Assembly: GCA_903863255.1 (NCBI GenBank)
Contig: CAIPBJ010000034.1
Coordinates: 1-64,000 of the forward strand
Direction: 5' to 3'
Source: an uncultured Methylophilaceae bacterium
GTDB taxonomy: Bacteria; Pseudomonadota; Gammaproteobacteria; Burkholderiales; Methylophilaceae
Length of the DNA: 64,000 bases
This document shows, in pieces, positions 1 through 64,000 of this stretch. The position numbers and the translations under genes are program-made. How positions within the stretch are numbered: the first letter of the stretch is position 1; every line of letters starts with the position of its first letter. Below the pieces are notes generated by a model. It was not told the origin of the DNA. It saw only the letters and a program-made list of their open reading frames with translations, and searched no databases.

Positions 1-140
1 TCGGCGGATGGGCTGGCGTAGCGATGAACCTTGGTATGACTAACCCAACAGACGCACTGGGTGCTGCTGGTGGTTACGCAGAACTGACTAAGTACAACGC
101 AGCTCCTGGCGGCGGTGCACTGAACGTGTTCAGCCTGTAA
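1..140 (+). CDS. xoxF: PQQ-dependent methanol dehydrogenase large subunit, XoxF type (3' end only)
   Basis: Only the last 45 codons are present; the reading frame enters from the left edge and stops with TAA at 138-140. The C-terminus is glycine-rich (GGWAGVAMNLG near the edge, ending GALNVFSL), as in quinoprotein alcohol dehydrogenases. XoxF enzymes are periplasmic, use PQQ with a lanthanide, oxidise methanol and reduce a cytochrome cL. The lanthanide-binding aspartate lies outside the window, so the XoxF rather than MxaF assignment is inferred from the xoxJ and xoxG genes that follow and the absence of mxaI. Confidence 0.8.
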   Translation, partial: GGWAGVAMNLGMTNPTDALGAAGGYAELTKYNAAPGGGALNVFSL

Positions 141-196
141 TTTATAGTTGTAAAACTTAGACTTACAGAACTAAACGTTAGTTAGTGTGTCATATA

Positions 197-226
197 AGCA
201 CCCCGCTATTGCGGGGTGCTTTTTAT
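197..226 (+). terminator. Rho-independent terminator after xoxF
   Basis: A perfect 10-bp stem (AGCACCCCGC, 197-206, pairing with 211-220) closes a TATT loop and is followed by a T-rich tract. It lies between the xoxF stop and xoxJ, so it should end most xoxF transcripts and lower expression of the downstream genes. Confidence 0.92.
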
Positions 227-269
227 ATGGGACTAAAAATATCGCTAATTGACGATGAGGAATGAAATA

Positions 270-1214
270 ATGGTAAAAAATATTAAAATAATCGTACTTT
301 TATCTGTTGCATTATGTACGTTCTCGAACGTGACTTATTCTGCGGAAGATATTTTGGAAATTGATCAAAATACAGGTCGTGGTGGTGAAGCAAGGCGTGT
401 CGAAGATCCCAATGAATTCAAAGTGTGTGCAGATTTTGACAATTTGCCATATTCAAATGGAAAACAAGAAGGTTTTGAAAATAGAATTGCAGAGTTAATT
501 GCTCAAGATCTAGGTAAGAAATTGTCATATCAATTCTGGTATGACCGAGCTGGATATATTCGTAACACACTCAATGCAGGTCGCTGCGATGTCATGATTG
601 GCCAAGTAGAGGGTAATGACATGGTTTTAACCTCAAAGCCATATTATCGATCTGGTTACGTTTTCATATATAAAAAAGATAGCGGTCTGAAAATTAATGA
701 TTGGGATTCGCCAGATTTAAAGAAAGCAATTATTGGTGTTGTTGGTCAAACACCGCCTTCCCGTCCTTTAGCTGACAAAGGACTATTAGCTAATGCCAGG
801 CCTTATAGGCTATATCGTGATTTGACACTCCCCCCTGGGTACATGATTGACGATTTGGTGAAAGGGGATATCGATGTGGCGATTTTGTGGGGCCCGATAG
901 GGGGTTATTATGCAAAGAAGGCAAGTGTTCCACTTGTTGTTGTACCAGTTCCAGAATATGAAGATAATAACGTACATGGCAAGGAGTATTGGAATATATC
1001 CATAGCTGTTCGTAAAGGAGATAAAGACAGAATTGCGATGATTCAGGATGTACTTGATCGAAGAAAAGACGATATAAACAAAATTCTTGATGATTATGGT
1101 ATCCCGCATGTGCCCGTTATTGCAGATAACATCGAACAAAAAGCAAGAGAACAGATGGGTAATAAAGAGCATGTTGAAGAGAAAAAGGGCGAAGCTATAC
1201 CAAAACTGGAATAG
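270..1214 (+). CDS. xoxJ: XoxJ, periplasmic substrate-binding-fold protein of the methanol dehydrogenase system
   Basis: The 314-residue product has a signal peptide (MVKNIKIIVLLSVALCTFS, ending near VTYSA) and the fold of family 3 solute-binding proteins, with phrases typical of the quinoprotein-associated MoxJ/XoxJ family (VCADFDNLPYSN near residue 50, GRCDVMIGQVEG near residue 105). XoxJ is needed for methanol dehydrogenase function and is thought to help mature or activate XoxF in the periplasm; it is probably not a true transporter component. I placed the start at the ATG at 270 because AGGAA lies seven bases upstream; in-frame starts at 249 and 255 would add residues before the signal peptide. 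It sits between two terminators. Confidence 0.85.
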   Translation: MVKNIKIIVLLSVALCTFSNVTYSAEDILEIDQNTGRGGEARRVEDPNEFKVCADFDNLPYSNGKQEGFENRIAELIAQDLGKKLSYQFWYDRAGYIRNTLNAGRCDVMIGQVEGNDMVLTSKPYYRSGYVFIYKKDSGLKINDWDSPDLKKAIIGVVGQTPPSRPLADKGLLANARPYRLYRDLTLPPGYMIDDLVKGDIDVAILWGPIGGYYAKKASVPLVVVPVPEYEDNNVHGKEYWNISIAVRKGDKDRIAMIQDVLDRRKDDINKILDDYGIPHVPVIADNIEQKAREQMGNKEHVEEKKGEAIPKLE

Positions 1215-1226
1215 CTGGGCTTTTTT

Positions 1227-1266
1227 GATTTACAATGTCAACCTAAGGTTTTGTAAATCGTTTTTA
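1227..1266 (+). terminator. Terminator-like hairpin after xoxJ
   Basis: GATTTACAA (1227-1235) pairs perfectly with TTGTAAATC (1251-1259). The loop contains a further inner pairing AACC/GGTT (1240-1243 with 1247-1250), and five T residues follow at 1261-1265. The outer stem is AT-rich, so termination is probably partial. Confidence 0.6.
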
Positions 1267-1348
1267 ATATTACAAATTGAAAAATGGTCATAAAATTTTA
1301 AAGTGACTTTAATCGAAATGTAATCTGGGTTTTTTATGAGGAGATGAC

Positions 1349-1849
1349 ATGTTAGGAAATAAAGTAGTTAAAGTTGCATTTTTTGTTTCTGCGCTTGCCT
1401 TGGGTGGGTTAGCAGCAAATGTTTATGCGGATAATATAAGTTTTGTTACAACCCAAGATGGTTCGCCAATGGATATTGATGCAGCATTGTTCGATACGCC
1501 TGAAGCGCAATCGTTTTTAGCAACTGGTAAAAATCCTTATATTGGTAACCCAGAAGCTATCGCAAGAGGTCACAAGATTTTTAATTTGTACTCTTGTACA
1601 CAATGTCATGGCCCAGAAGCAAAAGGTCAGGTTGGACCTGGTCTAATTGGACCAACATTCAGATATGCTAAAGATGCTACCAATAAAGGTATGTTCGAGA
1701 CTATTTGGCACGGAACAAATGGCGGTATGGGTGCAAAAGGTATCGGCCTAATGGACTCAACAGATCCATCCAATGGTCTCAAACCTGATGAAGTCTTGAA
1801 GGTGCAGGCTTGGATTCGAAGTATGGGAAGCGTTACAGGAAACGAATAA
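1349..1849 (+). CDS. xoxG: Cytochrome cL (XoxG), electron acceptor of XoxF
   Basis: This 166-residue c-type cytochrome has a cleavable signal peptide (MLGNKVVKVAFFVSALALGG, cleavage near VYA) and one haem motif, CTQCH, near residue 85. The methionine-rich segment around residues 112-130 (GMFETIWHGTNGGMGAKG) should supply the axial methionine. The size and single haem fit the MxaG/XoxG family, which takes electrons from the PQQ enzyme in the periplasm and passes them to the terminal oxidase chain. A strong ribosome site, GAGGAG, stands six bases before the ATG. A close paralogue follows. Confidence 0.87.
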   Translation: MLGNKVVKVAFFVSALALGGLAANVYADNISFVTTQDGSPMDIDAALFDTPEAQSFLATGKNPYIGNPEAIARGHKIFNLYSCTQCHGPEAKGQVGPGLIGPTFRYAKDATNKGMFETIWHGTNGGMGAKGIGLMDSTDPSNGLKPDEVLKVQAWIRSMGSVTGNE

Positions 1850-1871
1850 TCAATTCGATTCTGGTAAAAGC

Positions 1872-1907
1872 AAACGGTCGTTGCTCTGCAATGACCGTTT
1901 TTTTTTG
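1872..1907 (+). terminator. Rho-independent terminator after xoxG
   Basis: A 13-bp stem (1872-1884 with 1888-1900, one G-T wobble) closes a three-base loop and runs into a stretch of T residues. It separates the two tandem cytochrome genes. Confidence 0.9.
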
Positions 1908-1955
1908 GGTGTATCAGTAAAATTCAGGTAAAATTAATTTAAATAGGTGATTATC

Positions 1956-2489
1956 GTGAATTACTACAAAAATTATTTAATACTACTAATTCTCATGTTT
2001 GCATGTATATCCTGCTCAAAAGAGGATAAGAATGCAAACAATGTAAGCGGTGGTGATCAGAATCTTCCAGCAATCGCGTTTATAGCTACACAAGATGGCA
2101 GTCCACTATTAATTAATAACTCATTATTTGATACGCCTGCTGCAAAAGAGTTTCTTGCTACCGGCAAGAACCCATACATAGGAAATGCAGAGGCAATCGA
2201 AAGCGGAAAAAAACTTTTCCAATTATATTCTTGTACGCAATGCCATGGCGGTGATGCGCAAGGTCAGACTGGACCGAATTTACATGGTCCGGACTTTCAT
2301 TACGCTAAGAACGCCACAAATAAAGGAATGTTTGAAACTATATGGCATGGTACCAATGGCGGTATGGGAGCAAAAGGGTTGGGTTTAATGGACCCTACTG
2401 ACCCAAGTAACGGTTTAAAGCCTGATGAGATCCTAAAGATAGAGTCCTGGATTCGTAGCCACAATCCGAAATTAACTGGCAATGAATAA
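1956..2489 (+). CDS. Second cytochrome cL-like protein, probable lipoprotein
   Basis: The product of 177 residues is a close paralogue of the preceding XoxG: from the TQDGSP segment to the common end TGNE the two align almost without gaps and share CTQCH, NPYIGN and GMFETIWHGTNGGMGAKG. The N-terminus differs: a short hydrophobic helix ends in cysteines (MFACISCSK), suggesting lipid attachment instead of secretion as a soluble protein. A membrane-tethered form could relay electrons from XoxF to membrane oxidases. The GTG at 1956 is chosen over the GTG at 1947 because GGTGA at 1945-1949 is then correctly spaced. Only 27 bases separate it from the NADH dehydrogenase gene, so the two are probably cotranscribed. 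Confidence 0.82.
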   Translation: MNYYKNYLILLILMFACISCSKEDKNANNVSGGDQNLPAIAFIATQDGSPLLINNSLFDTPAAKEFLATGKNPYIGNAEAIESGKKLFQLYSCTQCHGGDAQGQTGPNLHGPDFHYAKNATNKGMFETIWHGTNGGMGAKGLGLMDPTDPSNGLKPDEILKIESWIRSHNPKLTGNE

Positions 2490-2516
2490 TATACAACCTA
2501 GAAAGTAAGATAAGAC

Positions 2517-3854
2517 ATGCAAGCAAATAAAAACCTGGTTAAACCTTTGCACCATGTGGTGATCGTTGGTGGAGGGGCTGGCGGGCTTGAATTGGCTACA
2601 AGATTAGGTGATACCTTAGGTCGAAAGAAAAAAGCTGAAATAACTCTTATAGATCAATCAAGAACTCACGTATGGAAGCCTTTGTTGCATGAAATTGCAG
2701 CCGGGAGTATGAATCCAGAAAAACATGAGCTTGATTATCTGGCGCAAGCTCATTGGCATAGTTTCAACTTTCGTTTAGGTAGAATGACAGGAATAGATAG
2801 AGCGAAAAGAGAAGTCTATACGGCACCTTATTTTGATGAGGATGGTATAGAGGTTATTCCAGAACGTACATTCAAATACGATACGCTTATAATTGCTATA
2901 GGAAGTACCACGAATGACTTTGGAATTAAGGGAGCTAGAGAGTTCTCGATTGCACTCGATACACAAAATCAGGCTGAACGATTTCACCGACGTTTGCATA
3001 ATGCCCTTGTCCGAGCTCAAACGCAAGTCGAGCCATTGCTTCCAGGACAACTTGAAGTTGTTATCGTAGGAGCAGGTGCCACTGGTGTGGAATTGGCAGC
3101 AGAGTTGCACAATACCACTCGTGAGCTTGCAGCATATGGATTGGATAAAATTAATCCAGATCGTGATATTAGGATATCACTTATAGAAGCAGGCGATAGA
3201 GTGCTACCGGCTTTGCCACCAAGATTGTCTGGACTTGTCGAATTGGAATTACGTAAACTCGGGGTCCATGTTTACACAGGTGAACGAGTCACAGAAGTCA
3301 GTGAAAAGGGCATTTATACCCATAGTGGCAGATTCATTCCATCAGCGTTAGTGGTTTGGGCGGCTGGAATTAAGGCACCGGATTTCTTAAGAGAGTTAGA
3401 CGGTTTAGAAACAAATAAAATCAATCAGCTATTAGTTAGGCGTACTCTGCAAACTACCTTGGACGATGATGTGTTTGCATTCGGAGACTGTGCTGCTTGT
3501 CCAAGGCCAGGCTACGATGAAAATGTGCCTCCAAGAGCGCAATCTGCTCATCAACAAGCATCAATGTTGATTAAAACCGTAAAGAAACGGATAAATGGAT
3601 TAAGCAATATCCCTAATTATACTTATAGAGATTATGGATCACTTGTAAACCTTGGCCGTTACACAACGGTTGGTAGTTTGATGGGAGCAATCAGCGGAGG
3701 TAGCTTATTTATTGAGGGTATGATTGCAAGCATGATGTATAAGTCACTTTATCAAATGCATTTGGTTGCTTTGCATGGATTCGTGTCGGTATTTTTTCAA
3801 ACAATATCTCGTATGATCGCAAGGCGAACAGAACCACACGTTAAACTTCATTAA
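2517..3854 (+). CDS. ndh: Type II NADH dehydrogenase (NDH-2 family)
   Basis: The 445-residue flavoprotein has two dinucleotide-binding folds. The first is at the N-terminus (VIVGGGAGGLELA, about residues 16-28, FAD); the second (VIVGAGATGVELAAEL, about residues 182-197) binds NADH. The FGDCAACP segment near residue 325 is the usual flavin-contacting motif. NDH-2 enzymes oxidise NADH at the inner face of the cytoplasmic membrane and reduce quinone without pumping protons; the amphipathic C-terminal part (YKSLYQMHLVALHGF) fits membrane association. Placed directly behind the second cytochrome gene, it may belong to the methanol-oxidising respiratory chain. It could instead be a related FAD oxidoreductase. 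Confidence 0.85.
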   Translation: MQANKNLVKPLHHVVIVGGGAGGLELATRLGDTLGRKKKAEITLIDQSRTHVWKPLLHEIAAGSMNPEKHELDYLAQAHWHSFNFRLGRMTGIDRAKREVYTAPYFDEDGIEVIPERTFKYDTLIIAIGSTTNDFGIKGAREFSIALDTQNQAERFHRRLHNALVRAQTQVEPLLPGQLEVVIVGAGATGVELAAELHNTTRELAAYGLDKINPDRDIRISLIEAGDRVLPALPPRLSGLVELELRKLGVHVYTGERVTEVSEKGIYTHSGRFIPSALVVWAAGIKAPDFLRELDGLETNKINQLLVRRTLQTTLDDDVFAFGDCAACPRPGYDENVPPRAQSAHQQASMLIKTVKKRINGLSNIPNYTYRDYGSLVNLGRYTTVGSLMGAISGGSLFIEGMIASMMYKSLYQMHLVALHGFVSVFFQTISRMIARRTEPHVKLH

Positions 3855-3907
3855 TTGCTTAGGGGATGTAAATTTGATTACAGGGTAGTAAGAGTTTAAC
3901 TGATTAA

Positions 3908-5068
3908 TCAGATCTGTTTGCGATACAACCTGTAGATGCCAGTCATACTCAAGCTTACAAACAAGCCGAATGCAACAATTATCACGTTGGTAGGAATGCT
4001 GGCCTTTACCATGATTGTGTAAACACCAATCATAATCAAAATGCCCAAGTTCTCGTTGAAGTTCTGAACCGCAATAGAGTGACCCGCGCCAATTAAAAGA
4101 TGCCCACGATGTTGCAACAATGCATTAAGTGGAACGACGAAAACGCCGCTTAGCATACCAACGGTAAAAAGAAGGATGGCCGCATAAATAGGTTGATGGA
4201 TAAGTATCATCCCCATTACTAAGAAACCCATAACTATCCCTGCAGGAAGCACTTTTAAAGAATCCTCCAGCTTGACAAAACGAGCAGCAAGATAAGAACC
4301 CAAGGCTATACCCACAGCAACAATCATAATAAGCAAATTGGCGTGATTGAGCTCATAACCAAGCGACTCCCTTGACCAATCTAATACAATGAATTGCAAG
4401 GTGGAACCTGCACCCCAGAACAGGGTGGTAACTGCAAGCGAAACTTGTCCGCTACTGTCTTTCCACAAGGAGAGGAAAGAGGTCCAGAAGTCCCTTAACA
4501 TAGCAAAAAAGGACCTGTCTTTCAGCGTATGATCAATTGGGAGCTTTGGGATGTACATGTTAAAAACTGCTGCGACTAAATACAGTATTGTAATTACTAT
4601 CATCGCAAAGTGAGGATTGTTACAGGCAAGCTTTCCTCCCATGAAGGCACCAAAAATTATTGCTAGGACGGTAGAGCCTTCCATCCAACCATTCGCCTTT
4701 ACCAACATATGATGAGGTAGAAACTCGGTTAGAATGCCATACTTTGCAGGAGAGTATGCTGATGCGCCAATACCTACAATCCCGTAAGCAAGGAGAGGCG
4801 GAAGACCAATGAACATCGCGAGACTACCGGAAAATTTTATTGCATTCGAAATAAACATTACCTTACCTTTTGGTAATGCATCTGCAAAGGAACCAACGAA
4901 TGGAGCTAACACGATATAAGACAAGACGAAGAACCACTTTAACAAAGGAGTAAACCACTCAGGCGAGTGCATTTCCTTTAACAGTGCGATTGCTGCGAAC
5001 AACAAAGCATTATCGGCAAGCGCTGAAATGAATTGCGCCACTAAAATGGTGTAAAAACCTGGACTCAT
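3908..5068 (-). CDS. lplT: Lysophospholipid transporter LplT-like MFS protein
   Basis: This 386-residue integral membrane protein has about twelve hydrophobic segments and an N-terminal sequence (FISALADNALLFAAIALL) characteristic of LplT, which flips lysophosphatidylethanolamine across the inner membrane for reacylation. In enterobacteria LplT is paired with or fused to the acyltransferase Aas; no such gene is next to it here, so the reacylating partner must be elsewhere. The length matches the transporter-only form. It converges with ndh. Confidence 0.83.
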   Translation of the reverse strand: MSPGFYTILVAQFISALADNALLFAAIALLKEMHSPEWFTPLLKWFFVLSYIVLAPFVGSFADALPKGKVMFISNAIKFSGSLAMFIGLPPLLAYGIVGIGASAYSPAKYGILTEFLPHHMLVKANGWMEGSTVLAIIFGAFMGGKLACNNPHFAMIVITILYLVAAVFNMYIPKLPIDHTLKDRSFFAMLRDFWTSFLSLWKDSSGQVSLAVTTLFWGAGSTLQFIVLDWSRESLGYELNHANLLIMIVAVGIALGSYLAARFVKLEDSLKVLPAGIVMGFLVMGMILIHQPIYAAILLFTVGMLSGVFVVPLNALLQHRGHLLIGAGHSIAVQNFNENLGILIMIGVYTIMVKASIPTNVIIVAFGLFVSLSMTGIYRLYRKQI

Positions 5069-5133
5069 TAATTGTTATTGCATCAGTCGACGACGCAAAT
5101 CTCACTCCAGAAAATAGTTATCTTTATATAGAA

Positions 5134-6531
5134 CTATAGCACTTCGGCAGCAAAATCAGCTAATCTGGAACGCTCACCGCGCACAAGCGTTACATGACCA
5201 TTGTGTTGCCAACCCTTGAACCTATCTACTACATATGTAAGACCGGAGCTGCCCTCAGTAAGGTAAGGAGTATCGATTTGTGCGATGTTTCCAAGGCATA
5301 CAACCTTTGTTCCCGGACCTGCACGAGTGATAAGGGTTTTCATCTGCTTAGGAGTAAGGTTTTGAGCTTCATCAATAATTAAGAATTTGTAAAGGAACGT
5401 TCTTCCTCTCATAAAGTTCAATGATTTAATCTTTATTCGAGTTCTGATGAGATCTTGAGTAGCTGCTCTTCCCCATTCGCCTGCATCTTCGTCCGTTTTG
5501 TTAAGTACATCGAGATTGTCTTCAAGTGCACCCATCCAAGGAGCCATTTTCTCTTCTTCAGTCCCAGGTAGGAAACCAATATCTTCTCCCACTGGAACGG
5601 TGACTCGAGTCATGATGATTTCAGAATAGATTTTTTTATCTAACGTCTGCGTGAGGGCGGATGCAAGTGTTAAAAGGGTTTTGCCTGTGCCTGCCTGACC
5701 TAGCAGGGAAACAAAGTCAACCTCAGGGTCCATAAGAAGGTTTAGTGCAAAATTCTGTTCTCGGTTTCTTGCCGTTATACCCCAAACATTATGTTTAGGT
5801 TGGGTAAAATCCTTAACAACTTCAAGAACCGCTGTATTGCCCTCTTGTTGCCTAACTATCGCATGAAAAGGCTTATCAAATTCATAAAAGATAAATTCAT
5901 TTACTAAAAGACTTTTGCAAAGAGGACCTGAAATCCTATAGTACATCCTGCCAGCATCTTGCCAGGATTCCATCTCCTTGCTGTGTTTTTCCCAGAAATC
6001 GGCTGGAAGCTCTTTCATTCCCGTATACAGCAAATCGGTATCTTCTAATACCTTGTCGTTGAAATAGTCTTCAGCGGACACGCCAATTGCTCTTGCCTTA
6101 ATGCGAATATTAATATCCTTACTAACAAGAATGACTTGTCGTTCAGGATGTTTTCGCTTTAAATCAACAACGACGCCTAGAATCTGGTTATCTGCCTTGC
6201 TTCCAGCTAATCCTGGGATATCGACACTGACTTCGGAAGTCTGTAAAAACAAACTGCCGCTAATATGCTTATTTCCATTGATAGATAAAGGGCAACCCTT
6301 CTCCAAGTCGGAAAAATTTCTTCCAACAATATCTTCAAGGTTACGGCTGGCTTGACGGGCATTTCTTGCAACTTCCGTCATTCCCTTTTTATTGTTATCA
6401 AGTTCTTCAAGGGTAACCATCGGCAAGTATATGTCATGCTCTTCAAAACGAAACAAACTCGATGGATCATGCATCAGTACATTTGTATCTAGGACAAATA
6501 ATTTCTTATTAAGGGAAGACTTTCTAGCCAT
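5134..6531 (-). CDS. PIN-domain and PhoH-type ATPase fusion (PhoH2-like)
   Basis: The 465-residue product has an N-terminal PIN nuclease domain (FVLDTNVLMHDP, about residues 12-23, with acidic active-site residues) and a C-terminal PhoH ATPase domain containing a Walker A motif (GQAGTGKT, about residues 278-285) and a Walker B-like segment (FLIIDEAQNL, about residue 385). The arrangement is that of PhoH2/YlaK proteins, for which RNA helicase and ribonuclease activity has been reported in some bacteria. The gene shares its strand with bcp, 18 bases upstream, and the two are probably cotranscribed. Confidence 0.88.
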   Translation of the reverse strand: MARKSSLNKKLFVLDTNVLMHDPSSLFRFEEHDIYLPMVTLEELDNNKKGMTEVARNARQASRNLEDIVGRNFSDLEKGCPLSINGNKHISGSLFLQTSEVSVDIPGLAGSKADNQILGVVVDLKRKHPERQVILVSKDINIRIKARAIGVSAEDYFNDKVLEDTDLLYTGMKELPADFWEKHSKEMESWQDAGRMYYRISGPLCKSLLVNEFIFYEFDKPFHAIVRQQEGNTAVLEVVKDFTQPKHNVWGITARNREQNFALNLLMDPEVDFVSLLGQAGTGKTLLTLASALTQTLDKKIYSEIIMTRVTVPVGEDIGFLPGTEEEKMAPWMGALEDNLDVLNKTDEDAGEWGRAATQDLIRTRIKIKSLNFMRGRTFLYKFLIIDEAQNLTPKQMKTLITRAGPGTKVVCLGNIAQIDTPYLTEGSSGLTYVVDRFKGWQHNGHVTLVRGERSRLADFAAEVL

Positions 6532-6549
6532 AAAGCCAACATTTCCTAA

Positions 6550-7014
6550 TTAAATAGAGTTAACAAAATCCAACACTTCAGTAACGTGACCTTCAACTTT
6601 AACACCACGCCATTCACGTATGAGAATACCTTCAGCATTGATAACGAACGTACTTCTTTCAATACCTCTTACTTCTTTTCCGTACATTTTTTTCATCTTA
6701 ATGACATTAAATAACTGGCAGGCTAATTCTTGAGAATCCGAAAGTAATTCAAAAGGAAATTGGAATTTGGATTTAAATTTCTCATGAGAGCTCAGGCTAT
6801 CTCTGGATATGCCAACTATTTCTGAATTAAGTTTTACGAAATCAGGATAATTGTCCCTAAATTGGACTCCTTGAGTGGTGCATCCTGGAGTTGAATCTTT
6901 TGGATAGAAATAGATAACTAAGTTTTTACCAAAATGTTCAGAAAGTTTAAAAGTTTTGCCTCCGGTTGAGGGTAACTCGAAATCAGGGACTAATTTATTT
7001 AACATAGGAAACAT
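6550..7014 (-). CDS. bcp: Thioredoxin-dependent peroxiredoxin (Bcp/PrxQ family)
   Basis: The 154-residue thiol peroxidase carries the peroxidatic cysteine in DSTPGCTTQ (about residue 46). The second cysteine found five residues later in E. coli Bcp is absent (the sequence is GCTTQGVQF); the only other cysteine is in ELACQLF near residue 96, so resolution must use that residue or an external thiol. The protein reduces peroxides in the cytoplasm with thioredoxin electrons; trxA is at 20.2-20.5 kb. The ATG at 7005 is an alternative start. Confidence 0.9.
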   Translation of the reverse strand: MFPMLNKLVPDFELPSTGGKTFKLSEHFGKNLVIYFYPKDSTPGCTTQGVQFRDNYPDFVKLNSEIVGISRDSLSSHEKFKSKFQFPFELLSDSQELACQLFNVIKMKKMYGKEVRGIERSTFVINAEGILIREWRGVKVEGHVTEVLDFVNSI

Positions 7015-7158
7015 ATAAAGTAATGACAGTACTATTGTTGTTAAAAACGGACCTTAAAGCAAGTAAGATTTGTGAAGTTTTGAATAATTCAGACAACTAA
7101 TTCAGAGATAGTTCCTATATTCATTGCTAAAGAGTTTACTAAGCAAAGCATTGGAAAA

Positions 7159-7893
7159 TTATTCAAGTCGGAATGTTACTGGAACAATAAGATTAAATGG
7201 CCTACCTTTTAGAACATCAGGCGGCAGGGGGAATGGAGCAGCTTTGGTTGCCATCTCTAGAGCTTGCTTGTCAAGAACTTCAAAGCCGCTGGATTTATGG
7301 ATTTTGTTGGTAATTACGATACCGTTTTCATCTAACTGCAAGTCTACTAATACTTCGCCTTGCCAACCTCTCATTTGAGCGATCCTTGGATACTGTTTAT
7401 GTTTAGCAATTTCTGAAGCGAGCATACTTGCATATTGATTTTTAGCCGATTCAATATCATAAGGATTGGGCGGATTCGTTTTTGCAGGCTCTGGAACAGG
7501 TTGAGGAGGGATGGTTGGAGTCGATTCGACGTTAGGTTGTGCAAGTATGACTGGTGGGGTAACTGGTTCGGGAGACGGTTCAGTAGGAGCATTAGCCGTA
7601 TTTTGTTTTATAGACGGCTCAGAAATCATTTGGGGTTTCGGAACCAGTTTTGGAATTGGTTTTGGATTAGGAGCTTTTTGCTCAACTTGTTTTATTGGTT
7701 CAGATTTCTTCGTATCTTTTGGAGCCGTTAAATTAGGTGAATCAAGTTTTATTGTTAAAATCTTAACTGATTGATTTTGATCGAATGAAAGTCTTGGAAT
7801 GGATATTAACGCGATAATATGCAACGTTAACGATAAGGCCAACGTCCATACTATCATGTTATTTTTTCTAGGATATTTTAAAAAGGTTACCAA
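7159..7893 (-). CDS. tonB: TonB-family energy transducer
   Basis: This 244-residue protein has the three-part TonB layout: one N-terminal membrane helix (IVWTLALSLTLHIIALI, about residues 14-30), a long periplasmic stretch rich in proline and lysine (about residues 60-150), and a C-terminal domain starting near KQYPRIAQMRGWQGEV that ends in a typical TonB fold (VPVTFRLE). TonB passes proton-motive energy to outer-membrane receptors. No exbB or exbD is nearby. The receptor at 10.6-12.9 kb is the obvious local client. The start is a TTG at 7893; an ATG at 7857 just before the helix is the alternative. Confidence 0.85.
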   Translation of the reverse strand: MVTFLKYPRKNNMIVWTLALSLTLHIIALISIPRLSFDQNQSVKILTIKLDSPNLTAPKDTKKSEPIKQVEQKAPNPKPIPKLVPKPQMISEPSIKQNTANAPTEPSPEPVTPPVILAQPNVESTPTIPPQPVPEPAKTNPPNPYDIESAKNQYASMLASEIAKHKQYPRIAQMRGWQGEVLVDLQLDENGIVITNKIHKSSGFEVLDKQALEMATKAAPFPLPPDVLKGRPFNLIVPVTFRLE

Positions 7894-7969
7894 GTCGGAC
7901 AGAAGTTTTCTTCAGATAAATGAAATAAATCAATATGCTTGTCGGCAAAATTATACTCTAAAACTTATT

Positions 7970-7991
7970 CTCAAGAACCTAAAGTCTTGAG
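7970..7991. terminator. Hairpin between the metallo-hydrolase gene and tonB
   Basis: CTCAAGA (7970-7976) pairs with TCTTGAG (7985-7991). A short T-run follows on the plus side and only a weak one on the minus side. It lies 24 bases beyond the stop of the minus-strand hydrolase gene and may end that transcript. Confidence 0.35.
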
Positions 7992-8014
7992 CTTTTTGAA
8001 AAATCGTATATCTA

Positions 8015-8929
8015 TCATTCCCATTCAAGAGAATGATAGATATTGTTGACGTTTCTTCTATTTACTATTTCAAATAACAACCATTTACCTTTTTCACTTT
8101 CTGCAGCTGTATCCATTGTTGATTCCATTGTTTCGCCTTTTTTTATTGAAGCTCGAATGTCTTTAAGCAAGGTTGTTAAGTAATTTTTCTCGTTTTTGAT
8201 TGCTTGTTGATAATTCGTTTGCGTCGGACCATGGCCTGGAACAACCTGTTTGAAAGTCCCGTTCGACATCTCATCAATTACCGAAATCCAACCTTTGATG
8301 TCCCCATCGATGGATGGCGTCCTATCCACAAACAATAAATCACCTGTAAACAAGGTATTGGTTTTAGAATCGACCACGGTTAGATCCGTATTTGAATGAG
8401 CTGTAGGGTAGGCAGTCAAAGTAAGGGTCCGATCACCCAAATCAAGTTCCAAAGTCGTTTTAACTGTCAATCCTGGTTTTACAATTTCGCTACCATTAAA
8501 ATCATCGCCAAGCCATTCTTTATTCGAACGAAGATAACTTTCCTTTCGCAATTCCATCGAATCAGGAAGCAAATAGTGCCCAACGAAAATGGGATTTTCC
8601 TTGGTGAAAGCCTTATTCCCGAAAATGTGGTCTGGATGAACATGAGTATTGATCACATACAAAATTGGTAAAGTGGATACTTGTCTTATCGCCTCAAGAA
8701 ATCGCGCACCAGTATGGTAACTGCCTCCGGTGTCAATCACCGCAATCCCCTTGTTCCCAACAATGAAACTCAAATTACAAATATCGCCATGGTAATCTTC
8801 AGATATATCTTCATGCAGCCCGTTGTGAACATACACACCAGAGTCGAGCTCTTTAATTTCAAAAGTTGATGCCTCTGAAGTAATAATATAAAGAAAGCTG
8901 GCACATAAAAGAATAAAGTGTTTTAACAT
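8015..8929 (-). CDS. Quinoprotein relay system zinc metallohydrolase (metallo-beta-lactamase fold)
   Basis: The 304-residue product begins with a signal peptide (MLKHFILLCASFLYIITSEA), so it acts in the periplasm. The metal-binding motif THVHPDH is near residue 97, with further ligand-type segments YPTAHSNTD, FTGDLLFVD and VPGHGPTQ. This is the SoxH-related branch of the metallo-beta-lactamase superfamily that co-occurs with PQQ-dependent dehydrogenases. A role with the SoxYZ-like carrier encoded nearby is assumed from co-occurrence; its substrate is not known. It is divergent from the cytochrome b561 gene. Confidence 0.8.
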   Translation of the reverse strand: MLKHFILLCASFLYIITSEASTFEIKELDSGVYVHNGLHEDISEDYHGDICNLSFIVGNKGIAVIDTGGSYHTGARFLEAIRQVSTLPILYVINTHVHPDHIFGNKAFTKENPIFVGHYLLPDSMELRKESYLRSNKEWLGDDFNGSEIVKPGLTVKTTLELDLGDRTLTLTAYPTAHSNTDLTVVDSKTNTLFTGDLLFVDRTPSIDGDIKGWISVIDEMSNGTFKQVVPGHGPTQTNYQQAIKNEKNYLTTLLKDIRASIKKGETMESTMDTAAESEKGKWLLFEIVNRRNVNNIYHSLEWE

Positions 8930-9035
8930 GAATAAACCTTATCAGAACATTTTCAAATTTTGTTAGAATATATTAACTTGGATAATGGCATAGACGTTAT
9001 CATATAACCAGACATTCTATTGGAGCTTAAACATC

Positions 9036-9629
9036 ATGAATAATGATAAATATTCTAAAACGGCAATATTCCTGCATTGGATAATTGGATTTGGCATTCT
9101 GGCCATGTTTGCGCTTGGATGGTTTATGACGGACTTACCAAAAGACGGACCTAAAGTAACTTCATTTGATTTATTCAATTTGGGTCTTTTTAATTGGAAT
9201 ACTCCTGAAGAAGTCTCACCCCGAACTTTTTATTACAATTTACATAAATCAATTGGTATCACTTTATTAGTATTGGTTATTTTTCGTACTTTCTGGCGAA
9301 TCACACATCAACCACCAGCATTGTTAGAAACACTAAAAATATGGGAAAAGAAGTTAGCAACTGCTGGGCATCATATGCTTTATCTTCTTATGTATATTAT
9401 GCCTGTCACTGGATTGGTAATGGCCGTTTTTAGTAAGTTCGGAATCAAATGGTTTGGTATTCCTCTTTTGAGTGGATTGGACAATAAATCCGTGAGAGAA
9501 GCATTTATGTCCATTCATGAAATTGTTGGCTGGGTTTTATTGGCCGTAATAACGATCCATGTTTTAGGCGCCCTGAAACATAAATTTATCGATAAAGACA
9601 AAACCCTTAGTCGTATGTCTTTTCATTAG
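9036..9629 (+). CDS. Cytochrome b561-family membrane protein
   Basis: The 197-residue protein has four predicted membrane helices and the histidines expected to hold two b-type haems (FLHWIIGFG near residue 14, LHKSIGITLL near residue 70, a HEIVGW segment and a histidine in the last helix). Family members move electrons between the quinone pool and periplasmic partners. The position between the metallohydrolase and the SoxYZ-like carrier suggests that it is the membrane link of the same quinoprotein-associated relay; this is inference. The ribosome site GGAG lies a little far from the ATG. Confidence 0.85.
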   Translation: MNNDKYSKTAIFLHWIIGFGILAMFALGWFMTDLPKDGPKVTSFDLFNLGLFNWNTPEEVSPRTFYYNLHKSIGITLLVLVIFRTFWRITHQPPALLETLKIWEKKLATAGHHMLYLLMYIMPVTGLVMAVFSKFGIKWFGIPLLSGLDNKSVREAFMSIHEIVGWVLLAVITIHVLGALKHKFIDKDKTLSRMSFH

Positions 9630-9641
9630 GAATTAATTTTG

Positions 9642-9661
9642 CCTCGGCCTGATGGCCGAGG
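9642..9661. terminator. GC-rich hairpin between converging genes
   Basis: CCTCGGCC (9642-9649) pairs perfectly with GGCCGAGG (9654-9661) around a TGAT loop. It lies between the cytochrome b561 gene and the converging SoxYZ-like gene, where a two-way terminator would be expected. Neither side has a proper T-tract, so it may work with Rho or simply protect 3' ends. Confidence 0.45.
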
Positions 9662-9719
9662 GGTTGCTAGCCAGCTTGAAATTGGCATAACCGGCAAATG
9701 TTCCTACTGGGTAAGGCTG

Positions 9720-10523
9720 TCAAATCTTTAATTCTAACTGCTTGCTAAAATTCTTTCCCTCATTGTCTGTAGCGTTAACTTCAAGAATTCCATTGTTTGA
9801 TGGAACAAAGTCGAATCTCAAATACGGATCCTCACTTGTCGCAACTCCAAAATCAACAACCATTATTGGAGTGGAGTTATAGGTAAATATTGCTTTTTGT
9901 ATGTAAAACGCAGGCACGTAACCTTGAGATACCAAATCCCTTTGCAAGCCAGTACGCATGGGGTGCTTTATGATGAAAGTAGCACTATTTGTTTCGCCTA
10001 ATTGAATAGGCTCGTTAACGTTAAGTTTGATCTTACCTGCTGAGGCGCGAATAGCAGCTTCATCGTTGTTATCTACATTTCCACCGCATCCTCCCGCAGC
10101 TCGAATCTCAATCGAAGCCATGACTAGTTTACCGTCCTCTGTTTCGCCAATTGCTCTGACATAAGAGTCCATTTCCATGCGAATTCGAGTAGCTAACCTA
10201 AACTTTCCTATCATATCTTTAATGTGGTAGGTAGCTACAAGCGGGATGGGGTTTGCATCAACGATGAGATAGATGTTTTTTATGGCATCTGCATCTGACT
10301 GTGGCTTGTCAATAAAAATCTCAATGGGAACTTGAGCCCCACTTTCGGCTCGGTGAGGGGCTGTTAACTTGATGAAAGGCGCGTCCGATATATCTCGCTT
10401 ATTAAAAAAAGCTTCCTTAACAACGGGCCATTTTGTTGGATCAGACTCAGCAAATGCATTATTGCTAAAAAAAATGGCAACGAAAAAGATCATTGTCCAT
10501 TTAGTAAAGGGTTGTTTAAACAT
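9720..10523 (-). CDS. Quinoprotein dehydrogenase-associated SoxYZ-like carrier
   Basis: This 267-residue secreted protein has a signal peptide (MIFFVAIFFSNNAFAE, from about residue 11). A SoxY-like domain ends in a glycine-framed cysteine (AAGGCGGN, about residue 147), and a SoxZ-like immunoglobulin-fold domain forms the second half. In sulfur oxidation SoxY and SoxZ are separate proteins and the SoxY cysteine carries the substrate; the fused form accompanies PQQ-dependent dehydrogenases, where its cargo is unknown. It lies downstream of the TonB-dependent receptor on the same strand with 123 bases between them. Confidence 0.85.
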   Translation of the reverse strand: MFKQPFTKWTMIFFVAIFFSNNAFAESDPTKWPVVKEAFFNKRDISDAPFIKLTAPHRAESGAQVPIEIFIDKPQSDADAIKNIYLIVDANPIPLVATYHIKDMIGKFRLATRIRMEMDSYVRAIGETEDGKLVMASIEIRAAGGCGGNVDNNDEAAIRASAGKIKLNVNEPIQLGETNSATFIIKHPMRTGLQRDLVSQGYVPAFYIQKAIFTYNSTPIMVVDFGVATSEDPYLRFDFVPSNNGILEVNATDNEGKNFSKQLELKI

Positions 10524-10646
10524 ATCGATCGCTACCTGAACTTAGGATTACCATTTTGATATGACTATAATGCTAATAATTAAGTTCAAATTCAAGCAAT
10601 TATTCAATGAATTTTTAGTTGAGAACACTAAGAAGCTTCGCAACCA

Positions 10647-12860
10647 TTAGAATTGATAGCTTGCATTCAGTCCAATTAACCAGTTCTTTCCCGCGCCACT
10701 TTCGTAGTATTGGCTGTTGCTGTCATTTATTCTGACTGAACTTACATAATTACGATCAAATAAGTTTTCAATTCTTAGGAATTCTGCAACATGCCATTTA
10801 TTTATGGCTTGGCTGAATCCTCCTCGCCAGTTCAAGACAGAATATCCAGGCGCATAATCCGATGTTTTATCCGAAACATATACTTTGTCCAGGGCATGGA
10901 CTTCAAATGCGGTAGAAAATCCAGAAGTTGGTTCTTTCCAACTGATCTCTGCATAAGCCGTTTGTTTATAGGTGCCAGGGATCACTTTCCCACTTGATAC
11001 CCAACTTCCGGATTTTGATAAACAAGAAGATGAGCTTGATGCAATTGCACCCGAACAAAATGGGTCCGAGTATGTGGCATCAAGGTATGCATAAGAGGCA
11101 TAACCAGAGAATCCTTTACCCAAATCCGAATCAATAGAAAGCTCCAATCCGTTTCTTTCAGTCCCTCCGGCATTTTGGTAAGTTGAACGTCCCGCAACGC
11201 TATTCGCGACCACAATTTCATTATTGGTGTCAGTTTTAAAAACAGCAATATTTGCACGGGTGTTCGGTCCCAGGAATGCCTTGGCACCAATTTCATAATT
11301 ATTACTTGTCGCTGGACTTAGATTAAAGTTAAATGTCCCATTCGTTGGACCATAAGCCATTTCGATGAGTGTTGGCGTTTCGAAACCCTTTCCTGCGTTA
11401 GCATAAAGATTGATCATGGGGTTAAGTTTGAAAACAACCCCAGCAACCGGTGTTGTATCGCTAAAGCTAACGCTACCTCCATCGTTTCCATTCGAAAGAA
11501 AATGATCGTCGGATTTGATGTTTACGTTACTATGACGAACACCTGCAATAATGTCCCACCTGGAAATAGGTGACCATTCTATCTGAGCATATTGATCAAA
11601 ATTCCATGCGGTATCGTTCTCATCCCGACGAAGCGACCCTTGGACACCACAGATAACCCCTACATTACAGATGAGACTGCTACTTCCATTCACCGGTACA
11701 AAATTATCATAACCCGTTCTATGGTCATCCATGGCATCATAATTGGCTCCAATAGATAAATTGATTGGTCCTCCGGCAAATTCACCCTTGTGTGAGTATC
11801 GTAAATCAATCCCCTCGAATTCCCGGTCAATTTTCGCTACCCCTCCAGAGGTCTTGGAAGTTGGTAGGTAGGTTTTGACAAGGACACCATTGCCTGCAAT
11901 ATTTGAACCGATCGATTGAAACTGGGTATTACCTCGCGTTCCTCCATAAGCCATAAGGCTAACTTCGTTGTTTGGGTCTAGGTCGTGTTCAAGTTTTGCA
12001 CCTGCCATTGCCTGATCTCTTTCAACACGCGTATTAAAGCTGTATGTATTTGCAATGACCTGTTTCGGATTTTGTTGCCATTGTGATTTTGTTAGACCCT
12101 GAGGGTCTTGGGCTAATGGCAAATTCAGGTAATTTGTAATGATTGTTAATCGGGTATCTTCTTTTAATTGAATGCCAAGCTTTGCATTAAACAAGTCACG
12201 GCGATAGGCACTGTGACTTCTATAACCATCACTCTCAAGGTGTGAATAGTTGGCAAGGTAGTTAAACTCCTGAGCATCCCCTCCAAATTGAATGGACTCT
12301 TTCCTTGTGCCATAACTTCCAGCTGCAAACGAACCCTTTAATGTGTTTTCTTTTGGGCCATCTTCCGTAAATATTTGAACCACACCACCAGAGGAATTTC
12401 CATAAAGAGCAGAAAAAGGGCCACGCATGACTTCGATACTTTTTGCCGAATCTAAATCGAACGTACCAGATTGCCCCTGTCCGTCAGGCATCGTTAATGG
12501 AATCCCATCTGCGTAAAGTCGTATGCCCCGTATCCCGAATTGTGACCTGGCTCCAAAACCACGGGATGCTATTTGAAGGTCTTGAGCATATTGACCTCTG
12601 AATTGGGTAACAATGCCAGGGACACGACTTAGACTCTCAGCAATGTTGGCTTGAAGTTGCCCGTCCTTAATTTTTTCTGCATCGACTACATCAATTGAAA
12701 CCGGCAAATCAAAACTGTTATGTTCCATCCTGGTTGCTGTTACAACGATTGGAGGGGCGATGTTACTTGATATATTCTCTTCTGAAAAAGCAGAATAACT
12801 TGCAAGAAAAATGCACGTGATGGATAAGGGTAGGACTCTCTTTATTTTGGTTTTAGGCAT
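10647..12860 (-). CDS. TonB-dependent outer-membrane receptor resembling PqqU (YncD)
   Basis: The 737-residue receptor has a signal peptide, a TonB-box-like segment (PIVVTATR, about residues 37-44), a plug domain (QDLQIASRGFGARSQFG; DGIPLTMPDGQGQ; MRGPFSALYGNSSGGV) and a 22-strand-type barrel ending in aromatic YQF. The plug phrases and barrel segments such as GKGFETPTL and FDRNYVSSVRIN closely match my recollection of E. coli YncD, renamed PqqU because it imports pyrroloquinoline quinone. Given the neighbouring quinoprotein genes, PQQ uptake is a reasonable proposal; a metal chelate (iron or lanthanide) is the alternative. A Fur-like and an FNR-like site lie upstream. Confidence 0.8.
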   Translation of the reverse strand: MPKTKIKRVLPLSITCIFLASYSAFSEENISSNIAPPIVVTATRMEHNSFDLPVSIDVVDAEKIKDGQLQANIAESLSRVPGIVTQFRGQYAQDLQIASRGFGARSQFGIRGIRLYADGIPLTMPDGQGQSGTFDLDSAKSIEVMRGPFSALYGNSSGGVVQIFTEDGPKENTLKGSFAAGSYGTRKESIQFGGDAQEFNYLANYSHLESDGYRSHSAYRRDLFNAKLGIQLKEDTRLTIITNYLNLPLAQDPQGLTKSQWQQNPKQVIANTYSFNTRVERDQAMAGAKLEHDLDPNNEVSLMAYGGTRGNTQFQSIGSNIAGNGVLVKTYLPTSKTSGGVAKIDREFEGIDLRYSHKGEFAGGPINLSIGANYDAMDDHRTGYDNFVPVNGSSSLICNVGVICGVQGSLRRDENDTAWNFDQYAQIEWSPISRWDIIAGVRHSNVNIKSDDHFLSNGNDGGSVSFSDTTPVAGVVFKLNPMINLYANAGKGFETPTLIEMAYGPTNGTFNFNLSPATSNNYEIGAKAFLGPNTRANIAVFKTDTNNEIVVANSVAGRSTYQNAGGTERNGLELSIDSDLGKGFSGYASYAYLDATYSDPFCSGAIASSSSSCLSKSGSWVSSGKVIPGTYKQTAYAEISWKEPTSGFSTAFEVHALDKVYVSDKTSDYAPGYSVLNWRGGFSQAINKWHVAEFLRIENLFDRNYVSSVRINDSNSQYYESGAGKNWLIGLNASYQF

Positions 12861-12919
12861 TTTAAATAATTAACGGGATTAAGATGCCGACTAGGATAGT
12901 GAGATTACAGACAAATGAT

Positions 12920-12938
12920 AATAATGATTTTCATTAGC
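12920..12938 (-). promoter_or_regulatory. Fur-like box upstream of the TonB-dependent receptor
   Basis: Read on the minus strand, the 19 bases GCTAATGAAAATCATTATT agree at 16 positions with the Fur consensus GATAATGATAATCATTATC. The site is about 60 bases before the receptor ATG, in the promoter zone. Metal-dependent repression by a Fur-family protein is inferred. Confidence 0.55.
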
Positions 12939-12948
12939 TTATTATCTA

Positions 12949-12986
12949 CTTGCATGAAATTTGATTTACATCAAACTTTATGCAAG
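12949..12986 (-). promoter_or_regulatory. FNR-type palindrome within a 38-bp inverted repeat
   Basis: A 17-bp arm (12949-12965) pairs with 12970-12986 at 15 of 17 positions around a four-base centre. The core TTGATTTACATCAA (12961-12974) is a perfect TTGAT-N4-ATCAA site, the consensus for FNR/Anr regulators. It is centred about 107 bases upstream of the receptor start and just upstream of the Fur-like box, a sensible place for an activator. Confidence 0.6.
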
Positions 12987-12990
12987 TTAT

Positions 12991-13030
12991 GAGGAAGTTG
13001 ACTTCCTCCCCGCCATGAATGGCGAGGTTT
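12991..13030. repeat. Two tandem hairpins; possible scar of an IS200/IS605-type element end
   Basis: GAGGAAGT (12991-12998) pairs with ACTTCCTC (13001-13008), and a second hairpin with one mismatch spans 13008-13027 and runs into TTTTA. On the minus strand the order is a CCTCGCCAT...GGCGGGGAGG hairpin followed by GAAGTCAA. I recall this pattern from the 3' ends of IS200/IS605-family elements (TnpB guide-RNA end). No transposase is present. The alternative is an ordinary terminator. Confidence 0.3.
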
Positions 13031-13131
13031 TACTCTCAATTTTGATAAAGGTTGGCAATGATGATTCCATAGAAGGCGAAGTACACATGACTGAAAGTGG
13101 TGAGCTTTTATTTTTGACCTAACTGATCAAC

Positions 13132-14358
13132 TCAAATAAAGCAGTCCATTAATTGAATTTTTACTGTTGAGCCGGCGAGAACTTCTTTTTCATCTTCTTC
13201 AAGAATGATAAAGCAGTTTGCTAATGACATGGAGCTTAAGACCCCGGAACTCTGATTCGGCGTCGGCTTCACTTTCCAGGACCCGTCGTTGGTCTCAAAC
13301 AAAATTCCCCTTTGAAACTCCATTCGACCCTTTATTTTATTTATGTTTTCTATGCAAATGGCTTCCAGAACAGGCAATGTCTTTGGATTGGTTTGTCCCA
13401 TGAGGGTTAGGATGGATTCTTTAACAATCTGATAAAATGTGACCATAACTGCTACTGGGTTTCCTGGTAGGCCAAAGTAATATGTATTCTTAATCTTTCC
13501 AAATGCTAAAGGCCGTCCTGGCTTCATTGCAATTTTCCAGGATAGGATATCCCCGTGCTTAGCAAGTAACTCTTTCATGTAGTCAGCTTCACCTACTGAG
13601 ACTCCACCGGAGGTGATTACAACGTCTGCATTCTTTGACGCATCCAATAGGGCAGACTCCAGTCGGGCCGGATCGTCTGGAATCGATCCCATGTCCAGAA
13701 AATCTAGGCCTAATCTGGATAACATTCCAAAAATGGTGTATCTGTTGCTGTCATGTATTTGTCCAGATTGAAGTTCTTTGTCGATACTTGCAATTTCACT
13801 TCCAGTTGTAAAAAAGGCGACTTTGATCTTACGAAAAACGTTAACTTCCTCTAAACCTATCGATGCAATCAATCCTAAATCGGCAGGCCTTATTAGGTGA
13901 CCTTTGTCTAGAACTTTCTGGCCTTTTTCTAAATCCTCACCAGAAAATCTTACGTTTGCATTCACTTTTAAATTGTTTGTAAAGGTAATCTTATTACCAT
14001 CCAACTTTACGTTTTCTTGAGGTATCACGGTATCGGTTTCATTTGGCACGATTGCACCAGTCATGATTCTGATACAAGCTCCTTTTTTGATCGATCCTGG
14101 ATAGGGTTTTCCTGCAAGTGACGTTCCAATAATTTCGAGTGTGATCTGTTCAGACTGAATATGATCGGATAAATTAAAAGCGTATCCATCCATAGCAGAG
14201 TTATTGAAGTTTGGAACATTTTCAGGCGATGATAATTCTTCCGCAAGAATTCTAGATAGAGCAGATTTGAGAGGTAATTTCTCGGTATCTACTACCGGAA
14301 CCAAGTAGGATCGGATGACTTTTCTCGTTTCTTCAACGGACATCTCTTTAGGATTCAT
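13132..14358 (-). CDS. moeA: Molybdopterin molybdenumtransferase MoeA
   Basis: The 408-residue enzyme inserts molybdate into adenylated molybdopterin in the cytoplasm. Family signatures seen are NFNNSAMDGYAF (near residue 50), MTGAIVPNETDTVIPQE (near residue 100), the nucleotide-binding SGGVSVGEADYMKELL (near residue 250) and GLPGNPVAVMVTFY. The start is set at 14358, where an AGAGAG ribosome site precedes the ATG 13 bases after the mobB stop; a start at 14397 would overlap mobB. It is the last gene of the run moaA, mobA, mobB, moeA. Confidence 0.93.
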   Translation of the reverse strand: MNPKEMSVEETRKVIRSYLVPVVDTEKLPLKSALSRILAEELSSPENVPNFNNSAMDGYAFNLSDHIQSEQITLEIIGTSLAGKPYPGSIKKGACIRIMTGAIVPNETDTVIPQENVKLDGNKITFTNNLKVNANVRFSGEDLEKGQKVLDKGHLIRPADLGLIASIGLEEVNVFRKIKVAFFTTGSEIASIDKELQSGQIHDSNRYTIFGMLSRLGLDFLDMGSIPDDPARLESALLDASKNADVVITSGGVSVGEADYMKELLAKHGDILSWKIAMKPGRPLAFGKIKNTYYFGLPGNPVAVMVTFYQIVKESILTLMGQTNPKTLPVLEAICIENINKIKGRMEFQRGILFETNDGSWKVKPTPNQSSGVLSSMSLANCFIILEEDEKEVLAGSTVKIQLMDCFI

Positions 14359-14371
14359 GTTGCTCTCTTTT

Positions 14372-14941
14372 CTAAATTCGATTTTTTTGACGTTCACGTA
14401 ATGGTAACCAATTTTGAATGAAGCAGGCGATATTGTCAGGACTGTTAAGGTCTAACAAAGGGATGGGGCAATTTAATTCTATATCAGTCGCAATTGCAAT
14501 AAGGAGTGGATCCCTATTTGAATCCAAAGGAAGTTCTAATGCAGATCTAACAATCTTGATTTTTGGGATATTCGTATTTCTGAAGCCTTCAACTAGAATA
14601 ATATCAACCAAATCAGCGTCCATCTTGTTTAAAAGCTGGATCAAATAGGCATTTGAATCTGAATCATGTTTGGGATCATTTGATTCAGTTATTAATGCCC
14701 AGCGTTCACTAGAACCAATCATCGTTTGAATTGCACCTGACTTTCTTAACATGTAACTGTCTTTTCCAGGGTAGTCGATCTCAAATGAATGATGTGCATG
14801 TTTAATGACTGAAACCCTTATGCCAAGCTTGAATAGTTCAGGAAGAAGCTTTGTTAATAAGGTTGTTTTTCCAACGCCACTTCCTTCCCCATAGAAGCCG
14901 AGAACTGGAATTGGGAAGTTGAATGTATTATCAGGATTCAT
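14372..14941 (-). CDS. mobB: Molybdopterin-guanine dinucleotide biosynthesis adaptor MobB
   Basis: The 189-residue GTP-binding protein has a P-loop near its N-terminus (GEGSGVGKTTLL, about residues 19-30), followed by the typical VIKHAHHSFEIDYPGKDSY segment. MobB assists MobA in attaching GMP to molybdopterin but is not strictly essential in E. coli. It lies ten bases behind mobA and 13 bases before moeA, consistent with one transcript. Genomes with this set commonly supply bis-MGD to formate dehydrogenase or nitrate reductase, neither of which is in the window. Confidence 0.9.
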   Translation of the reverse strand: MNPDNTFNFPIPVLGFYGEGSGVGKTTLLTKLLPELFKLGIRVSVIKHAHHSFEIDYPGKDSYMLRKSGAIQTMIGSSERWALITESNDPKHDSDSNAYLIQLLNKMDADLVDIILVEGFRNTNIPKIKIVRSALELPLDSNRDPLLIAIATDIELNCPIPLLDLNSPDNIACFIQNWLPLRERQKNRI

Positions 14942-14950
14942 AAAGTTAGC

Positions 14951-15538
14951 TTAAGCCATGTCTTCTAGGTTGGTTAATTCTTTCATTGTGTTTAGGTTTG
15001 CGAATGCATCTGGCGAGTCATTGAAGCAAACTTTGGCCGCGTCATGAAGGGATTGCCATTGATCGACTTTTCTGCCGCCCTCGTTAAGAAACGCTTCCAG
15101 GCTCGGTAATAACGATATTTTATAAATCGAAAAGACGGGCTGTGGGAAACCGGAATGGACAGCCACCGCCATATCGGAATTTTCTTCGATTAAAGGATAA
15201 ACCAGTCTTTCGGCCAAAGTTAACGGTAGCAGGGGTGCATCACAAGGCACGATCAGGACGTATGGATGCTTTGCTGCCTTCATTCCGGCATGTAAACCAG
15301 CTAAAGGCCCAGCAAAGCCAGGTATTTCATCCTGAACAATTGGATAGCCAAATGAAGAATAGTAATCAATCTCTCGATTAGCATTGATTATCAACTCATC
15401 TACTTGATGCTTAAAGCGTTCAATAACATGAGCGATCAGTGGGCGTTTCTGGAAATTAACCAGTCCCTTGTCCAGCCCTCCCATTCGGGTCGCTTTGCCT
15501 CCCGACAGAATAACGCCGGTAATTCGGATGGTTGTCAT
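14951..15538 (-). CDS. mobA: Molybdenum cofactor guanylyltransferase MobA
   Basis: The 195-residue nucleotidyltransferase shows the GTP-binding signature GVILSGGKATRMGGLDKG (about residues 8-25) and the metal-binding VPCDAPLLP (about residues 97-105). MobA joins GMP to molybdenum-molybdopterin to give the dinucleotide cofactor used by DMSO-reductase-family enzymes such as formate dehydrogenase. Only 12 bases separate it from moaA upstream. Confidence 0.92.
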   Translation of the reverse strand: MTTIRITGVILSGGKATRMGGLDKGLVNFQKRPLIAHVIERFKHQVDELIINANREIDYYSSFGYPIVQDEIPGFAGPLAGLHAGMKAAKHPYVLIVPCDAPLLPLTLAERLVYPLIEENSDMAVAVHSGFPQPVFSIYKISLLPSLEAFLNEGGRKVDQWQSLHDAAKVCFNDSPDAFANLNTMKELTNLEDMA

Positions 15539-15550
15539 TCTGGATTGACT

Positions 15551-16561
15551 TTATCCTCCAGTATAAGACATGAATCGAACGACCGATTGCGAGGGCCTAC
15601 TTAAATCAAAATCATGACCCTTTGGCTTCACTTTCATACTTTCAAGAATGGCGTGGATTAATGGTTCGTCATCACGAGGATAAGCTCTTAATAAAGGCAT
15701 TAATTCAACCATGTCATTTTGACCAAGACACAAAAACAATTCCCCCTTGCAACTGATGCGTATTCGATTACAGGATTCACAGAAGTTGTGACTATGGGGA
15801 GATATAAACCCAATTTTTGTTTCTGTATTTGAAACTCGCCAGTATTTTGCAGGGCCCCCAGAATTTTCAGTGCTTTGAAACAAGGAATAATGTTTCTGAA
15901 TTAGATTTAGGGTAGACACGTTGCTAACATAGGAAGCTTGCCTTTCATGGTCGACAACCCCAAGCGGCATTTCTTCGATATAGGCGATGTCTATGTTCTG
16001 GGAAATTGCAAAGTTGAGAAGATCCAAAGTCTCGTCTTCATTAATTCCATGCATAAGGACGGTGTTAATTTTAATATTCTTGAATCCTGCAGCTTTTGCC
16101 GCAGTTATGCCTCTAAGCACTTTATTCAAGTCACCGACTCGTGTTATTTTTTTAAAACGTTCGTGATTTAGGCTATCTAGACTGATATTGATTCGTTTAA
16201 CGCCTGCTGCTTTAAGCGATTCAGCCTGATGCTCCAATTGGGAGCCATTTGTTGTCGTTACGAGTTCATTTAATCCTTCAAGGTTGCCGATTTCCTTAAA
16301 TAACCAAAGAGCATTTTTTCTAACAAGCGGTTCGCCTCCCGTGATTCTGACTTTGGTCACGCCCATGGAGACAAATATCTTAACTATTCTTGCGCATTCC
16401 TCTAGTGATAAAACTTCATCACGAGGCAAAAACGTCATATTTTCCGACATGCAGTACTGACATCTGAAATCGCATCTGTCAGTGATGGAGAGTCGAATGT
16501 AGTTTACTTGCCGACCAAATGAATCCAAAAGCGTATTTCTATGAGGCGTGTCAATTTGCAT
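15551..16561 (-). CDS. moaA: GTP 3',8-cyclase MoaA (radical SAM)
   Basis: The 336-residue enzyme carries out the first step of molybdopterin synthesis. It has the radical-SAM cluster motif CDFRCQYC (about residues 30-37), the SAM-binding TGGEPL, and a C-terminal cluster site in which ESCNRIRISCKGELFLCLG holds three cysteines. It ends in the functional double glycine (SYTGG). The companion genes moaB, moaC, moaD and moaE are absent here and must be elsewhere. Confidence 0.95.
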   Translation of the reverse strand: MQIDTPHRNTLLDSFGRQVNYIRLSITDRCDFRCQYCMSENMTFLPRDEVLSLEECARIVKIFVSMGVTKVRITGGEPLVRKNALWLFKEIGNLEGLNELVTTTNGSQLEHQAESLKAAGVKRINISLDSLNHERFKKITRVGDLNKVLRGITAAKAAGFKNIKINTVLMHGINEDETLDLLNFAISQNIDIAYIEEMPLGVVDHERQASYVSNVSTLNLIQKHYSLFQSTENSGGPAKYWRVSNTETKIGFISPHSHNFCESCNRIRISCKGELFLCLGQNDMVELMPLLRAYPRDDEPLIHAILESMKVKPKGHDFDLSRPSQSVVRFMSYTGG

Positions 16562-16637
16562 AATTAGATGTTGAACCGGTTGCTATCTGCATGGATTTAT
16601 TCTAAGTCTTTCAAAGGCCTTGTACAATGATGTTTTG

Positions 16638-18287
16638 TTACTTCTTCTGGAAGAGTCGAAAGCTTTCTCTTCGATCGGACAGCCTTTTGCCTTGCCAAAT
16701 CAATTCCCAATCATTCCCCGGGATTACCTTTTCTTGTCCTCTCTCATCTCGAATAAGGTAGAGGTCGCAATCAAGTCGATTTCCCAACTCAAGAGATAGG
16801 CCGGTAATATTTGCATAATAATCCAGCAATGCTAATTGTGAATTGCCAAGATTTCTCGTATTTACGCAGGCATAATTTTTCGGCACGGCTTTTTTAATAT
16901 TTAGCATTAGGCCTTCATAACTTTTAGCGGAATCAATTAGCGGAAGCCATAGAGTCATTAGCAAACTCCAAGCCATGGTAATTCCTACAGCCCAATCCGT
17001 TACAGCCGCCCGATTTGACCTTTTGGTCTTTATTGAAACTAACCAAATTAAGGTCACTAAAATTGCGATCGTAAAAGTAAACCAATTAAAATGTGGATGA
17101 GTAAGTCCTGAAAGAAAACGCATGCGATCCGCTAACTTTTCGGGTTTTCCTGTCATGATTGCCATCCAGCCAAGCCAGACAAGCACACCTATCATGCCAA
17201 ACAACATTAAACCAAACCAGTTTAATGCACTTGCGGCTCCTCTTTTTAATGTTTCTACACTTCCACCCGCTAAAACTGCAAAAGGGATTAACTCTGGAAG
17301 AGCAAAGATATCATTGGTGTCCTTATTAAATCCAATAATAATAAAACTCGTGATAAAGAATGTCAGGATGAGTTGAAATTTTGGTTTGAATAAAACGGTT
17401 GATTTGTATCGCCACAATCCCCAGCAGGAGATGGGGAGCGCAGGCCAAGCAAACCATGATAGTGTTCTAATGAAGTATAAATGGTTGAACTGGTTGTATG
17501 AATCAAGCTCGCCATTCCACCATTGAATAAAATCATCAGGCCTGTAAATGGCGCATAAAACAGGCCAAATGGTCAGCCAGGGTAATGCAACCGCCAATGC
17601 TAAGCCAAGAAAGGTGAAATAGCTATTTGATCTCCATGGTCTAAAGAAAATCGGTAGAAATAGAGCTGTCGAAAGTATGCATAATGCGGGTAGCGTGCCA
17701 GTAGACATGAAGCCGATCCCAATTCCGCAACCGAGTAATAGGCTGGCCCGAATCGGACGTCTTTTTGCTAGTGCAAAACCATAAAACCCCATGGTGCTTC
17801 CAGTCAGTGCGCTTACTTCTGGACTCAGCAGGTGAGCACTTACGATAAGGCCAAGGGAACTGATAAAAACAAAGGTTGTTTGTCTGCCGGTTCCAATACC
17901 CCATAACTCTCGACCAATCATTCCAATCAAAAGTAAAGTCAATCCCATCCAAAAGCCACTGGCTAGACGCGCCGAATCATGCATTGACAATAATGGGGTT
18001 AAAATTTTCGCAAAAATGGAAGCAGAAAGATAATAGAGAGGAGGATTCTCGATTTTTGTTGAACTTACAGCTTTAGGCGCAATAAGATGGTGGTAGTCAG
18101 TCAGTGAGTATTTAACGATACTTATTGATGTGGCTTCGATAGATTTCCAAGGGGAGTGCCCCACTAGACCAATCAAAATCCATACTAGGCATAAAACGAT
18201 GAGTAAGCGTGTTTTTGCTTTCTCTCCGATACGAGCTCTAGGAGTAGCTAAGTTTCCTTGCCAGTCATGGTTTATTTCGAATGCCAT
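16638..18287 (-). CDS. ArnT/PMT-like membrane glycosyltransferase
   Basis: This 549-residue polytopic membrane protein has about ten to twelve hydrophobic segments and an early loop with NPPLYYLSASIF (near residue 80), the pattern of GT-C enzymes that use polyprenyl-phosphate sugars. An acidic residue in the first periplasmic loop and LSPEVSALTGSTMGFYGFAL further on fit the ArnT/dolichyl-phosphate-mannose family. It would transfer a sugar to a lipid A-type or protein acceptor in the periplasm; donor and acceptor cannot be read from the sequence. No other sugar genes are adjacent. Confidence 0.75.
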   Translation of the reverse strand: MAFEINHDWQGNLATPRARIGEKAKTRLLIVLCLVWILIGLVGHSPWKSIEATSISIVKYSLTDYHHLIAPKAVSSTKIENPPLYYLSASIFAKILTPLLSMHDSARLASGFWMGLTLLLIGMIGRELWGIGTGRQTTFVFISSLGLIVSAHLLSPEVSALTGSTMGFYGFALAKRRPIRASLLLGCGIGIGFMSTGTLPALCILSTALFLPIFFRPWRSNSYFTFLGLALAVALPWLTIWPVLCAIYRPDDFIQWWNGELDSYNQFNHLYFIRTLSWFAWPALPISCWGLWRYKSTVLFKPKFQLILTFFITSFIIIGFNKDTNDIFALPELIPFAVLAGGSVETLKRGAASALNWFGLMLFGMIGVLVWLGWMAIMTGKPEKLADRMRFLSGLTHPHFNWFTFTIAILVTLIWLVSIKTKRSNRAAVTDWAVGITMAWSLLMTLWLPLIDSAKSYEGLMLNIKKAVPKNYACVNTRNLGNSQLALLDYYANITGLSLELGNRLDCDLYLIRDERGQEKVIPGNDWELIWQGKRLSDRRESFRLFQKK

Positions 18288-18468
18288 TTGCAGATCCTTC
18301 TTATTTTATAGATATGGCTTTATTGGAATATTTAGCTGATCTACCAATTCTGGGTCAAATGGTGCTTTTGAAATTCAATTGAAAAAATAGGACGAGATAA
18401 TTATATGCAATATGGGATATATTCGCCACAGGGTTCGTTTGCTGAGTCTTAGGCTATAAAACTAATAA

Positions 18469-18492
18469 AAAAGGCAGCTTGAGCTGCCTTTT
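18469..18492 (-). terminator. Rho-independent terminator of rpmE
   Basis: AAAAGGCAGC (18469-18478) pairs with GCTGCCTTTT (18483-18492) around a TTGA loop. The reverse strand continues into TTTTTTA, giving a good terminator just beyond the rpmE stop; it may also work on the plus side. Confidence 0.88.
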
Positions 18493-18509
18493 AAAACGCG
18501 TAGCATAGT

Positions 18510-18710
18510 TTACATGCCATATTTCTGGCGGAATTTCTCAACGCGTCCAGCAGTATCAAGAATCTTTTGTTTCCCAGTATAAAAAGGGTGGCACATGGAG
18601 CAGACTTCGATATTCATGTCTTTGCCGACAGTGGAACGTGTCTTAAATTTATTCCCACAACTGCATGAAACTGTGATTTCTGGGTAGTTAGGGTGAACAT
18701 TATCGCGCAT
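18510..18710 (-). CDS. rpmE: 50S ribosomal protein L31, zinc-binding type
   Basis: The 66-residue protein starts [12 protein letters not shown] and has the zinc-ribbon cysteines in CSCGNKF and [13 protein letters not shown], the full C-plus form of L31 used under zinc sufficiency. The start at 18710 is preferred because AAAGAGA is well spaced before it; an upstream ATG at 18728 would add an untypical MRKEIQ leader. Confidence 0.95.
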
Positions 18711-18818
18711 TTGAATCTCTTTTCTCATACATTTTTAGCTAAGCCGATAATTATCGTGGATTTTTTAAGTTAAATCAAGACTAAAGCCAGATAAAACTTA
18801 AATTATCAAAATTATTTT

Positions 18819-20078
18819 TTAGCCTCTTCTCATGCTATCAAAGAAATCACTATTGTTTTTGGTTGCTTTAATCTTGTCGAGGAGGAACTCCATTGCTTCT
18901 AGGTCGTCCATTGGATGCAATAATTTTCTGAGCACCCAGATTTTTTGAAGTATATCTTTTTCAATCAGTAACTCTTCACGTCTTGTGCCTGATTTATTTA
19001 CATTGATTGCAGGATAAATTCTTTTCTCAGCCATGCGTCTATCCAGGTGAATTTCCATGTTGCCTGTACCCTTAAATTCCTCATATATGACGTCATCCAT
19101 TCTGGAGCCCGTTTCTACTAGAGCTGTAGCAATAATGGTTAACGATCCTCCTTCTTCAATATTTCTGGCAGCACCAAAGAAGCGCTTTGGCCTTTGCAAG
19201 GCGTTGGCATCTACACCACCTGTTAGGACCTTACCCGAGGCAGGAACCACTGTGTTATAAGCTCTTGCCAGCCTTGTTATTGAATCAAGAAGAATAACAA
19301 CATCCTTTTTGTGTTCAACTAAACGTTTTGCCTTTTCAAGAACCATCTCAGCTACTTGTACGTGACGTGTGGCTGGTTCGTCAAATGTTGATGCGACAAC
19401 TTCCCCCTTTACAGAGCGCGTCATTTCAGTAACTTCTTCCGGACGTTCATCAATTAATAAAACGATTAAACTGACATCAGGATGGTTTGCAGTTATGGCA
19501 TGGGCTATGTTTTGCATCATGACTGTTTTCCCACTCTTGGGGCTTGCAACTATGAGACCCCGTTGACCTTTCCCAATGGGGGCTATCATGTCTATAACAC
19601 GACTGGTTACGTTCTCTTCACCGCGAATATCGCGTTCAAGCACCAGTGGGGAAGTTGGAAATAGTGGTGTTAGGTTTTCAAAAAGAATTTTATGCTTCGT
19701 ATTTTCAGGCGGTTCACCATTGACACTATCCACTTTAACTAAAGCAAAATAGCGTTCGCCATCTTTGGGGGTCCTAATTTCACCTTGAATGGTATCCCCA
19801 GTATGTAAATTGAATCTTCTGATTTGAGATGGTGAAACGTAAATATCGTCTGGTCCTGCCAGATAGGAAGTATCGGGTGATCTTAAAAATCCGAATCCAT
19901 CTTGTAATACTTCTAATGTGCCGTCACCAAAAATGCTATCGCCTTTCTTTGCCTTGTTTTTGAGTAAGGCAAATATCAAGTCTTGCTTACGCATTCGACT
20001 TGCGTTTTCAATCTCGTTCGTAATTGCCATTTCGACGAGTTCTGTAACTGGAAGGTGTTTTAAATCAGATAAATGCAT
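18819..20078 (-). CDS. rho: Transcription termination factor Rho
   Basis: At 419 residues the protein has the standard Rho length. It has an N-terminal helical domain ([16 protein letters not shown]), an RNA-binding cold-shock-like domain ([18 protein letters not shown], near residue 50) and a RecA-type ATPase with Walker A ([12 protein letters not shown], near residue 180) and Walker B ([16 protein letters not shown], near residue 260). Rho is the hexameric helicase that ends untranslated transcripts. It lies downstream of trxA, a pairing common in proteobacteria. Confidence 0.97.
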
Positions 20079-20173
20079 AATTGGAGACTCGCTAAAATTT
20101 CGAAGCTGCTAATGAATGGCTTTCTAAGCGTCGCTTTGGGGAAAAGGATTAATACGGGAAGTTATTTTTAGTT

Positions 20174-20203
20174 GTTTGGCCCTTCTTTTGAGAGGAGCCA
20201 AAC
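20174..20203. other. Hairpin in the trxA-rho spacer
   Basis: GTTTGGC (20174-20180) pairs with GCCAAAC (20197-20203), and CCT/AGG (20181-20183 with 20193-20195) extend the stem past one bulged base. No T-tract follows on the minus strand, so it could be a weak trxA 3' end or a structured rho leader. Confidence 0.35.
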
Positions 20204-20218
20204 GTAAGCCTATATGTA

Positions 20219-20545
20219 TTAGATATTGCTGTCAATAAAAGCTGTTAATTGGGACTTTGATAAAGCGCCAACTTTTGTCGCTTCTACATTACCATTTTTA
20301 AACAACATTAATGTTGGGATGCCACGGATACCATATTTTGGTGGCGTCTGCTGATTTTCATCAATGTTTAATTTGGCAATTTTTAAGCGGCCAGTATATT
20401 CTTTAGCAATTTCGTCTAGGATAGGTGCAATCATTTTGCATGGACCGCACCATTCAGCCCAGTAGTCAACTAGAACAGGTAATTGGGACTGAAGGACTTC
20501 TTGCTCGAACGCATCATCGCTTACGTGTGTTATATGGTCACTCAT
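20219..20545 (-). CDS. trxA: Thioredoxin 1
   Basis: The 108-residue protein contains the redox site WAEWCGPCK (about residues 29-37) and the cis-proline segment [11 protein letters not shown]. It is the general cytoplasmic dithiol reductant and the probable electron donor of the Bcp peroxidase encoded at 6.6-7.0 kb. Rho is encoded 140 bases downstream on the same strand. Confidence 0.96.
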
Positions 20546-20686
20546 TTATGAACCTCTGTTTGAAAATGTATCTGAAAGGCTGGTTGAAAACTACGATACC
20601 GCTATCCTAGCGAAAATTTTGATTTAAGTGAAGCAAGATAAACATATTCTTTAAGTAATTTACAAAAAAAATCAAAAGCAGTCGTA

Positions 20687-22273
20687 TTATAGGTATCGAT
20701 AATAGAAATGTTCAAAGCTATTCGTCCTTTGAATCAGTTTATACATCATGACGATTTTTGTTTTCTTACCCATTTCATCGATTTCTAAAAGCCTACCGTA
20801 TTCAAACATGCCGCATGGGCCGATTATCGAAGGGTTTACTTTGAGTTTATCATTCCCTGGCATCAACAGGACATTCTCAAAATTATCCTGATTTGCCCTT
20901 CTTGCGCCAGTTGCAATGGCTGATTCTGAAATTATTTGGGTTCCAATTTCAATCTGATGATCCTCCTTATAAGAAGCCCATCTTATTGAGGCCACATTCC
21001 ATTTATTGGATATTGCCCCTTGAATACAAAGAATATCTCCGATTTGTATCGATTCTTTGGCTTGAATGGGTCTTTTCAGCGAGGCTCCTGCAACACTTGA
21101 ATTTAAGATTTTCCATGTTGAAGGATAATAGTTAGGAGACTTCCCTTGTTCATTCGGCACTCTATCTGGATCAGCACTACTGTTATTGCTGCTTTCTGGA
21201 TGCGAGTATATTTCCTGATCATTGATAAAAAAATGAGCTGCATTGAGGGTTATCCCAATGGCTATGTCTCTTGATTGCTCTCTTCTCGGGTGCGTCCTTT
21301 CGCGATTGATACCCCACTGCTTGACCAGATAGCTCAGCAAATCAATAAATTGATCAGACACCTCGTATTTAGGAACGGAGTCGTCACTTGGAATATTCCC
21401 TTTGTTGATACAATCAATATGAAGTAGCACCTTTGCTGCTAATTTAGAGGTGTTCAAGTAAAGAACAGAGGGCAGCTCGCATGATTTATCAATAGTTGAA
21501 ATTGGCAGCGGAGGTTGGTTGGACTTAAGTGATATAAAAAAGCCTTCAGTAACTGTCTGGTTTTCTGCTGGAAACAACATTTCAGATGATGCATTTCGTA
21601 CAATGTAATCAGCACAGAGCGCTATATCAACAGGGTGAAGATTTTTTGTGTTTGCAGTTTGTAGCAGCAAGATTTGAGTATAAATTAATTTGGGGGATAT
21701 CGTTAGACTGTCACCAATGCTGATTTCAACAGATTCGATCCCTAACTCGCTTGCATAAAAATATAATTGATTTAAATTCGACCAGAACTGAGCATTGATT
21801 GAGAAATAGGTAAGATGGTAAACCATGGCAAGTTCACGTTGAACTTCAAAAATTCTAATTAAAGCTAATGCAATTGAAGCTTCACTCACCAAATTAAAAG
21901 TCAGCAGCTTATTCTTTTTATCCAGCAGGGCTAAGTGATAACCGTAACTCAATTCCTTGAAAAGGGACTCAGCCAATGAAGCGCTCTGGCTTGTTTCTTG
22001 AGGGAAAGGTAAGGTGGATGAAGAGAAATGACGTGCAAGCAGTTGACCAATTTTGAAAACAGACGGCCTGTATAATTCTAAAGCATGCATTCTTGTTCTA
22101 TGCGATAGTTTTAACTGGTTAAGCTGGGAAATGGCTTTAATGAGTAATGACGCTGAATGGGAATTTGGTTCTAACCAGATTGAATCGAGAAATGCGTTTA
22201 TGTACTCAGTTTGAACTTCAGGAAACCGCGATTTTTCGTCAAATAAATCTGAAATGTTAATTCCAAACAACAT
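20687..22273 (-). CDS. Unrecognised 528-residue protein with a possible C-terminal PilZ-like barrel
   Basis: I do not recognise a named family with confidence. The protein has no signal peptide or membrane helix. About the first 350 residues are mostly helical and resemble conserved hypothetical proteins of betaproteobacteria. The last 130 residues contain beta-strand-rich phrases (IQIGDILCIQG, WNVASIRWASYKEDHQIEIG) of the kind seen in PilZ-type c-di-GMP-binding domains. The classical PilZ RxxxR and D/NxSxxG motifs are not clear, so c-di-GMP binding is only a possibility. The window does encode a diguanylate cyclase, at 61-62 kb. It is transcribed alone, 141 bases upstream of trxA. Confidence 0.6.
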   Translation of the reverse strand: MLFGINISDLFDEKSRFPEVQTEYINAFLDSIWLEPNSHSASLLIKAISQLNQLKLSHRTRMHALELYRPSVFKIGQLLARHFSSSTLPFPQETSQSASLAESLFKELSYGYHLALLDKKNKLLTFNLVSEASIALALIRIFEVQRELAMVYHLTYFSINAQFWSNLNQLYFYASELGIESVEISIGDSLTISPKLIYTQILLLQTANTKNLHPVDIALCADYIVRNASSEMLFPAENQTVTEGFFISLKSNQPPLPISTIDKSCELPSVLYLNTSKLAAKVLLHIDCINKGNIPSDDSVPKYEVSDQFIDLLSYLVKQWGINRERTHPRREQSRDIAIGITLNAAHFFINDQEIYSHPESSNNSSADPDRVPNEQGKSPNYYPSTWKILNSSVAGASLKRPIQAKESIQIGDILCIQGAISNKWNVASIRWASYKEDHQIEIGTQIISESAIATGARRANQDNFENVLLMPGNDKLKVNPSIIGPCGMFEYGRLLEIDEMGKKTKIVMMYKLIQRTNSFEHFYYRYL

Positions 22274-22375
22274 GTTTATAAATTCCCCAATTTATCTAGC
22301 CCAAGCATAACATTTTATATTTGTCATTTCGCTAAATAAAAAAACAATTCAATCATGCGATGTTAGAATTTAAGT

Positions 22376-22843
22376 ATGCTATTTCGAGCAATCATTTTTT
22401 CTCTGTTGCTAATTATTTACCTGCCAGGCGCCCATGCCGATTCAGGTAATGATTTTTCGTTTACAGATTTACACGGTGAAATTCATCACCGTAATGATTA
22501 TAAAGGTAAATGGATTTTAGTAAACTACTGGGCAACGTGGTGTCCCCCATGCGCGGAGGAAATTCCGGATTTAGACAGATTATATATAAAGCATAAGGAT
22601 AAAGATTTAGTCGTAATAGGTATTGCCATTGGATATAAATCGAAGTTGGAGGTAGACAAATTTGTAGATGATATGCTTATTTCTTATCCAGTCACGCTCG
22701 GTACTTCGGAATTAATTGGGCAGATAGGCAAGTCTGAAGTGCTACCTACGACTTTTATTTATAATCCTGAAGGAAAACTTGTTCGAATAAATCATGGGAT
22801 CATCTCAAGAGATGATATCGAGAAGTTAATATCTGGTTATTGA
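22376..22843 (+). CDS. TlpA-like periplasmic thiol-disulfide oxidoreductase
   Basis: The 155-residue product has a signal peptide (MLFRAIIFSLLLIIYLPGAH) and a thioredoxin fold with WATWCPPCAEEIP (about residues 54-66) and the cis-proline in VLPTTFIYNP (about residue 125). TlpA/ResA/CcmG relatives reduce disulfides in the periplasm, often for cytochrome c maturation. That would suit an organism with several c-type cytochromes, although no ccm genes are adjacent. It stands alone on the plus strand. Confidence 0.88.
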   Translation: MLFRAIIFSLLLIIYLPGAHADSGNDFSFTDLHGEIHHRNDYKGKWILVNYWATWCPPCAEEIPDLDRLYIKHKDKDLVVIGIAIGYKSKLEVDKFVDDMLISYPVTLGTSELIGQIGKSEVLPTTFIYNPEGKLVRINHGIISRDDIEKLISGY

Positions 22844-22862
22844 AGGTCTTCTTTAAGCCAAG

Positions 22863-24230
22863 CTAGGATAGGTTGACAAGTTTTATGGCCATCCCAACCA
22901 CACCGCATGAAAAGATAATGGGTATGGTCCCAACTTTAAAACGAAAAATTCCAATAAGCGCCAAAATTACCATTCCAAGTGAAACAAAATCGGGTGAACC
23001 TGTTACGCCTTTAGGAAAAAAAACATGGACGGCAAAAAATATAGCTAAGTTGAGAATCACACCGACAATAGCTGCTGAAATTGATTCTAGAGGAGCAATA
23101 AGCTTAAGATTCCCGAAAGATGATTCAATAAATGGCGCTCCAAGAAAGATCAGTAGAAAACTTGGCAGAAATGTAAAGAAAGTCACTATGCTGGCACCGA
23201 TTAATGCAGACGATAAGGGCATGCCTGTGATGAATGATTGACTTGACCAGCCGCTAATGAATCCTACAAAAGTTACGACCATGATAAGTGGGCCAGGGGT
23301 TGTTTCACCAAGTGCCAATGCATCAATCATTTGATTTGGGTTTAACCAATGATATTGTTCGACGGCACCCTGCATAACGTAAGGTAGAACAGCATAGGCT
23401 CCTCCAAAAGTTAGACAGGCTGCTTTTGTAAAGAATAAACTTAGTTTAATTGCAATACTATCCGAACCGTACACATGAATTAGCATCATCATGCTGAAGC
23501 ACCAAATTGTCATTCCAACGGTTGCGACCTTGATAAATCGATTCCATCGGAACTTGGCATATTCTGGTAATGGCGTATCGTCATTGATCAATGCATTTGA
23601 GTGGATCAATTTGTTATCAATGAATAAGGGTTTAACCTCGACGATTGAATTGATGTTCAATATATATCCTGCTAACCCTGCCAATAAAATAATTAAAGGA
23701 AATGAAACCAAATGGAGAAATACAGCTATAAATGAAAGCACGGCAAGATATAGATAGGTGTTGTTTTTTAACGTTCTGACCCCAATTCTGTAGCTAGCAA
23801 AGATGACAATTGCAACGACAGCGGGTTTGATCCCATAAAAGATTCCTGCAATAACCGGGAGCGTTCCATAAGACATATAAATCCAACCCAGGATATTCAA
23901 GATAATAAACGACGGGAGAATAAACAATATACCGGCGACCAAGCCCCCAGCCGTTCCGTGCATGAGCCAGCCAATATAGATTGAAAGTTGCTGTGCCTCC
24001 GGCCCCGGCAATATCATGCAGAAATTAAGAGCATGAATAAAACGGTTGTTAGAGATCCATTTTTTTTGTTCTACCAAATCATGATGCATGATCGAAATTT
24101 GTCCTGCTGGACCACCAAAACTTATAAATCCAAGTTTTAGCCAATAAAGAAATGCCTCATGGAATTTAGCAGGAAGGGGAGGCCTGGCAGCGTTTGGAGA
24201 AGGATTTTGAGTCGCTTTTGAGCCAGGCAT
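22863..24230 (-). CDS. chrA: Chromate transporter ChrA, two-domain form
   Basis: The 455-residue membrane protein consists of two homologous halves of about six helices each. The first half carries LKLGFISFGGPAGQISIMHH (near residue 30) and the second an equivalent CLTFGGAYAVLPYV (near residue 270). ChrA proteins export chromate in resistant bacteria; many chromosomal members have no proven substrate. No chrB or other metal-resistance gene accompanies it. It converges with the TlpA-like gene. Confidence 0.9.
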   Translation of the reverse strand: MPGSKATQNPSPNAARPPLPAKFHEAFLYWLKLGFISFGGPAGQISIMHHDLVEQKKWISNNRFIHALNFCMILPGPEAQQLSIYIGWLMHGTAGGLVAGILFILPSFIILNILGWIYMSYGTLPVIAGIFYGIKPAVVAIVIFASYRIGVRTLKNNTYLYLAVLSFIAVFLHLVSFPLIILLAGLAGYILNINSIVEVKPLFIDNKLIHSNALINDDTPLPEYAKFRWNRFIKVATVGMTIWCFSMMMLIHVYGSDSIAIKLSLFFTKAACLTFGGAYAVLPYVMQGAVEQYHWLNPNQMIDALALGETTPGPLIMVVTFVGFISGWSSQSFITGMPLSSALIGASIVTFFTFLPSFLLIFLGAPFIESSFGNLKLIAPLESISAAIVGVILNLAIFFAVHVFFPKGVTGSPDFVSLGMVILALIGIFRFKVGTIPIIFSCGVVGMAIKLVNLS

Positions 24231-24292
24231 GCGAGAATCAATCCACGCATTTATGTCGAGTTATAGTCATCTTAAACAAGATTAAAGTTTAA

Positions 24293-24604
24293 TTAAAAAG
24301 GAGTGGGTATGCTTTTGCCTTCAGAATCCAGGACGTTCAGCTGATTTTCATCCGCAAAGAACATCAGTTGGGCATAACCCTCAGGATTGACATCCTTCAG
24401 TTTCAGGTCCACGGCAAGACATCTTACGCCATTTACCACACGAGGCTTTAGATAGGGAGAATACTTAAGTTTTCGGTCAGAACCGAAGGTTGCATAAGTA
24501 CTGCACATTCTATCAACCCAATCACTGGGGCGAAAGGGTTTGCCTGCTCGTGTGAGACCTTCGATGATGATTTCTGATGGTGGTTTGATGTTTTGATTAT
24601 CCAT
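24293..24604 (-). CDS. DUF3579-family small protein
   Basis: This 103-residue soluble protein matches the betaproteobacterial DUF3579 family as I remember it: FRPSDWVDRMCSTYATFG (about residues 23-40), then YSPYLKPRVVNGVRCLAVD and a C-terminal LNVLDSEG. The function is unknown. The length is typical and there is no signal peptide. It lies between chrA and dolP on the same strand, with 62 and 49 bases on either side. Confidence 0.7.
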   Translation of the reverse strand: MDNQNIKPPSEIIIEGLTRAGKPFRPSDWVDRMCSTYATFGSDRKLKYSPYLKPRVVNGVRCLAVDLKLKDVNPEGYAQLMFFADENQLNVLDSEGKSIPTPF

Positions 24605-24653
24605 GATCTCTCAATTGCAATAAAGTTAATGAAATAGTTTAATGATTGTCAAT

Positions 24654-25235
24654 TTAATCCATATATTCAAATACTTTGGTAACCTTTGTCACGCCGTTAA
24701 TGTTTCTTGCAATATCGGCTGCATCTTCGGCTTCTTTATGCGTTACGATACCCATCAAAAATACAGAGGATTTTTCTGTAACGACTTTCACATAGACACC
24801 TGGGAAACGGTTTTGGGAGAGAAGGTTCGCTTTTACTTTTGAAGTGATGTAAGCATCGTTACTTCTTGAGGAGAGAGAACTTGTAGGCCCAATAACAAGC
24901 TCGTTAGTGATATTTTTTACATTCTCGATAGTTTTTGCGATTGATTCAGCCTTGGCTTTGCTCTCCTCATCGTATGCTTCACCTGTAATCAAAATATTTC
25001 TGTTGAAGCTATTCACGTTCGCGTGAATTTTATCCCCAAGTTGCCTGCTGATTTGATTATCTGCTTTAATCTCAATTTCATGGTCTTCGATATATATCCC
25101 TGAAGATCGTCTGTCCGCAGCCATTGAGCCACCTACAGCCGCACCACCGACCGCTATAGGAACGCAAGCGGTAAGTTGAACAGTTAGCAAAGCTGCGACT
25201 AAAATTGTTGTAGATATGTTTATAACTGCTCGCAT
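24654..25235 (-). CDS. dolP: Outer-membrane lipoprotein with two BON domains (DolP, formerly YraP)
   Basis: The 193-residue lipoprotein has a lipobox (LLTVQLTAC, cysteine at about residue 24), a glycine-rich linker (PIAVGGAAVGGS) and two BON domains (about residues 55-115 and 125-190, the second containing YVKVVTEKSSVFLMGIV). In E. coli DolP binds anionic phospholipid and supports outer-membrane integrity. Its start directly abuts the diaA stop, and the diaA-dolP pair is conserved in gammaproteobacteria too. Confidence 0.88.
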   Translation of the reverse strand: MRAVINISTTILVAALLTVQLTACVPIAVGGAAVGGSMAADRRSSGIYIEDHEIEIKADNQISRQLGDKIHANVNSFNRNILITGEAYDEESKAKAESIAKTIENVKNITNELVIGPTSSLSSRSNDAYITSKVKANLLSQNRFPGVYVKVVTEKSSVFLMGIVTHKEAEDAADIARNINGVTKVTKVFEYMD

Positions 25236-25835
25236 TTAATAGACTCCTAATAAAAGACAATCGATAGCATCGCATAAACAATGCAAAATAAGAATATACA
25301 CTTCTTGAATACGGTAGGGATTATCGTGAGGGACTCCAATATGAATATCATTGTCAGTTAGCAACTCAACTAATGTTCCACCATCACCACCACTCATAGA
25401 AATCACAATCATTTCACGTTCTTTTGCAGCCTCGATGGCTTTGATTATGTTTGCAGAGTTGCCACTTGTACTGATGGCGAGAAGCACATCGCCTGGTTGA
25501 CCTAATGCCATTATCTGTTTTGAGAAGATGTATTCAAAATGACCGAAGTTTGCAATTGAGGTTAAGGTCGTATTGTCGGCACTTAATGATATCGCTGCGA
25601 GTCCTGGTCGTTCGGTTTCGTAATGACTTAACATTCTTGAAGCAAAATACTGAGCATTTGCTGCGCCTCCACCATTTCCACAGGTGAGGATCTTTTTTTC
25701 ATCCAGAAGGGCTTTAACGATAATATTGGCTGACTCAAGGATCGGTTTCGAAAGGAGTTCAGCCAGCTGCAATTTTAAATTTGCACTTTGCTCAAAATGC
25801 TTTGAAATTCGATCAGTCAGTTCCAAATTGCTCAT
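25236..25835 (-). CDS. diaA: SIS-domain phosphosugar-binding protein, DiaA-like
   Basis: The 199-residue SIS protein has LTCGNGGGAANAQYFASRML (about residues 50-69) and the sugar-phosphate loop LAISTSGNSANI. It belongs to the GmhA/DiaA group. DiaA binds DnaA and promotes timely replication initiation, whereas GmhA makes heptose for lipopolysaccharide. The location between lpoA and dolP is the diaA location in E. coli, which favours DiaA. No gmh/hld heptose genes are nearby. Confidence 0.85.
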   Translation of the reverse strand: MSNLELTDRISKHFEQSANLKLQLAELLSKPILESANIIVKALLDEKKILTCGNGGGAANAQYFASRMLSHYETERPGLAAISLSADNTTLTSIANFGHFEYIFSKQIMALGQPGDVLLAISTSGNSANIIKAIEAAKEREMIVISMSGGDGGTLVELLTDNDIHIGVPHDNPYRIQEVYILILHCLCDAIDCLLLGVY

Positions 25836-26006
25836 TGTGTATATTTCAAATAATAAAGTTGGGCCAGTAATAACATAAGAATATCGAATAATTCCGTTTA
25901 AACGTTTGGTTTGTATTTCTTACGGCAGGGTGATTCAAATAATGCGCCAAACTTGTTGCATTTCAATTATCTTAAAAGGTTTTAATGCATATATTTAATA
26001 TGGAAT

Positions 26007-27686
26007 TTAATTGGGCATGTTTTCTGGAACAACACCTTGCGGGCCAAACGCGCCAAAAATGAGTTCCCTGTCAATAGTACCATCTGAATGGATATGAATT
26101 TTACCTGTTAGACCATCAATGTCTATATTGGTCTCCGGGTGCTTCGCAATTTGGCATAGAATATTATAAGCATCCACTCCAAGAGCAAACCATCTTTGCA
26201 TTTCCCCTGTTGGCAAGTCTTCTGCAATCTGTCTGTAGGGTTTGAAAATAGGATTGTCTCGGTCAATCATCCATGGCATGTCAACGAAATGAATTGCTAG
26301 AAGTGGAGCATCCTCCGCGTTGAGTTTTAATCCACTATATATATGAGATAGTGCATAGGTTGGTACGCTAGACACAATATAAGGCCTAATAATACGTGCA
26401 TTTTCAGCATCAGCCGCAATAAATATCATGTCAACGGCGCTACTGGCTATGTCTGATTTCAAGTTGTTCATTCCAGACTCATTTGATTTACCAACCTGAA
26501 ACAGAACTTGACCACCGCTTGATATCCAGTTTTCCGAGAAAATTTTCACTGCTTGATTGTCCAAATTTGTTTCACTGTAGACAATACCTACTTTTTGCAT
26601 GCCTAGGCCTCGTGCATTTTTTACGATTTGCTTGACTTCATCTTCAGTTGTTAAGCTAAAACTGTAGGAATTTTCTTTTTTGTTTGGTATGTCAGGTGTT
26701 TCTAATGTAATAGTGGGAACATTAAACTTTTCATTTGATAAGGCGTTAACCTCTTCTTTTGTCAATGGACCAACAACAAATTTCGCACCTTCCGAAATAG
26801 CTTGCTTATATAAATTGATGATTTCAGTTTTATCACCCTGAGACGGGTATATTTTGACTTCTGAGTGATCGTTTGAATTGCTTTGAGAGGCAAGAAATCC
26901 ATTCTGTATGGCATCGGATATCGGATAGAAAGACGATTCTAGGAAAGGAAGGATAATGGCTATGGAGCCATTCAAGGTGTTTGGGGCTTTGTTTAATGCA
27001 GGGGCAATTTTTTCTAAATCGCCGGATATGATCGTGGCTGGGTGGTCAGGGTAGGATTTTCTCCAGCTTTGTATGGATTCTTTTGTTAAATTGATATTTG
27101 TTAACGCTAGGTCTATCCATCCTTGGGCGGTGGTATCATAACTATTTCCGCGCATTTCAATTAATGCGTCCTTAGGCAGGGAACTTAATGATTTCCATAT
27201 CTGTTTTTCATTAGTTTTAATGTCTTCTTCGCTGATCGGGGTCGTGAGGCGAAGACTATCATCAACGGCTATCCTCTGTTCCAGAGCCCTGAAAGCATCG
27301 CCCTGATTGTCATAGGCGAGCGCTAAGCTTAGGTGTAAACTTGAACTGGCTTCGGGCCCTATGGACGAATCGGATTGAAAGGGCAGCAATGCTCTCAGCG
27401 CGCCATCATAATCCTGGTTTGCTGCTGCAATGAATCCGGTGAGTAATTTGGCAAGGGTCGTTTGACTTGGTATGTTGGCTAAAGCATATTCGGCACAGGC
27501 TATGTCTGATTTTTTAAGGCAGGCTATTCCATCTGAGAAATAGGATTCGGGGCTTTTCTTAAAGGAAACCGGCGCAGTTGGAGTCTTGGTGCTTGTGCTT
27601 TTACCTTGACTTTCACTTGCAGCAAATATTGGATTTGAAATTATTAACAGTAGGCAAATAAATAGGGTCAGTTTTTGGTGAATCAT
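26007..27686 (-). CDS. lpoA: Penicillin-binding protein activator LpoA-like
   Basis: The 559-residue periplasmic protein has an N-terminal helical repeat region (about residues 40-220) and a C-terminal periplasmic-binding-protein-like domain (GSIAIILPFLESSFYPISDA near residue 240), the layout of LpoA, which activates the peptidoglycan synthase PBP1A. The signal sequence [20 protein letters not shown] ends in FAAS with no lipobox cysteine, so unlike E. coli LpoA it looks unlipidated. The start is set at the ATG at 27686; a TTG at 27716 would extend it. Both overlap the divergent rsmI start. Confidence 0.83.
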   Translation of the reverse strand: MIHQKLTLFICLLLIISNPIFAASESQGKSTSTKTPTAPVSFKKSPESYFSDGIACLKKSDIACAEYALANIPSQTTLAKLLTGFIAAANQDYDGALRALLPFQSDSSIGPEASSSLHLSLALAYDNQGDAFRALEQRIAVDDSLRLTTPISEEDIKTNEKQIWKSLSSLPKDALIEMRGNSYDTTAQGWIDLALTNINLTKESIQSWRKSYPDHPATIISGDLEKIAPALNKAPNTLNGSIAIILPFLESSFYPISDAIQNGFLASQSNSNDHSEVKIYPSQGDKTEIINLYKQAISEGAKFVVGPLTKEEVNALSNEKFNVPTITLETPDIPNKKENSYSFSLTTEDEVKQIVKNARGLGMQKVGIVYSETNLDNQAVKIFSENWISSGGQVLFQVGKSNESGMNNLKSDIASSAVDMIFIAADAENARIIRPYIVSSVPTYALSHIYSGLKLNAEDAPLLAIHFVDMPWMIDRDNPIFKPYRQIAEDLPTGEMQRWFALGVDAYNILCQIAKHPETNIDIDGLTGKIHIHSDGTIDRELIFGAFGPQGVVPENMPN

Positions 27687-28553
27687 AAAGTTTCTAATCA
27701 AAAAGGTTCTTATCAAGCCAGCACATTATATGTTGTTGCTACTCCAATTGGAAATCTGCAAGACATCACGTTGCGCGCGCTCGATGTTCTTAAAGCTGTG
27801 GATGCCGTAGCAGCTGAAGATACGAGGCACACAGCTACGCTTCTAACTCATTTCGGGATTTCAAAAAAACTCATCGCAGTCCATCAGCATAACGAGCAAC
27901 AATCAGCCAAAGTCCTTTTGGAAAGATTGCAATCCGGCGAATGCATAGCATTGGTTACAGACGCAGGTACTCCAGCAATTAGCGATCCAGGTGCCATTGT
28001 GGTTGACGTCTTGCGTGAATCAGGCGTAAATGTTGTTCCGATCCCTGGGCCAAGTGCTGTAATAACGGCTCTTTCTGCTTCAGGAATTAAATCGAATGGG
28101 TTTCTTTTTTATGGATTTTTACCTTCATCTGGATCTCAAAGACGTAAAATACTCGAAAAGTTAATAGTTCAGGAATTCACTCTGGTTTTTTATGAGGCTC
28201 CGCATCGTATAGTTGAATGCATATCTGACATGTTGCAGATTTTTGGAGAGAGCAGGAGAATAACCATTGTTAGAGAACTGACGAAGACTTTCGAAACTTA
28301 CCATCGGAGTACGCTCGATGAAGCGCTGATATGGTTGAAAAATGATTCAAATCAACAAAGGGGAGAGTTTGTTTTGATGCTGGAACCTGACATCCTTCAG
28401 GATTTGCCCCCTATATCGTCAGAAGCCGAGCGAACTTTAAAAATTTTGTTGACTGATCTGCCACTTAAGCAGGCAGTGAAACTGACATCTGAAATAACTT
28501 CTGAGAAGAAGAATATACTTTATGAATTTGCCTTGAAATATAAAAATGAATGA
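27675..28553 (+). CDS. rsmI: 16S rRNA 2'-O-methyltransferase RsmI
   Basis: The 292-residue enzyme methylates the ribose of C1402 in 16S rRNA. It has the tetrapyrrole-methylase fold with [19 protein letters not shown] (about residues 18-36), [28 protein letters not shown] and [12 protein letters not shown]. The start is TTG at 27675 or GTG at 27678; AGGG at 27664-27667 fits either. It is divergent from and overlaps the lpoA start, and its stop overlaps pyrC by eight bases. Confidence 0.94.
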
Positions 28554-29586
28554 ACTGACTATAACTCGACCTGATGATTTTCACCTGCATTTACGAGATG
28601 GCATCTTATTAAGGGACGTCTTGTCCGATTCAGCTAAGCGATTTGGCAGAGCCATAATCATGCCTAATCTTCGTCCTCCGATAATCAATACTGATATGGC
28701 GATTGCTTATAGAAGTCGTATTGTTGAGTTGCTTGAGCCCGGTTGTGATTTTGAACCATTAATGACTTTATATCTTACTGACATGACATCGCCTGATGAA
28801 ATATTGAAAGCCAAAAACTCCGGTTTGGTGCACGGGGTTAAATTATATCCTTCAGGAGCGACAACCAATTCAGATAGCGGAGTGACAAATATTCGATCCA
28901 TCTATAAGACGCTGGAAAAAATGGAGAGTGTTGGGATGCCTTTGCTTGTTCATGCCGAGGTTACTGATACAGAGGTAGATGTTTTTGATCGAGAGCTGGT
29001 TTTTATTGAAAGGCATTTAAAAGATTTGCTTAATGCATTCCAGGGACTGAAGGTGGTTTTTGAGCATATAACTACAAAAGATGCCGTTGACTTTGTAGAG
29101 GGATCGTCTGGGAATATAGCTGCAACAATCACATCCCATCATCTTCTAATGAACAGAAACTCAATGTTCTCAGGTGGGATCCGGCCTCATCATTATTGTC
29201 TTCCTGTACTTAAGCGCGAAGTTCACAGAATTGCCTTATTAAAGGCTGCCACGTCTGGGAACCCAAAGTTCTTTTTAGGCACAGATAGTGCTCCACACCC
29301 CAAGTCAGCTAAAGAATCCTCTTGCGGATGCGCTGGAATTTATACATCTCATGCAGCAATTGAGCTTTATGCCGAAGCATTTGAGAAAGTAAATGCATTA
29401 GATAAACTGGAGGCATTCGCCAGTTTTTTTGGGGCCGATTTCTACCAATTGCCAAGAAACGCTGGGAAAATTACTTTGATCAGGAAGCCTTGGAATGTTC
29501 CGGAACATTTCAATTTTGGAACAGAGACTTTAGTGCCGCTTAGAGCAGGCATGTCAATAGAATGGTCAATGTCTTCTTTAAATTGA
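28546..29586 (+). CDS. pyrC: Dihydroorotase, PyrC type
   Basis: The 346-residue enzyme closes carbamoyl aspartate to dihydroorotate in pyrimidine synthesis. It has the zinc-binding [12 protein letters not shown] (about residues 6-17), the lysine segment [16 protein letters not shown] (about residue 100, carboxylated metal bridge) and the catalytic LGTDSAPH (about residue 247). The length matches the E. coli-type class II enzyme. The ATG overlaps the end of rsmI, indicating translational coupling. Confidence 0.95.
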
Positions 29587-29623
29587 ACTGCTTAATTGGA
29601 AATGGGAAGTAAAATGGGGGGTA

Positions 29624-29632
29624 TGTTAGAAT
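29624..29632 (+). promoter_or_regulatory. Extended -10 promoter of rnpB
   Basis: TGTTAGAAT provides a TGN extension and a -10 hexamer TAGAAT ending seven bases before the first base of the RNase P RNA. No good -35 hexamer is visible, as is common for extended -10 promoters. Confidence 0.55.
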
Positions 29633-29638
29633 ACCCTC

Positions 29639-29940
29639 GAAGCTGGTCAGACAGTCGCCGCCTGAAAAGGGGGAGGAAAGTCCGGGCTGCATAGAGCGGG
29701 ATGACGGCTAACGGCCGTACGTCGTGAGACGAGGAATAGGGCCACAGAGACGAGCGTATTCAGTTACGGTGAAACGCGGTAACCTCCATCCGCAGCAAGA
29801 CCAAATAGGCTGGCAATGGCGTGGCTCGCGCCGTCAGCGGGTAGGTTGCTTGAGTGCATAAGTAATTATGTGCCTAGAGGAATGACTGTCACTTGCCGAA
29901 AGGCAAGAACAGAACCCGGCTTATCGACCAGCTTCAACTT
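29639..29940 (+). ncRNA. rnpB: RNase P RNA, bacterial class A
   Basis: The ends GAAGCTGGTC (29639-29648) and GACCAGCTTC (29926-29935) form helix P1. Inside are the conserved core sequences GAAAGTCCGGGCTGCATAG-like (from about 29677), CGGTAACCTCC region (about 29778) and ACAGAACCCGGCTTATCG (about 29909). The RNA is the catalytic part of the enzyme that cuts tRNA 5' leaders. Length and the order of conserved blocks fit class A. Confidence 0.95.
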
Positions 29941-30174
29941 GCATCGCAGATCAATATAACCCTCACCAGTGTCAATTATTAACAAATTCAGGCTTTAAAC
30001 CGACATCATTTAATGATGTGGGAGAAGTCAGTTTTGAGTTTCGTCCTTTAGTATTCAATAACGTGCAAAGTCTTAATAATGCACTTTCAATAATCTTCAT
30101 ATCTATCTAATTAATAAAGACTTTTGTTTATTTGATAAAATTAGCTAAGTCTTTGTCCTTAAAGGAAAAAACGC
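29941..30174. other. Spacer between rnpB and its distal terminator
   Basis: This AT-rich stretch holds a small palindrome (ACATCATTTAATGATGT near 30003) and no open frame with a believable start and ribosome site. Nothing else is seen. Confidence 0.4.
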
Positions 30175-30202
30175 AAAAAGGGCTTGCATAGCCCTGTTTT
30201 TT
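30175..30202 (+). terminator. Rho-independent terminator between rnpB and the dcw cluster
   Basis: GGGCT (30180-30184) pairs with AGCCC (30190-30194). Flanking A and T tracts extend the stem, and TGTTTTTTT follows. It insulates mraZ from the rnpB transcript. Confidence 0.85.
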
Positions 30203-30210
30203 TATCTATA

Positions 30211-30245
30211 GTGGGTGAAAGTGGGGAAAAGTGGATTTTTGTGGG
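30211..30245 (+). promoter_or_regulatory. Four tandem MraZ-type boxes (GTGGG repeats at 10-bp spacing)
   Basis: GTGGGTGAAA, GTGGGGAAAA, GTGGATTTTT and GTGGGAAATA follow each other directly from 30211. TGGG-type repeats spaced one helical turn apart are the known operator of MraZ, which represses its own cluster in E. coli. The third copy is degenerate (GTGGA). The site lies about 70-100 bases upstream of the mraZ ATG. Confidence 0.85.
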
Positions 30246-30313
30246 AAATAAATTCGCTAAATTCCGGATGAATGTTAAATAAATAGAATATTGATTGGTT
30301 CCTAAAGGAATAT

Positions 30314-30760
30314 ATGTTTCGCGGCGCAACGTCACTAAGTTTGGATGCAAAAGGAAGGCTGGCAATACCCGCCAAGCATCGTGACGCCCTTATGGCTCAA
30401 TGTGCTGGCCATTTGGTATTAACTGCCCACCCTCATAAATGCTTGCTGCTCTATCCGCAATCGTCATGGGAGCCTATTCAAGCAAAAATGATGTCTCTTT
30501 CCAGTTTTGATCAACGATCCAGCGCATTGCAAAGGTTGCTGGTTGGATTTGCTGAAGATATTGAAATGGATGCTGCAGGAAGGTTATTGGTTTCGAACGT
30601 ATTGAGAGAATTTGCTGGGTTTGAAAAGCAGGTCATGTTAGTTGGTCAGGGAAGTCATTTTGAATTATGGAATGTCGAGTCATGGCGTGAGCAGCTGAAT
30701 CAAGTGATGGTTGGTTTAGACAATGGTCTGCCGTCAGAGTTGGAAGGCTTTTCATTGTGA
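30314..30760 (+). CDS. mraZ: Transcriptional regulator MraZ
   Basis: The 148-residue protein is built from two AbrB-like swapped-hairpin repeats: MFRGATSLSLDAKGRLAIPA at the start and EDIEMDAAGRLLVSNVLREF near residue 77. MraZ forms a ring and binds repeated TGGG-type DNA upstream of its own gene, setting the level of the dcw cluster. AAGGA before the ATG supports the start. The stop overlaps the rsmH GTG. Confidence 0.95.
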   Translation: MFRGATSLSLDAKGRLAIPAKHRDALMAQCAGHLVLTAHPHKCLLLYPQSSWEPIQAKMMSLSSFDQRSSALQRLLVGFAEDIEMDAAGRLLVSNVLREFAGFEKQVMLVGQGSHFELWNVESWREQLNQVMVGLDNGLPSELEGFSL

Positions 30761-31740
30761 TCGGTGGCCTTGAGCTGCCTAATGACAATGAAAGGTTAAA
30801 GGAAAATGAGGGCTCTAACCATGTAACTGTATTGTTGACCGAAGCAGTTGATTCCCTCTCGGTAAGATCGGACGGGACATATTTGGATGGTACGTTTGGG
30901 CGAGGAGGCCATTCCAAAATGATCCTCCAAAGGCTAGGTGATACGGGGCGTTTGATTGGCTTGGATAGAGATTTACAGGCTGTACAGCATGCTAAGTCAA
31001 TTGGCGACAAACGATTCAATATGGTGCATGCCCATTTTTCAGAGATGGGGCGTGTATTAAGAGATTTAAGGGTGGATAAGCTGGATGGGGTTCTGTTGGA
31101 TTTGGGAATCTCGTCGCCGCAGATAGATGAGGGTGACAGGGGTTTTAGTTTTAGATTTGATGGTCCGCTCGACATGCGAATGGATCAAAGCAGAGGCCTA
31201 ACGGCTGCTGAATTTATCGCTGCAACTGATGAGCGGCAACTTAGAGAGGTGATTAAAAATTATGGTGAAGAACGGTTTGCTAAACAGGTTGCAAGGGCGA
31301 TTATTGAGGAGCGCACAAACGGGAATGCCATCACCACTACAGGACAACTTGCCACGATCGTGGCAAGGGCGATTCCAAAGGTCGAACCCGGGCAAAACCC
31401 TGCGACGCGCACCTTTCAAGCTTTACGGATTTTTATCAATAAGGAGCTTGAAGAGTTGGCGTTAGTCTTGCCCGAGTGCCTTAACTGGCTCGCACCCAAG
31501 GGAAGGCTTTGCGTAATAAGTTTCCATTCTTTGGAAGATAGGGTTGTAAAACAATTTATAAAATCGGAGCAGGATAGGGATGACTTGCCATCCAATTTCC
31601 CAGTAAGGGCTAAGGATATTCCACAGCCTAGATTGGTGGCGGTAGGTAAAGCAATAAAACCAAGTGATGAAGAAGTTAAAAGAAATCCTCGTTCACGAAG
31701 TGCTGTACTTCGTGTTGCTGAGAGGACCAATGTTGATTAG
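30757..31740 (+). CDS. rsmH: 16S rRNA m4C1402 methyltransferase RsmH
   Basis: The 327-residue enzyme methylates N4 of C1402 in 16S rRNA, the same nucleotide targeted by RsmI at 27.7-28.5 kb. Motifs are HVTVLLTEAVDSL, YLDGTFGRGGHS (SAM binding, about residues 44-55), DGVLLDLGISSPQID and the C-terminal VISFHSLEDRVVKQFI. It starts with GTG overlapping the mraZ stop (GTGA), so translation is coupled. Confidence 0.96.
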   Translation: MIGGLELPNDNERLKENEGSNHVTVLLTEAVDSLSVRSDGTYLDGTFGRGGHSKMILQRLGDTGRLIGLDRDLQAVQHAKSIGDKRFNMVHAHFSEMGRVLRDLRVDKLDGVLLDLGISSPQIDEGDRGFSFRFDGPLDMRMDQSRGLTAAEFIAATDERQLREVIKNYGEERFAKQVARAIIEERTNGNAITTTGQLATIVARAIPKVEPGQNPATRTFQALRIFINKELEELALVLPECLNWLAPKGRLCVISFHSLEDRVVKQFIKSEQDRDDLPSNFPVRAKDIPQPRLVAVGKAIKPSDEEVKRNPRSRSAVLRVAERTNVD

Positions 31741-31748
31741 GGGTGGGT

Positions 31749-32015
31749 ATGACTAAACTGAATATTATACTTTTCTTAGTTCTTATCCTTACTGCACTTG
31801 GGGTTGTAGCGGCTCAGCATCAATCGAGAAAGTTGTATTTTGAGCTGCAGCAGAGCCAGGAGGCCGCTAAGCAGTATGAAATAGAGTGGGGTCAGTTACA
31901 GTTGGAGCAAAGTACTTGGGCTATGCACAGTAGGTTGGAGCAAGTTGCGGGACAGTTCTTGCATATGCAAGTCCCTGATTCAAAAAGAATACAAATTGTA
32001 GTGCCGGATAATTAA
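31749..32015 (+). CDS. ftsL: Cell division protein FtsL
   Basis: The 88-residue bitopic membrane protein has one helix (NIILFLVLILTALGVVAA, near residues 5-22) and a periplasmic coiled coil rich in Q, E and L. FtsL acts with FtsB and FtsQ to activate FtsWI. The ATG at 31749 is chosen because AGGGG stands six bases upstream; a GTG at 31743 is less likely. It sits between rsmH and ftsI as in other dcw clusters. Confidence 0.92.
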   Translation: MTKLNIILFLVLILTALGVVAAQHQSRKLYFELQQSQEAAKQYEIEWGQLQLEQSTWAMHSRLEQVAGQFLHMQVPDSKRIQIVVPDN

Positions 32016-32018
32016 AAA

Positions 32019-33740
32019 ATGGCTGTTGTCCAACAAGCAATAAAATTTCCTGTATGGCGACGCCGTCTTCTATTGATGATGGTGCTATCAGGATTTGCTT
32101 TGTTGATCTGTCGGGCGGTATATCTTCAGGGATTGCACAGGGCCTTTTTACAGAAAGAAGGGGATGCTCGCTATACCCGAGAGATTGTACTTACCTCTCA
32201 TCGCGGCATGATTATGGATAGAAATGGAGAGCCGCTTGCAATCAGCACTCCGGTGGAATCTATATGGGCAAGTCCGCCAGATGTAGAGGCGGATAAAGAG
32301 CAGCTCGTTAAATTGGCTGCGTTGCTTGAGATCCAATCGAATGAACTATCAAAAAAATTAGTCAATCAGAATCGTGACTTTGTTTATCTTAAAAGAAGAA
32401 TCCCGCCTCAATTGGCAAGTCATGTGATGCAGTTAGGCATACCCGGAATTTTCACCCAGCGCGAATATCGACGCTACTATCCGGCAGGGGATGTTACAGC
32501 GCATCTGGTAGGTTTCACGGGTTCTGATGAAGTGGGCCAGGAAGGGTTTGAGCTTAAATATCAAGATTGGCTGTCGGGAAAGAATGGAAGTCGCCATGTT
32601 ATAAAGGATCGTCAAGGGCATATAGTAGAAGATCTCGAAGCCGTAAAAGTTCCCCAGGACGGGCATGACCTCGTGGTATCTATAGATCGAAAGATTCAAT
32701 ATCTTGCTTATCGGGAGCTTGCGAAAGCTGTAGAGGAAAATAAGGCCAAAGCAGGTTCTGCAATCGTTTTAGATGCAAAAACTGGGGAGATTCTAGCTAT
32801 GGCAAATTTGCCGAGCTATAACCCTAACAATCCAGAAAACATTTTAGGTAAATCCAGAAATAGGGCGATAGTTGATACCTTTGAGCCTGGTTCAACGATG
32901 AAGCCGATGACCATCGGTGCTGCAATTGAAACTGGAAATTTTACAGCCGATACAAAAATACAAACAGCCCCTGGAACCATGGTTATTGGAACGGCAACCA
33001 TTCATGATTCCCATCCACAGGGACTGATTACCGTTGCTCAGGTTATCCAAAAATCATCCAATGTCGGGGCAGCAAAAATCGCATTGACGATGAAGCCTCA
33101 GTATCTTTGGGGGGTTTACAACCAGTTGGGCTTTGGTTCACCTACTCACGTAGGTTTTCCTGGAGAGGTCGGAGGAAAATTAAGGAATTACAAAACCTGG
33201 AGGCCAATTGAACAGGCAACGATGGCTTTCGGTAACGGGATAAGTGTCACGCTTTTACAACTGGCAAGGGCCTATACGGTATTTGCAAACGAAGGCGAGT
33301 TGCGACCAGTGTCATTGCTGAAGCTCAAGGACCCTCCAGTAGGTCAGCAGGTATTTACCGCACAGACGGCAAATACAATCAAGGATATGCTTGAACTGGT
33401 AGTTCAGCCAGGAGGAACGGCCCCCAAGGCGCAGGTTGTTGGATATAGGGTAGCGGGTAAAACCGGAACCGCACATAAGGTAGGAATTGGTGGTTACTTG
33501 GAAGATAAGTATGTTTCCTCATTTGTTGGTATGGCTCCTGCCACAAATCCTCGAATAATCATTGCAGTCATGATCGATGAACCAAGCAATGGAAAATATT
33601 ATGGTGGAGAGGTCGCTGCCCCTGTTTTCAGTACCTTGATGGCAGGCACGCTAAGGATGCTGTCCGTGCCTCAGGATGCGCCAAATAATAATGTAGTTCT
33701 TCCTCCTGAAGGTGCACCCGAAGTAAAGGAGGACACATGA
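32019..33740 (+). CDS. ftsI: Septal peptidoglycan transpeptidase FtsI (PBP3)
   Basis: The 573-residue class B penicillin-binding protein has one N-terminal helix (about residues 16-33), a dimerisation domain and a transpeptidase domain. The nucleophile serine is in STMK (Ser292), with the SSN motif near residue 345 and KTGT at 481-484. It cross-links septal peptidoglycan in partnership with FtsW. Its stop overlaps the murE ATG (ATGA). Confidence 0.97.
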   Translation: MAVVQQAIKFPVWRRRLLLMMVLSGFALLICRAVYLQGLHRAFLQKEGDARYTREIVLTSHRGMIMDRNGEPLAISTPVESIWASPPDVEADKEQLVKLAALLEIQSNELSKKLVNQNRDFVYLKRRIPPQLASHVMQLGIPGIFTQREYRRYYPAGDVTAHLVGFTGSDEVGQEGFELKYQDWLSGKNGSRHVIKDRQGHIVEDLEAVKVPQDGHDLVVSIDRKIQYLAYRELAKAVEENKAKAGSAIVLDAKTGEILAMANLPSYNPNNPENILGKSRNRAIVDTFEPGSTMKPMTIGAAIETGNFTADTKIQTAPGTMVIGTATIHDSHPQGLITVAQVIQKSSNVGAAKIALTMKPQYLWGVYNQLGFGSPTHVGFPGEVGGKLRNYKTWRPIEQATMAFGNGISVTLLQLARAYTVFANEGELRPVSLLKLKDPPVGQQVFTAQTANTIKDMLELVVQPGGTAPKAQVVGYRVAGKTGTAHKVGIGGYLEDKYVSSFVGMAPATNPRIIIAVMIDEPSNGKYYGGEVAAPVFSTLMAGTLRMLSVPQDAPNNNVVLPPEGAPEVKEDT

Positions 33741-35188
33741 CAAATCCAATAACGAAGCTCCTTGATTCAGGTGTCCAGTTAACTGGAATCACTTCAGATA
33801 GTAGGGAAGTGAAGCAGGGTAACCTGTTTATCGCATATAAAGGGGATAAGTCTGACGGCAGGGATCATATTGCTGAGGCTATCAATAATGGCGCCGCTGC
33901 AGTTATTTGGGAGCAGGAAGGCTTTACTTGGAATTCCGAACTTAAGATACCAAATATTTCAATATTCGGGCTAAGGAATAGCGCTGGTTTTATCGCTGAC
34001 GGATTCTATGGTCAACCTTCAAGTAGGCTCTGGATGATTGGTGTAACGGGAACAAATGGCAAAAGTTCATGTAGTCATTGGATTGCGCAGGCCATGAATT
34101 CATTGGAACGAAGAGCTGCTGTTATTGGTACGTTGGGGAATGGGTTTGTTGATATTCCAAATACACTGTCAGAGGCTGTTAACACAACACCTGATCCAAT
34201 ATTGATTCAGAAGTTGCTGGCAGAGTACCTTAAAAAAAATGCCAAGACCATAGTTATGGAGGTTTCCTCTCATGGTTTGGATCAGGGAAGAGTGAATGGT
34301 GTGCATTTTGACGTTGCATTGTTCACAAACTTATCACGAGATCATCTTGATTATCACAAAAATATGGAATCGTATGAAAATGCCAAGAGAAAGTTGTTCA
34401 CGTGGGATGGTTTGCGTTGTGCAGTTCTTAATATCGACGACCCGGTTGGAAGCAGATTCAACGTTGAATTAGTCAATAACGGGAAATCAACCCTGACCTA
34501 CGGGCTGCATGGAGGCGATGTTCGCGGGTTCGATGTAAGCTATTCCCGAGAGGGTATAAAGATGAAGATATCGAGCCCTTTTGGAGAAGTAGGTCTGGAA
34601 CTTCCCGTGATTGGGAAATTCAATGCATACAATTTATTAGCTGTCTACGCAACCCTTTTGGCTTCAGATGTGCCCTATTTTAAAGCCGCCCAAGCGATGC
34701 ATTCAATAACATCAGTTCCAGGACGTATGCAGCAATTTGGGGGCGTGAGTGGGCCCTTGATAGTAATTGACTATGCTCATAGTCCCGATGCCTTAGAAAA
34801 AGCATTGCAAGCGTTAAGCGAAATAACTGAAGGCAAATTGATTTGTGTGTTTGGCTGTGGAGGCGATCGAGATAAGGGAAAACGGCTGCTAATGGGGCAA
34901 GTTGCATCAAGTTATGCCGACGAAATCATTGTCACTTCGGATAATCCGAGATATGAAAATCCCAATGAAATAGTTGAACAAATTATTGCTGGGATTTCTA
35001 AAAATTATCAACGCATCGAAGACAGGCGCCTAGCTATAGCCGATGCGATTAAAAGAGCCAACATCCAGGATGTTGTTCTTATTGCAGGAAAAGGACACGA
35101 AAATTATCAGGACATTGAAGGAGTCAAGTATGACTTTAATGATGCGCTTGTTGTAGAGGAGTTTCTAAAAGAGGGAGTCTCGCAATGA
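33737..35188 (+). CDS. murE: UDP-MurNAc-tripeptide synthetase MurE
   Basis: The 483-residue Mur ligase adds the third stem-peptide residue. The ATP-binding loop is GVTGTNGKSSCSHWIAQA (about residues 102-119), and SDNPRYENP (near residue 400) contains the DNPR signature of enzymes that add meso-diaminopimelate, as expected for a Gram-negative wall. Start and stop both overlap neighbouring genes through ATGA. Confidence 0.97.
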   Translation: MTNPITKLLDSGVQLTGITSDSREVKQGNLFIAYKGDKSDGRDHIAEAINNGAAAVIWEQEGFTWNSELKIPNISIFGLRNSAGFIADGFYGQPSSRLWMIGVTGTNGKSSCSHWIAQAMNSLERRAAVIGTLGNGFVDIPNTLSEAVNTTPDPILIQKLLAEYLKKNAKTIVMEVSSHGLDQGRVNGVHFDVALFTNLSRDHLDYHKNMESYENAKRKLFTWDGLRCAVLNIDDPVGSRFNVELVNNGKSTLTYGLHGGDVRGFDVSYSREGIKMKISSPFGEVGLELPVIGKFNAYNLLAVYATLLASDVPYFKAAQAMHSITSVPGRMQQFGGVSGPLIVIDYAHSPDALEKALQALSEITEGKLICVFGCGGDRDKGKRLLMGQVASSYADEIIVTSDNPRYENPNEIVEQIIAGISKNYQRIEDRRLAIADAIKRANIQDVVLIAGKGHENYQDIEGVKYDFNDALVVEEFLKEGVSQ

Positions 35189-36543
35189 TGACACTTTCTG
35201 AAGCAGCGATGGCCACATCAGGAACCATCCTTGGAAAGGATGCCTACTTTACAAGTGTTGGTTCAGATAGTCGGTCAATACAGAAAGAGCAGCTTTTCGT
35301 TGCAATTGGAGGTGAAAACTTCAACGGTCATGACTATGCAAAAGAAAGTATAAATTTAGGCGCTTCAGCAGTCATGATTTCAGAACCTTTGAGTGATTTG
35401 TCGTCAGCGTTGTTAGTAAAGGATACCAAACTGGCGTTGGGGGTACTTAGCAGTTACTGGAGAGATAAGTTTGCTATTCCGCTTATTGCAATTACAGGGA
35501 GTAACGGCAAAACAACGGTGAAGGAAATGCTGTTTTCGATTTTAAGTGAATCGACTGGAATCAAAGAAAAAGTACTGGCGACAGAAGGAAATCTTAACAA
35601 CGACATAGGCTTGCCAATGACTTTGCTGAAAATTCGTCCTCAACACACCTATGCTATCGCAGAAATGGGGATGAATCATATCGGAGAAATTCGATATCTC
35701 TCAAAACTGGCAAAACCATCCATCGCTTTGATAAATAACGCATCCTCCGCTCATTTGGGGGAGCTTGGGTCATTGGATATGATTGCCCAGGCTAAAGGTG
35801 AGATTTTTGAAGGCCTCTCGCCTGAAGGTTTGGCAATAATCAATGCGGATGACAATTATTTTTCATACTGGAAATCTCTCGTGAGTAAGCATCGTTGCTT
35901 GACCTTTGGAATACATTCAAATGCCGATGTAAAGGGAGAATATGAATTAACCACCAAGGGTAGCTATTTACGAATCAAGGCGATGGGAACAGATTTTGAT
36001 GCTGAAATGCCCCTTCCTGGGCTTCATAACGTAAGAAATGCACTTGCTGCATCATGCGCAGCATTGGCCATTGAGATCAGTCCGGAAGCAATTGCTGCCG
36101 GACTGAAAGGAATCAATGCAGTCAAAGGGCGGCTTCAAGAAAAATCGGGAATTAATGGGATGGTGGTTATTGATGACAGCTATAACGCCAATCCCGTTTC
36201 AGTAAAGGCAGCTATAGATGTGTTGGCAATGCGAACTGGAGAAAAAGTCCTAATTCTGGGAGACATGGCCGAACTGGGTGAGGAGGAGGCCAGATTGCAC
36301 GCGGAAGTTGGCATTTATGCCAAGGAGTCGGGAATAACGAAGCTCTATGCTTTGGGGTCGTTAACTAAACATGCTGTGAGCGCTTTTGGTAAGAACGCGA
36401 GACATTTCGACACTCCTGAAGAATTATCAGCTCAAATTATTAATGAACCAGCAGATACGGTTTTGATTAAAGGGTCACGTTTCATGCGAATGGAGCGAGT
36501 GGTCAATATTATTACGCTAGATAAAAACAAGGGGGCCCAATAA
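35185..36543 (+). CDS. murF: UDP-MurNAc-pentapeptide synthetase MurF
   Basis: The 452-residue ligase attaches D-alanyl-D-alanine to the tripeptide precursor in the cytoplasm. ATP loop: [16 protein letters not shown] (near residue 108); further family segments are [14 protein letters not shown] and [17 protein letters not shown]. The ATG overlaps the murE stop and the TAA overlaps the mraY ATG by one base. D-Ala-D-Ala is supplied by the Ddl encoded downstream. Confidence 0.97.
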
Positions 36544-37646
36544 TGTTTTTAGTGTTTGCGAGATGGCTTGCTCATGATATTCGGACTTTTCATGTGTTTG
36601 ATTACATTACTTTGCGTGCCGTATTGGCAACCATGACTGCCCTGATTATTTCTTTTATAGTTGGACCAACGTTAATTAGAAAGTTGACTGAATATAAGGT
36701 TGGTCAATCGGTCCGAGATGACGGACCCCAAACGCATTTAGTCAAAGCTGGAACACCTACTATGGGTGGCGCTCTGATATTGGTTGCAATTGCAACCTCA
36801 ACCCTGCTCTGGTCTGATTTGACAAATCGGTTTGTATGGGTAGTTCTTTTCACGACGATAGGCTTTGGGATTGTGGGGTGGGTAGACGACTGGCGCAAGG
36901 TCGTCCATAGAAACCCTAAAGGGTTGTCTGCAAGAGAGAAGTATTTCTGGCAATCTCTAATAGGGATCGCTGTTTCAATTTATTTATTTAAAACATCGGA
37001 TATACCAGCTGAAACAACACTCGTTGTCCCATTCTTCAAGCATCTGGTATTTCCTCTGGGTGTGCTTGGGTTCGTAGGGCTGACGTATTTGGTCATCGTT
37101 GGTTCAAGTAATGCAGTCAACCTGACTGATGGCCTGGATGGGCTGGCGATTATGCCTACCGTTCTTATTTCTTCTGCTTTAGCTATCTTTGCCTATGCTA
37201 CAGGACACGTATTCTTCTCAAAATATTTAGGTATTCCTTACGTACCTGGAGCAGGTGAATTGACGGTCTTTTGTTCTGCCATGGCTGGCGCTGGCCTAGG
37301 ATTTCTTTGGTTTAATGCCTACCCGGCAGAGGTGTTCATGGGGGACGTAGGCGCATTGGCGCTTGGAGCCGCATTAGGGGTGGTGGCAGTAATTGTAAGA
37401 CAGGAAATAGTTCTCTTTATTATGGGCGGCGTGTTCGTGACTGAAACCCTATCAGTGGCAACACAGGTTACATACTTCAAATATACGAAGATGAAGTACG
37501 GTGAAGGAAGAAGAATATTTCTAATGGCACCATTGCATCATCATTATGAGCAAAAAGGATGGAAGGAAACTCAAGTGGTTGTGAGGTTCTGGATCATTAC
37601 CATGATGTTGGTCTTAATAGGTCTGGCAAGTTTGAAAATAAGATGA
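36543..37646 (+). CDS. mraY: Phospho-MurNAc-pentapeptide translocase MraY
   Basis: The 367-residue enzyme with about ten membrane helices transfers phospho-MurNAc-pentapeptide to undecaprenyl phosphate, giving lipid I. Characteristic segments are [18 protein letters not shown], the aspartate-rich [20 protein letters not shown] and [11 protein letters not shown], followed by the HHHYEQKGW loop ([12 protein letters not shown]). The start overlaps murF (TAATG) and the stop overlaps murD (ATGA). Confidence 0.97.
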
Positions 37647-39013
37647 AATATTCAATTACAGACAAAAAGGTGTTAGTACTAGGACTCGGAGAGACCGGAT
37701 TATCTTCGATAAGATGGCTTTTTGGCCAAGGTGCAATTTTGTCTGCTGCCGACACCAGGCAAATGCCGCCAGAACTGATGAGAATTAAGAATGAATTTCC
37801 GAATATTAAGATTCATCTTGGACCATTTGTAGAAGATATTTTTATTGGTATTGATTTGATTGTGATTAGTCCTGGGGTTCCAATCAATGACAAATCTGTT
37901 CAATCTGCAATTTCAAGGGGGCAAAAAGTCATTGGCGATGTGGAACTTTTTTCTACCGTGAAGCCATCCTCATCCAAGGTCATTGCCATAACAGGCTCGA
38001 ATGGAAAAAGTACCGTGACGACGCTTGTAGGTGAAATGTGTAAGTCTGCTGGATTAAGAACGATAGTTGCAGGAAATATTGGGTTGCCTGTTATGGATAC
38101 ATTATCAATGGAAATCCCTGATGTGTATGTTCTTGAGTTATCCAGCTTTCAACTGGAATCAACCCAGTCATTGAATGCGGATGCGGCAACAGTGTTAAAC
38201 ATAAGTGAAGATCATTTGGATCGGCATGGAAGCCTGGATGCTTATGTTCGTGCAAAAGCGAGAATATTCAATGGGTCGGGCGTGCAAGTGCTGAATTGCA
38301 ACGACGAATTAAGCATGGCGATGGCAATTGAGGGGCGTAAGAAAATTGTCTTTGGACTTGATAGGCCATCAGGGGAGGGTGCATATGGTATCGAGAAGAT
38401 GGAACCGGAAATATGGTTAATGCGCGGCAAACAAAGAATGCTTTCTATGAGAGAGCTCCATCTGCCTGGGTTGCATAATGTATCCAACGTGCTTGCGGCA
38501 TTTGCTCTTTGCGAAGCAATCGGAATTAAAGAAGACGTGATCATTCAAACTGCGAGAGAATTCAGGGGGCTTCCCCATCGTGTCGAATGGATTGCAGACA
38601 TCAATGAGATTGGTTTCTTCGATGACTCTAAGGGTACAAATGTCGGTGCAACCTGTGCTGCAATCGCTGGATTGCAGCAGAAAGTCGTGCTAATAGCTGG
38701 GGGTGATGGAAAAGGTCAGGACTTTTCACCATTGAGAAAAGCCACGATCCAGAATGCCCGTGCAGTAATTTTGATTGGGCGGGATGCTCAACTTATTGAG
38801 GATGTTTTGATAGATACAGGGTTGCCAATCTATCGCGCGCACGATCTTCCTGAAGCAGTAAAAATTGGGATGAGGATAGCAAAGAAAGGTGATGCGGTTT
38901 TGCTGTCTCCGGCATGTGCCAGTTTTGATATGTTTAGAAATTATGAACATCGGGCAAAAGTATTTGTAGAAGCCGTTAATGATATGTCAAGACTTGCTTC
39001 GGAGGTGCATTGA
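37643..39013 (+). CDS. murD: UDP-MurNAc-L-alanine:D-glutamate ligase MurD
   Basis: The 456-residue ligase adds D-glutamate to UDP-MurNAc-L-alanine. It opens with a Rossmann-like [13 protein letters not shown], has the ATP loop [18 protein letters not shown] (near residue 115), and later [11 protein letters not shown]. The start MKYSITDKK at 37643 overlaps the mraY stop as ATGA; the frame is open further upstream, but that would overlap mraY deeply. Confidence 0.96.
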
Positions 39014-39014
39014 C

Positions 39015-40175
39015 ATGTACATGATGAGCGGACGAGCAAGATTTGGCACAAGTACCTATGATCAGGGATTGCTCTGGGTAACGCTAATCTTGCTTGGTAT
39101 CGGGCTTGTAATGGTGTACTCGGCATCCATCGCGATGGCGGAAGCAGACCGCGCCACGGGTCACCAAAGCACTTATTTTCTAGTCAGGCAAGCGATATAC
39201 ATTGTTATAAGCCTTATGGCAGGATTGGTCGCATTTAGTATCCCAACGAAAATGTGGCAGAAGGTTGCTCCCTATCTCTTTCTAAGCGGGTTCGCATTGC
39301 TGATCGTTGTGTTGATTCCAGGGATTGGCAGAAACATAAACGGAAGCCAACGCTGGCTATCCCTTTTTGTGATTAATCTTCAACCCTCTGAATTCATGAA
39401 ATTGTTCTCAGCAATCTATGTCGCTGACTACACGGTCAGGAAGGCCTCCGTGATGGATAGCTTTACAAGAGGTTTTCTGCCGATGTTGATAGTGATGCTT
39501 CTCGTCGGAGGTTTGCTTCTAAGAGAACCCGACTTTGGAGCATTTGCCGTCATTGCTTCGATATCAATATCTATACTTTGGTTGGGTGGTATCAACGCGA
39601 GAATCTTTACTGCGCTGTTATTCATGCTTGTAATAGGGTTCATTTTGTTGATTTGGAGTTCACCCTATCGACTTCAGAGAATCATTGGATTTATGGATCC
39701 TTGGGCTGACCCATTCGGAAAAGGTTATCAACTTTCACATGCTTTGATTGCATTTGGCAGAGGTGAGTGGTTTGGTGTCGGGTTGGGTGCCAGTGTGGAG
39801 AAGTTGCTCTATTTACCAGAAGCCCATACGGACTTTCTCCTGGCGGTAATCGCAGAAGAGTTGGGGTTCATGGGTGTAGCTGTCGTTGTTGGCTTGTTTG
39901 TCTGGCTAGTGGTACGGGCATTCGGTATCGGAAAGGAAGCAATAAAGAATGAATGTTACTTTTCATCCTTACTTGCTCAGGGTATCGGTGTCTGGATGGG
40001 GGTACAGGGAATCATTAACATGGGTGTCAACATGGGACTATTGCCAACGAAAGGGTTGACTCTTCCATTGTTGTCGTTTGGAGGAAGTGGGGTGTTAGCA
40101 AACTGCATCGCCCTTGCTGTTCTATTGAGGATTGACTATGAGAACAGACGAATTCAAAAAGGACTTCCGACATGA
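39015..40175 (+). CDS. ftsW: Septal peptidoglycan polymerase FtsW
   Basis: The 386-residue SEDS-family protein has ten membrane helices and polymerises lipid II with FtsI. Family signatures are [13 protein letters not shown] (near residue 30), [28 protein letters not shown] (near residue 270) and [26 protein letters not shown] at 39001-39007 is ideally spaced before the ATG at 39015, which places the start after the murD stop. It overlaps murG (ATGA). Confidence 0.96.
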
Positions 40176-41236
40176 AGAAAACGCTCATGGTTATGGCTGG
40201 AGGCACAGGAGGGCATGTTTTTCCTGCAATTGCGGTTGCGGACTTTCTTAAAGCGCTTGATTGGAAAATAGTTTGGCTAGCGAGTAAGGGAGGTATGGAA
40301 AATGGACTCATTGAAAATAAGGGTTATGAAAAAGCTCAAATAACAATCAAGGGCGTAAGAGGGAAAGGAGTTTCGGGCTGGATTCTAATGCCGCTCAGAC
40401 TTTTAGTAGCCTTCGTTCAAAGCTTTAAGGCCATGCGTCACTACAGCCCCGATGTTGTTATAGGAATGGGAGGATTTGCAGCATTTCCAGGTGGTTTTAT
40501 GGCTTGGGTATTGAGAAAGCCTTTGGTGATCCACGAACAAAACTCCGTAGAAGGTCTGACGAATAAGCTTCTGGCGAAAGTTGCAACAAAAATACTTACA
40601 GCCTTCCCATCTGCATTTAGAGGAAAAGGAAAACTTGTGGGAAACCCTGTAAGAAAAGATCTTCTTGAGATTCAGGAGCCACAAGCTCGATATGAATCAA
40701 GAGCAGGAAGTCTTAGGTTGCTGGTGATTGGGGGCAGCCTTGGTGCGCAAGCTTTGAATGAGATTGTACCCAAAGCTATTGGTTTATTTCCGAAAGCAAG
40801 CAGACCTAAGGTAGTGCATCAATCTGGGAATAGCCATATAGGTAAGCTTCGTAACAACTATAAAGAAGCGGGAGTGGAAGCAGATTGCATACCGTTTATT
40901 GAAGATATGGCAGAAAGTTATGACTGGGCAGATTTTGTTATATGTCGTTCAGGGGCTATGACCATAGCCGAGTTGTCGGCAATAGGGGTGGCTAGTTTGT
41001 TAGTTCCTTTTCCTTATGCTGTAGATGATCATCAAACCACTAATGCACGATATCTTTCCGACTCAGGGGCTGCGATTTTGGTGCAGCAGCAAGAGCTGAC
41101 CGCCGAGGGATTGGTCGGGATTCTAAGCGAATTAACAAGAGGAAAATGCCTGGAAATCGCCAAGAGAGCCTATGCACTTGGTAAGCCTGATGCGACTGAG
41201 AATGTCGCGCAAACATGCATGGAGTTGGCAGAATGA
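40172..41236 (+). CDS. murG: Lipid II synthase MurG
   Basis: The 354-residue GT-B glycosyltransferase adds GlcNAc to lipid I on the inner face of the membrane. Motifs: [19 protein letters not shown] (about residues 8-26), [43 protein letters not shown] and the UDP-GlcNAc-binding [16 protein letters not shown]. Both ends overlap neighbours through ATGA. Confidence 0.97.
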
Positions 41237-42627
41237 AGCACAAAGTCAAAAACATCCATTTTATTGGCATTGGCGGTTCGGGAATGAGCGGTATTGCAGA
41301 GGTTTTAGTCAATCTCGGGTTCTTTGTAAGCGGATCGGATATAGCCAATAATTCTGTAACCCAACGTTTGAAAAACGTAGGAGCAAAAGTTTTTCAAGGG
41401 CATTCAGCCGAGCACTTAGTCGATGCAGACGTGGTGGTGGTGTCCAGTGCCGTAAATGAATCCAATCCAGAAATTATCGAGGCACGTAAAAGAAAAATAC
41501 CAATCGTGCCGCGAGCACTCATGCTTGCTGAATTAATGAGATTCAGACAAGGAATAGCTGTAGCCGGAACTCATGGAAAAACCACTACTACCAGCCTGAT
41601 TGCGAGCATTCTTGCAGAGGCTGGCATGGATCCAACCTATGTCATAGGTGGAAGGCTCGAATCAGCGAACAGTAATGCAAAGCTTGGTACTGGCGAATAT
41701 ATCGTAGCAGAAGCAGATGAATCGGATGCTTCCTTCCTCCATCTCACTCCTGTAATGGCAGTGGTTACGAGCATCGATGCCGATCACATGGATACTTACG
41801 AACATAATTTTGAAAAGCTAAAAGGTGCATTCATAGACTTCCTGCAACAATTACCATTTTGGGGTATGGCAGTAGTGTGCATAGATGATCCAAATATTCG
41901 TGAAATTCTTCCTAAGGTAACTAAGCCGGTAATGACTTATGGGTTCTCTGAAGAGGCCAGAATACGTGCGAGGAATGTTCGAGCTGACAATGGAAAGATG
42001 CATTTTACAGTCCAGCGTATCAATGGAGTGATGAGTGAGTTTGATGTAACGCTTAATTTGCCTGGAAATCATTATGTGCTGAATGCACTTGCAGCCATTG
42101 CAATTGCCAGTGAGCTTAACGTGCCTGATCAATCTATTGTAAAAGCATTGGAGGAATTCAAAGGGGTTGGGCGAAGGTTCGAGCGTTACGGAGATGTGAG
42201 TGCAAAAGATGGTGGCAAATTTACATTAATCGATGACTATGGACATCATCCAGTTGAAATGCAGGCGGTCATTTCCGCTGCTAGAGGCGCATTCCCAAAT
42301 CGACGTGTTTTGCTTGCATTCCAGCCACATCGATACACCCGAACTCGAGATTGTTTCGAAGATTTCGTAAAGGTACTTTCCTGTGCCGATGCAGTTCTTT
42401 TAACCGAGGTCTATTCTGCGGGAGAATCGCCAATCATCGCTGCGGATGGGCGATCCCTAGTCAGGGCCTTGAGAGTAGCTGGAAAAGTCGAGCCCTTGTT
42501 TTTCGAAAACACAAATGAACTGCCTGCAGCAATACTGGATATGGCAAGGAACGAAGATGTTGTGATTGTGATGGGTGCTGGGAGCATCGGACAAGTAGCT
42601 GCCAAGACAAGGGATATGGCAAATTGA
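41233..42627 (+). CDS. murC: UDP-MurNAc:L-alanine ligase MurC
   Basis: The 464-residue enzyme adds the first amino acid, L-alanine. It has the nucleotide fold [17 protein letters not shown] (about residues 9-25), the ATP loop [18 protein letters not shown] (near residue 113) and [14 protein letters not shown]. The start at 41233 overlaps the murG stop (ATGA); an earlier start at 41215 is possible but less compact. The stop overlaps murB (TGATG). Confidence 0.96.
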
Positions 42628-43517
42628 TGGCGCAAATAAAACCAACTGGAAAGCTTCTCGTCAACGAACCGATTGCCAAATACACAAGCTGGCGCGTTGG
42701 TGGAAAGGTTGACCGCTTGTATATTCCAGATGATGTTTCAGATCTTTGCTCTTTCTTGAGTACCTTAGATAGAGAAGAAAAGGTCTATTTTATAGGGTTA
42801 GGTTCAAATATCTTAGTTAGAGACGGTGGTGTGAGAGGAACAGTCATTCTAGTCCACAATGCACTCGATACCATTCGTCTCGAAAGTGGTTTGATCTATG
42901 CAGAGGCTGGGGTGACCTGTGCAAAACTCGCAAAGTTCAGCGCGAAATGCGCAAAGCAGGGTGCCGAATTCATGGCCGGCATCCCAGGAACAGTAGGCGG
43001 TGCTTTGGCCATGAATGCTGGATGTTACGGAGGCGAGACATGGGGAATTGTAGAAAAAGTACTCACTGTTGACAAGGATGGGAATATTCATGAACGCAAG
43101 AATTCTGAATATGTAGCAAGTTACAGACACATAGACATGCCATCGCCAGATGAGTGGTTCATCGCAGCATGGTTTCGGCTGGATGACGGAAACAGCTTGG
43201 AATCGGAAAAAAAGATTAAAGAGCTGTTGGCTAAAAGGCTCCATTCACAACCGCTTAATCTACCAAATGCGGGTTCCACTTTTAGAAATCCAGAAGGTGA
43301 TCATGCGGCAAGGCTCATAGAAGCATGTGGTCTTAAAGGATACAAAATCGGGGGGGCGCAGGTGTCTGAAAAACACGCAAATTTCATCGTCAATCTTGGT
43401 GATGCAACTGCCAATGACATTGAAGAAATAATTGGCGTGATGAAAGCTGAAGTTAAAACTAAATTTGGAGTGGATTTGCTACAAGAAGTAAGAGTCATTG
43501 GTGATAAAAATGAATAA
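42627..43517 (+). CDS. murB: UDP-N-acetylenolpyruvoylglucosamine reductase MurB
   Basis: The 296-residue flavoenzyme makes UDP-MurNAc. Signatures: [28 protein letters not shown] (FAD binding, near residue 55), [20 protein letters not shown] and [19 protein letters not shown] near the C-terminus. Length and motifs fit the shorter B. subtilis-like (type II) form. It overlaps murC at the start and ddl by eight bases at the end. Confidence 0.95.
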
Positions 43518-44448
43518 ATTCGGAAAAGTCGCTGTTTTGATGGGTGGAAAATCAAAAGAGCGGGAAGTATCAATCAAGAGCGGGAATGCGGTACTTGCCT
43601 CTTTAATCAGACAAGGGGTGGATGCCTATGCTTTCGATCCAGCCAATCAACCTCTGCATGATATCGAATCCTATGATCTTGCAATGATTTCATTGCATGG
43701 ACGTTTTGGGGAAGATGGATCCATTCAGGGGGCGCTTGAGTTGCTAGGTATTCCCTATACAGGAAGCGGTGTTATGGCTTCGGCAATAGGCATGGATAAA
43801 TTAAGAACTAAAATGATTTGGAAGGCTGCGGGCATCCCAACACCTGCTTTTCAAACGTTATCAGCCAGAACGAACTTTACGGATGTCGCACTTGAATTAG
43901 GCCTCCCCTTATTTGTTAAACCCTCAAATGAAGGATCAAGTATTGGCATCAGTAAGGTTAATGACATTGGAGCCTTGCAGGGTGCATATGAATTGGCAAA
44001 AAAATCCGATCCATTGGTGATTGCTGAGGCATTTATCGGTGGAGGTGAATATACAGTTGGAATACTGGGTGATGAATCCCTCCCTATCGTTCGAATAGTC
44101 CCCTCAACAGAGTTCTATGACTACGAAGCAAAATACCTCAGGGATGACACGAAATACCACTGTCCATGTGGTCTGGATAAAGATCTCGAGATGTCGATTA
44201 GGCAAGACGCCCTTTGCGCGTTTAGGGCGATTGGAGGTACTGGTTGGGGCCGAGTAGATTTTTTAATGGATGAAAATAGGAAACATTACTTTTTAGAGGT
44301 GAATACATCACCAGGGATGACTGACCATAGCCTGGTACCTATGGCAGCAAAAGCGGCTGGAATAACTTTTGACCAGCTTGTAATGAAGATTCTTAATCTG
44401 GCGAACCGGTCAGATGAAAAATACGGGGAAGTCTTCTATGTGGGATAA
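43510..44448 (+). CDS. ddl: D-alanine--D-alanine ligase
   Basis: The 312-residue ATP-grasp enzyme makes the dipeptide used by MurF. Motifs: [20 protein letters not shown] (about residues 5-24), [31 protein letters not shown] and [17 protein letters not shown]. The start is placed at MNKFGK (43510); a frame-open TTG at 43498 is less likely. It overlaps ftsQ by 11 bases. Confidence 0.95.
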
Positions 44449-45193
44449 ACCTCAAGTCCTGAATTGGATAGCAAACTTTTTGTTTGCACTTGGATTCGTG
44501 ATGTTTATGTATGGGATCTTGTATCTGGTGATTCATCTGCCACTTTTTCCCCTAAGAGAAATTCGAGTTGAGGGGCAGTTGACTCACGTGACAAGAGAGC
44601 AGGTAAAGCTAATTGCAAGTAGATACATACAGGGAAATTTCTTTACTTTGGACCTGATTAAAACGCGAGATGCATTTCAAAAATTGCCATGGGCCAGAAA
44701 TGTAAATGTAAGACGTCGTTGGCCAGGAAAGCTGGAGGTGGTGATTGAGGAACACAAGGAGCTTGCAAGATGGGGAAACATTGCATTAGTCAATAGCTAT
44801 GGTGAGCTTTTCCATGCCGCGTCAGATAGTGATTTACCAGTATTTTATGGACCAGGGGATGGGGTGCATGAAGTCGCAGAACATTTTGGGATTTTCAGTC
44901 AGATATTAGCCGTAACTAAATTCCGGGTTGCCGAGATCTCTTTATCACCCAGACGAGCATGGCAGATTAAAACTGACGGAAATTTGACTATTGAACTTGG
45001 AAGAGAACAAATGGAATCCAGGTTGCAGAAGTTTGCCCAGGTATATGAAAAAACCCTTGGAAAATATGGATCTAATGTTCGTTATGCGGATTTGAGATAT
45101 CCCAATGGTTTTGCCGTTCGCAAACCAAAACCAGGTGAAGGGAATGGTGCTGAGCCATCGAAGGATATGGTTACGAAAATGTCCACAACTTAG
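44438..45193 (+). CDS. ftsQ: Cell division protein FtsQ
   Basis: The 251-residue bitopic protein has one membrane helix ([20 protein letters not shown], about residues 13-32), a POTRA domain ([18 protein letters not shown]) and a beta domain. It links FtsL and FtsB to early divisome components. The ATG at 44438 is chosen because GGGGAAG is seven bases upstream; the ATG at 44414 is the alternative. Confidence 0.93.
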
Positions 45194-45234
45194 GTAAGGA
45201 TTTATGAATATAGAACGAATTACTGGAGATGAAA

Positions 45235-46473
45235 ATGAGTAGGACTAAAGAAGATAAAAATCTCATCATTGGATTGGATATAGGAACTTCAAAGATAGTG
45301 GCTATCGTAGCGGAACTATTACCTGATAGCAGCCTTAAGGTGATTGGTCTTGGGCAGCATATATCACGAGGCCTGAAAAAAGGGGTGGTGGTTAATATCG
45401 ATTCCACAGTGAATGCAATACAGCGTGCAATTGAAGAAGCTGAATTGATGGCAGATTGCAAAATTAAATACGTATTTACAGGAATTGCAGGCAGTCATGT
45501 GAAGAGTTTGAATTCGCATGGCATGGTTAAGATAAAAGATGCAGAGGTGTCACAAACAGATGTGGATCGAGTAGTGGAAACTGCAAGGGCTATCGCACTT
45601 CCATCCGATCAGCAGATTCTTCATATTCTCACACAGGAATTCATTATCGATGGACAGGAGGATGTAAGAGAACCTCTTGGAATGAGCGGAATGAAACTGG
45701 AGGTTAAAGTTCATATCGTTACCGGCGCGGTTGCGGCTGCCCAGAATATTGTCAAGTGCATAAAAAGGTGTGGGCTTGAGGTCTCTGATTTAATTTTACA
45801 ACCGCTGGCTTCCAGTCTGGCAGTCCTGACAGAGGATGAAAAGGAGCTTGGGGTATGTCTAGTCGACATAGGGGGAGGAACTACAGATATCGCAGTATTC
45901 AAGAATGGTGCGATTCGACATACCGCTGTTGTTCCAATAGCCGGGGATCAAATGACAAATGATGTTGCAGTTGCCTTTCGAACGCCTACCCAATCGGCTG
46001 AAGATATAAAAATTAAACATGGATGCGCGCTAAGGCAGTTATCAGATCCAAGGGAAATTGTTGAAGTGCCGGGTGTAGACGGTCGTGAACCACGTCAGCT
46101 TTCGGTACAAACGCTGGCTGAGGTCATTGAACCGAGGGTTGTAGAGTTATATGAGTTTGTGCTGGGTGAATTAAGACGAAGCGGGATGGAAGAAATGATC
46201 GCATCGGGGATTGTCATTACAGGAGGTTCCGCTTTAATGAAAGGGATGGTGGAGCTTGGAGAGGAAATTTTCCACATGCCAGTAAGGCTTGGAATGCCGA
46301 GATATGTTGGAGGTTTATCAGAAGTGGTAGGCAATCCAAGGTATGCGACTGGTGTAGGGCTAGTCCTGATGGGGAAACAACAAATGGAGCGTCATCTTCA
46401 GGGGCAAATGGATTCAAGCTCGTTTGGACGGGTATTTGAAAGAATGAAAAGTTGGTTTCAGGGGAATTTTTGA
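45235..46473 (+). CDS. ftsA: Cell division protein FtsA
   Basis: The 412-residue actin-like ATPase tethers FtsZ to the membrane. It has the phosphate loop IGLDIGTSKIVAIVAEL (about residues 12-28), LVDIGGGTTDIAVFKNG (near residue 208) and GIVITGGSALMKGM, and ends in an amphipathic membrane-targeting helix (FERMKSWFQGNF). The start at 45235 has GGAG correctly spaced; the ATG at 45229 is too close to it. Confidence 0.96.
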   Translation: MSRTKEDKNLIIGLDIGTSKIVAIVAELLPDSSLKVIGLGQHISRGLKKGVVVNIDSTVNAIQRAIEEAELMADCKIKYVFTGIAGSHVKSLNSHGMVKIKDAEVSQTDVDRVVETARAIALPSDQQILHILTQEFIIDGQEDVREPLGMSGMKLEVKVHIVTGAVAAAQNIVKCIKRCGLEVSDLILQPLASSLAVLTEDEKELGVCLVDIGGGTTDIAVFKNGAIRHTAVVPIAGDQMTNDVAVAFRTPTQSAEDIKIKHGCALRQLSDPREIVEVPGVDGREPRQLSVQTLAEVIEPRVVELYEFVLGELRRSGMEEMIASGIVITGGSALMKGMVELGEEIFHMPVRLGMPRYVGGLSEVVGNPRYATGVGLVLMGKQQMERHLQGQMDSSSFGRVFERMKSWFQGNF

Positions 46474-46546
46474 AATTTTTTTGAGATGTAAATTTGGGGT
46501 AGCTTTCACTTAGGCAGATGTAGTAAGTAAAACAAGGAGGATTGAA

Positions 46547-47722
46547 ATGTTTGAGATTATGGATAGGGAAACACAAGAAGCAGTAATCAAAGTCATAGGC
46601 GTTGGTGGATGCGGTGGAAACGCTGTATCGCATATGATTGAGAAAAACGTTGGTGGAGTAGAGTTTATATGCGCCAACACTGATATGCAGGCATTAAAAA
46701 AGAGCCAGGCCAAAACCGTGTTGCAAATTGGTATCGATATTACTAAAGGACTGGGTGCAGGAGCTAGGCCAGAAATTGGTCGAGAAGCCGCTTTAGAAGA
46801 CCGTGATCGTATTGCAGAAGTGATCGATGGTGCTGATATGCTGTTCATTACCGCAGGAATGGGTGGAGGAACCGGAACAGGCGCTGCACCGATAATAGCT
46901 GAGGTAGCAAAAGAGTTAGGTATCCTTACGGTCGCTGTTGTAACTAAGCCGTTTGCATTTGAAGGAAAAAGGACACGTGTGGCAAACGAAGGATTGGAGG
47001 AACTTTCCAAGCACGTTGATTCATTGATTATCATTCCAAACGAAAAATTAATGGAAGTCCTGGGAGAAGATGTGCCTTTCCTAGAAGCTTTCAGGGCTGC
47101 AAACGATGTCTTGCATAATGCGGTTTCTGGAATTGCTGAGATCATCAATTGCCCTGGCTTAGTCAATGTGGATTTTGCTGATGTGCGGACAGTCATGAGT
47201 GAAATGGGAATGGCCATGATGGGTTCGGCAACCGCAACAGGACCGGATCGAGCTCGTATCGCAGCAGAGCAGGCAGTAGCAAGTCCTTTGCTTGAGGATG
47301 TCAACCTGGCGAATGCCCGAGGCGTTCTAGTCAACATTACGGCGAATCATTCTTTCAAGATGAAAGAATACTACGATGTCATGAATACCATTAAAGAATT
47401 TACTGCAGAAGATGCGACAGTAATAGTTGGGAACGTATTTGACGATTCCATTGAAGATGGATTAAGAGTGACCATGGTTGCTACTGGATTGAATGGTGCA
47501 GCAGGACGTCGCCAACTCAAACCTGAACTAAGGGTGATGACACAATTAAGAGATGGAACGACAAACCAAGCCATGTTCACTTCTAACAATAATGGCGGCA
47601 TGGAGGATGAGGCACCAGCTGTTTTTACCTCAAACGGAAGGCGAGCTCAAGTAGAAGCAATGAAACTGTCTGGTGTTGAAGAGTATGACATACCAGCCTT
47701 TCTAAGAAAGCAAGCAGATTAA
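46547..47722 (+). CDS. ftsZ: Cell division GTPase FtsZ
   Basis: The 391-residue tubulin-like GTPase forms the division ring. Seen are IKVIGVGGCGGNAVSHMI (near residue 14), the GTP loop MGGGTGTGAAP (near residue 105) and the C-terminal peptide EYDIPAFLRKQ that binds FtsA. AAGGAGG lies six bases before the ATG. A 73-base spacer after ftsA could allow a separate promoter, but no clear one was identified. Confidence 0.98.
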   Translation: MFEIMDRETQEAVIKVIGVGGCGGNAVSHMIEKNVGGVEFICANTDMQALKKSQAKTVLQIGIDITKGLGAGARPEIGREAALEDRDRIAEVIDGADMLFITAGMGGGTGTGAAPIIAEVAKELGILTVAVVTKPFAFEGKRTRVANEGLEELSKHVDSLIIIPNEKLMEVLGEDVPFLEAFRAANDVLHNAVSGIAEIINCPGLVNVDFADVRTVMSEMGMAMMGSATATGPDRARIAAEQAVASPLLEDVNLANARGVLVNITANHSFKMKEYYDVMNTIKEFTAEDATVIVGNVFDDSIEDGLRVTMVATGLNGAAGRRQLKPELRVMTQLRDGTTNQAMFTSNNNGGMEDEAPAVFTSNGRRAQVEAMKLSGVEEYDIPAFLRKQAD

Positions 47723-47787
47723 TTTATGCGTGACTAAAAGCATTAATTTAATTAATAAATCTGATTGATTTTGGTTGCTGGATTGTA

Positions 47788-47817
47788 TTGCTTGAAAGCA
47801 AAGCGTATATTTATGTT
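47788..47817 (+). promoter_or_regulatory. Possible lpxC promoter
   Basis: In the 137-base spacer after ftsZ, TTGCTT (47788-47793) is 18 bases from TATGTT (47812-47817). Other pairings nearby are possible, so the exact hexamers are uncertain. Confidence 0.35.
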
Positions 47818-47859
47818 ATGATGATAAATATCTTTAATAAATAGGGACTTAAACGTTTA

Positions 47860-48789
47860 ATGTTAAAGCAGCGTACGTTAAAGAAATCCATAAGCGCAAC
47901 GGGTGTTGGCCTGCATACCGGCTATAAGGTCAAAATGACTTTACACCCTGCTGGCGCGGATTCAGGCATTGTATTCAGAAGGGTTGATCTGCCCAACTCG
48001 CCTGAAATCATTGTCAGTCCGCATTTGATTTGTGATACCCGCATGTGTTCGGCTTTAGAGTCTGAGGGTGTGCGCGTATCCACTATTGAACATTTGATGT
48101 CAGCTTTTGCCGGACTTGGAATAGATAACGTTATTGTTGACTTGACTGCAGCGGAAGTTCCAATCATGGACGGAAGTTCAGGCCCATTCGTTTTCCTGAT
48201 ACAACAAGCCGGAATCGTAGAGCAGTCCTGCTTGAAAAAGTTTATTCGAATCAAGAAAACAGTCGAGGTTCATGATTCCGATAAGTGGGTGCGATTCGAA
48301 CCTTTCTTCGGGTTTAAAATTGACTTCACGATAGATTTTTCGCATCCTGTGTTTGAGCAAACACGGAATAACGTGAAAATTGATTTTGCAGATAACTCCT
48401 ATATCAAGGAAGTCAGTAGGGCTCGAACATTCGGATTCATGCATGAAGTTGAGTACCTGAGGTCGAATGGACTGGCGCGAGGTGGAAGTCTCGACAATGC
48501 AGTCGTCTTGGACGAATATCGAGTTCTCAATCCAGATGGATTGCGATATGAAGACGAATTCGTGAAACACAAAATCCTGGATGCGATTGGAGACCTGTAT
48601 GTTTTAGGTCATCCGCTGCTCTGCGGATTCACGGCATATAAATCCGGTCATGCACTTAATAACATGCTTTTAAGGGCACTGCTTGCCGATGCTGACGCTT
48701 GGGAGTTCGCAACCTTTGAAAGGGCTGAAGAGGCGCCTAGTGCTTTCCGAAATCCTATTAGTGCACCAGCTGTTCTGCAATATACATAG
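47860..48789 (+). CDS. lpxC: UDP-3-O-acyl-GlcNAc deacetylase LpxC
   Basis: The 309-residue zinc enzyme catalyses the committed step of lipid A synthesis. Signatures are [20 protein letters not shown], the zinc-ligand segments [17 protein letters not shown] (near residue 75) and [15 protein letters not shown] (near residue 236), and [12 protein letters not shown]. It closes the dcw cluster at its usual place after ftsZ. Confidence 0.97.
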
Positions 48790-48803
48790 TTTAGAATAAG
48801 TCT

Positions 48804-48986
48804 ATGGTCGTCCTTCGGCTTTTAATAATGATAGGGCTTATAAGCCTTGCTGTTTCATTTGTTTTTTATCTAACTACCAAAGATAAACGATACCTAAGGT
48901 TCTCTTGGCAACTTATCAAGTTTACTGCTGTGATCATATTTATAATTGCAGTGATAATGGCAATCGGTAGAATCATTCTTTTCTAG
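48804..48986 (+). CDS. Small conserved membrane protein with two helices
   Basis: The 60-residue protein is almost entirely two hydrophobic helices (LRLLIMIGLISLAVSFVFYL and TAVIIFIIAVIMAIGRIILF) joined by a basic loop (TTKDKRYLRFSWQ). Similar short proteins occur between lpxC and slt-type genes in betaproteobacteria; the function is unknown. It lies 14 bases after lpxC. The ribosome site is weak. Confidence 0.7.
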   Translation: MVVLRLLIMIGLISLAVSFVFYLTTKDKRYLRFSWQLIKFTAVIIFIIAVIMAIGRIILF

Positions 48987-49054
48987 CGCGTTCATTTTGG
49001 CTATAGATAAATTGTAATGACTTCAATTGCCAGAGAAATTTTCAAAGGTGTTAA

Positions 49055-51010
49055 ATGCATTTTTTGTTTCCACTGTTGTTGTTTTTAGGAATCTTCGCCA
49101 ACAATAGTGTATTTGCTTGGGACCTGTCTGGTTCGAAAAGCGACTTGCTAATTTCTAGCGCTCAAAAAGCCTATCAGGATCGTGATGAGTTGACTTTAAC
49201 TAAAGACACTCAGGAACTTGAGATGCAAAACAATCTCCTGGCCCCGTATGCTGAATATTGGTTAATGCTTTTAAAATTAAGTAAATCCGATAATGCTGCT
49301 GTTCAAGACTTTATTACAAAGTATCAGGACTTTCCATTCGCAGAACGAATCCGGATAGAGTGGCTTAAGATACTTGGAAGCCGTCGTGACTGGGATGATT
49401 TCTTCATGGGAATACAGAAAGTCAAGCAAATGGATGTCACGTTAAGTTGCTATGCTTTGATAGGCAGGGCGGAAACCGGCGATAAGATAGCGTTGGCTGA
49501 AGGCAAGGATATTTGGATGAGTCCGAACGAGCAGCCTTCGAATTGTGGTGAATTATTTGACCTTATGCAAAAAGAGAAGATTCTTGAAGAGTCCGATTTA
49601 TGGACTAGGTTTAGATTGGCTCTCAGAGAGAATAATGTTTTACTAGCAAAATCCATCGCTCAAAGGATACCGAAGTTTGAAAATACAAATCTGAAGCTCG
49701 TGGATCGGATTTATAAAAACCCAAGACTTATACTGGATGGGAAGATTTCATCAAACAAAAGTAAATTAGATAAAGAACTCATTCTGTATGCTCTGGACAG
49801 GCTCACTTTGACTCAACCTGATTACACGTTAGTCACTTGGGGAAAGCTTGAATCGGGATTTGGCCTTAATGATCAAAATTACTTTTGGGGCAGGTTGGCA
49901 TTGCATGCTGCAAGAAGGCATGATTTATCAGCACTTTCCCTGTTTGAGAAAGTCAATCCAACTTATCTTGATAACGAAGAAATGGCATGGAAAGTCAGAG
50001 CTGCTTTAAGGGAAAAGAATTGGAGCCTTGTCGAGCAGACCATAAATGAAATGCCCGTATCGCTTCAAGAAGAATCGGTCTGGCGATATTGGAAAGGCCG
50101 TGCATTAAAAGAACAACAGAAGATTCCTTTAGCTAATGCGATCTTGGTTCCACTTTCTAGCGAGCAGAGCTATTACGGACTCCTTGCTCAGGAAGAACTG
50201 GGCGATGTAATCGGTTCTTTTCCAAGCAATTATGAACCATCCGAAGATGATGTTTCGATAATTCGAAATATCCCTGCCATTCAGCGGAGTATCGAACTGC
50301 AGAGGGTCAATTTAAGATGGGAGTCCAAGTCTGAGTGGAATATGGCTATTCGTGATTTTGATGATAGGAAATTGCTGACTGCAGCTTATATTGCTTTAGG
50401 ACAAGGTTGGTACGATGTGGCAATTAGCACGGCTGAAAAAACTAAATTCATGCATAATTTTGAACTTCGATACCCAACGCCTTACCGAGATGTAATTCAC
50501 ATTTTTTCATTAGAACAAAATGTGGATGAGGCATGGATTTACGGCTTAGCTCGCCAAGAAAGTCGATTTATCAACTATGCCAGATCGGGTGCGGGTGCAG
50601 TTGGATTAATGCAGATTATGCCGTCAACCGCAGCTTGGGCAGCAAAACGTTTGGGACTTCTTGGGTACCGTAAGGATATGATAAACCAGTTGGAAGTGAA
50701 TATTAGAATCGGTACATACTACCTTAAATATATTTCAGATTTAATGAACGGCCAACCTGCTCTTGCAACTGCAGCATATAATGCTGGGCCGAACCGGGCA
50801 AAAAAATGGGCTTCTGGCCCTGCAGAGGAAGGTGCAATTTACGCTGAAACCATACCGATTGAAGAAACACGACTTTATGTTCAAAAGGTTTTAGCAAATA
50901 CTTATTTTTATGCAAATCGAATGGGAGGAAAGGTCATCTCTCTTAAGCAAAGATTAGGTGTAATTAATGGCGATAATAGTACAATTCAGGTTGAAGACAC
51001 GGATAATTAA
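49055..51010 (+). CDS. slt: Soluble lytic murein transglycosylase
   Basis: The 651-residue periplasmic enzyme has a signal peptide (MHFLFPLLLFLGIFANNSVF), a long superhelical U-domain and a C-terminal SLT catalytic domain with the catalytic glutamate in ARQESRFI (about residue 503), followed by GAVGLMQIMPSTA and ATAAYNAGPNRAKKW. It cuts glycan strands to 1,6-anhydro products during wall turnover. It is probably cotranscribed with the two genes after it. Confidence 0.94.
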   Translation: MHFLFPLLLFLGIFANNSVFAWDLSGSKSDLLISSAQKAYQDRDELTLTKDTQELEMQNNLLAPYAEYWLMLLKLSKSDNAAVQDFITKYQDFPFAERIRIEWLKILGSRRDWDDFFMGIQKVKQMDVTLSCYALIGRAETGDKIALAEGKDIWMSPNEQPSNCGELFDLMQKEKILEESDLWTRFRLALRENNVLLAKSIAQRIPKFENTNLKLVDRIYKNPRLILDGKISSNKSKLDKELILYALDRLTLTQPDYTLVTWGKLESGFGLNDQNYFWGRLALHAARRHDLSALSLFEKVNPTYLDNEEMAWKVRAALREKNWSLVEQTINEMPVSLQEESVWRYWKGRALKEQQKIPLANAILVPLSSEQSYYGLLAQEELGDVIGSFPSNYEPSEDDVSIIRNIPAIQRSIELQRVNLRWESKSEWNMAIRDFDDRKLLTAAYIALGQGWYDVAISTAEKTKFMHNFELRYPTPYRDVIHIFSLEQNVDEAWIYGLARQESRFINYARSGAGAVGLMQIMPSTAAWAAKRLGLLGYRKDMINQLEVNIRIGTYYLKYISDLMNGQPALATAAYNAGPNRAKKWASGPAEEGAIYAETIPIEETRLYVQKVLANTYFYANRMGGKVISLKQRLGVINGDNSTIQVEDTDN

Positions 51011-51021
51011 TTGGGGCAAAA

Positions 51022-51969
51022 ATGCAGATAACTAAAATTGCGGTTCTGGGAGGTACAGGTTTTGTGGGTAGCGCCTTGGTTCACCGATTAAGTAACGCCG
51101 GTTACATCGTGAATGTGATAACCCGAAGGCGTGAAAATGCTAAGCATCTTATCTTGCTGCCAAACTTGCAAGTAACCGAGTTCGATATATTTGGAACGGT
51201 TCCATTAAATGAGGCTGTTAAAGGGTCGGATGCCGTGATCAATCTCGTTGGTATATTGCACGAATCCAAGACGTTGAGTTTCAATGACGTTCATGCTGAG
51301 TTTCCAAGAAGGCTAGCTGAAGCCTGTAAATTACTATCTATCAAGCGACTGATACATTTAAGCGCTCTAAAAGCCGACCCTGAAGCGCCAAGCGCTTATT
51401 TACGTTCCAAGTACGCTGGAGAGAATGCGTTGGGAGGATTCTCAGACCAATTGAACGTAACCATATTAAGACCTTCTGTTATTTTTGGAAGAGGGGATGG
51501 ATTTTTAAATCTGTTTGCAAAATTAATCAAGTTGTTACCTGTCGTTTTTCTTGCAATGCCTCATTCCAAATTTCAACCTATATATGTTGAGGATATTGCT
51601 AACGTAATCCTTCTGTCCATTGATAATGTTGATACTTTCGGCCAAAGTTATGATTTGGGCGGACCCAAAGTTTATTCATTGATCGAATTAGTGAATCTTA
51701 CTGCGAAAACACTCCATGTTAAACGCACCGTAATTGGACTAAATGGTCAGTTGTCTTATTTACAGGCTTTGTTTCTGGAGATGTTGCCTGTTAAGTTAAT
51801 GACGAGAGACAATATCAATTCAATGAAAGTTGATAGCGTGACGAATAAAGAGTTTCCTTTGATATTTGAATTTCAACCTACTTCACTTGAATCAACGATG
51901 TCTGAATTCCTTCTGAATGACAGGCCAAGAGCCAGTTATGACCGTTTCCGCGAATTGGCAGGCAGATAG
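51022..51969 (+). CDS. NAD(P)-binding epimerase-like protein (complex I NDUFA9-like)
   Basis: The 315-residue atypical short-chain dehydrogenase has the cofactor loop AVLGGTGFVGSALVHRL (about residues 7-23) and the segment RLIHLSALKADPEAPSAYLRSKYAGENAL (first half near residue 108), with the YxxxK pair in YLRSK. This is the pattern of NDUFA9/YfcH-like proteins often found beside slt and cca in betaproteobacteria. The substrate is unknown. Twelve bases separate it from slt and six from cca. Confidence 0.8.
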   Translation: MQITKIAVLGGTGFVGSALVHRLSNAGYIVNVITRRRENAKHLILLPNLQVTEFDIFGTVPLNEAVKGSDAVINLVGILHESKTLSFNDVHAEFPRRLAEACKLLSIKRLIHLSALKADPEAPSAYLRSKYAGENALGGFSDQLNVTILRPSVIFGRGDGFLNLFAKLIKLLPVVFLAMPHSKFQPIYVEDIANVILLSIDNVDTFGQSYDLGGPKVYSLIELVNLTAKTLHVKRTVIGLNGQLSYLQALFLEMLPVKLMTRDNINSMKVDSVTNKEFPLIFEFQPTSLESTMSEFLLNDRPRASYDRFRELAGR

Positions 51970-51975
51970 AACAAA

Positions 51976-53205
51976 GTGAAAGTCTTTACCGTAGGAGGGG
52001 CGGTTCGCGATCAACTTCTTGGTATTCCGGTTAAAGATCGTGATTTCGTCGTGGTTGGCAGCTCGCCCGAAGAGATGTTGGCTAATGGATACAGGGCTGT
52101 TGGCAAAGACTTCCCTGTTTTTTTACACCCGAATACCCACGAAGAATATGCTTTGGCACGGACGGAGCGAAAGACTTCGCTTGGCTATAAAGGATTTAAG
52201 GTTCATGCATCCCCAGATGTCACCATCGAAGAAGATTTAGCCCGAAGAGATCTTACAATAAACGCAATGGCAATGGATTCCGATGGAAAGCTAATCGATC
52301 CTTATCATGGACGAGAAGATTTAGCTGCCAAAATATTTCGTCATGTAAGTCCTGCATTTAGTGAAGACCCAGTCAGAATCCTCAGAGCGGCGAGATTTTG
52401 CGCAAGATTCCCGGAATTCAGGGTGGCGGATGAAACGCTTTTGCTTATGAAAGACATGGTGATAAACGGTGAAGTGGATAGTCTGGTGCCTGAAAGGGTC
52501 TGGATGGAATTATCAAAGGGATTGATGGAGTCAAAACCGAGTTTGATGTTCGAGTTATTAAGGTCTTGCGGCGCGCTAAAAATCATCCTGCCTGAACTCG
52601 ACAGACTTTGGGGCATCCCTCAACCAGCCCAGCATCATCCTGAAATTGATACTGGTTTGCATGTCATGATGGTGGTCGACTACGCCGCATCAAGAAATTT
52701 CTCTTTGTCTGTTAGATTTGCAGCTTTAACACATGATTTAGGCAAAGGTACAACTCCCAAAGAAATATTACCCAGGCACATAGGTCATGAAATAAGAAGT
52801 GTTGATATTCTTAAAGTTCTATGCCAAAGATTGCGCGTTCCAAATGAGTGTAAGGATCTGGCCAGTCTTGTGGCTAAGTTCCATGGAAAGGTCCATCAGG
52901 TAATGGGGATGCGAAACAATAAGTTGCTGAATTTTTTGCAGGAAGTCGACGCTTTAAGGCAACCGGGAAGATTCGAGGAATTCTTGAGGGCATGTGAATC
53001 GGATTCGAGAGGACGGATAGGGTTCCAAGACTGTCCAATTCCGGAGGCCGATTACTTATTAAATGCTTTGCAAATTGTTCAGGAAGTCAATGCGGGTGAG
53101 ATTGCAAAGCGTTTTACGGAACCTGAAAGAATCAAACAAGCGGTCTATGAAGCCCGCTTATCAGCACTCGATGCATTAACATTGACTTCCAAGGCGGGCT
53201 TATAA
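51976..53205 (+). CDS. cca: Multifunctional CCA tRNA nucleotidyltransferase with HD domain
   Basis: The 409-residue enzyme repairs or adds the tRNA CCA end. The N-terminal nucleotidyltransferase core has TVGGAVRDQLLGIPVKDRDF (about residues 5-24) and EDLARRDLTINAMA. The HD phosphohydrolase domain has FAALTHDLGKGTTP (near residue 252), as in the long E. coli-type enzyme. It begins with GTG at 51976 and overlaps slmA tail to tail by six bases. Confidence 0.95.
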   Translation: MKVFTVGGAVRDQLLGIPVKDRDFVVVGSSPEEMLANGYRAVGKDFPVFLHPNTHEEYALARTERKTSLGYKGFKVHASPDVTIEEDLARRDLTINAMAMDSDGKLIDPYHGREDLAAKIFRHVSPAFSEDPVRILRAARFCARFPEFRVADETLLLMKDMVINGEVDSLVPERVWMELSKGLMESKPSLMFELLRSCGALKIILPELDRLWGIPQPAQHHPEIDTGLHVMMVVDYAASRNFSLSVRFAALTHDLGKGTTPKEILPRHIGHEIRSVDILKVLCQRLRVPNECKDLASLVAKFHGKVHQVMGMRNNKLLNFLQEVDALRQPGRFEEFLRACESDSRGRIGFQDCPIPEADYLLNALQIVQEVNAGEIAKRFTEPERIKQAVYEARLSALDALTLTSKAGL

Positions 53206-53763
53206 CAGACCCAGTTGCTGTTGTATGAATTCCATGGGCTTTCTCTTGAATCCGCTTTTGGCATATTGATGCCATCTTCCGATCACGTAACAAATTATCA
53301 GGTTAGCCTGTGCTTCCGGAAGGATTCTTCTTCCGGAGTCCGGAACTGCAATCTTCAGGCTTTGTTTAATCGTAATCTCGATGCGATCAAATAGTTGATT
53401 AATTCTAGCTTGTAATCGGTTATCTTCGTTTACTAGGGCATCGCCAATGAGTACTCGTGTCATACCCGGATTCTTTTCTGCAAAAAGCAAAAGCACAGAT
53501 ACCATTCTTTGAACTTGCTTGATCCCGTCAGTTTCTTCTAGACTGATTTTATTAATCAGACCAAAAAGAGTCTGTTCAATAAATTCAATTAATCCCTCGA
53601 ACATTTGAGCTTTACTTGCAAAGTGACGGTACAGAGCAGCTTCACTTACATCAAGCTTTGCGGCGAGTGAAGCCGTCGTTATTTTTTCCTGAGTGGGAGT
53701 TTCAAGCATCTTGGCTAGGGTTTCCAGAATTTGTTGTTTGCGTTCGCCAGGTTTAGTTGCCAT
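53200..53763 (-). CDS. slmA: Nucleoid occlusion factor SlmA (TetR family)
   Basis: The 187-residue TetR-type protein has an N-terminal DNA-binding domain (TTASLAAKLDVSEAALYRHF, near residue 34) and the SlmA-typical C-terminal part (GIKQVQRMVSVLLLFAEKNP; RWHQYAKSGFKRKP). SlmA binds sites across the chromosome and blocks FtsZ polymerisation over the nucleoid. Starting at MATKPGE (53763) leaves eight bases to the upstream nucleotidase gene. Confidence 0.9.
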   Translation of the reverse strand: MATKPGERKQQILETLAKMLETPTQEKITTASLAAKLDVSEAALYRHFASKAQMFEGLIEFIEQTLFGLINKISLEETDGIKQVQRMVSVLLLFAEKNPGMTRVLIGDALVNEDNRLQARINQLFDRIEITIKQSLKIAVPDSGRRILPEAQANLIICYVIGRWHQYAKSGFKRKPMEFIQQQLGLL

Positions 53764-53771
53764 TTTAAGCC

Positions 53772-54407
53772 TCAAATGTAGGTTCTAATGAGTTTGTTTA
53801 TATCGGGGATTCTTGCATTTACATAATTAGGCTTATGTAAAGCCTTGCTTACGAAGATCGTCCTCATTCCTAGCCTGTAGGCTGTCATTAAAGTAGGTAA
53901 ATTATCTTCCATCATAAAACAATCGCTAGCTTTGGCATTGATTTTTTTCAGTAAACGTCTAAAACCGCGTATCGCTGGTTTAGGGTGGAACCTTGTCGAC
54001 TCCACGCTGAAAATATGTTCAAACAAATTCCTGATGCCTAGCAGTTCTAACACTCTCAAAGCGTAACTCATAGGAGCATTCGTGAATACCACCTTTCTGC
54101 CAGAAAGTTTTTGAATGCAGTGTCTCAATTTCTTTGTTTGGCTAACCAAATTATCAAGGTCAATCATACCATGTGTCGTATCAAGAAAATGATGGGGATT
54201 AATATTATGATGCCTCATCAAGCCCTTCAGGGTTGCACCGTATACACGCCAGTAATGCTGTCTCAGTTCAAATGCTGATCTTTCGTCCAGATCAAGTGTC
54301 TCCATAATATAATTCGTCATGGCCTGATTCATTATAGGAAATATCCTACTTGAAGCATCGTGTAGGGTATCGTCAAGATCAAAAATCCAAACGCGCTGGC
54401 GCTCCAC
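53772..54407 (-). CDS. HAD-family pyrimidine 5'-nucleotidase
   Basis: The 211-residue HAD hydrolase has the catalytic WIFDLDDTLHDASSRIF (about residues 7-23), the lysine/aspartate motif region FTNAPMSYALRVLELLG and CFMMEDNLPTLMTA. It resembles SDT1/YjjG-like pyrimidine nucleotidases that dephosphorylate UMP or CMP. It begins with GTG two bases after argB and is followed by slmA, an arrangement I recall from other betaproteobacteria. Confidence 0.85.
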   Translation of the reverse strand: MERQRVWIFDLDDTLHDASSRIFPIMNQAMTNYIMETLDLDERSAFELRQHYWRVYGATLKGLMRHHNINPHHFLDTTHGMIDLDNLVSQTKKLRHCIQKLSGRKVVFTNAPMSYALRVLELLGIRNLFEHIFSVESTRFHPKPAIRGFRRLLKKINAKASDCFMMEDNLPTLMTAYRLGMRTIFVSKALHKPNYVNARIPDINKLIRTYI

Positions 54408-54409
54408 TT

Positions 54410-55372
<963 letters not shown>

Positions 55373-55386
55373 TTAAAGGAGAAAGC

Positions 55387-57060
55387 ATGTCTTCGGATAT
55401 CGAGATCGCTCAACAAGCTGAAATGAAGAAAATCGCTGATATAGCTAATTTGTTAGGAATACCTGAAGACAAATTCGAGTTATATGGAAAATTTAAAGCA
55501 AAGATTGATTTCGAGGCACTGGATAAGAATAGTAAGAAATCGAAAGGAAAGATTGTACTGGTCACTGCAATCAGTCCAACCCCTGCTGGGGAAGGCAAGA
55601 CCACGACTACAGTCGGTTTGGGAGATGCACTTAATAAAATAGGTAAAAAGACAGTTATTTGCTTGCGTGAACCTTGTATGGGGCCGGTTTTTGGTGCAAA
55701 GGGCGGGGCAACCGGAGGCGGGATGTCTCAAGTGGTACCTATGGAAGATATAAACCTGCATTTTACTGGCGATTTTTCTGCGATTGCTTTTGCTCATAAC
55801 TTGCTTTGCTCGATGATAGATAATCATATCCATCATGGAAATGATATGAAAATAGATCCAGCAAGGATCACTTTTAAGCGAGTAATGGAATTGAATGATC
55901 GCGTGCTTAGGAAAGTTGTCGTGGGGTTGGGTGGAAAGGTAAATGGACAAACTCGTGAAGAGGGCTTCGATATTGTGGTCGCCTCTGAGGTCATGGCCAT
56001 ACTTTGTTTGGCAGAATCATTGAAGGATTTAAAGAAAAGATTAGGAAATATAGTTGTTGGATACAGTTATGAAAACATCCCAATTACGGCAAAAGATCTG
56101 AAAGCGCATGGAGCCATGACCGTTTTGCTGAAGAACGCGCTGAAACCTAATCTGGTGCAGACTTTAGAGCATACTCCTTCTTTTATCCATGGGGGGCCTT
56201 TCGCTAACATCGCCCATGGCTGCAACTCGGTGATTGCAACCAGACTTGCACTTGGTCTGGCAGACTATGTTGTTACCGAAGCTGGATTTGGAGCGGATCT
56301 TGGCGCCGAAAAATTCATTGATATTAAATGCAGGAAATCCGGATTAAGACCGAGTGTATGCGTACTTGTCGCGACTGTTCGAGCACTCAAATATCATGGA
56401 GGTCTAGCGGTAAAAGATTGTTCAAGTGTCGATACTGAGCGATTGACTCAGGGCTTGGCTAATCTTGATAGACATATTCAAAACATAACGAAGCATTTTA
56501 ATCTTCCTTGTGTCATTGCTATAAACAGATTTGGAACCGACGATGAAATCGAAATTAAGCTTGTTCAAAACCACGTTGAAGCGCTGGGTCTGAAAGCCAT
56601 TGTGGCTAACCATTGGTCAGAAGGAGGAACTGGAGCAATTGAGCTCGCAAATGCCGTTGTTCAATTAGGCGAGAACAAAAAACCAAAGCTCAGAATGGCC
56701 TATAAAGACTCTGATTCATTATGGGAAAAGATGCGCAAGATTGCAGTTAGAATCTATGGTGCGAAGGGAATCTCAGCTTCGAGAATTATTAGGTCCGAGA
56801 TTGAAAAACTGCAGTCATCAGGGTTTGGAAATTTCCCAATTTGCGTTGCTAAAACCCAGTATTCTTTTTCCACGGATGCCTCATTACGTGGGGCACCCAA
56901 AAATCACATGGTCACGATAAGGGAAGTTCGATTATGTGCAGGTGCAGAATTCATAGTAATGATTTGCGATGATATCCTGACTATGCCTGGTCTTCCAAAG
57001 AATCCGAGTGCATGCACAATCGATATTGGTGATGATGGCCATACCGTTGGATTGTCCTAG
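55387..57060 (+). CDS. fhs: Formate--tetrahydrofolate ligase
   Basis: The 557-residue enzyme activates formate to 10-formyl-tetrahydrofolate with ATP. It has the P-loop [20 protein letters not shown] (near residue 60), the [18 protein letters not shown] segment, [20 protein letters not shown] and [20 protein letters not shown]. In a methylotroph it connects formate from methanol oxidation to folate-bound C1 units for assimilation and purines, or runs in reverse. AAGGAG before the ATG at 55387 fixes the start. Confidence 0.96.
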
Positions 57061-57109
57061 GCTATTCGCCTGCGAAATGAACCTAAATTTTTGAATGTAA
57101 GTGGAAAAC

Positions 57110-57805
57110 TCAGAATTGCATGTCGGGGATTTTCATTATCTGACCTTCCTTCCAAGGCAGGGTCGAGTGGTCTATCCTCCAAAATTCATGATCAAATAAT
57201 GTGCCAAAAGAAATTTCAAAGTCCATCCAGTTCATTAACGTTTCACGATTGGGATCGAAATCTTTGATGGCTTGTACTATTGATGAGGAGGCAGGAATGC
57301 TCGTGCTTCTTGGCCTTACTAATGCAACATGATTAGCTGCCTGAAGCAAATAGGCTGGTGTCCAATTCTGATGACGATCGAGCGCATCGATCGTATGGGT
57401 CTCAAAGCGATTCTCACTTTCATCAAGTTTTTTCCAAATAGCGAGATAAACAGAGTCGATCCCTGTTTCAAGAAGGGTGTTGTTACCATCAAACGCCATT
57501 TTTGCTTTGTAAAGGTCACCATTGCCAGTTTGATAATCCAATTCCCTTTGCCAGTTGCAAATATCGGAATACACGTAGGTTTTACCCGAAAATCCTTGCT
57601 GTGAGGCTAGCCAGTATAATTCTTCGAACGAGCAATCCTCCAAAGACTCGTGGCTTGAGAAATCAGGCCTTCCGCTCGGTATGATCAATTCAATGTGATG
57701 CCTGTGGGTTTGCAACCAAAGAACCAGAGAATGGTTGTCGTTCACGTCTTTCTTTTCCAGTAACAGCCTTTTCCATAACCCCATGTATCTTGAAGGAACA
57801 GACAT
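57110..57805 (-). CDS. Conserved protein of unknown function
   Basis: I cannot assign a function. The soluble protein of about 231 residues resembles a scattered proteobacterial family with the phrases MGLWKRLLLEKKDV, LWLQTHRHHIELIIPSGRPD (near residue 30), FSGKTYVYSDICNWQRELDY and a tryptophan-rich beta pattern suggestive of a lipocalin-like barrel. The start is uncertain: ATGs at 57805 and 57784 and a GTG at 57901 are in frame and none has a good ribosome site. It converges with fhs and lies downstream of argA. Confidence 0.6.
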   Translation of the reverse strand: MSVPSRYMGLWKRLLLEKKDVNDNHSLVLWLQTHRHHIELIIPSGRPDFSSHESLEDCSFEELYWLASQQGFSGKTYVYSDICNWQRELDYQTGNGDLYKAKMAFDGNNTLLETGIDSVYLAIWKKLDESENRFETHTIDALDRHQNWTPAYLLQAANHVALVRPRSTSIPASSSIVQAIKDFDPNRETLMNWMDFEISFGTLFDHEFWRIDHSTLPWKEGQIMKIPDMQF

Positions 57806-58033
57806 TTTATGAGTTGCTTCTATGAGATCTTTTGTATGATTCAGTACCAATGGCATTGAGAAAAATAAAAGTTGTTGGACACGTTTTAAAACTAGCAACA
57901 CTCATGCCATTGATTCAAGCCCCAATTTAATTACCATGAAGTAATCAATGTTATTGAGGAAAATAGAGAAAGAATCGCTTTAGTAACCAAATAGATGGAT
58001 GACTGTATGCACCAAATCCAAGCATTGAAAAAC

Positions 58034-59611
58034 TTATGGTGCAACTAGAATGTCCTTTACAAAGACTTTTGAACGTCTTTGAAGGTTATAAAGTTTTTTC
58101 TTTTCATGAGGGAGTGCGTTCACATCTTTTTCTACGAATCCTCTCTCTAGGAACCAGTGTTCGGTACGAGTAGTCAAGCAAAATATGGATTTGAATCCCA
58201 GACTCCTGGCCTGGTTCTCACAAAAATTAAATAGTCTGTCCCCTCTTCCCTTTCCACGGTAATTGGGATGAATTGCTAAACACGCAAATTCCGCAGTTCT
58301 CTCATGGTTGAATGGGTAGAGTGCAGCACAGCCAATTACTCTCCCATCGTGTTCCATAAGGTAGAAGTGATTGATTTCCATTTCGAGCTGTTCGCGGCCT
58401 CTTCTAACCAAATAGCCTTCTGCCTCCAGGGGTTCTATCAATTTCAGCAAGGCTCCCACATCATCAATTTCAGCCTGTCGCATGGTTTCTAAAGGTTCTT
58501 CGGTGATCATTGTTCCGATTCCTTCGTGGGTAAAAAGCTCTTGAAGTATCGAACCGTCTTTATGCCGGCATATCAGATGCGTGCGCGCCACGCCGTGTTT
58601 GCATGCTCGTATAGCCGCGGGTAAAAAATAGCTTTCGTCCTCGGTTATTCCCTTGGCACCCTTTGTTTTTGCGTGAGCAAGGAGATTTTCTGCCTTATGA
58701 GCAGTCATCTCTCGAAGTAACTCGCCGCGTACATTATGAACCCCGTCGGAATCCATCAGGAATAATAATTTGTCGGCATCCAAAGCAATCGCCGTGCTGA
58801 CTGCTACGTCTTCAAGGCTTAAATTAAAAGCCTCACCTGTGGGTGAGTATCCGAGAGGTGAGAGTAAAACCATTTCTCCATCATCAAGGCGTTTTTGAAT
58901 CCCAATGGCATCGATTTTACGAACTTCCCCTGTGTGCATCAAGTCGACACCTTCCATAACGCCTAATGGTTTGGCGGTGACAAAGTTGCCGCTTGCCACA
59001 CGTATGTCCGAACCTGCCATGGGGGAATTTATTAGCCCCATTGAGAGCAATGCTTCAATCTCAACACGAATGGCTCCATTGGCTTCCTTGACTGCTTCCA
59101 TCGCCTCGTCATCAGTCACCCTTAATCCACCAACGTATTTGGGTTCGAGTTTGATTCGCTTTAGCCTCGATTCTATTTGTGGCCTTGACCCATGCACCAA
59201 TACCAGACGAACTTCCAAGCTTGCCAAAAGATTTAGATCGTGGGACATGGCTACAAATTGACCATCGTTGACGACTTCGCCTCCAAAGGCTATCACAAAG
59301 GTCCGACCTCCAAAGGCATGGATGTAGGGGGCAACGGATCGAAACCAGCTAACAAATTCATGGGGTTTGAATTGTGAATTGACAGGCGGTGCAAGAAGAT
59401 TGGGATTGGACGATTCCGAGAGCGCATAAAGGGAAGCGGGGGTACACTCGAGGGCAGAGCAGATCTTTCTTAAAAGGTTTTCATTGATTCCCTGCGATCC
59501 CCTTTCTATTCGGGATAAGTTGCCGCTATCGGTTCCCACTTGCTTGGCTAGGGTTTGAAGCGTGACGTTAAGGTATTTTCTTCTTATTCTTATTGAATTC
59601 CCAATAGACAT
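58034..59611 (-). CDS. argA: N-acetylglutamate synthase fused to an N-terminal XRE-type DNA-binding domain
   Basis: One uninterrupted frame encodes 525 residues. Residues 1-65 form a Cro/C1-type helix-turn-helix (LQTLAKQVGTDSGNLSRIER). Residues from about 85 to 370 are the amino-acid-kinase-like domain of ArgA (HAFGGRTFVIAFGGEVV, LVLVHGSRPQIESRL). Residues from about 380 to 520 are a GNAT acetyltransferase with the acetyl-CoA loop YRGKGRGDRLF. ArgA acetylates glutamate as the first step of arginine synthesis and is normally about 440 residues with no DNA-binding domain. No methionine codon lies in the linker, so the fusion appears genuine. Two palindromic sites overlap the promoter, suggesting autoregulation, perhaps responsive to arginine. 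Confidence 0.88.
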   Translation of the reverse strand: MSIGNSIRIRRKYLNVTLQTLAKQVGTDSGNLSRIERGSQGINENLLRKICSALECTPASLYALSESSNPNLLAPPVNSQFKPHEFVSWFRSVAPYIHAFGGRTFVIAFGGEVVNDGQFVAMSHDLNLLASLEVRLVLVHGSRPQIESRLKRIKLEPKYVGGLRVTDDEAMEAVKEANGAIRVEIEALLSMGLINSPMAGSDIRVASGNFVTAKPLGVMEGVDLMHTGEVRKIDAIGIQKRLDDGEMVLLSPLGYSPTGEAFNLSLEDVAVSTAIALDADKLLFLMDSDGVHNVRGELLREMTAHKAENLLAHAKTKGAKGITEDESYFLPAAIRACKHGVARTHLICRHKDGSILQELFTHEGIGTMITEEPLETMRQAEIDDVGALLKLIEPLEAEGYLVRRGREQLEMEINHFYLMEHDGRVIGCAALYPFNHERTAEFACLAIHPNYRGKGRGDRLFNFCENQARSLGFKSIFCLTTRTEHWFLERGFVEKDVNALPHEKKKLYNLQRRSKVFVKDILVAP

Positions 59612-59631
59612 GATTCACCATAATTTGCTAA

Positions 59632-59676
59632 ATTTGCAAATATTATACATAAAAATGCGTTATTTGCAAATATTAT
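59632..59676 (-). promoter_or_regulatory. argA promoter framed by two identical palindromic operators
   Basis: ATTTGCAAATATTAT occurs exactly twice, at 59632-59646 and 59662-59676, 30 bp apart; its core ATTTGCAAAT is a perfect palindrome. On the minus strand TTGCAA (59664-59669) and TATAAT (59642-59647), 16 bases apart, form a near-consensus promoter. One palindrome covers the -35 and the other the expected transcription start. Confidence 0.75.
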
Positions 59677-59694
59677 GTGCGCTAGTTATGCAAG

Positions 59695-60444
59695 TTAATT
59701 GCAAAAATCGCCCCAAAGTGTCTGCATAGCCGCTATGGCTGCAAGTGGGGCTGTTTCCGTCCTTAGAACCCGATTGCCCAATCGCACTGGAACAAAGCCT
59801 CTGATGTTGGCGATGCTTATCTCGTCTTCGGTTAGTCCTCCTTCTGCCCCAATTAGCAGGCATATCTCACCATTAGGTGGCGGTAAGCTATGCAGGGTGT
59901 CGGCAGCATTAGGTGACAAGGTGATGCAGGTACTGAAGGCAGAAGGCTTGCTTAGCCAGTTGGCCAGAGACAATGGGCTTTCTATCGTTGGAACGGTGGC
60001 TCTTCCAGATTGCTCACAAGCCGAAATAATGACATTCTGCCAATGTTCAACCCTTCGTTCAGCTCGTTCTCCCGATAGTTTAACCATGCTTCTTTGACTT
60101 GAAATGGGTTGTATGTGAGAGACCCCCATTTCTACAGCTTTCTGAATTGTAAAGTCCATTCTGTCGCCACTGGATATGGCTTGTGCCAATGTGATTTTTA
60201 AAGGGGATTCGTTATTGACAGCTTGTACTGCTTTTACTTTCGCTTGGGCCTCGTCTTTTTTGATGAAGGTCAGTTCAGCAAGGTAATCTTGTCCATCACC
60301 ATTGAACAACACCAGTTCATCACCAATTTTTAGTCTTAGAACCCTTGTGGCATGAATCGCGGCATTTTCAGAAAGCCTGACAGTTGCACCAAGTGCAAGT
60401 TTGTCTGATGTTTTAGGGGTGCAGTAAAAACGTGGATTTTTCAT
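59695..60444 (-). CDS. rsmE: 16S rRNA m3U1498 methyltransferase RsmE
   Basis: The 249-residue SPOUT methyltransferase has an N-terminal PUA-like domain (NPRFYCTPKT, ATRVLRLKIGDELVLFNGDG) and a knotted SAM-binding domain with AISSGDRMDFTIQKAVEMGV, LLIGAEGGLTEDEI and LGNRVLRTETAPLAAIAAMQ. It modifies U1498 of 16S rRNA. The start is set at 60444, although no clear ribosome site precedes it. Its stop is 83 bases upstream of argA, and the argA promoter fills that gap. Confidence 0.94.
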   Translation of the reverse strand: MKNPRFYCTPKTSDKLALGATVRLSENAAIHATRVLRLKIGDELVLFNGDGQDYLAELTFIKKDEAQAKVKAVQAVNNESPLKITLAQAISSGDRMDFTIQKAVEMGVSHIQPISSQRSMVKLSGERAERRVEHWQNVIISACEQSGRATVPTIESPLSLANWLSKPSAFSTCITLSPNAADTLHSLPPPNGEICLLIGAEGGLTEDEISIANIRGFVPVRLGNRVLRTETAPLAAIAAMQTLWGDFCN

Positions 60445-60504
60445 GATTGTTAAAGCCAAAGTGTTAAAATTACGGGGTTAATTCTAATTGAAGGCGAGAT
60501 AAAA

Positions 60505-61056
60505 ATGGTAAGTCTTAATCCTCCTGTTTGCGATTTTGGCTGGAAAGCCCCAGATTTTAATTTGCCAGACTTTGATGGCCATGTCTGGAATTTAGAATCG
60601 GCTCGCGGCAAAAAGGCCACGCTGATTATGTTTATTTGCAACCATTGCCCTTATGTCAAAGCGATTCGGCCGCGGCTGGTAGCAGATATAAAGGAATTGA
60701 GGGCATATGGCGTCAATGCAATTGCTATTCAATCGAATGATGTCTTGGCTTTTCCAGAGGATAATTTGGAGAAAATGAAAGAGGTTTCCAGTGAGTTTGG
60801 ATTTACTTTTCCATATGTCATTGATGAAACGCAATCGGTTGCAAGAGCTTACGGTGCTGTTTGCACACCTGATTTTTTTGGATTTAATGGGAATATGGAA
60901 TTGCAATACCGTGGACGATTTGATGACTCACGGAAAGAGGCGTCTTTGAATCAAACGCGAGATTTGTTCAATGCAATGAAGCATATCGCTGAAACAGGAC
61001 AGGGTCCTCAAAGCCAAATCGCATCGATTGGATGCTCCATCAAATGGAAAGAATAG
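60505..61056 (+). CDS. Redoxin-domain (peroxiredoxin-like) thioredoxin-fold protein
   Basis: The 183-residue cytoplasmic protein has an AhpC/TSA-like thioredoxin fold with FICNHCPYVKAIRPRL (about residues 47-62), CTPDFFGFN with a cis-proline-type position, and FAFPEDN-like active-site surroundings (VLAFPEDNLEKMKE). Its CxxC-like NHCP differs from classical peroxiredoxins; the family is annotated as thioredoxin family protein with unknown substrate. It is divergent from rsmE. Confidence 0.82.
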   Translation: MVSLNPPVCDFGWKAPDFNLPDFDGHVWNLESARGKKATLIMFICNHCPYVKAIRPRLVADIKELRAYGVNAIAIQSNDVLAFPEDNLEKMKEVSSEFGFTFPYVIDETQSVARAYGAVCTPDFFGFNGNMELQYRGRFDDSRKEASLNQTRDLFNAMKHIAETGQGPQSQIASIGCSIKWKE

Positions 61057-61168
61057 TTCATGCTTCATTTTTAAATAGATGAAATGGAAAGTTTTTATAG
61101 TCCTAATCTAAAAAACCAATAAAATTAAATGGGTTAAGATTATTTAAATTCAAAATGGAACTGATTAA

Positions 61169-62170
61169 TTGACAACAATTAATACACAGGAAATATTATC
61201 CAGACTTATAGAACTGACTAGTCAGCGTGATAGCAATACACTAGAGATATCCCTCGCCCAAACCTTGTTCGATCTTGTCGCTCCAGGTGCAGTTGTCATA
61301 TACCGATCGATCAATCTTGATAACACGGATTTCAGCTCTACGTTATTAAATGGCGATATTTCGAGAGATCAGATCACCGATGATCTGAAACATGCACTTT
61401 CGACCTGCATGCAATCGGGGGAGCCTCATTCCTTCAGAAACAAAGCTGAGAAATACGAATCTGTCCTCTTGTATCCGATTAAAGGAGGAAAAAATCAGAC
61501 CATTGCGGTGATGGCTATACTCGAGCCAGATGATGGTGTGGATTTTCATTCCATTACGGAAAAATTATTAAAAATTTACCAAAACTTCGTTGCGCTTATT
61601 CATGAGAATGAGAGAGATACCCTTACAGGTTTATTAAACAGAAAAACTTTTGAAATTAAAATCAATAAGATACTTTCCTCACTTCATTCAGTCGATCGAG
61701 AAAGTGAAAATGAAAATCAGTCATTCCATTATTTGGCAATATTTGATATCGATCATTTTAAGAAGGTCAACGATCAGTTCGGTCATTTGATAGGCGATGA
61801 GGTCCTTTTGTTATTTTCTCAGTTGATGACAAACAATTTTAGAAGTCAGGATTATCTTTTTAGGTTTGGTGGTGAGGAGTTTGTTGGGTTGTTTGAATGT
61901 CCAAATGACGAGGATATTTTTCTAGTATTGGATCGGTTCAGAGAGAAAGTATCGAATTACACATTTCCTCAAGTTGGACAAGTTACCATCAGTGCAGGCT
62001 ATACCAAGTTAACGGATAATGATGTATCGGCAAATTTGATCGATCGTGCAGATGTTGCGCTTTATTATGCAAAGAATCACGGAAGAAACCTTGTAATTGG
62101 TCATGAGAAACTCATCGAGTCAGGCGAATTGGAAGAAAAGAAAAACATCGGAGAGATTGAGTTCTTTTAA
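61169..62170 (+). CDS. Diguanylate cyclase with GGDEF domain
   Basis: The 333-residue cytoplasmic protein has a GAF-like N-terminal sensory region (about residues 1-145) and a GGDEF domain. The active site FRFGGEEF has GGEEF at 234-238, and the product-inhibition site RxxD (RSQD, 225-228) is exactly five residues before it, so an active, feedback-inhibited enzyme making c-di-GMP is expected. The start is TTG; an ATG at 61155 is out of frame and stops at once. A GGAA ribosome site is nearby. Confidence 0.88.
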   Translation: MTTINTQEILSRLIELTSQRDSNTLEISLAQTLFDLVAPGAVVIYRSINLDNTDFSSTLLNGDISRDQITDDLKHALSTCMQSGEPHSFRNKAEKYESVLLYPIKGGKNQTIAVMAILEPDDGVDFHSITEKLLKIYQNFVALIHENERDTLTGLLNRKTFEIKINKILSSLHSVDRESENENQSFHYLAIFDIDHFKKVNDQFGHLIGDEVLLLFSQLMTNNFRSQDYLFRFGGEEFVGLFECPNDEDIFLVLDRFREKVSNYTFPQVGQVTISAGYTKLTDNDVSANLIDRADVALYYAKNHGRNLVIGHEKLIESGELEEKKNIGEIEFF

Positions 62171-62313
62171 TTTGGGTTAGTCTCCAATCCAGATTTGGCT
62201 CCCCAATCCATCAAATGGATCGTGTTCACTTGCTTGTCAAGCTGATCTGTTTTTCCGTCCCTGGCTTTAATGCTCCGATAAGTCTTGAATTGCTGATCTC
62301 GAATGTTTATCAC
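62167..62313 (-). CDS. Possible small protein or gene remnant, 48 residues
   Basis: On the minus strand a frame stopping at 62167 encodes a protein-like sequence (FKTYRSIKARDGKTDQLDKQ, then MDWGAKSGLE). It stays open upstream to about 62353, but the only usual start is a GTG at 62313 with no ribosome site. Its stop overlaps the diguanylate cyclase stop. It is either a small gene with an unusual start or the tail of a decayed gene. Confidence 0.35.
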   Translation of the reverse strand: MINIRDQQFKTYRSIKARDGKTDQLDKQVNTIHLMDWGAKSGLETNPN

Positions 62314-62509
62314 GCAGGCTATGTCAATTAGAGGTTTTTTGATGAAATTCTAGAAATCTTACTTATTGATTAAGTTCTGGTATTGCTCAAATCCCCCAAC
62401 TAAGCAATAATTCAAATCTAAATACTCGTAACGGGTAAGATGTTTTAAGAATGCATTTTCAAGATTTACTCAGTTATTTTTAGGCATTCAGAATAATTTA
62501 TTGAGATCC
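62314..62509. other. Gene-free stretch upstream of tkt
   Basis: AT-rich sequence without a convincing reading frame on either strand. It probably carries the tkt promoter and leader, but no clear hexamer pair stands out. Confidence 0.4.
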
Positions 62510-62530
62510 TTCTTACAGATTTTGTAAGAA
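62510..62530 (+). promoter_or_regulatory. Inverted repeat upstream of tkt
   Basis: TTCTTACA (62510-62517) and TGTAAGAA (62523-62530) form a perfect 8-bp inverted repeat with a five-base spacer, 36 bases before the tkt ATG. No T-run follows, so an operator or a leader hairpin is more likely than a terminator. Confidence 0.45.
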
Positions 62531-62566
62531 TGCGACATATCGTTTTTATAGACAGGGAGAATTGAA

Positions 62567-64000
62567 ATGGCAACTCGTACAGACTTATGCAATGCCATCC
62601 GTGCGTTAGCAATGGATGCAGTGCAAAAGGCAAACTCTGGCCACCCAGGTGCACCTATGGGGATGGCTGAAATAGCAGAAGTGGTTTGGAATCATCATCT
62701 ACGCCATAATCCAAAGAATCCTCAATGGGCCGATCGTGACCGTTTCATTCTCTCGAATGGCCACGGATCTATGTTGATTTACGCTTTGCTTCATTTGACC
62801 GGCTATGATTTACCCATGGATGAACTGAAGACATTCCGTCAGCTTCATTCAAAATGTGCGGGACATCCTGAATATGGTTATGCCCCAGGCGTTGAAACAA
62901 CAACGGGACCATTGGGTCAAGGTATTACGAATGCAGTTGGCTTCGCCATGGCTGAAAAACTGCTGGCAGACCAATTTAACAAGCCTGGACACAATATAGT
63001 CGATCACTATACTTACTGCTTCTTAGGTGACGGCTGCATGATGGAAGGCGTATCTCATGAAGCCTGCGCTTTAGCAGGGACTTGGGGCTTAGGCAAGTTG
63101 ATTGCTTTCTGGGATGATAACGGCATCTCTATTGATGGTCACATTGAAGGTTGGTATACAGACGATACCGCTAAACGCTTTGAAGCATACGGATGGCATG
63201 TTATTGCAAATGTAGATGGTCATGATTCCGAGGCTGTCAATGCAGCCGTTGAAGCGGCAAAGAAAGTAACTGACAAGCCTACTTTGATCTGCTGCAAAAC
63301 AATTATCGGAAAAGGATCGCCAAACAAGGCAGGCAGTCACGACTGTCACGGTTCTGCGTTAGGGGAGGCTGAGGTTGCAGTAACCCGTGCGGCCATTGGA
63401 TGGAATCATCCACCTTTTGAGATTCCTGCAGATGTCTATGCTGGATGGGATTGTAAAGAAAAAGGTGATAAATTAGAGAGTGAATGGAACGCAAAATTCG
63501 AAGCCTATGCCAAGGCCTTTCCTGAAGAAGCCTCAGAATTCAAGCGTCGCATGGCAGGTGACCTTCCTAAGAACTGGAAGGAGGCTACGAATGCATTGAT
63601 CGCAGCTACAAATGAAAAAGCTGAAGGGATTGCGACACGCAAAGCTTCGCAAAATGCAATTTCAGCCTTAGCGATTGTACTCCCTGAGTTCTTGGGCGGA
63701 TCGGCCGACTTGACGGGTTCAAATCTTACAAGCTGCAGCAGTTTCACTCATGTGGATGCTAAGAAACCTGGCAACTACATATCCTATGGCGTTCGAGAGT
63801 TCGGGATGTTCGCAATAATGAACGGTATGGCACTTCATGGAGGACTGTTGCCGTTCGGAGGCACTTTCCATATGTTCTCTGATTACGCAAAAAGTGCTTT
63901 GCGCATGGCTGCATTGATGAAGCAGCGTACTATTGCTGTGTTGACGCACGATTCTATTGGTCAGGGTGAAGATGGCCCGACGCATCAGCCAGTTGAAAAT
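62567..64000 (+). CDS. tkt: Transketolase (5' part, runs off the window)
   Basis: The first 478 codons are present and the frame is open to the right edge. The start ATG at 62567 has GGGAGA six bases upstream. Visible motifs are [20 protein letters not shown] (about residues 23-42), the thiamine-diphosphate region [15 protein letters not shown] (near residue 150) and, near the edge, [19 protein letters not shown]. Transketolase moves two-carbon units in the pentose phosphate pathway; in ribulose-monophosphate methylotrophs it also regenerates ribulose 5-phosphate for formaldehyde fixation. Confidence 0.96.

Follow-up and report, generated by a model that had tools for sequence, protein, structure and literature searches.

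Enzymes that also regulate transcription by binding DNA are known as trigger enzymes; those with a DNA-binding domain include PutA, NadR and BirA of E. coli (PMC8249747), and PutA acts as a single-target regulator at the promoter region of its own gene. A kinase-like domain with a DNA-binding head is also found in the betaproteobacterial BzdR of Azoarcus, whose XRE-type head is followed by a shikimate-kinase-like domain (PMC6678401, PMC3602430); in BzdR, the enzyme activity is lost, benzoyl-CoA is sensed, and several TGCA-palindrome operators per promoter (TGCA-N6-TGCA and related) extend from the -35 past the start point. The classical N-acetylglutamate synthase (NAGS), such as that of N. gonorrhoeae (2R8V; PMC4490483), is composed of an AAK and a GNAT domain with an arginine loop. 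In the gonococcal hexamer, the N-terminal helices of neighbouring subunits interlace, and arginine shifts the N-terminal helix and changes the shape of the assembly (PMC4490483).

The argA product described here (HTH-NAGS), for which we propose repression of its own promoter, resembles each of these systems in part. Like the trigger enzymes, it combines a metabolic enzyme with a DNA-binding domain, and the proposed regulation resembles PutA in its single target, the own promoter region. It differs from PutA, NadR and BirA in being another enzyme, biosynthetic and end-product-inhibited, and known here from sequence alone, and its XRE domain contrasts with PutA's own fold type. While the operators at argA are arranged as those of BzdR, the motif reads TGY-N7-RCA, and HTH-NAGS is a full NAGS (AA_kinase plus GNAT) lying outside the BzdR subfamily with its shikimate-kinase-like C-terminal domain. 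The AAK and GNAT domains, the arginine loop and the equivalog match are shared with classical NAGS, to which HTH-NAGS adds an N-terminal XRE helix-turn-helix (HTH) and a linker. By sequence, the closest solved relatives of this HTH are the P22 C2 repressor and ClgR, i.e. stand-alone phage and protease regulators with other operators. With ArgR, HTH-NAGS would share the presumed role of coupling the arginine level to argA transcription, but the proteins are unrelated, and ArgR governs a many-gene regulon whereas the present sites are found at argA only. The 2015 review of the NAGS family (PMC4490483) contains no mention of helix-turn-helix or DNA-binding. No description of an HTH-fused or self-regulating NAGS was found in the open-access literature, and on this open-access search we regard HTH-NAGS as provisionally new.

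The argA locus and its product

Methylophilaceae are methanol-consuming bacteria, and NAGS is the first enzyme of arginine synthesis. The window, i.e. the whole stretch of 64,000 nucleotides analysed here, harbours the following features around argA:

58034..59611, minus strand: argA, N-acetylglutamate synthase (NAGS) with N-terminal XRE HTH, 525 aa (profile matches)
58511..58540, minus strand: arginine-binding loop ELFTHEGIGT, residues 358-367 (motif from PMC4490483)
59414..59611, minus strand: XRE HTH domain, about residues 1-66 (Pfam)
59623..59641, minus strand: O2, ATTTGCAAATTTAGCAAAT on the argA strand, over the predicted start point (conserved position and pattern)
59626-59638, minus strand: O2 core, TGCAAATTTAGCA
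59642..59647, minus strand: predicted -10 TATAAT, just upstream of O2 (promoter scan)
59653..59671, minus strand: O1, ATTTGCAAATAACGCATTT on the argA strand, overlapping the predicted -35 (conserved position and pattern)
59656-59668, minus strand: O1 core, TGCAAATAACGCA
59664..59669, minus strand: predicted -35 TTGCAA, within O1 (promoter scan)
59695-60459, minus strand: rsmE-like gene, upstream of argA and co-directional

The protein encoded downstream of the sites (P0001) is a full-length NAGS: residues 81-521 match NF003641 with 682.7 bits (cut-off 344; E 2e-205), and the equivalog cut-off of TIGR01890 is also exceeded. By these NAGS equivalog models, the argA product is predicted to be a complete catalytic enzyme. 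AA_kinase, Acetyltransf_1, HTH_3, HTH_31 and HTH_26 all score above their Pfam cut-offs; the order of AAK followed by GNAT, together with the NAGS-specific match, is that of a classical bacterial NAGS, and the Pfam XRE HTH lies in the same chain as the enzyme, as in trigger enzymes. An initial sequence-only reading of this DNA had already placed an HTH in the protein encoded directly downstream of the sites, and an XRE HTH was indeed found at its N-terminus (residues 1-62 by the Pfam matches), just before the NAGS N-terminal helix. Its recognition helix comprises residues 29-37 (SGNLSRIER), and D28, G30, N31, L32, S33, R34, E36, R37 and G38 do not vary among 21 homologues. In the AlphaFold model, the HTH shows the five helices of the XRE / Cro-CI fold (pLDDT about 80-90); the full-length model, with a mean pLDDT of 46, is usable only over the HTH and a portion of the GNAT domain and too poor for placing the HTH on the hexamer. 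The own genome yielded no close HTH paralogue, the second-best match having an E of 0.04 and 28% identity. The arginine-binding motif E-(L/I)-(F/M)-(T/S)-X-X-G-X-G-T is present in all 60 Methylophilaceae homologues.

Within the window, argB (54491-55213, minus strand) lies on the same strand about 3 kb downstream of argA, and a 263-aa open frame (57110-57901, minus strand) is located between a formate-tetrahydrofolate ligase-like gene and argA. In several relatives argB follows within about 150 bp of argA, and there the operators may control an argAB operon.

The spacer between argA and the rsmE-like gene measures 83 bp with 28% G+C. It contains two exact copies of the 15-mer ATTTGCAAATATTAT, at 59632-59646 and 59662-59676, with the start-to-start distance of 30 bp that had been reported for them; a direct repeat of this length was reached in none of 2000 dinucleotide shuffles, the maximum being 13. 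By promoter scan, TATAAT is separated from the -35 (TTGCAA or TTTGCA) by 16-17 bp on the argA strand. In 34 of 46 relatives, the O2 core is preceded at 2-4 bp by a -10-like hexamer, a count in which position alone is informative, as the AT-rich reverse strand used as control yields nearly as many; the mere presence of the hexamer was therefore dropped as evidence.

The operator unit

What is conserved among the aligned argA upstream regions of 60 Methylophilaceae genomes is an interrupted palindrome of 19 bp, WWWTG(C/T)-N7-(A/G)CAWWW. Typically, two copies are present 28-32 bp apart, one on the -35 and the other on the start point; the spacing is 30 bp in 20 genomes and 28-32 bp in most of the remainder. 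In the window, O1 and O2 are 30 bp apart from centre to centre, i.e. about three helical turns.

This definition revises the operator as first read. The two sites had been taken to be identical, but their cores differ (TGCAAATAACGCA vs TGCAAATTTAGCA). The proposed 10-bp palindrome ATTTGCAAAT consists of the left half of each site (ATTTGC) and the AAAT of the spacer, and is common to O1 and O2 because the one runs into the other in both. It was rejected as the operator, since it is present 17 times in the 2.43-Mb genome and recurs exactly in only 1 other of the 60 argA upstream regions; of its 15 further copies, 13 lie within open frames, and none of the 15 includes an operator core. Regarding the partial copies said to flank the pair, TTTGCTAA at about 59624 is real, although it is the right half of O2 instead of a separate copy, while AATTGCAAAA near 59697 does not qualify as an operator.

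Conservation across the Methylophilaceae

A perfect pair, i.e. 12 of 12 specified positions of TGY-N7-RCA at a distance of 28-32 bp, is present in 29 of the 60 argA upstream regions, compared with 0/60 in complemented sequence and 0/60 in argA coding sequence. A symmetrised 19-bp scoring matrix was derived from these same argA sites; with it, about 54 of the 60 upstream regions had a pair score >12, a count that includes two small-genome lineages for which separate spacings, 41-42 bp in L061-L064 and 50-51 bp in L057-L060, were picked after looking at the data. In a second, named collection, 27 of 27 Methylophilaceae loci scored 23-43, several of these being the same genomes as in the first set. 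Five genomes have a single good site only (L021, L029, L031, L048 and L053). In L030, a pair 29 bp apart is present and was missed by the scoring because the start codon is placed too far downstream. Thus, the pair is conserved upstream of orthologous fusions, in agreement with the earlier suggestion of paired operators about three helical turns apart at the argA promoter. Where the upstream gene is not rsmE, the pair is still found at argA in 19 of 20 genomes; therefore, it is tied to argA rather than to the surrounding genes.

Spacing and copy number vary in some lineages. The spacings in L061-L064 and L057-L060, all with 1.3-Mb genomes, correspond to about four and five helical turns, respectively. 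L061 and L062, which belong to the most diverged lineage, have kept both sites as well as an HTH above the cut-off. In L006, L009 and L011 (genus code g20; also L008), a third operator is located at about -91 to -93 from argA, about 30-32 bp further upstream, so that three sites follow each other at even intervals.

The fusion itself occurs in nearly all of 59 genomes of the same family; the relatives known by name comprise Methylotenera, Methylophilus, Novimethylophilus and Methylophilaceae MAGs. Outside this family but within the order, the match starts at residues 65-85, past the HTH, and among 369 genomes across the class residues 1-114 were covered in the own genome only. As judged from these matches, the fusion is restricted to Methylophilaceae among the genomes compared. 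Two near-complete genomes from other families of the order (G098 and G099) had no detectable NAGS match. ArgR was above the cut-off in none of 100 relatives, compared with 8 of 14 control genomes, which places argA outside an ArgR regulon and is in line with the reported conservation of ArgR in gammaproteobacteria and its absence in other classes (PMC5343134).

Specificity of the pair to argA

Among 119 upstream regions of argB, argC, argF and argG (about 30 genomes per gene), none had a pair scoring above 15, and the mean pair scores for these genes were -16 to -22 vs 27 for argA; a wider arginine regulon was rejected on these four genes. The HTH-less argA genes of eight other families likewise lack the pair, with seven scoring <0 and the best 8.5. 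In the 60 whole genomes, a strict AT-flanked pair pattern was found at 19 places, 16 of which are argA promoters, and the reversed pattern at none; for a looser pair search the reversed control is a poor baseline, TGC and GCA being common in coding DNA. The sequence-only reading would have been contradicted by a motif common throughout the genome, and this applies to the 10-mer with its 17 copies but not to the corrected operator pair. In the own 2.43-Mb genome, there are only four AT-flanked TGC single operators, two of them being O1 and O2.

The strict pairs outside argA are located at G018:C1:2542141, G035:C8:37948 and G005:C1:2075204, of which the first two look mutually homologous. The other two single operators of the own genome, at C44:33656 (within a frame) and C111:17114 (close to the metX-metW junction), look like incidental matches, and the same is probably true for an operator-like site pair (L213; C111:17087-17132) near the junction of metX-like and metW-like genes.

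Protein-DNA covariation

Most genomes have C as the third base of the half-site, and some have T. This C-to-T change at +/-4 of the operator is accompanied by a change in HTH residue 40, with Q where operators are mostly C and L or I where they are mostly T (eta squared 0.79, n=46; 0.62 for residue 29, S/A). In a tree built from the catalytic part, operator base and residue 40 each change twice, on the same branches. As these are two independent events only (sign test p 0.5), the covariation was dropped as statistical proof; it is suggestive and fits what direct recognition by the HTH would predict. The HTH of the downstream protein, to which the sequence-only reading had pointed, is the most likely binder of the pair.

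Proposed mechanism and alternatives

We consider it probable that O1 and O2 are operators of the argA product, and that HTH-NAGS represses its own promoter with arginine as the likely co-repressor. Each 19-bp palindrome would be bound by the XRE domains of two subunits of an HTH-NAGS oligomer. Since the HTH is attached just before the N-terminal helix that interlaces between neighbouring gonococcal subunits, two HTHs are expected to lie side by side; a hexamer could thus present three HTH pairs, which would suit promoters with two operators as well as the three found in one genus. With O1 on the -35 and O2 over the start point, joint occupancy of the two would exclude RNA polymerase and result in self-repression of argA, HTH-NAGS thereby acting as a trigger enzyme. 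From this site geometry we infer negative autoregulation instead of activation, and we likewise infer binding of the HTH to O1 and O2, repression on binding and modulation by arginine. Arginine is the likely co-repressor because the NAGS part retains the arginine site, whose occupancy in the gonococcal enzyme moves the helix adjacent to the HTH. In this lineage, which lacks ArgR, a single arginine signal would then act twice, inhibiting the enzyme and switching off its gene. We give an even chance to the more specific version, in which one binding event both inhibits the enzyme and lets one hexamer span O1 and O2, or three sites in some species.

The main alternative shares the operator claim and differs in the signal alone: HTH-NAGS would bind O1 and O2 in response to the amount of enzyme, or to its occupancy by acetyl-CoA or glutamate, and not to arginine. 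Autoregulation of a single target in cis suffices for concentration control, and the lack of sites at the other arg genes is odd for an arginine sensor; with the arginine-binding motif retained in 60/60 homologues, however, and arginine moving the N-terminal helix of gonococcal NAGS beside the point of HTH attachment (PMC4490483), we regard this as possible but the less probable signal. Activation of argA, e.g. by O1 alone recruiting the polymerase, is very unlikely, for although O1 overlaps or abuts the -35, a position used by some activators, in almost every genome O2 lies over the predicted start point, as a repressor site would, and a recognisable -10 lies between the two sites.

Since stand-alone XRE proteins are widespread and an operator does not reveal which protein binds it, a separate XRE regulator might occupy the pair while the HTH of NAGS is vestigial or otherwise employed. 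Against this stand the occurrence of the pair essentially at argA only and within the family that has the fusion, the persistence of pair and HTH together in streamlined 1.3-Mb genomes, the nearly invariant recognition helix and the lack of a close HTH paralogue in the own genome, and we hold this reading to be very unlikely indeed. Palindromes arising by chance from AT-rich promoter DNA might be suspected from the low G+C content of the spacer and the abundance of the 10-mer. The probability of such an origin is negligible, as it is refuted by the controls (perfect pairs in 29/60 vs 0/60), the specificity to argA, the whole-genome pattern search and the comparison with other families, while half of the four AT-flanked operators in the genome are O1 and O2 themselves.

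Implications

If autorepression by HTH-NAGS is true, the protein would be a new member of the small set of metabolic enzymes that control their own genes by binding DNA directly, and would offer an explanation of how arginine synthesis is controlled without ArgR in a widespread methylotroph family. The family also offers a natural series of variants, i.e. TGC with Q40 and TGT with L40 as well as spacings of about 30, 42 and 51 bp, by which recognition and phasing are testable. An arginine-gated HTH-NAGS, if true, would represent a self-contained arginine feedback unit replacing ArgR across the Methylophilaceae, including the streamlined lineages.
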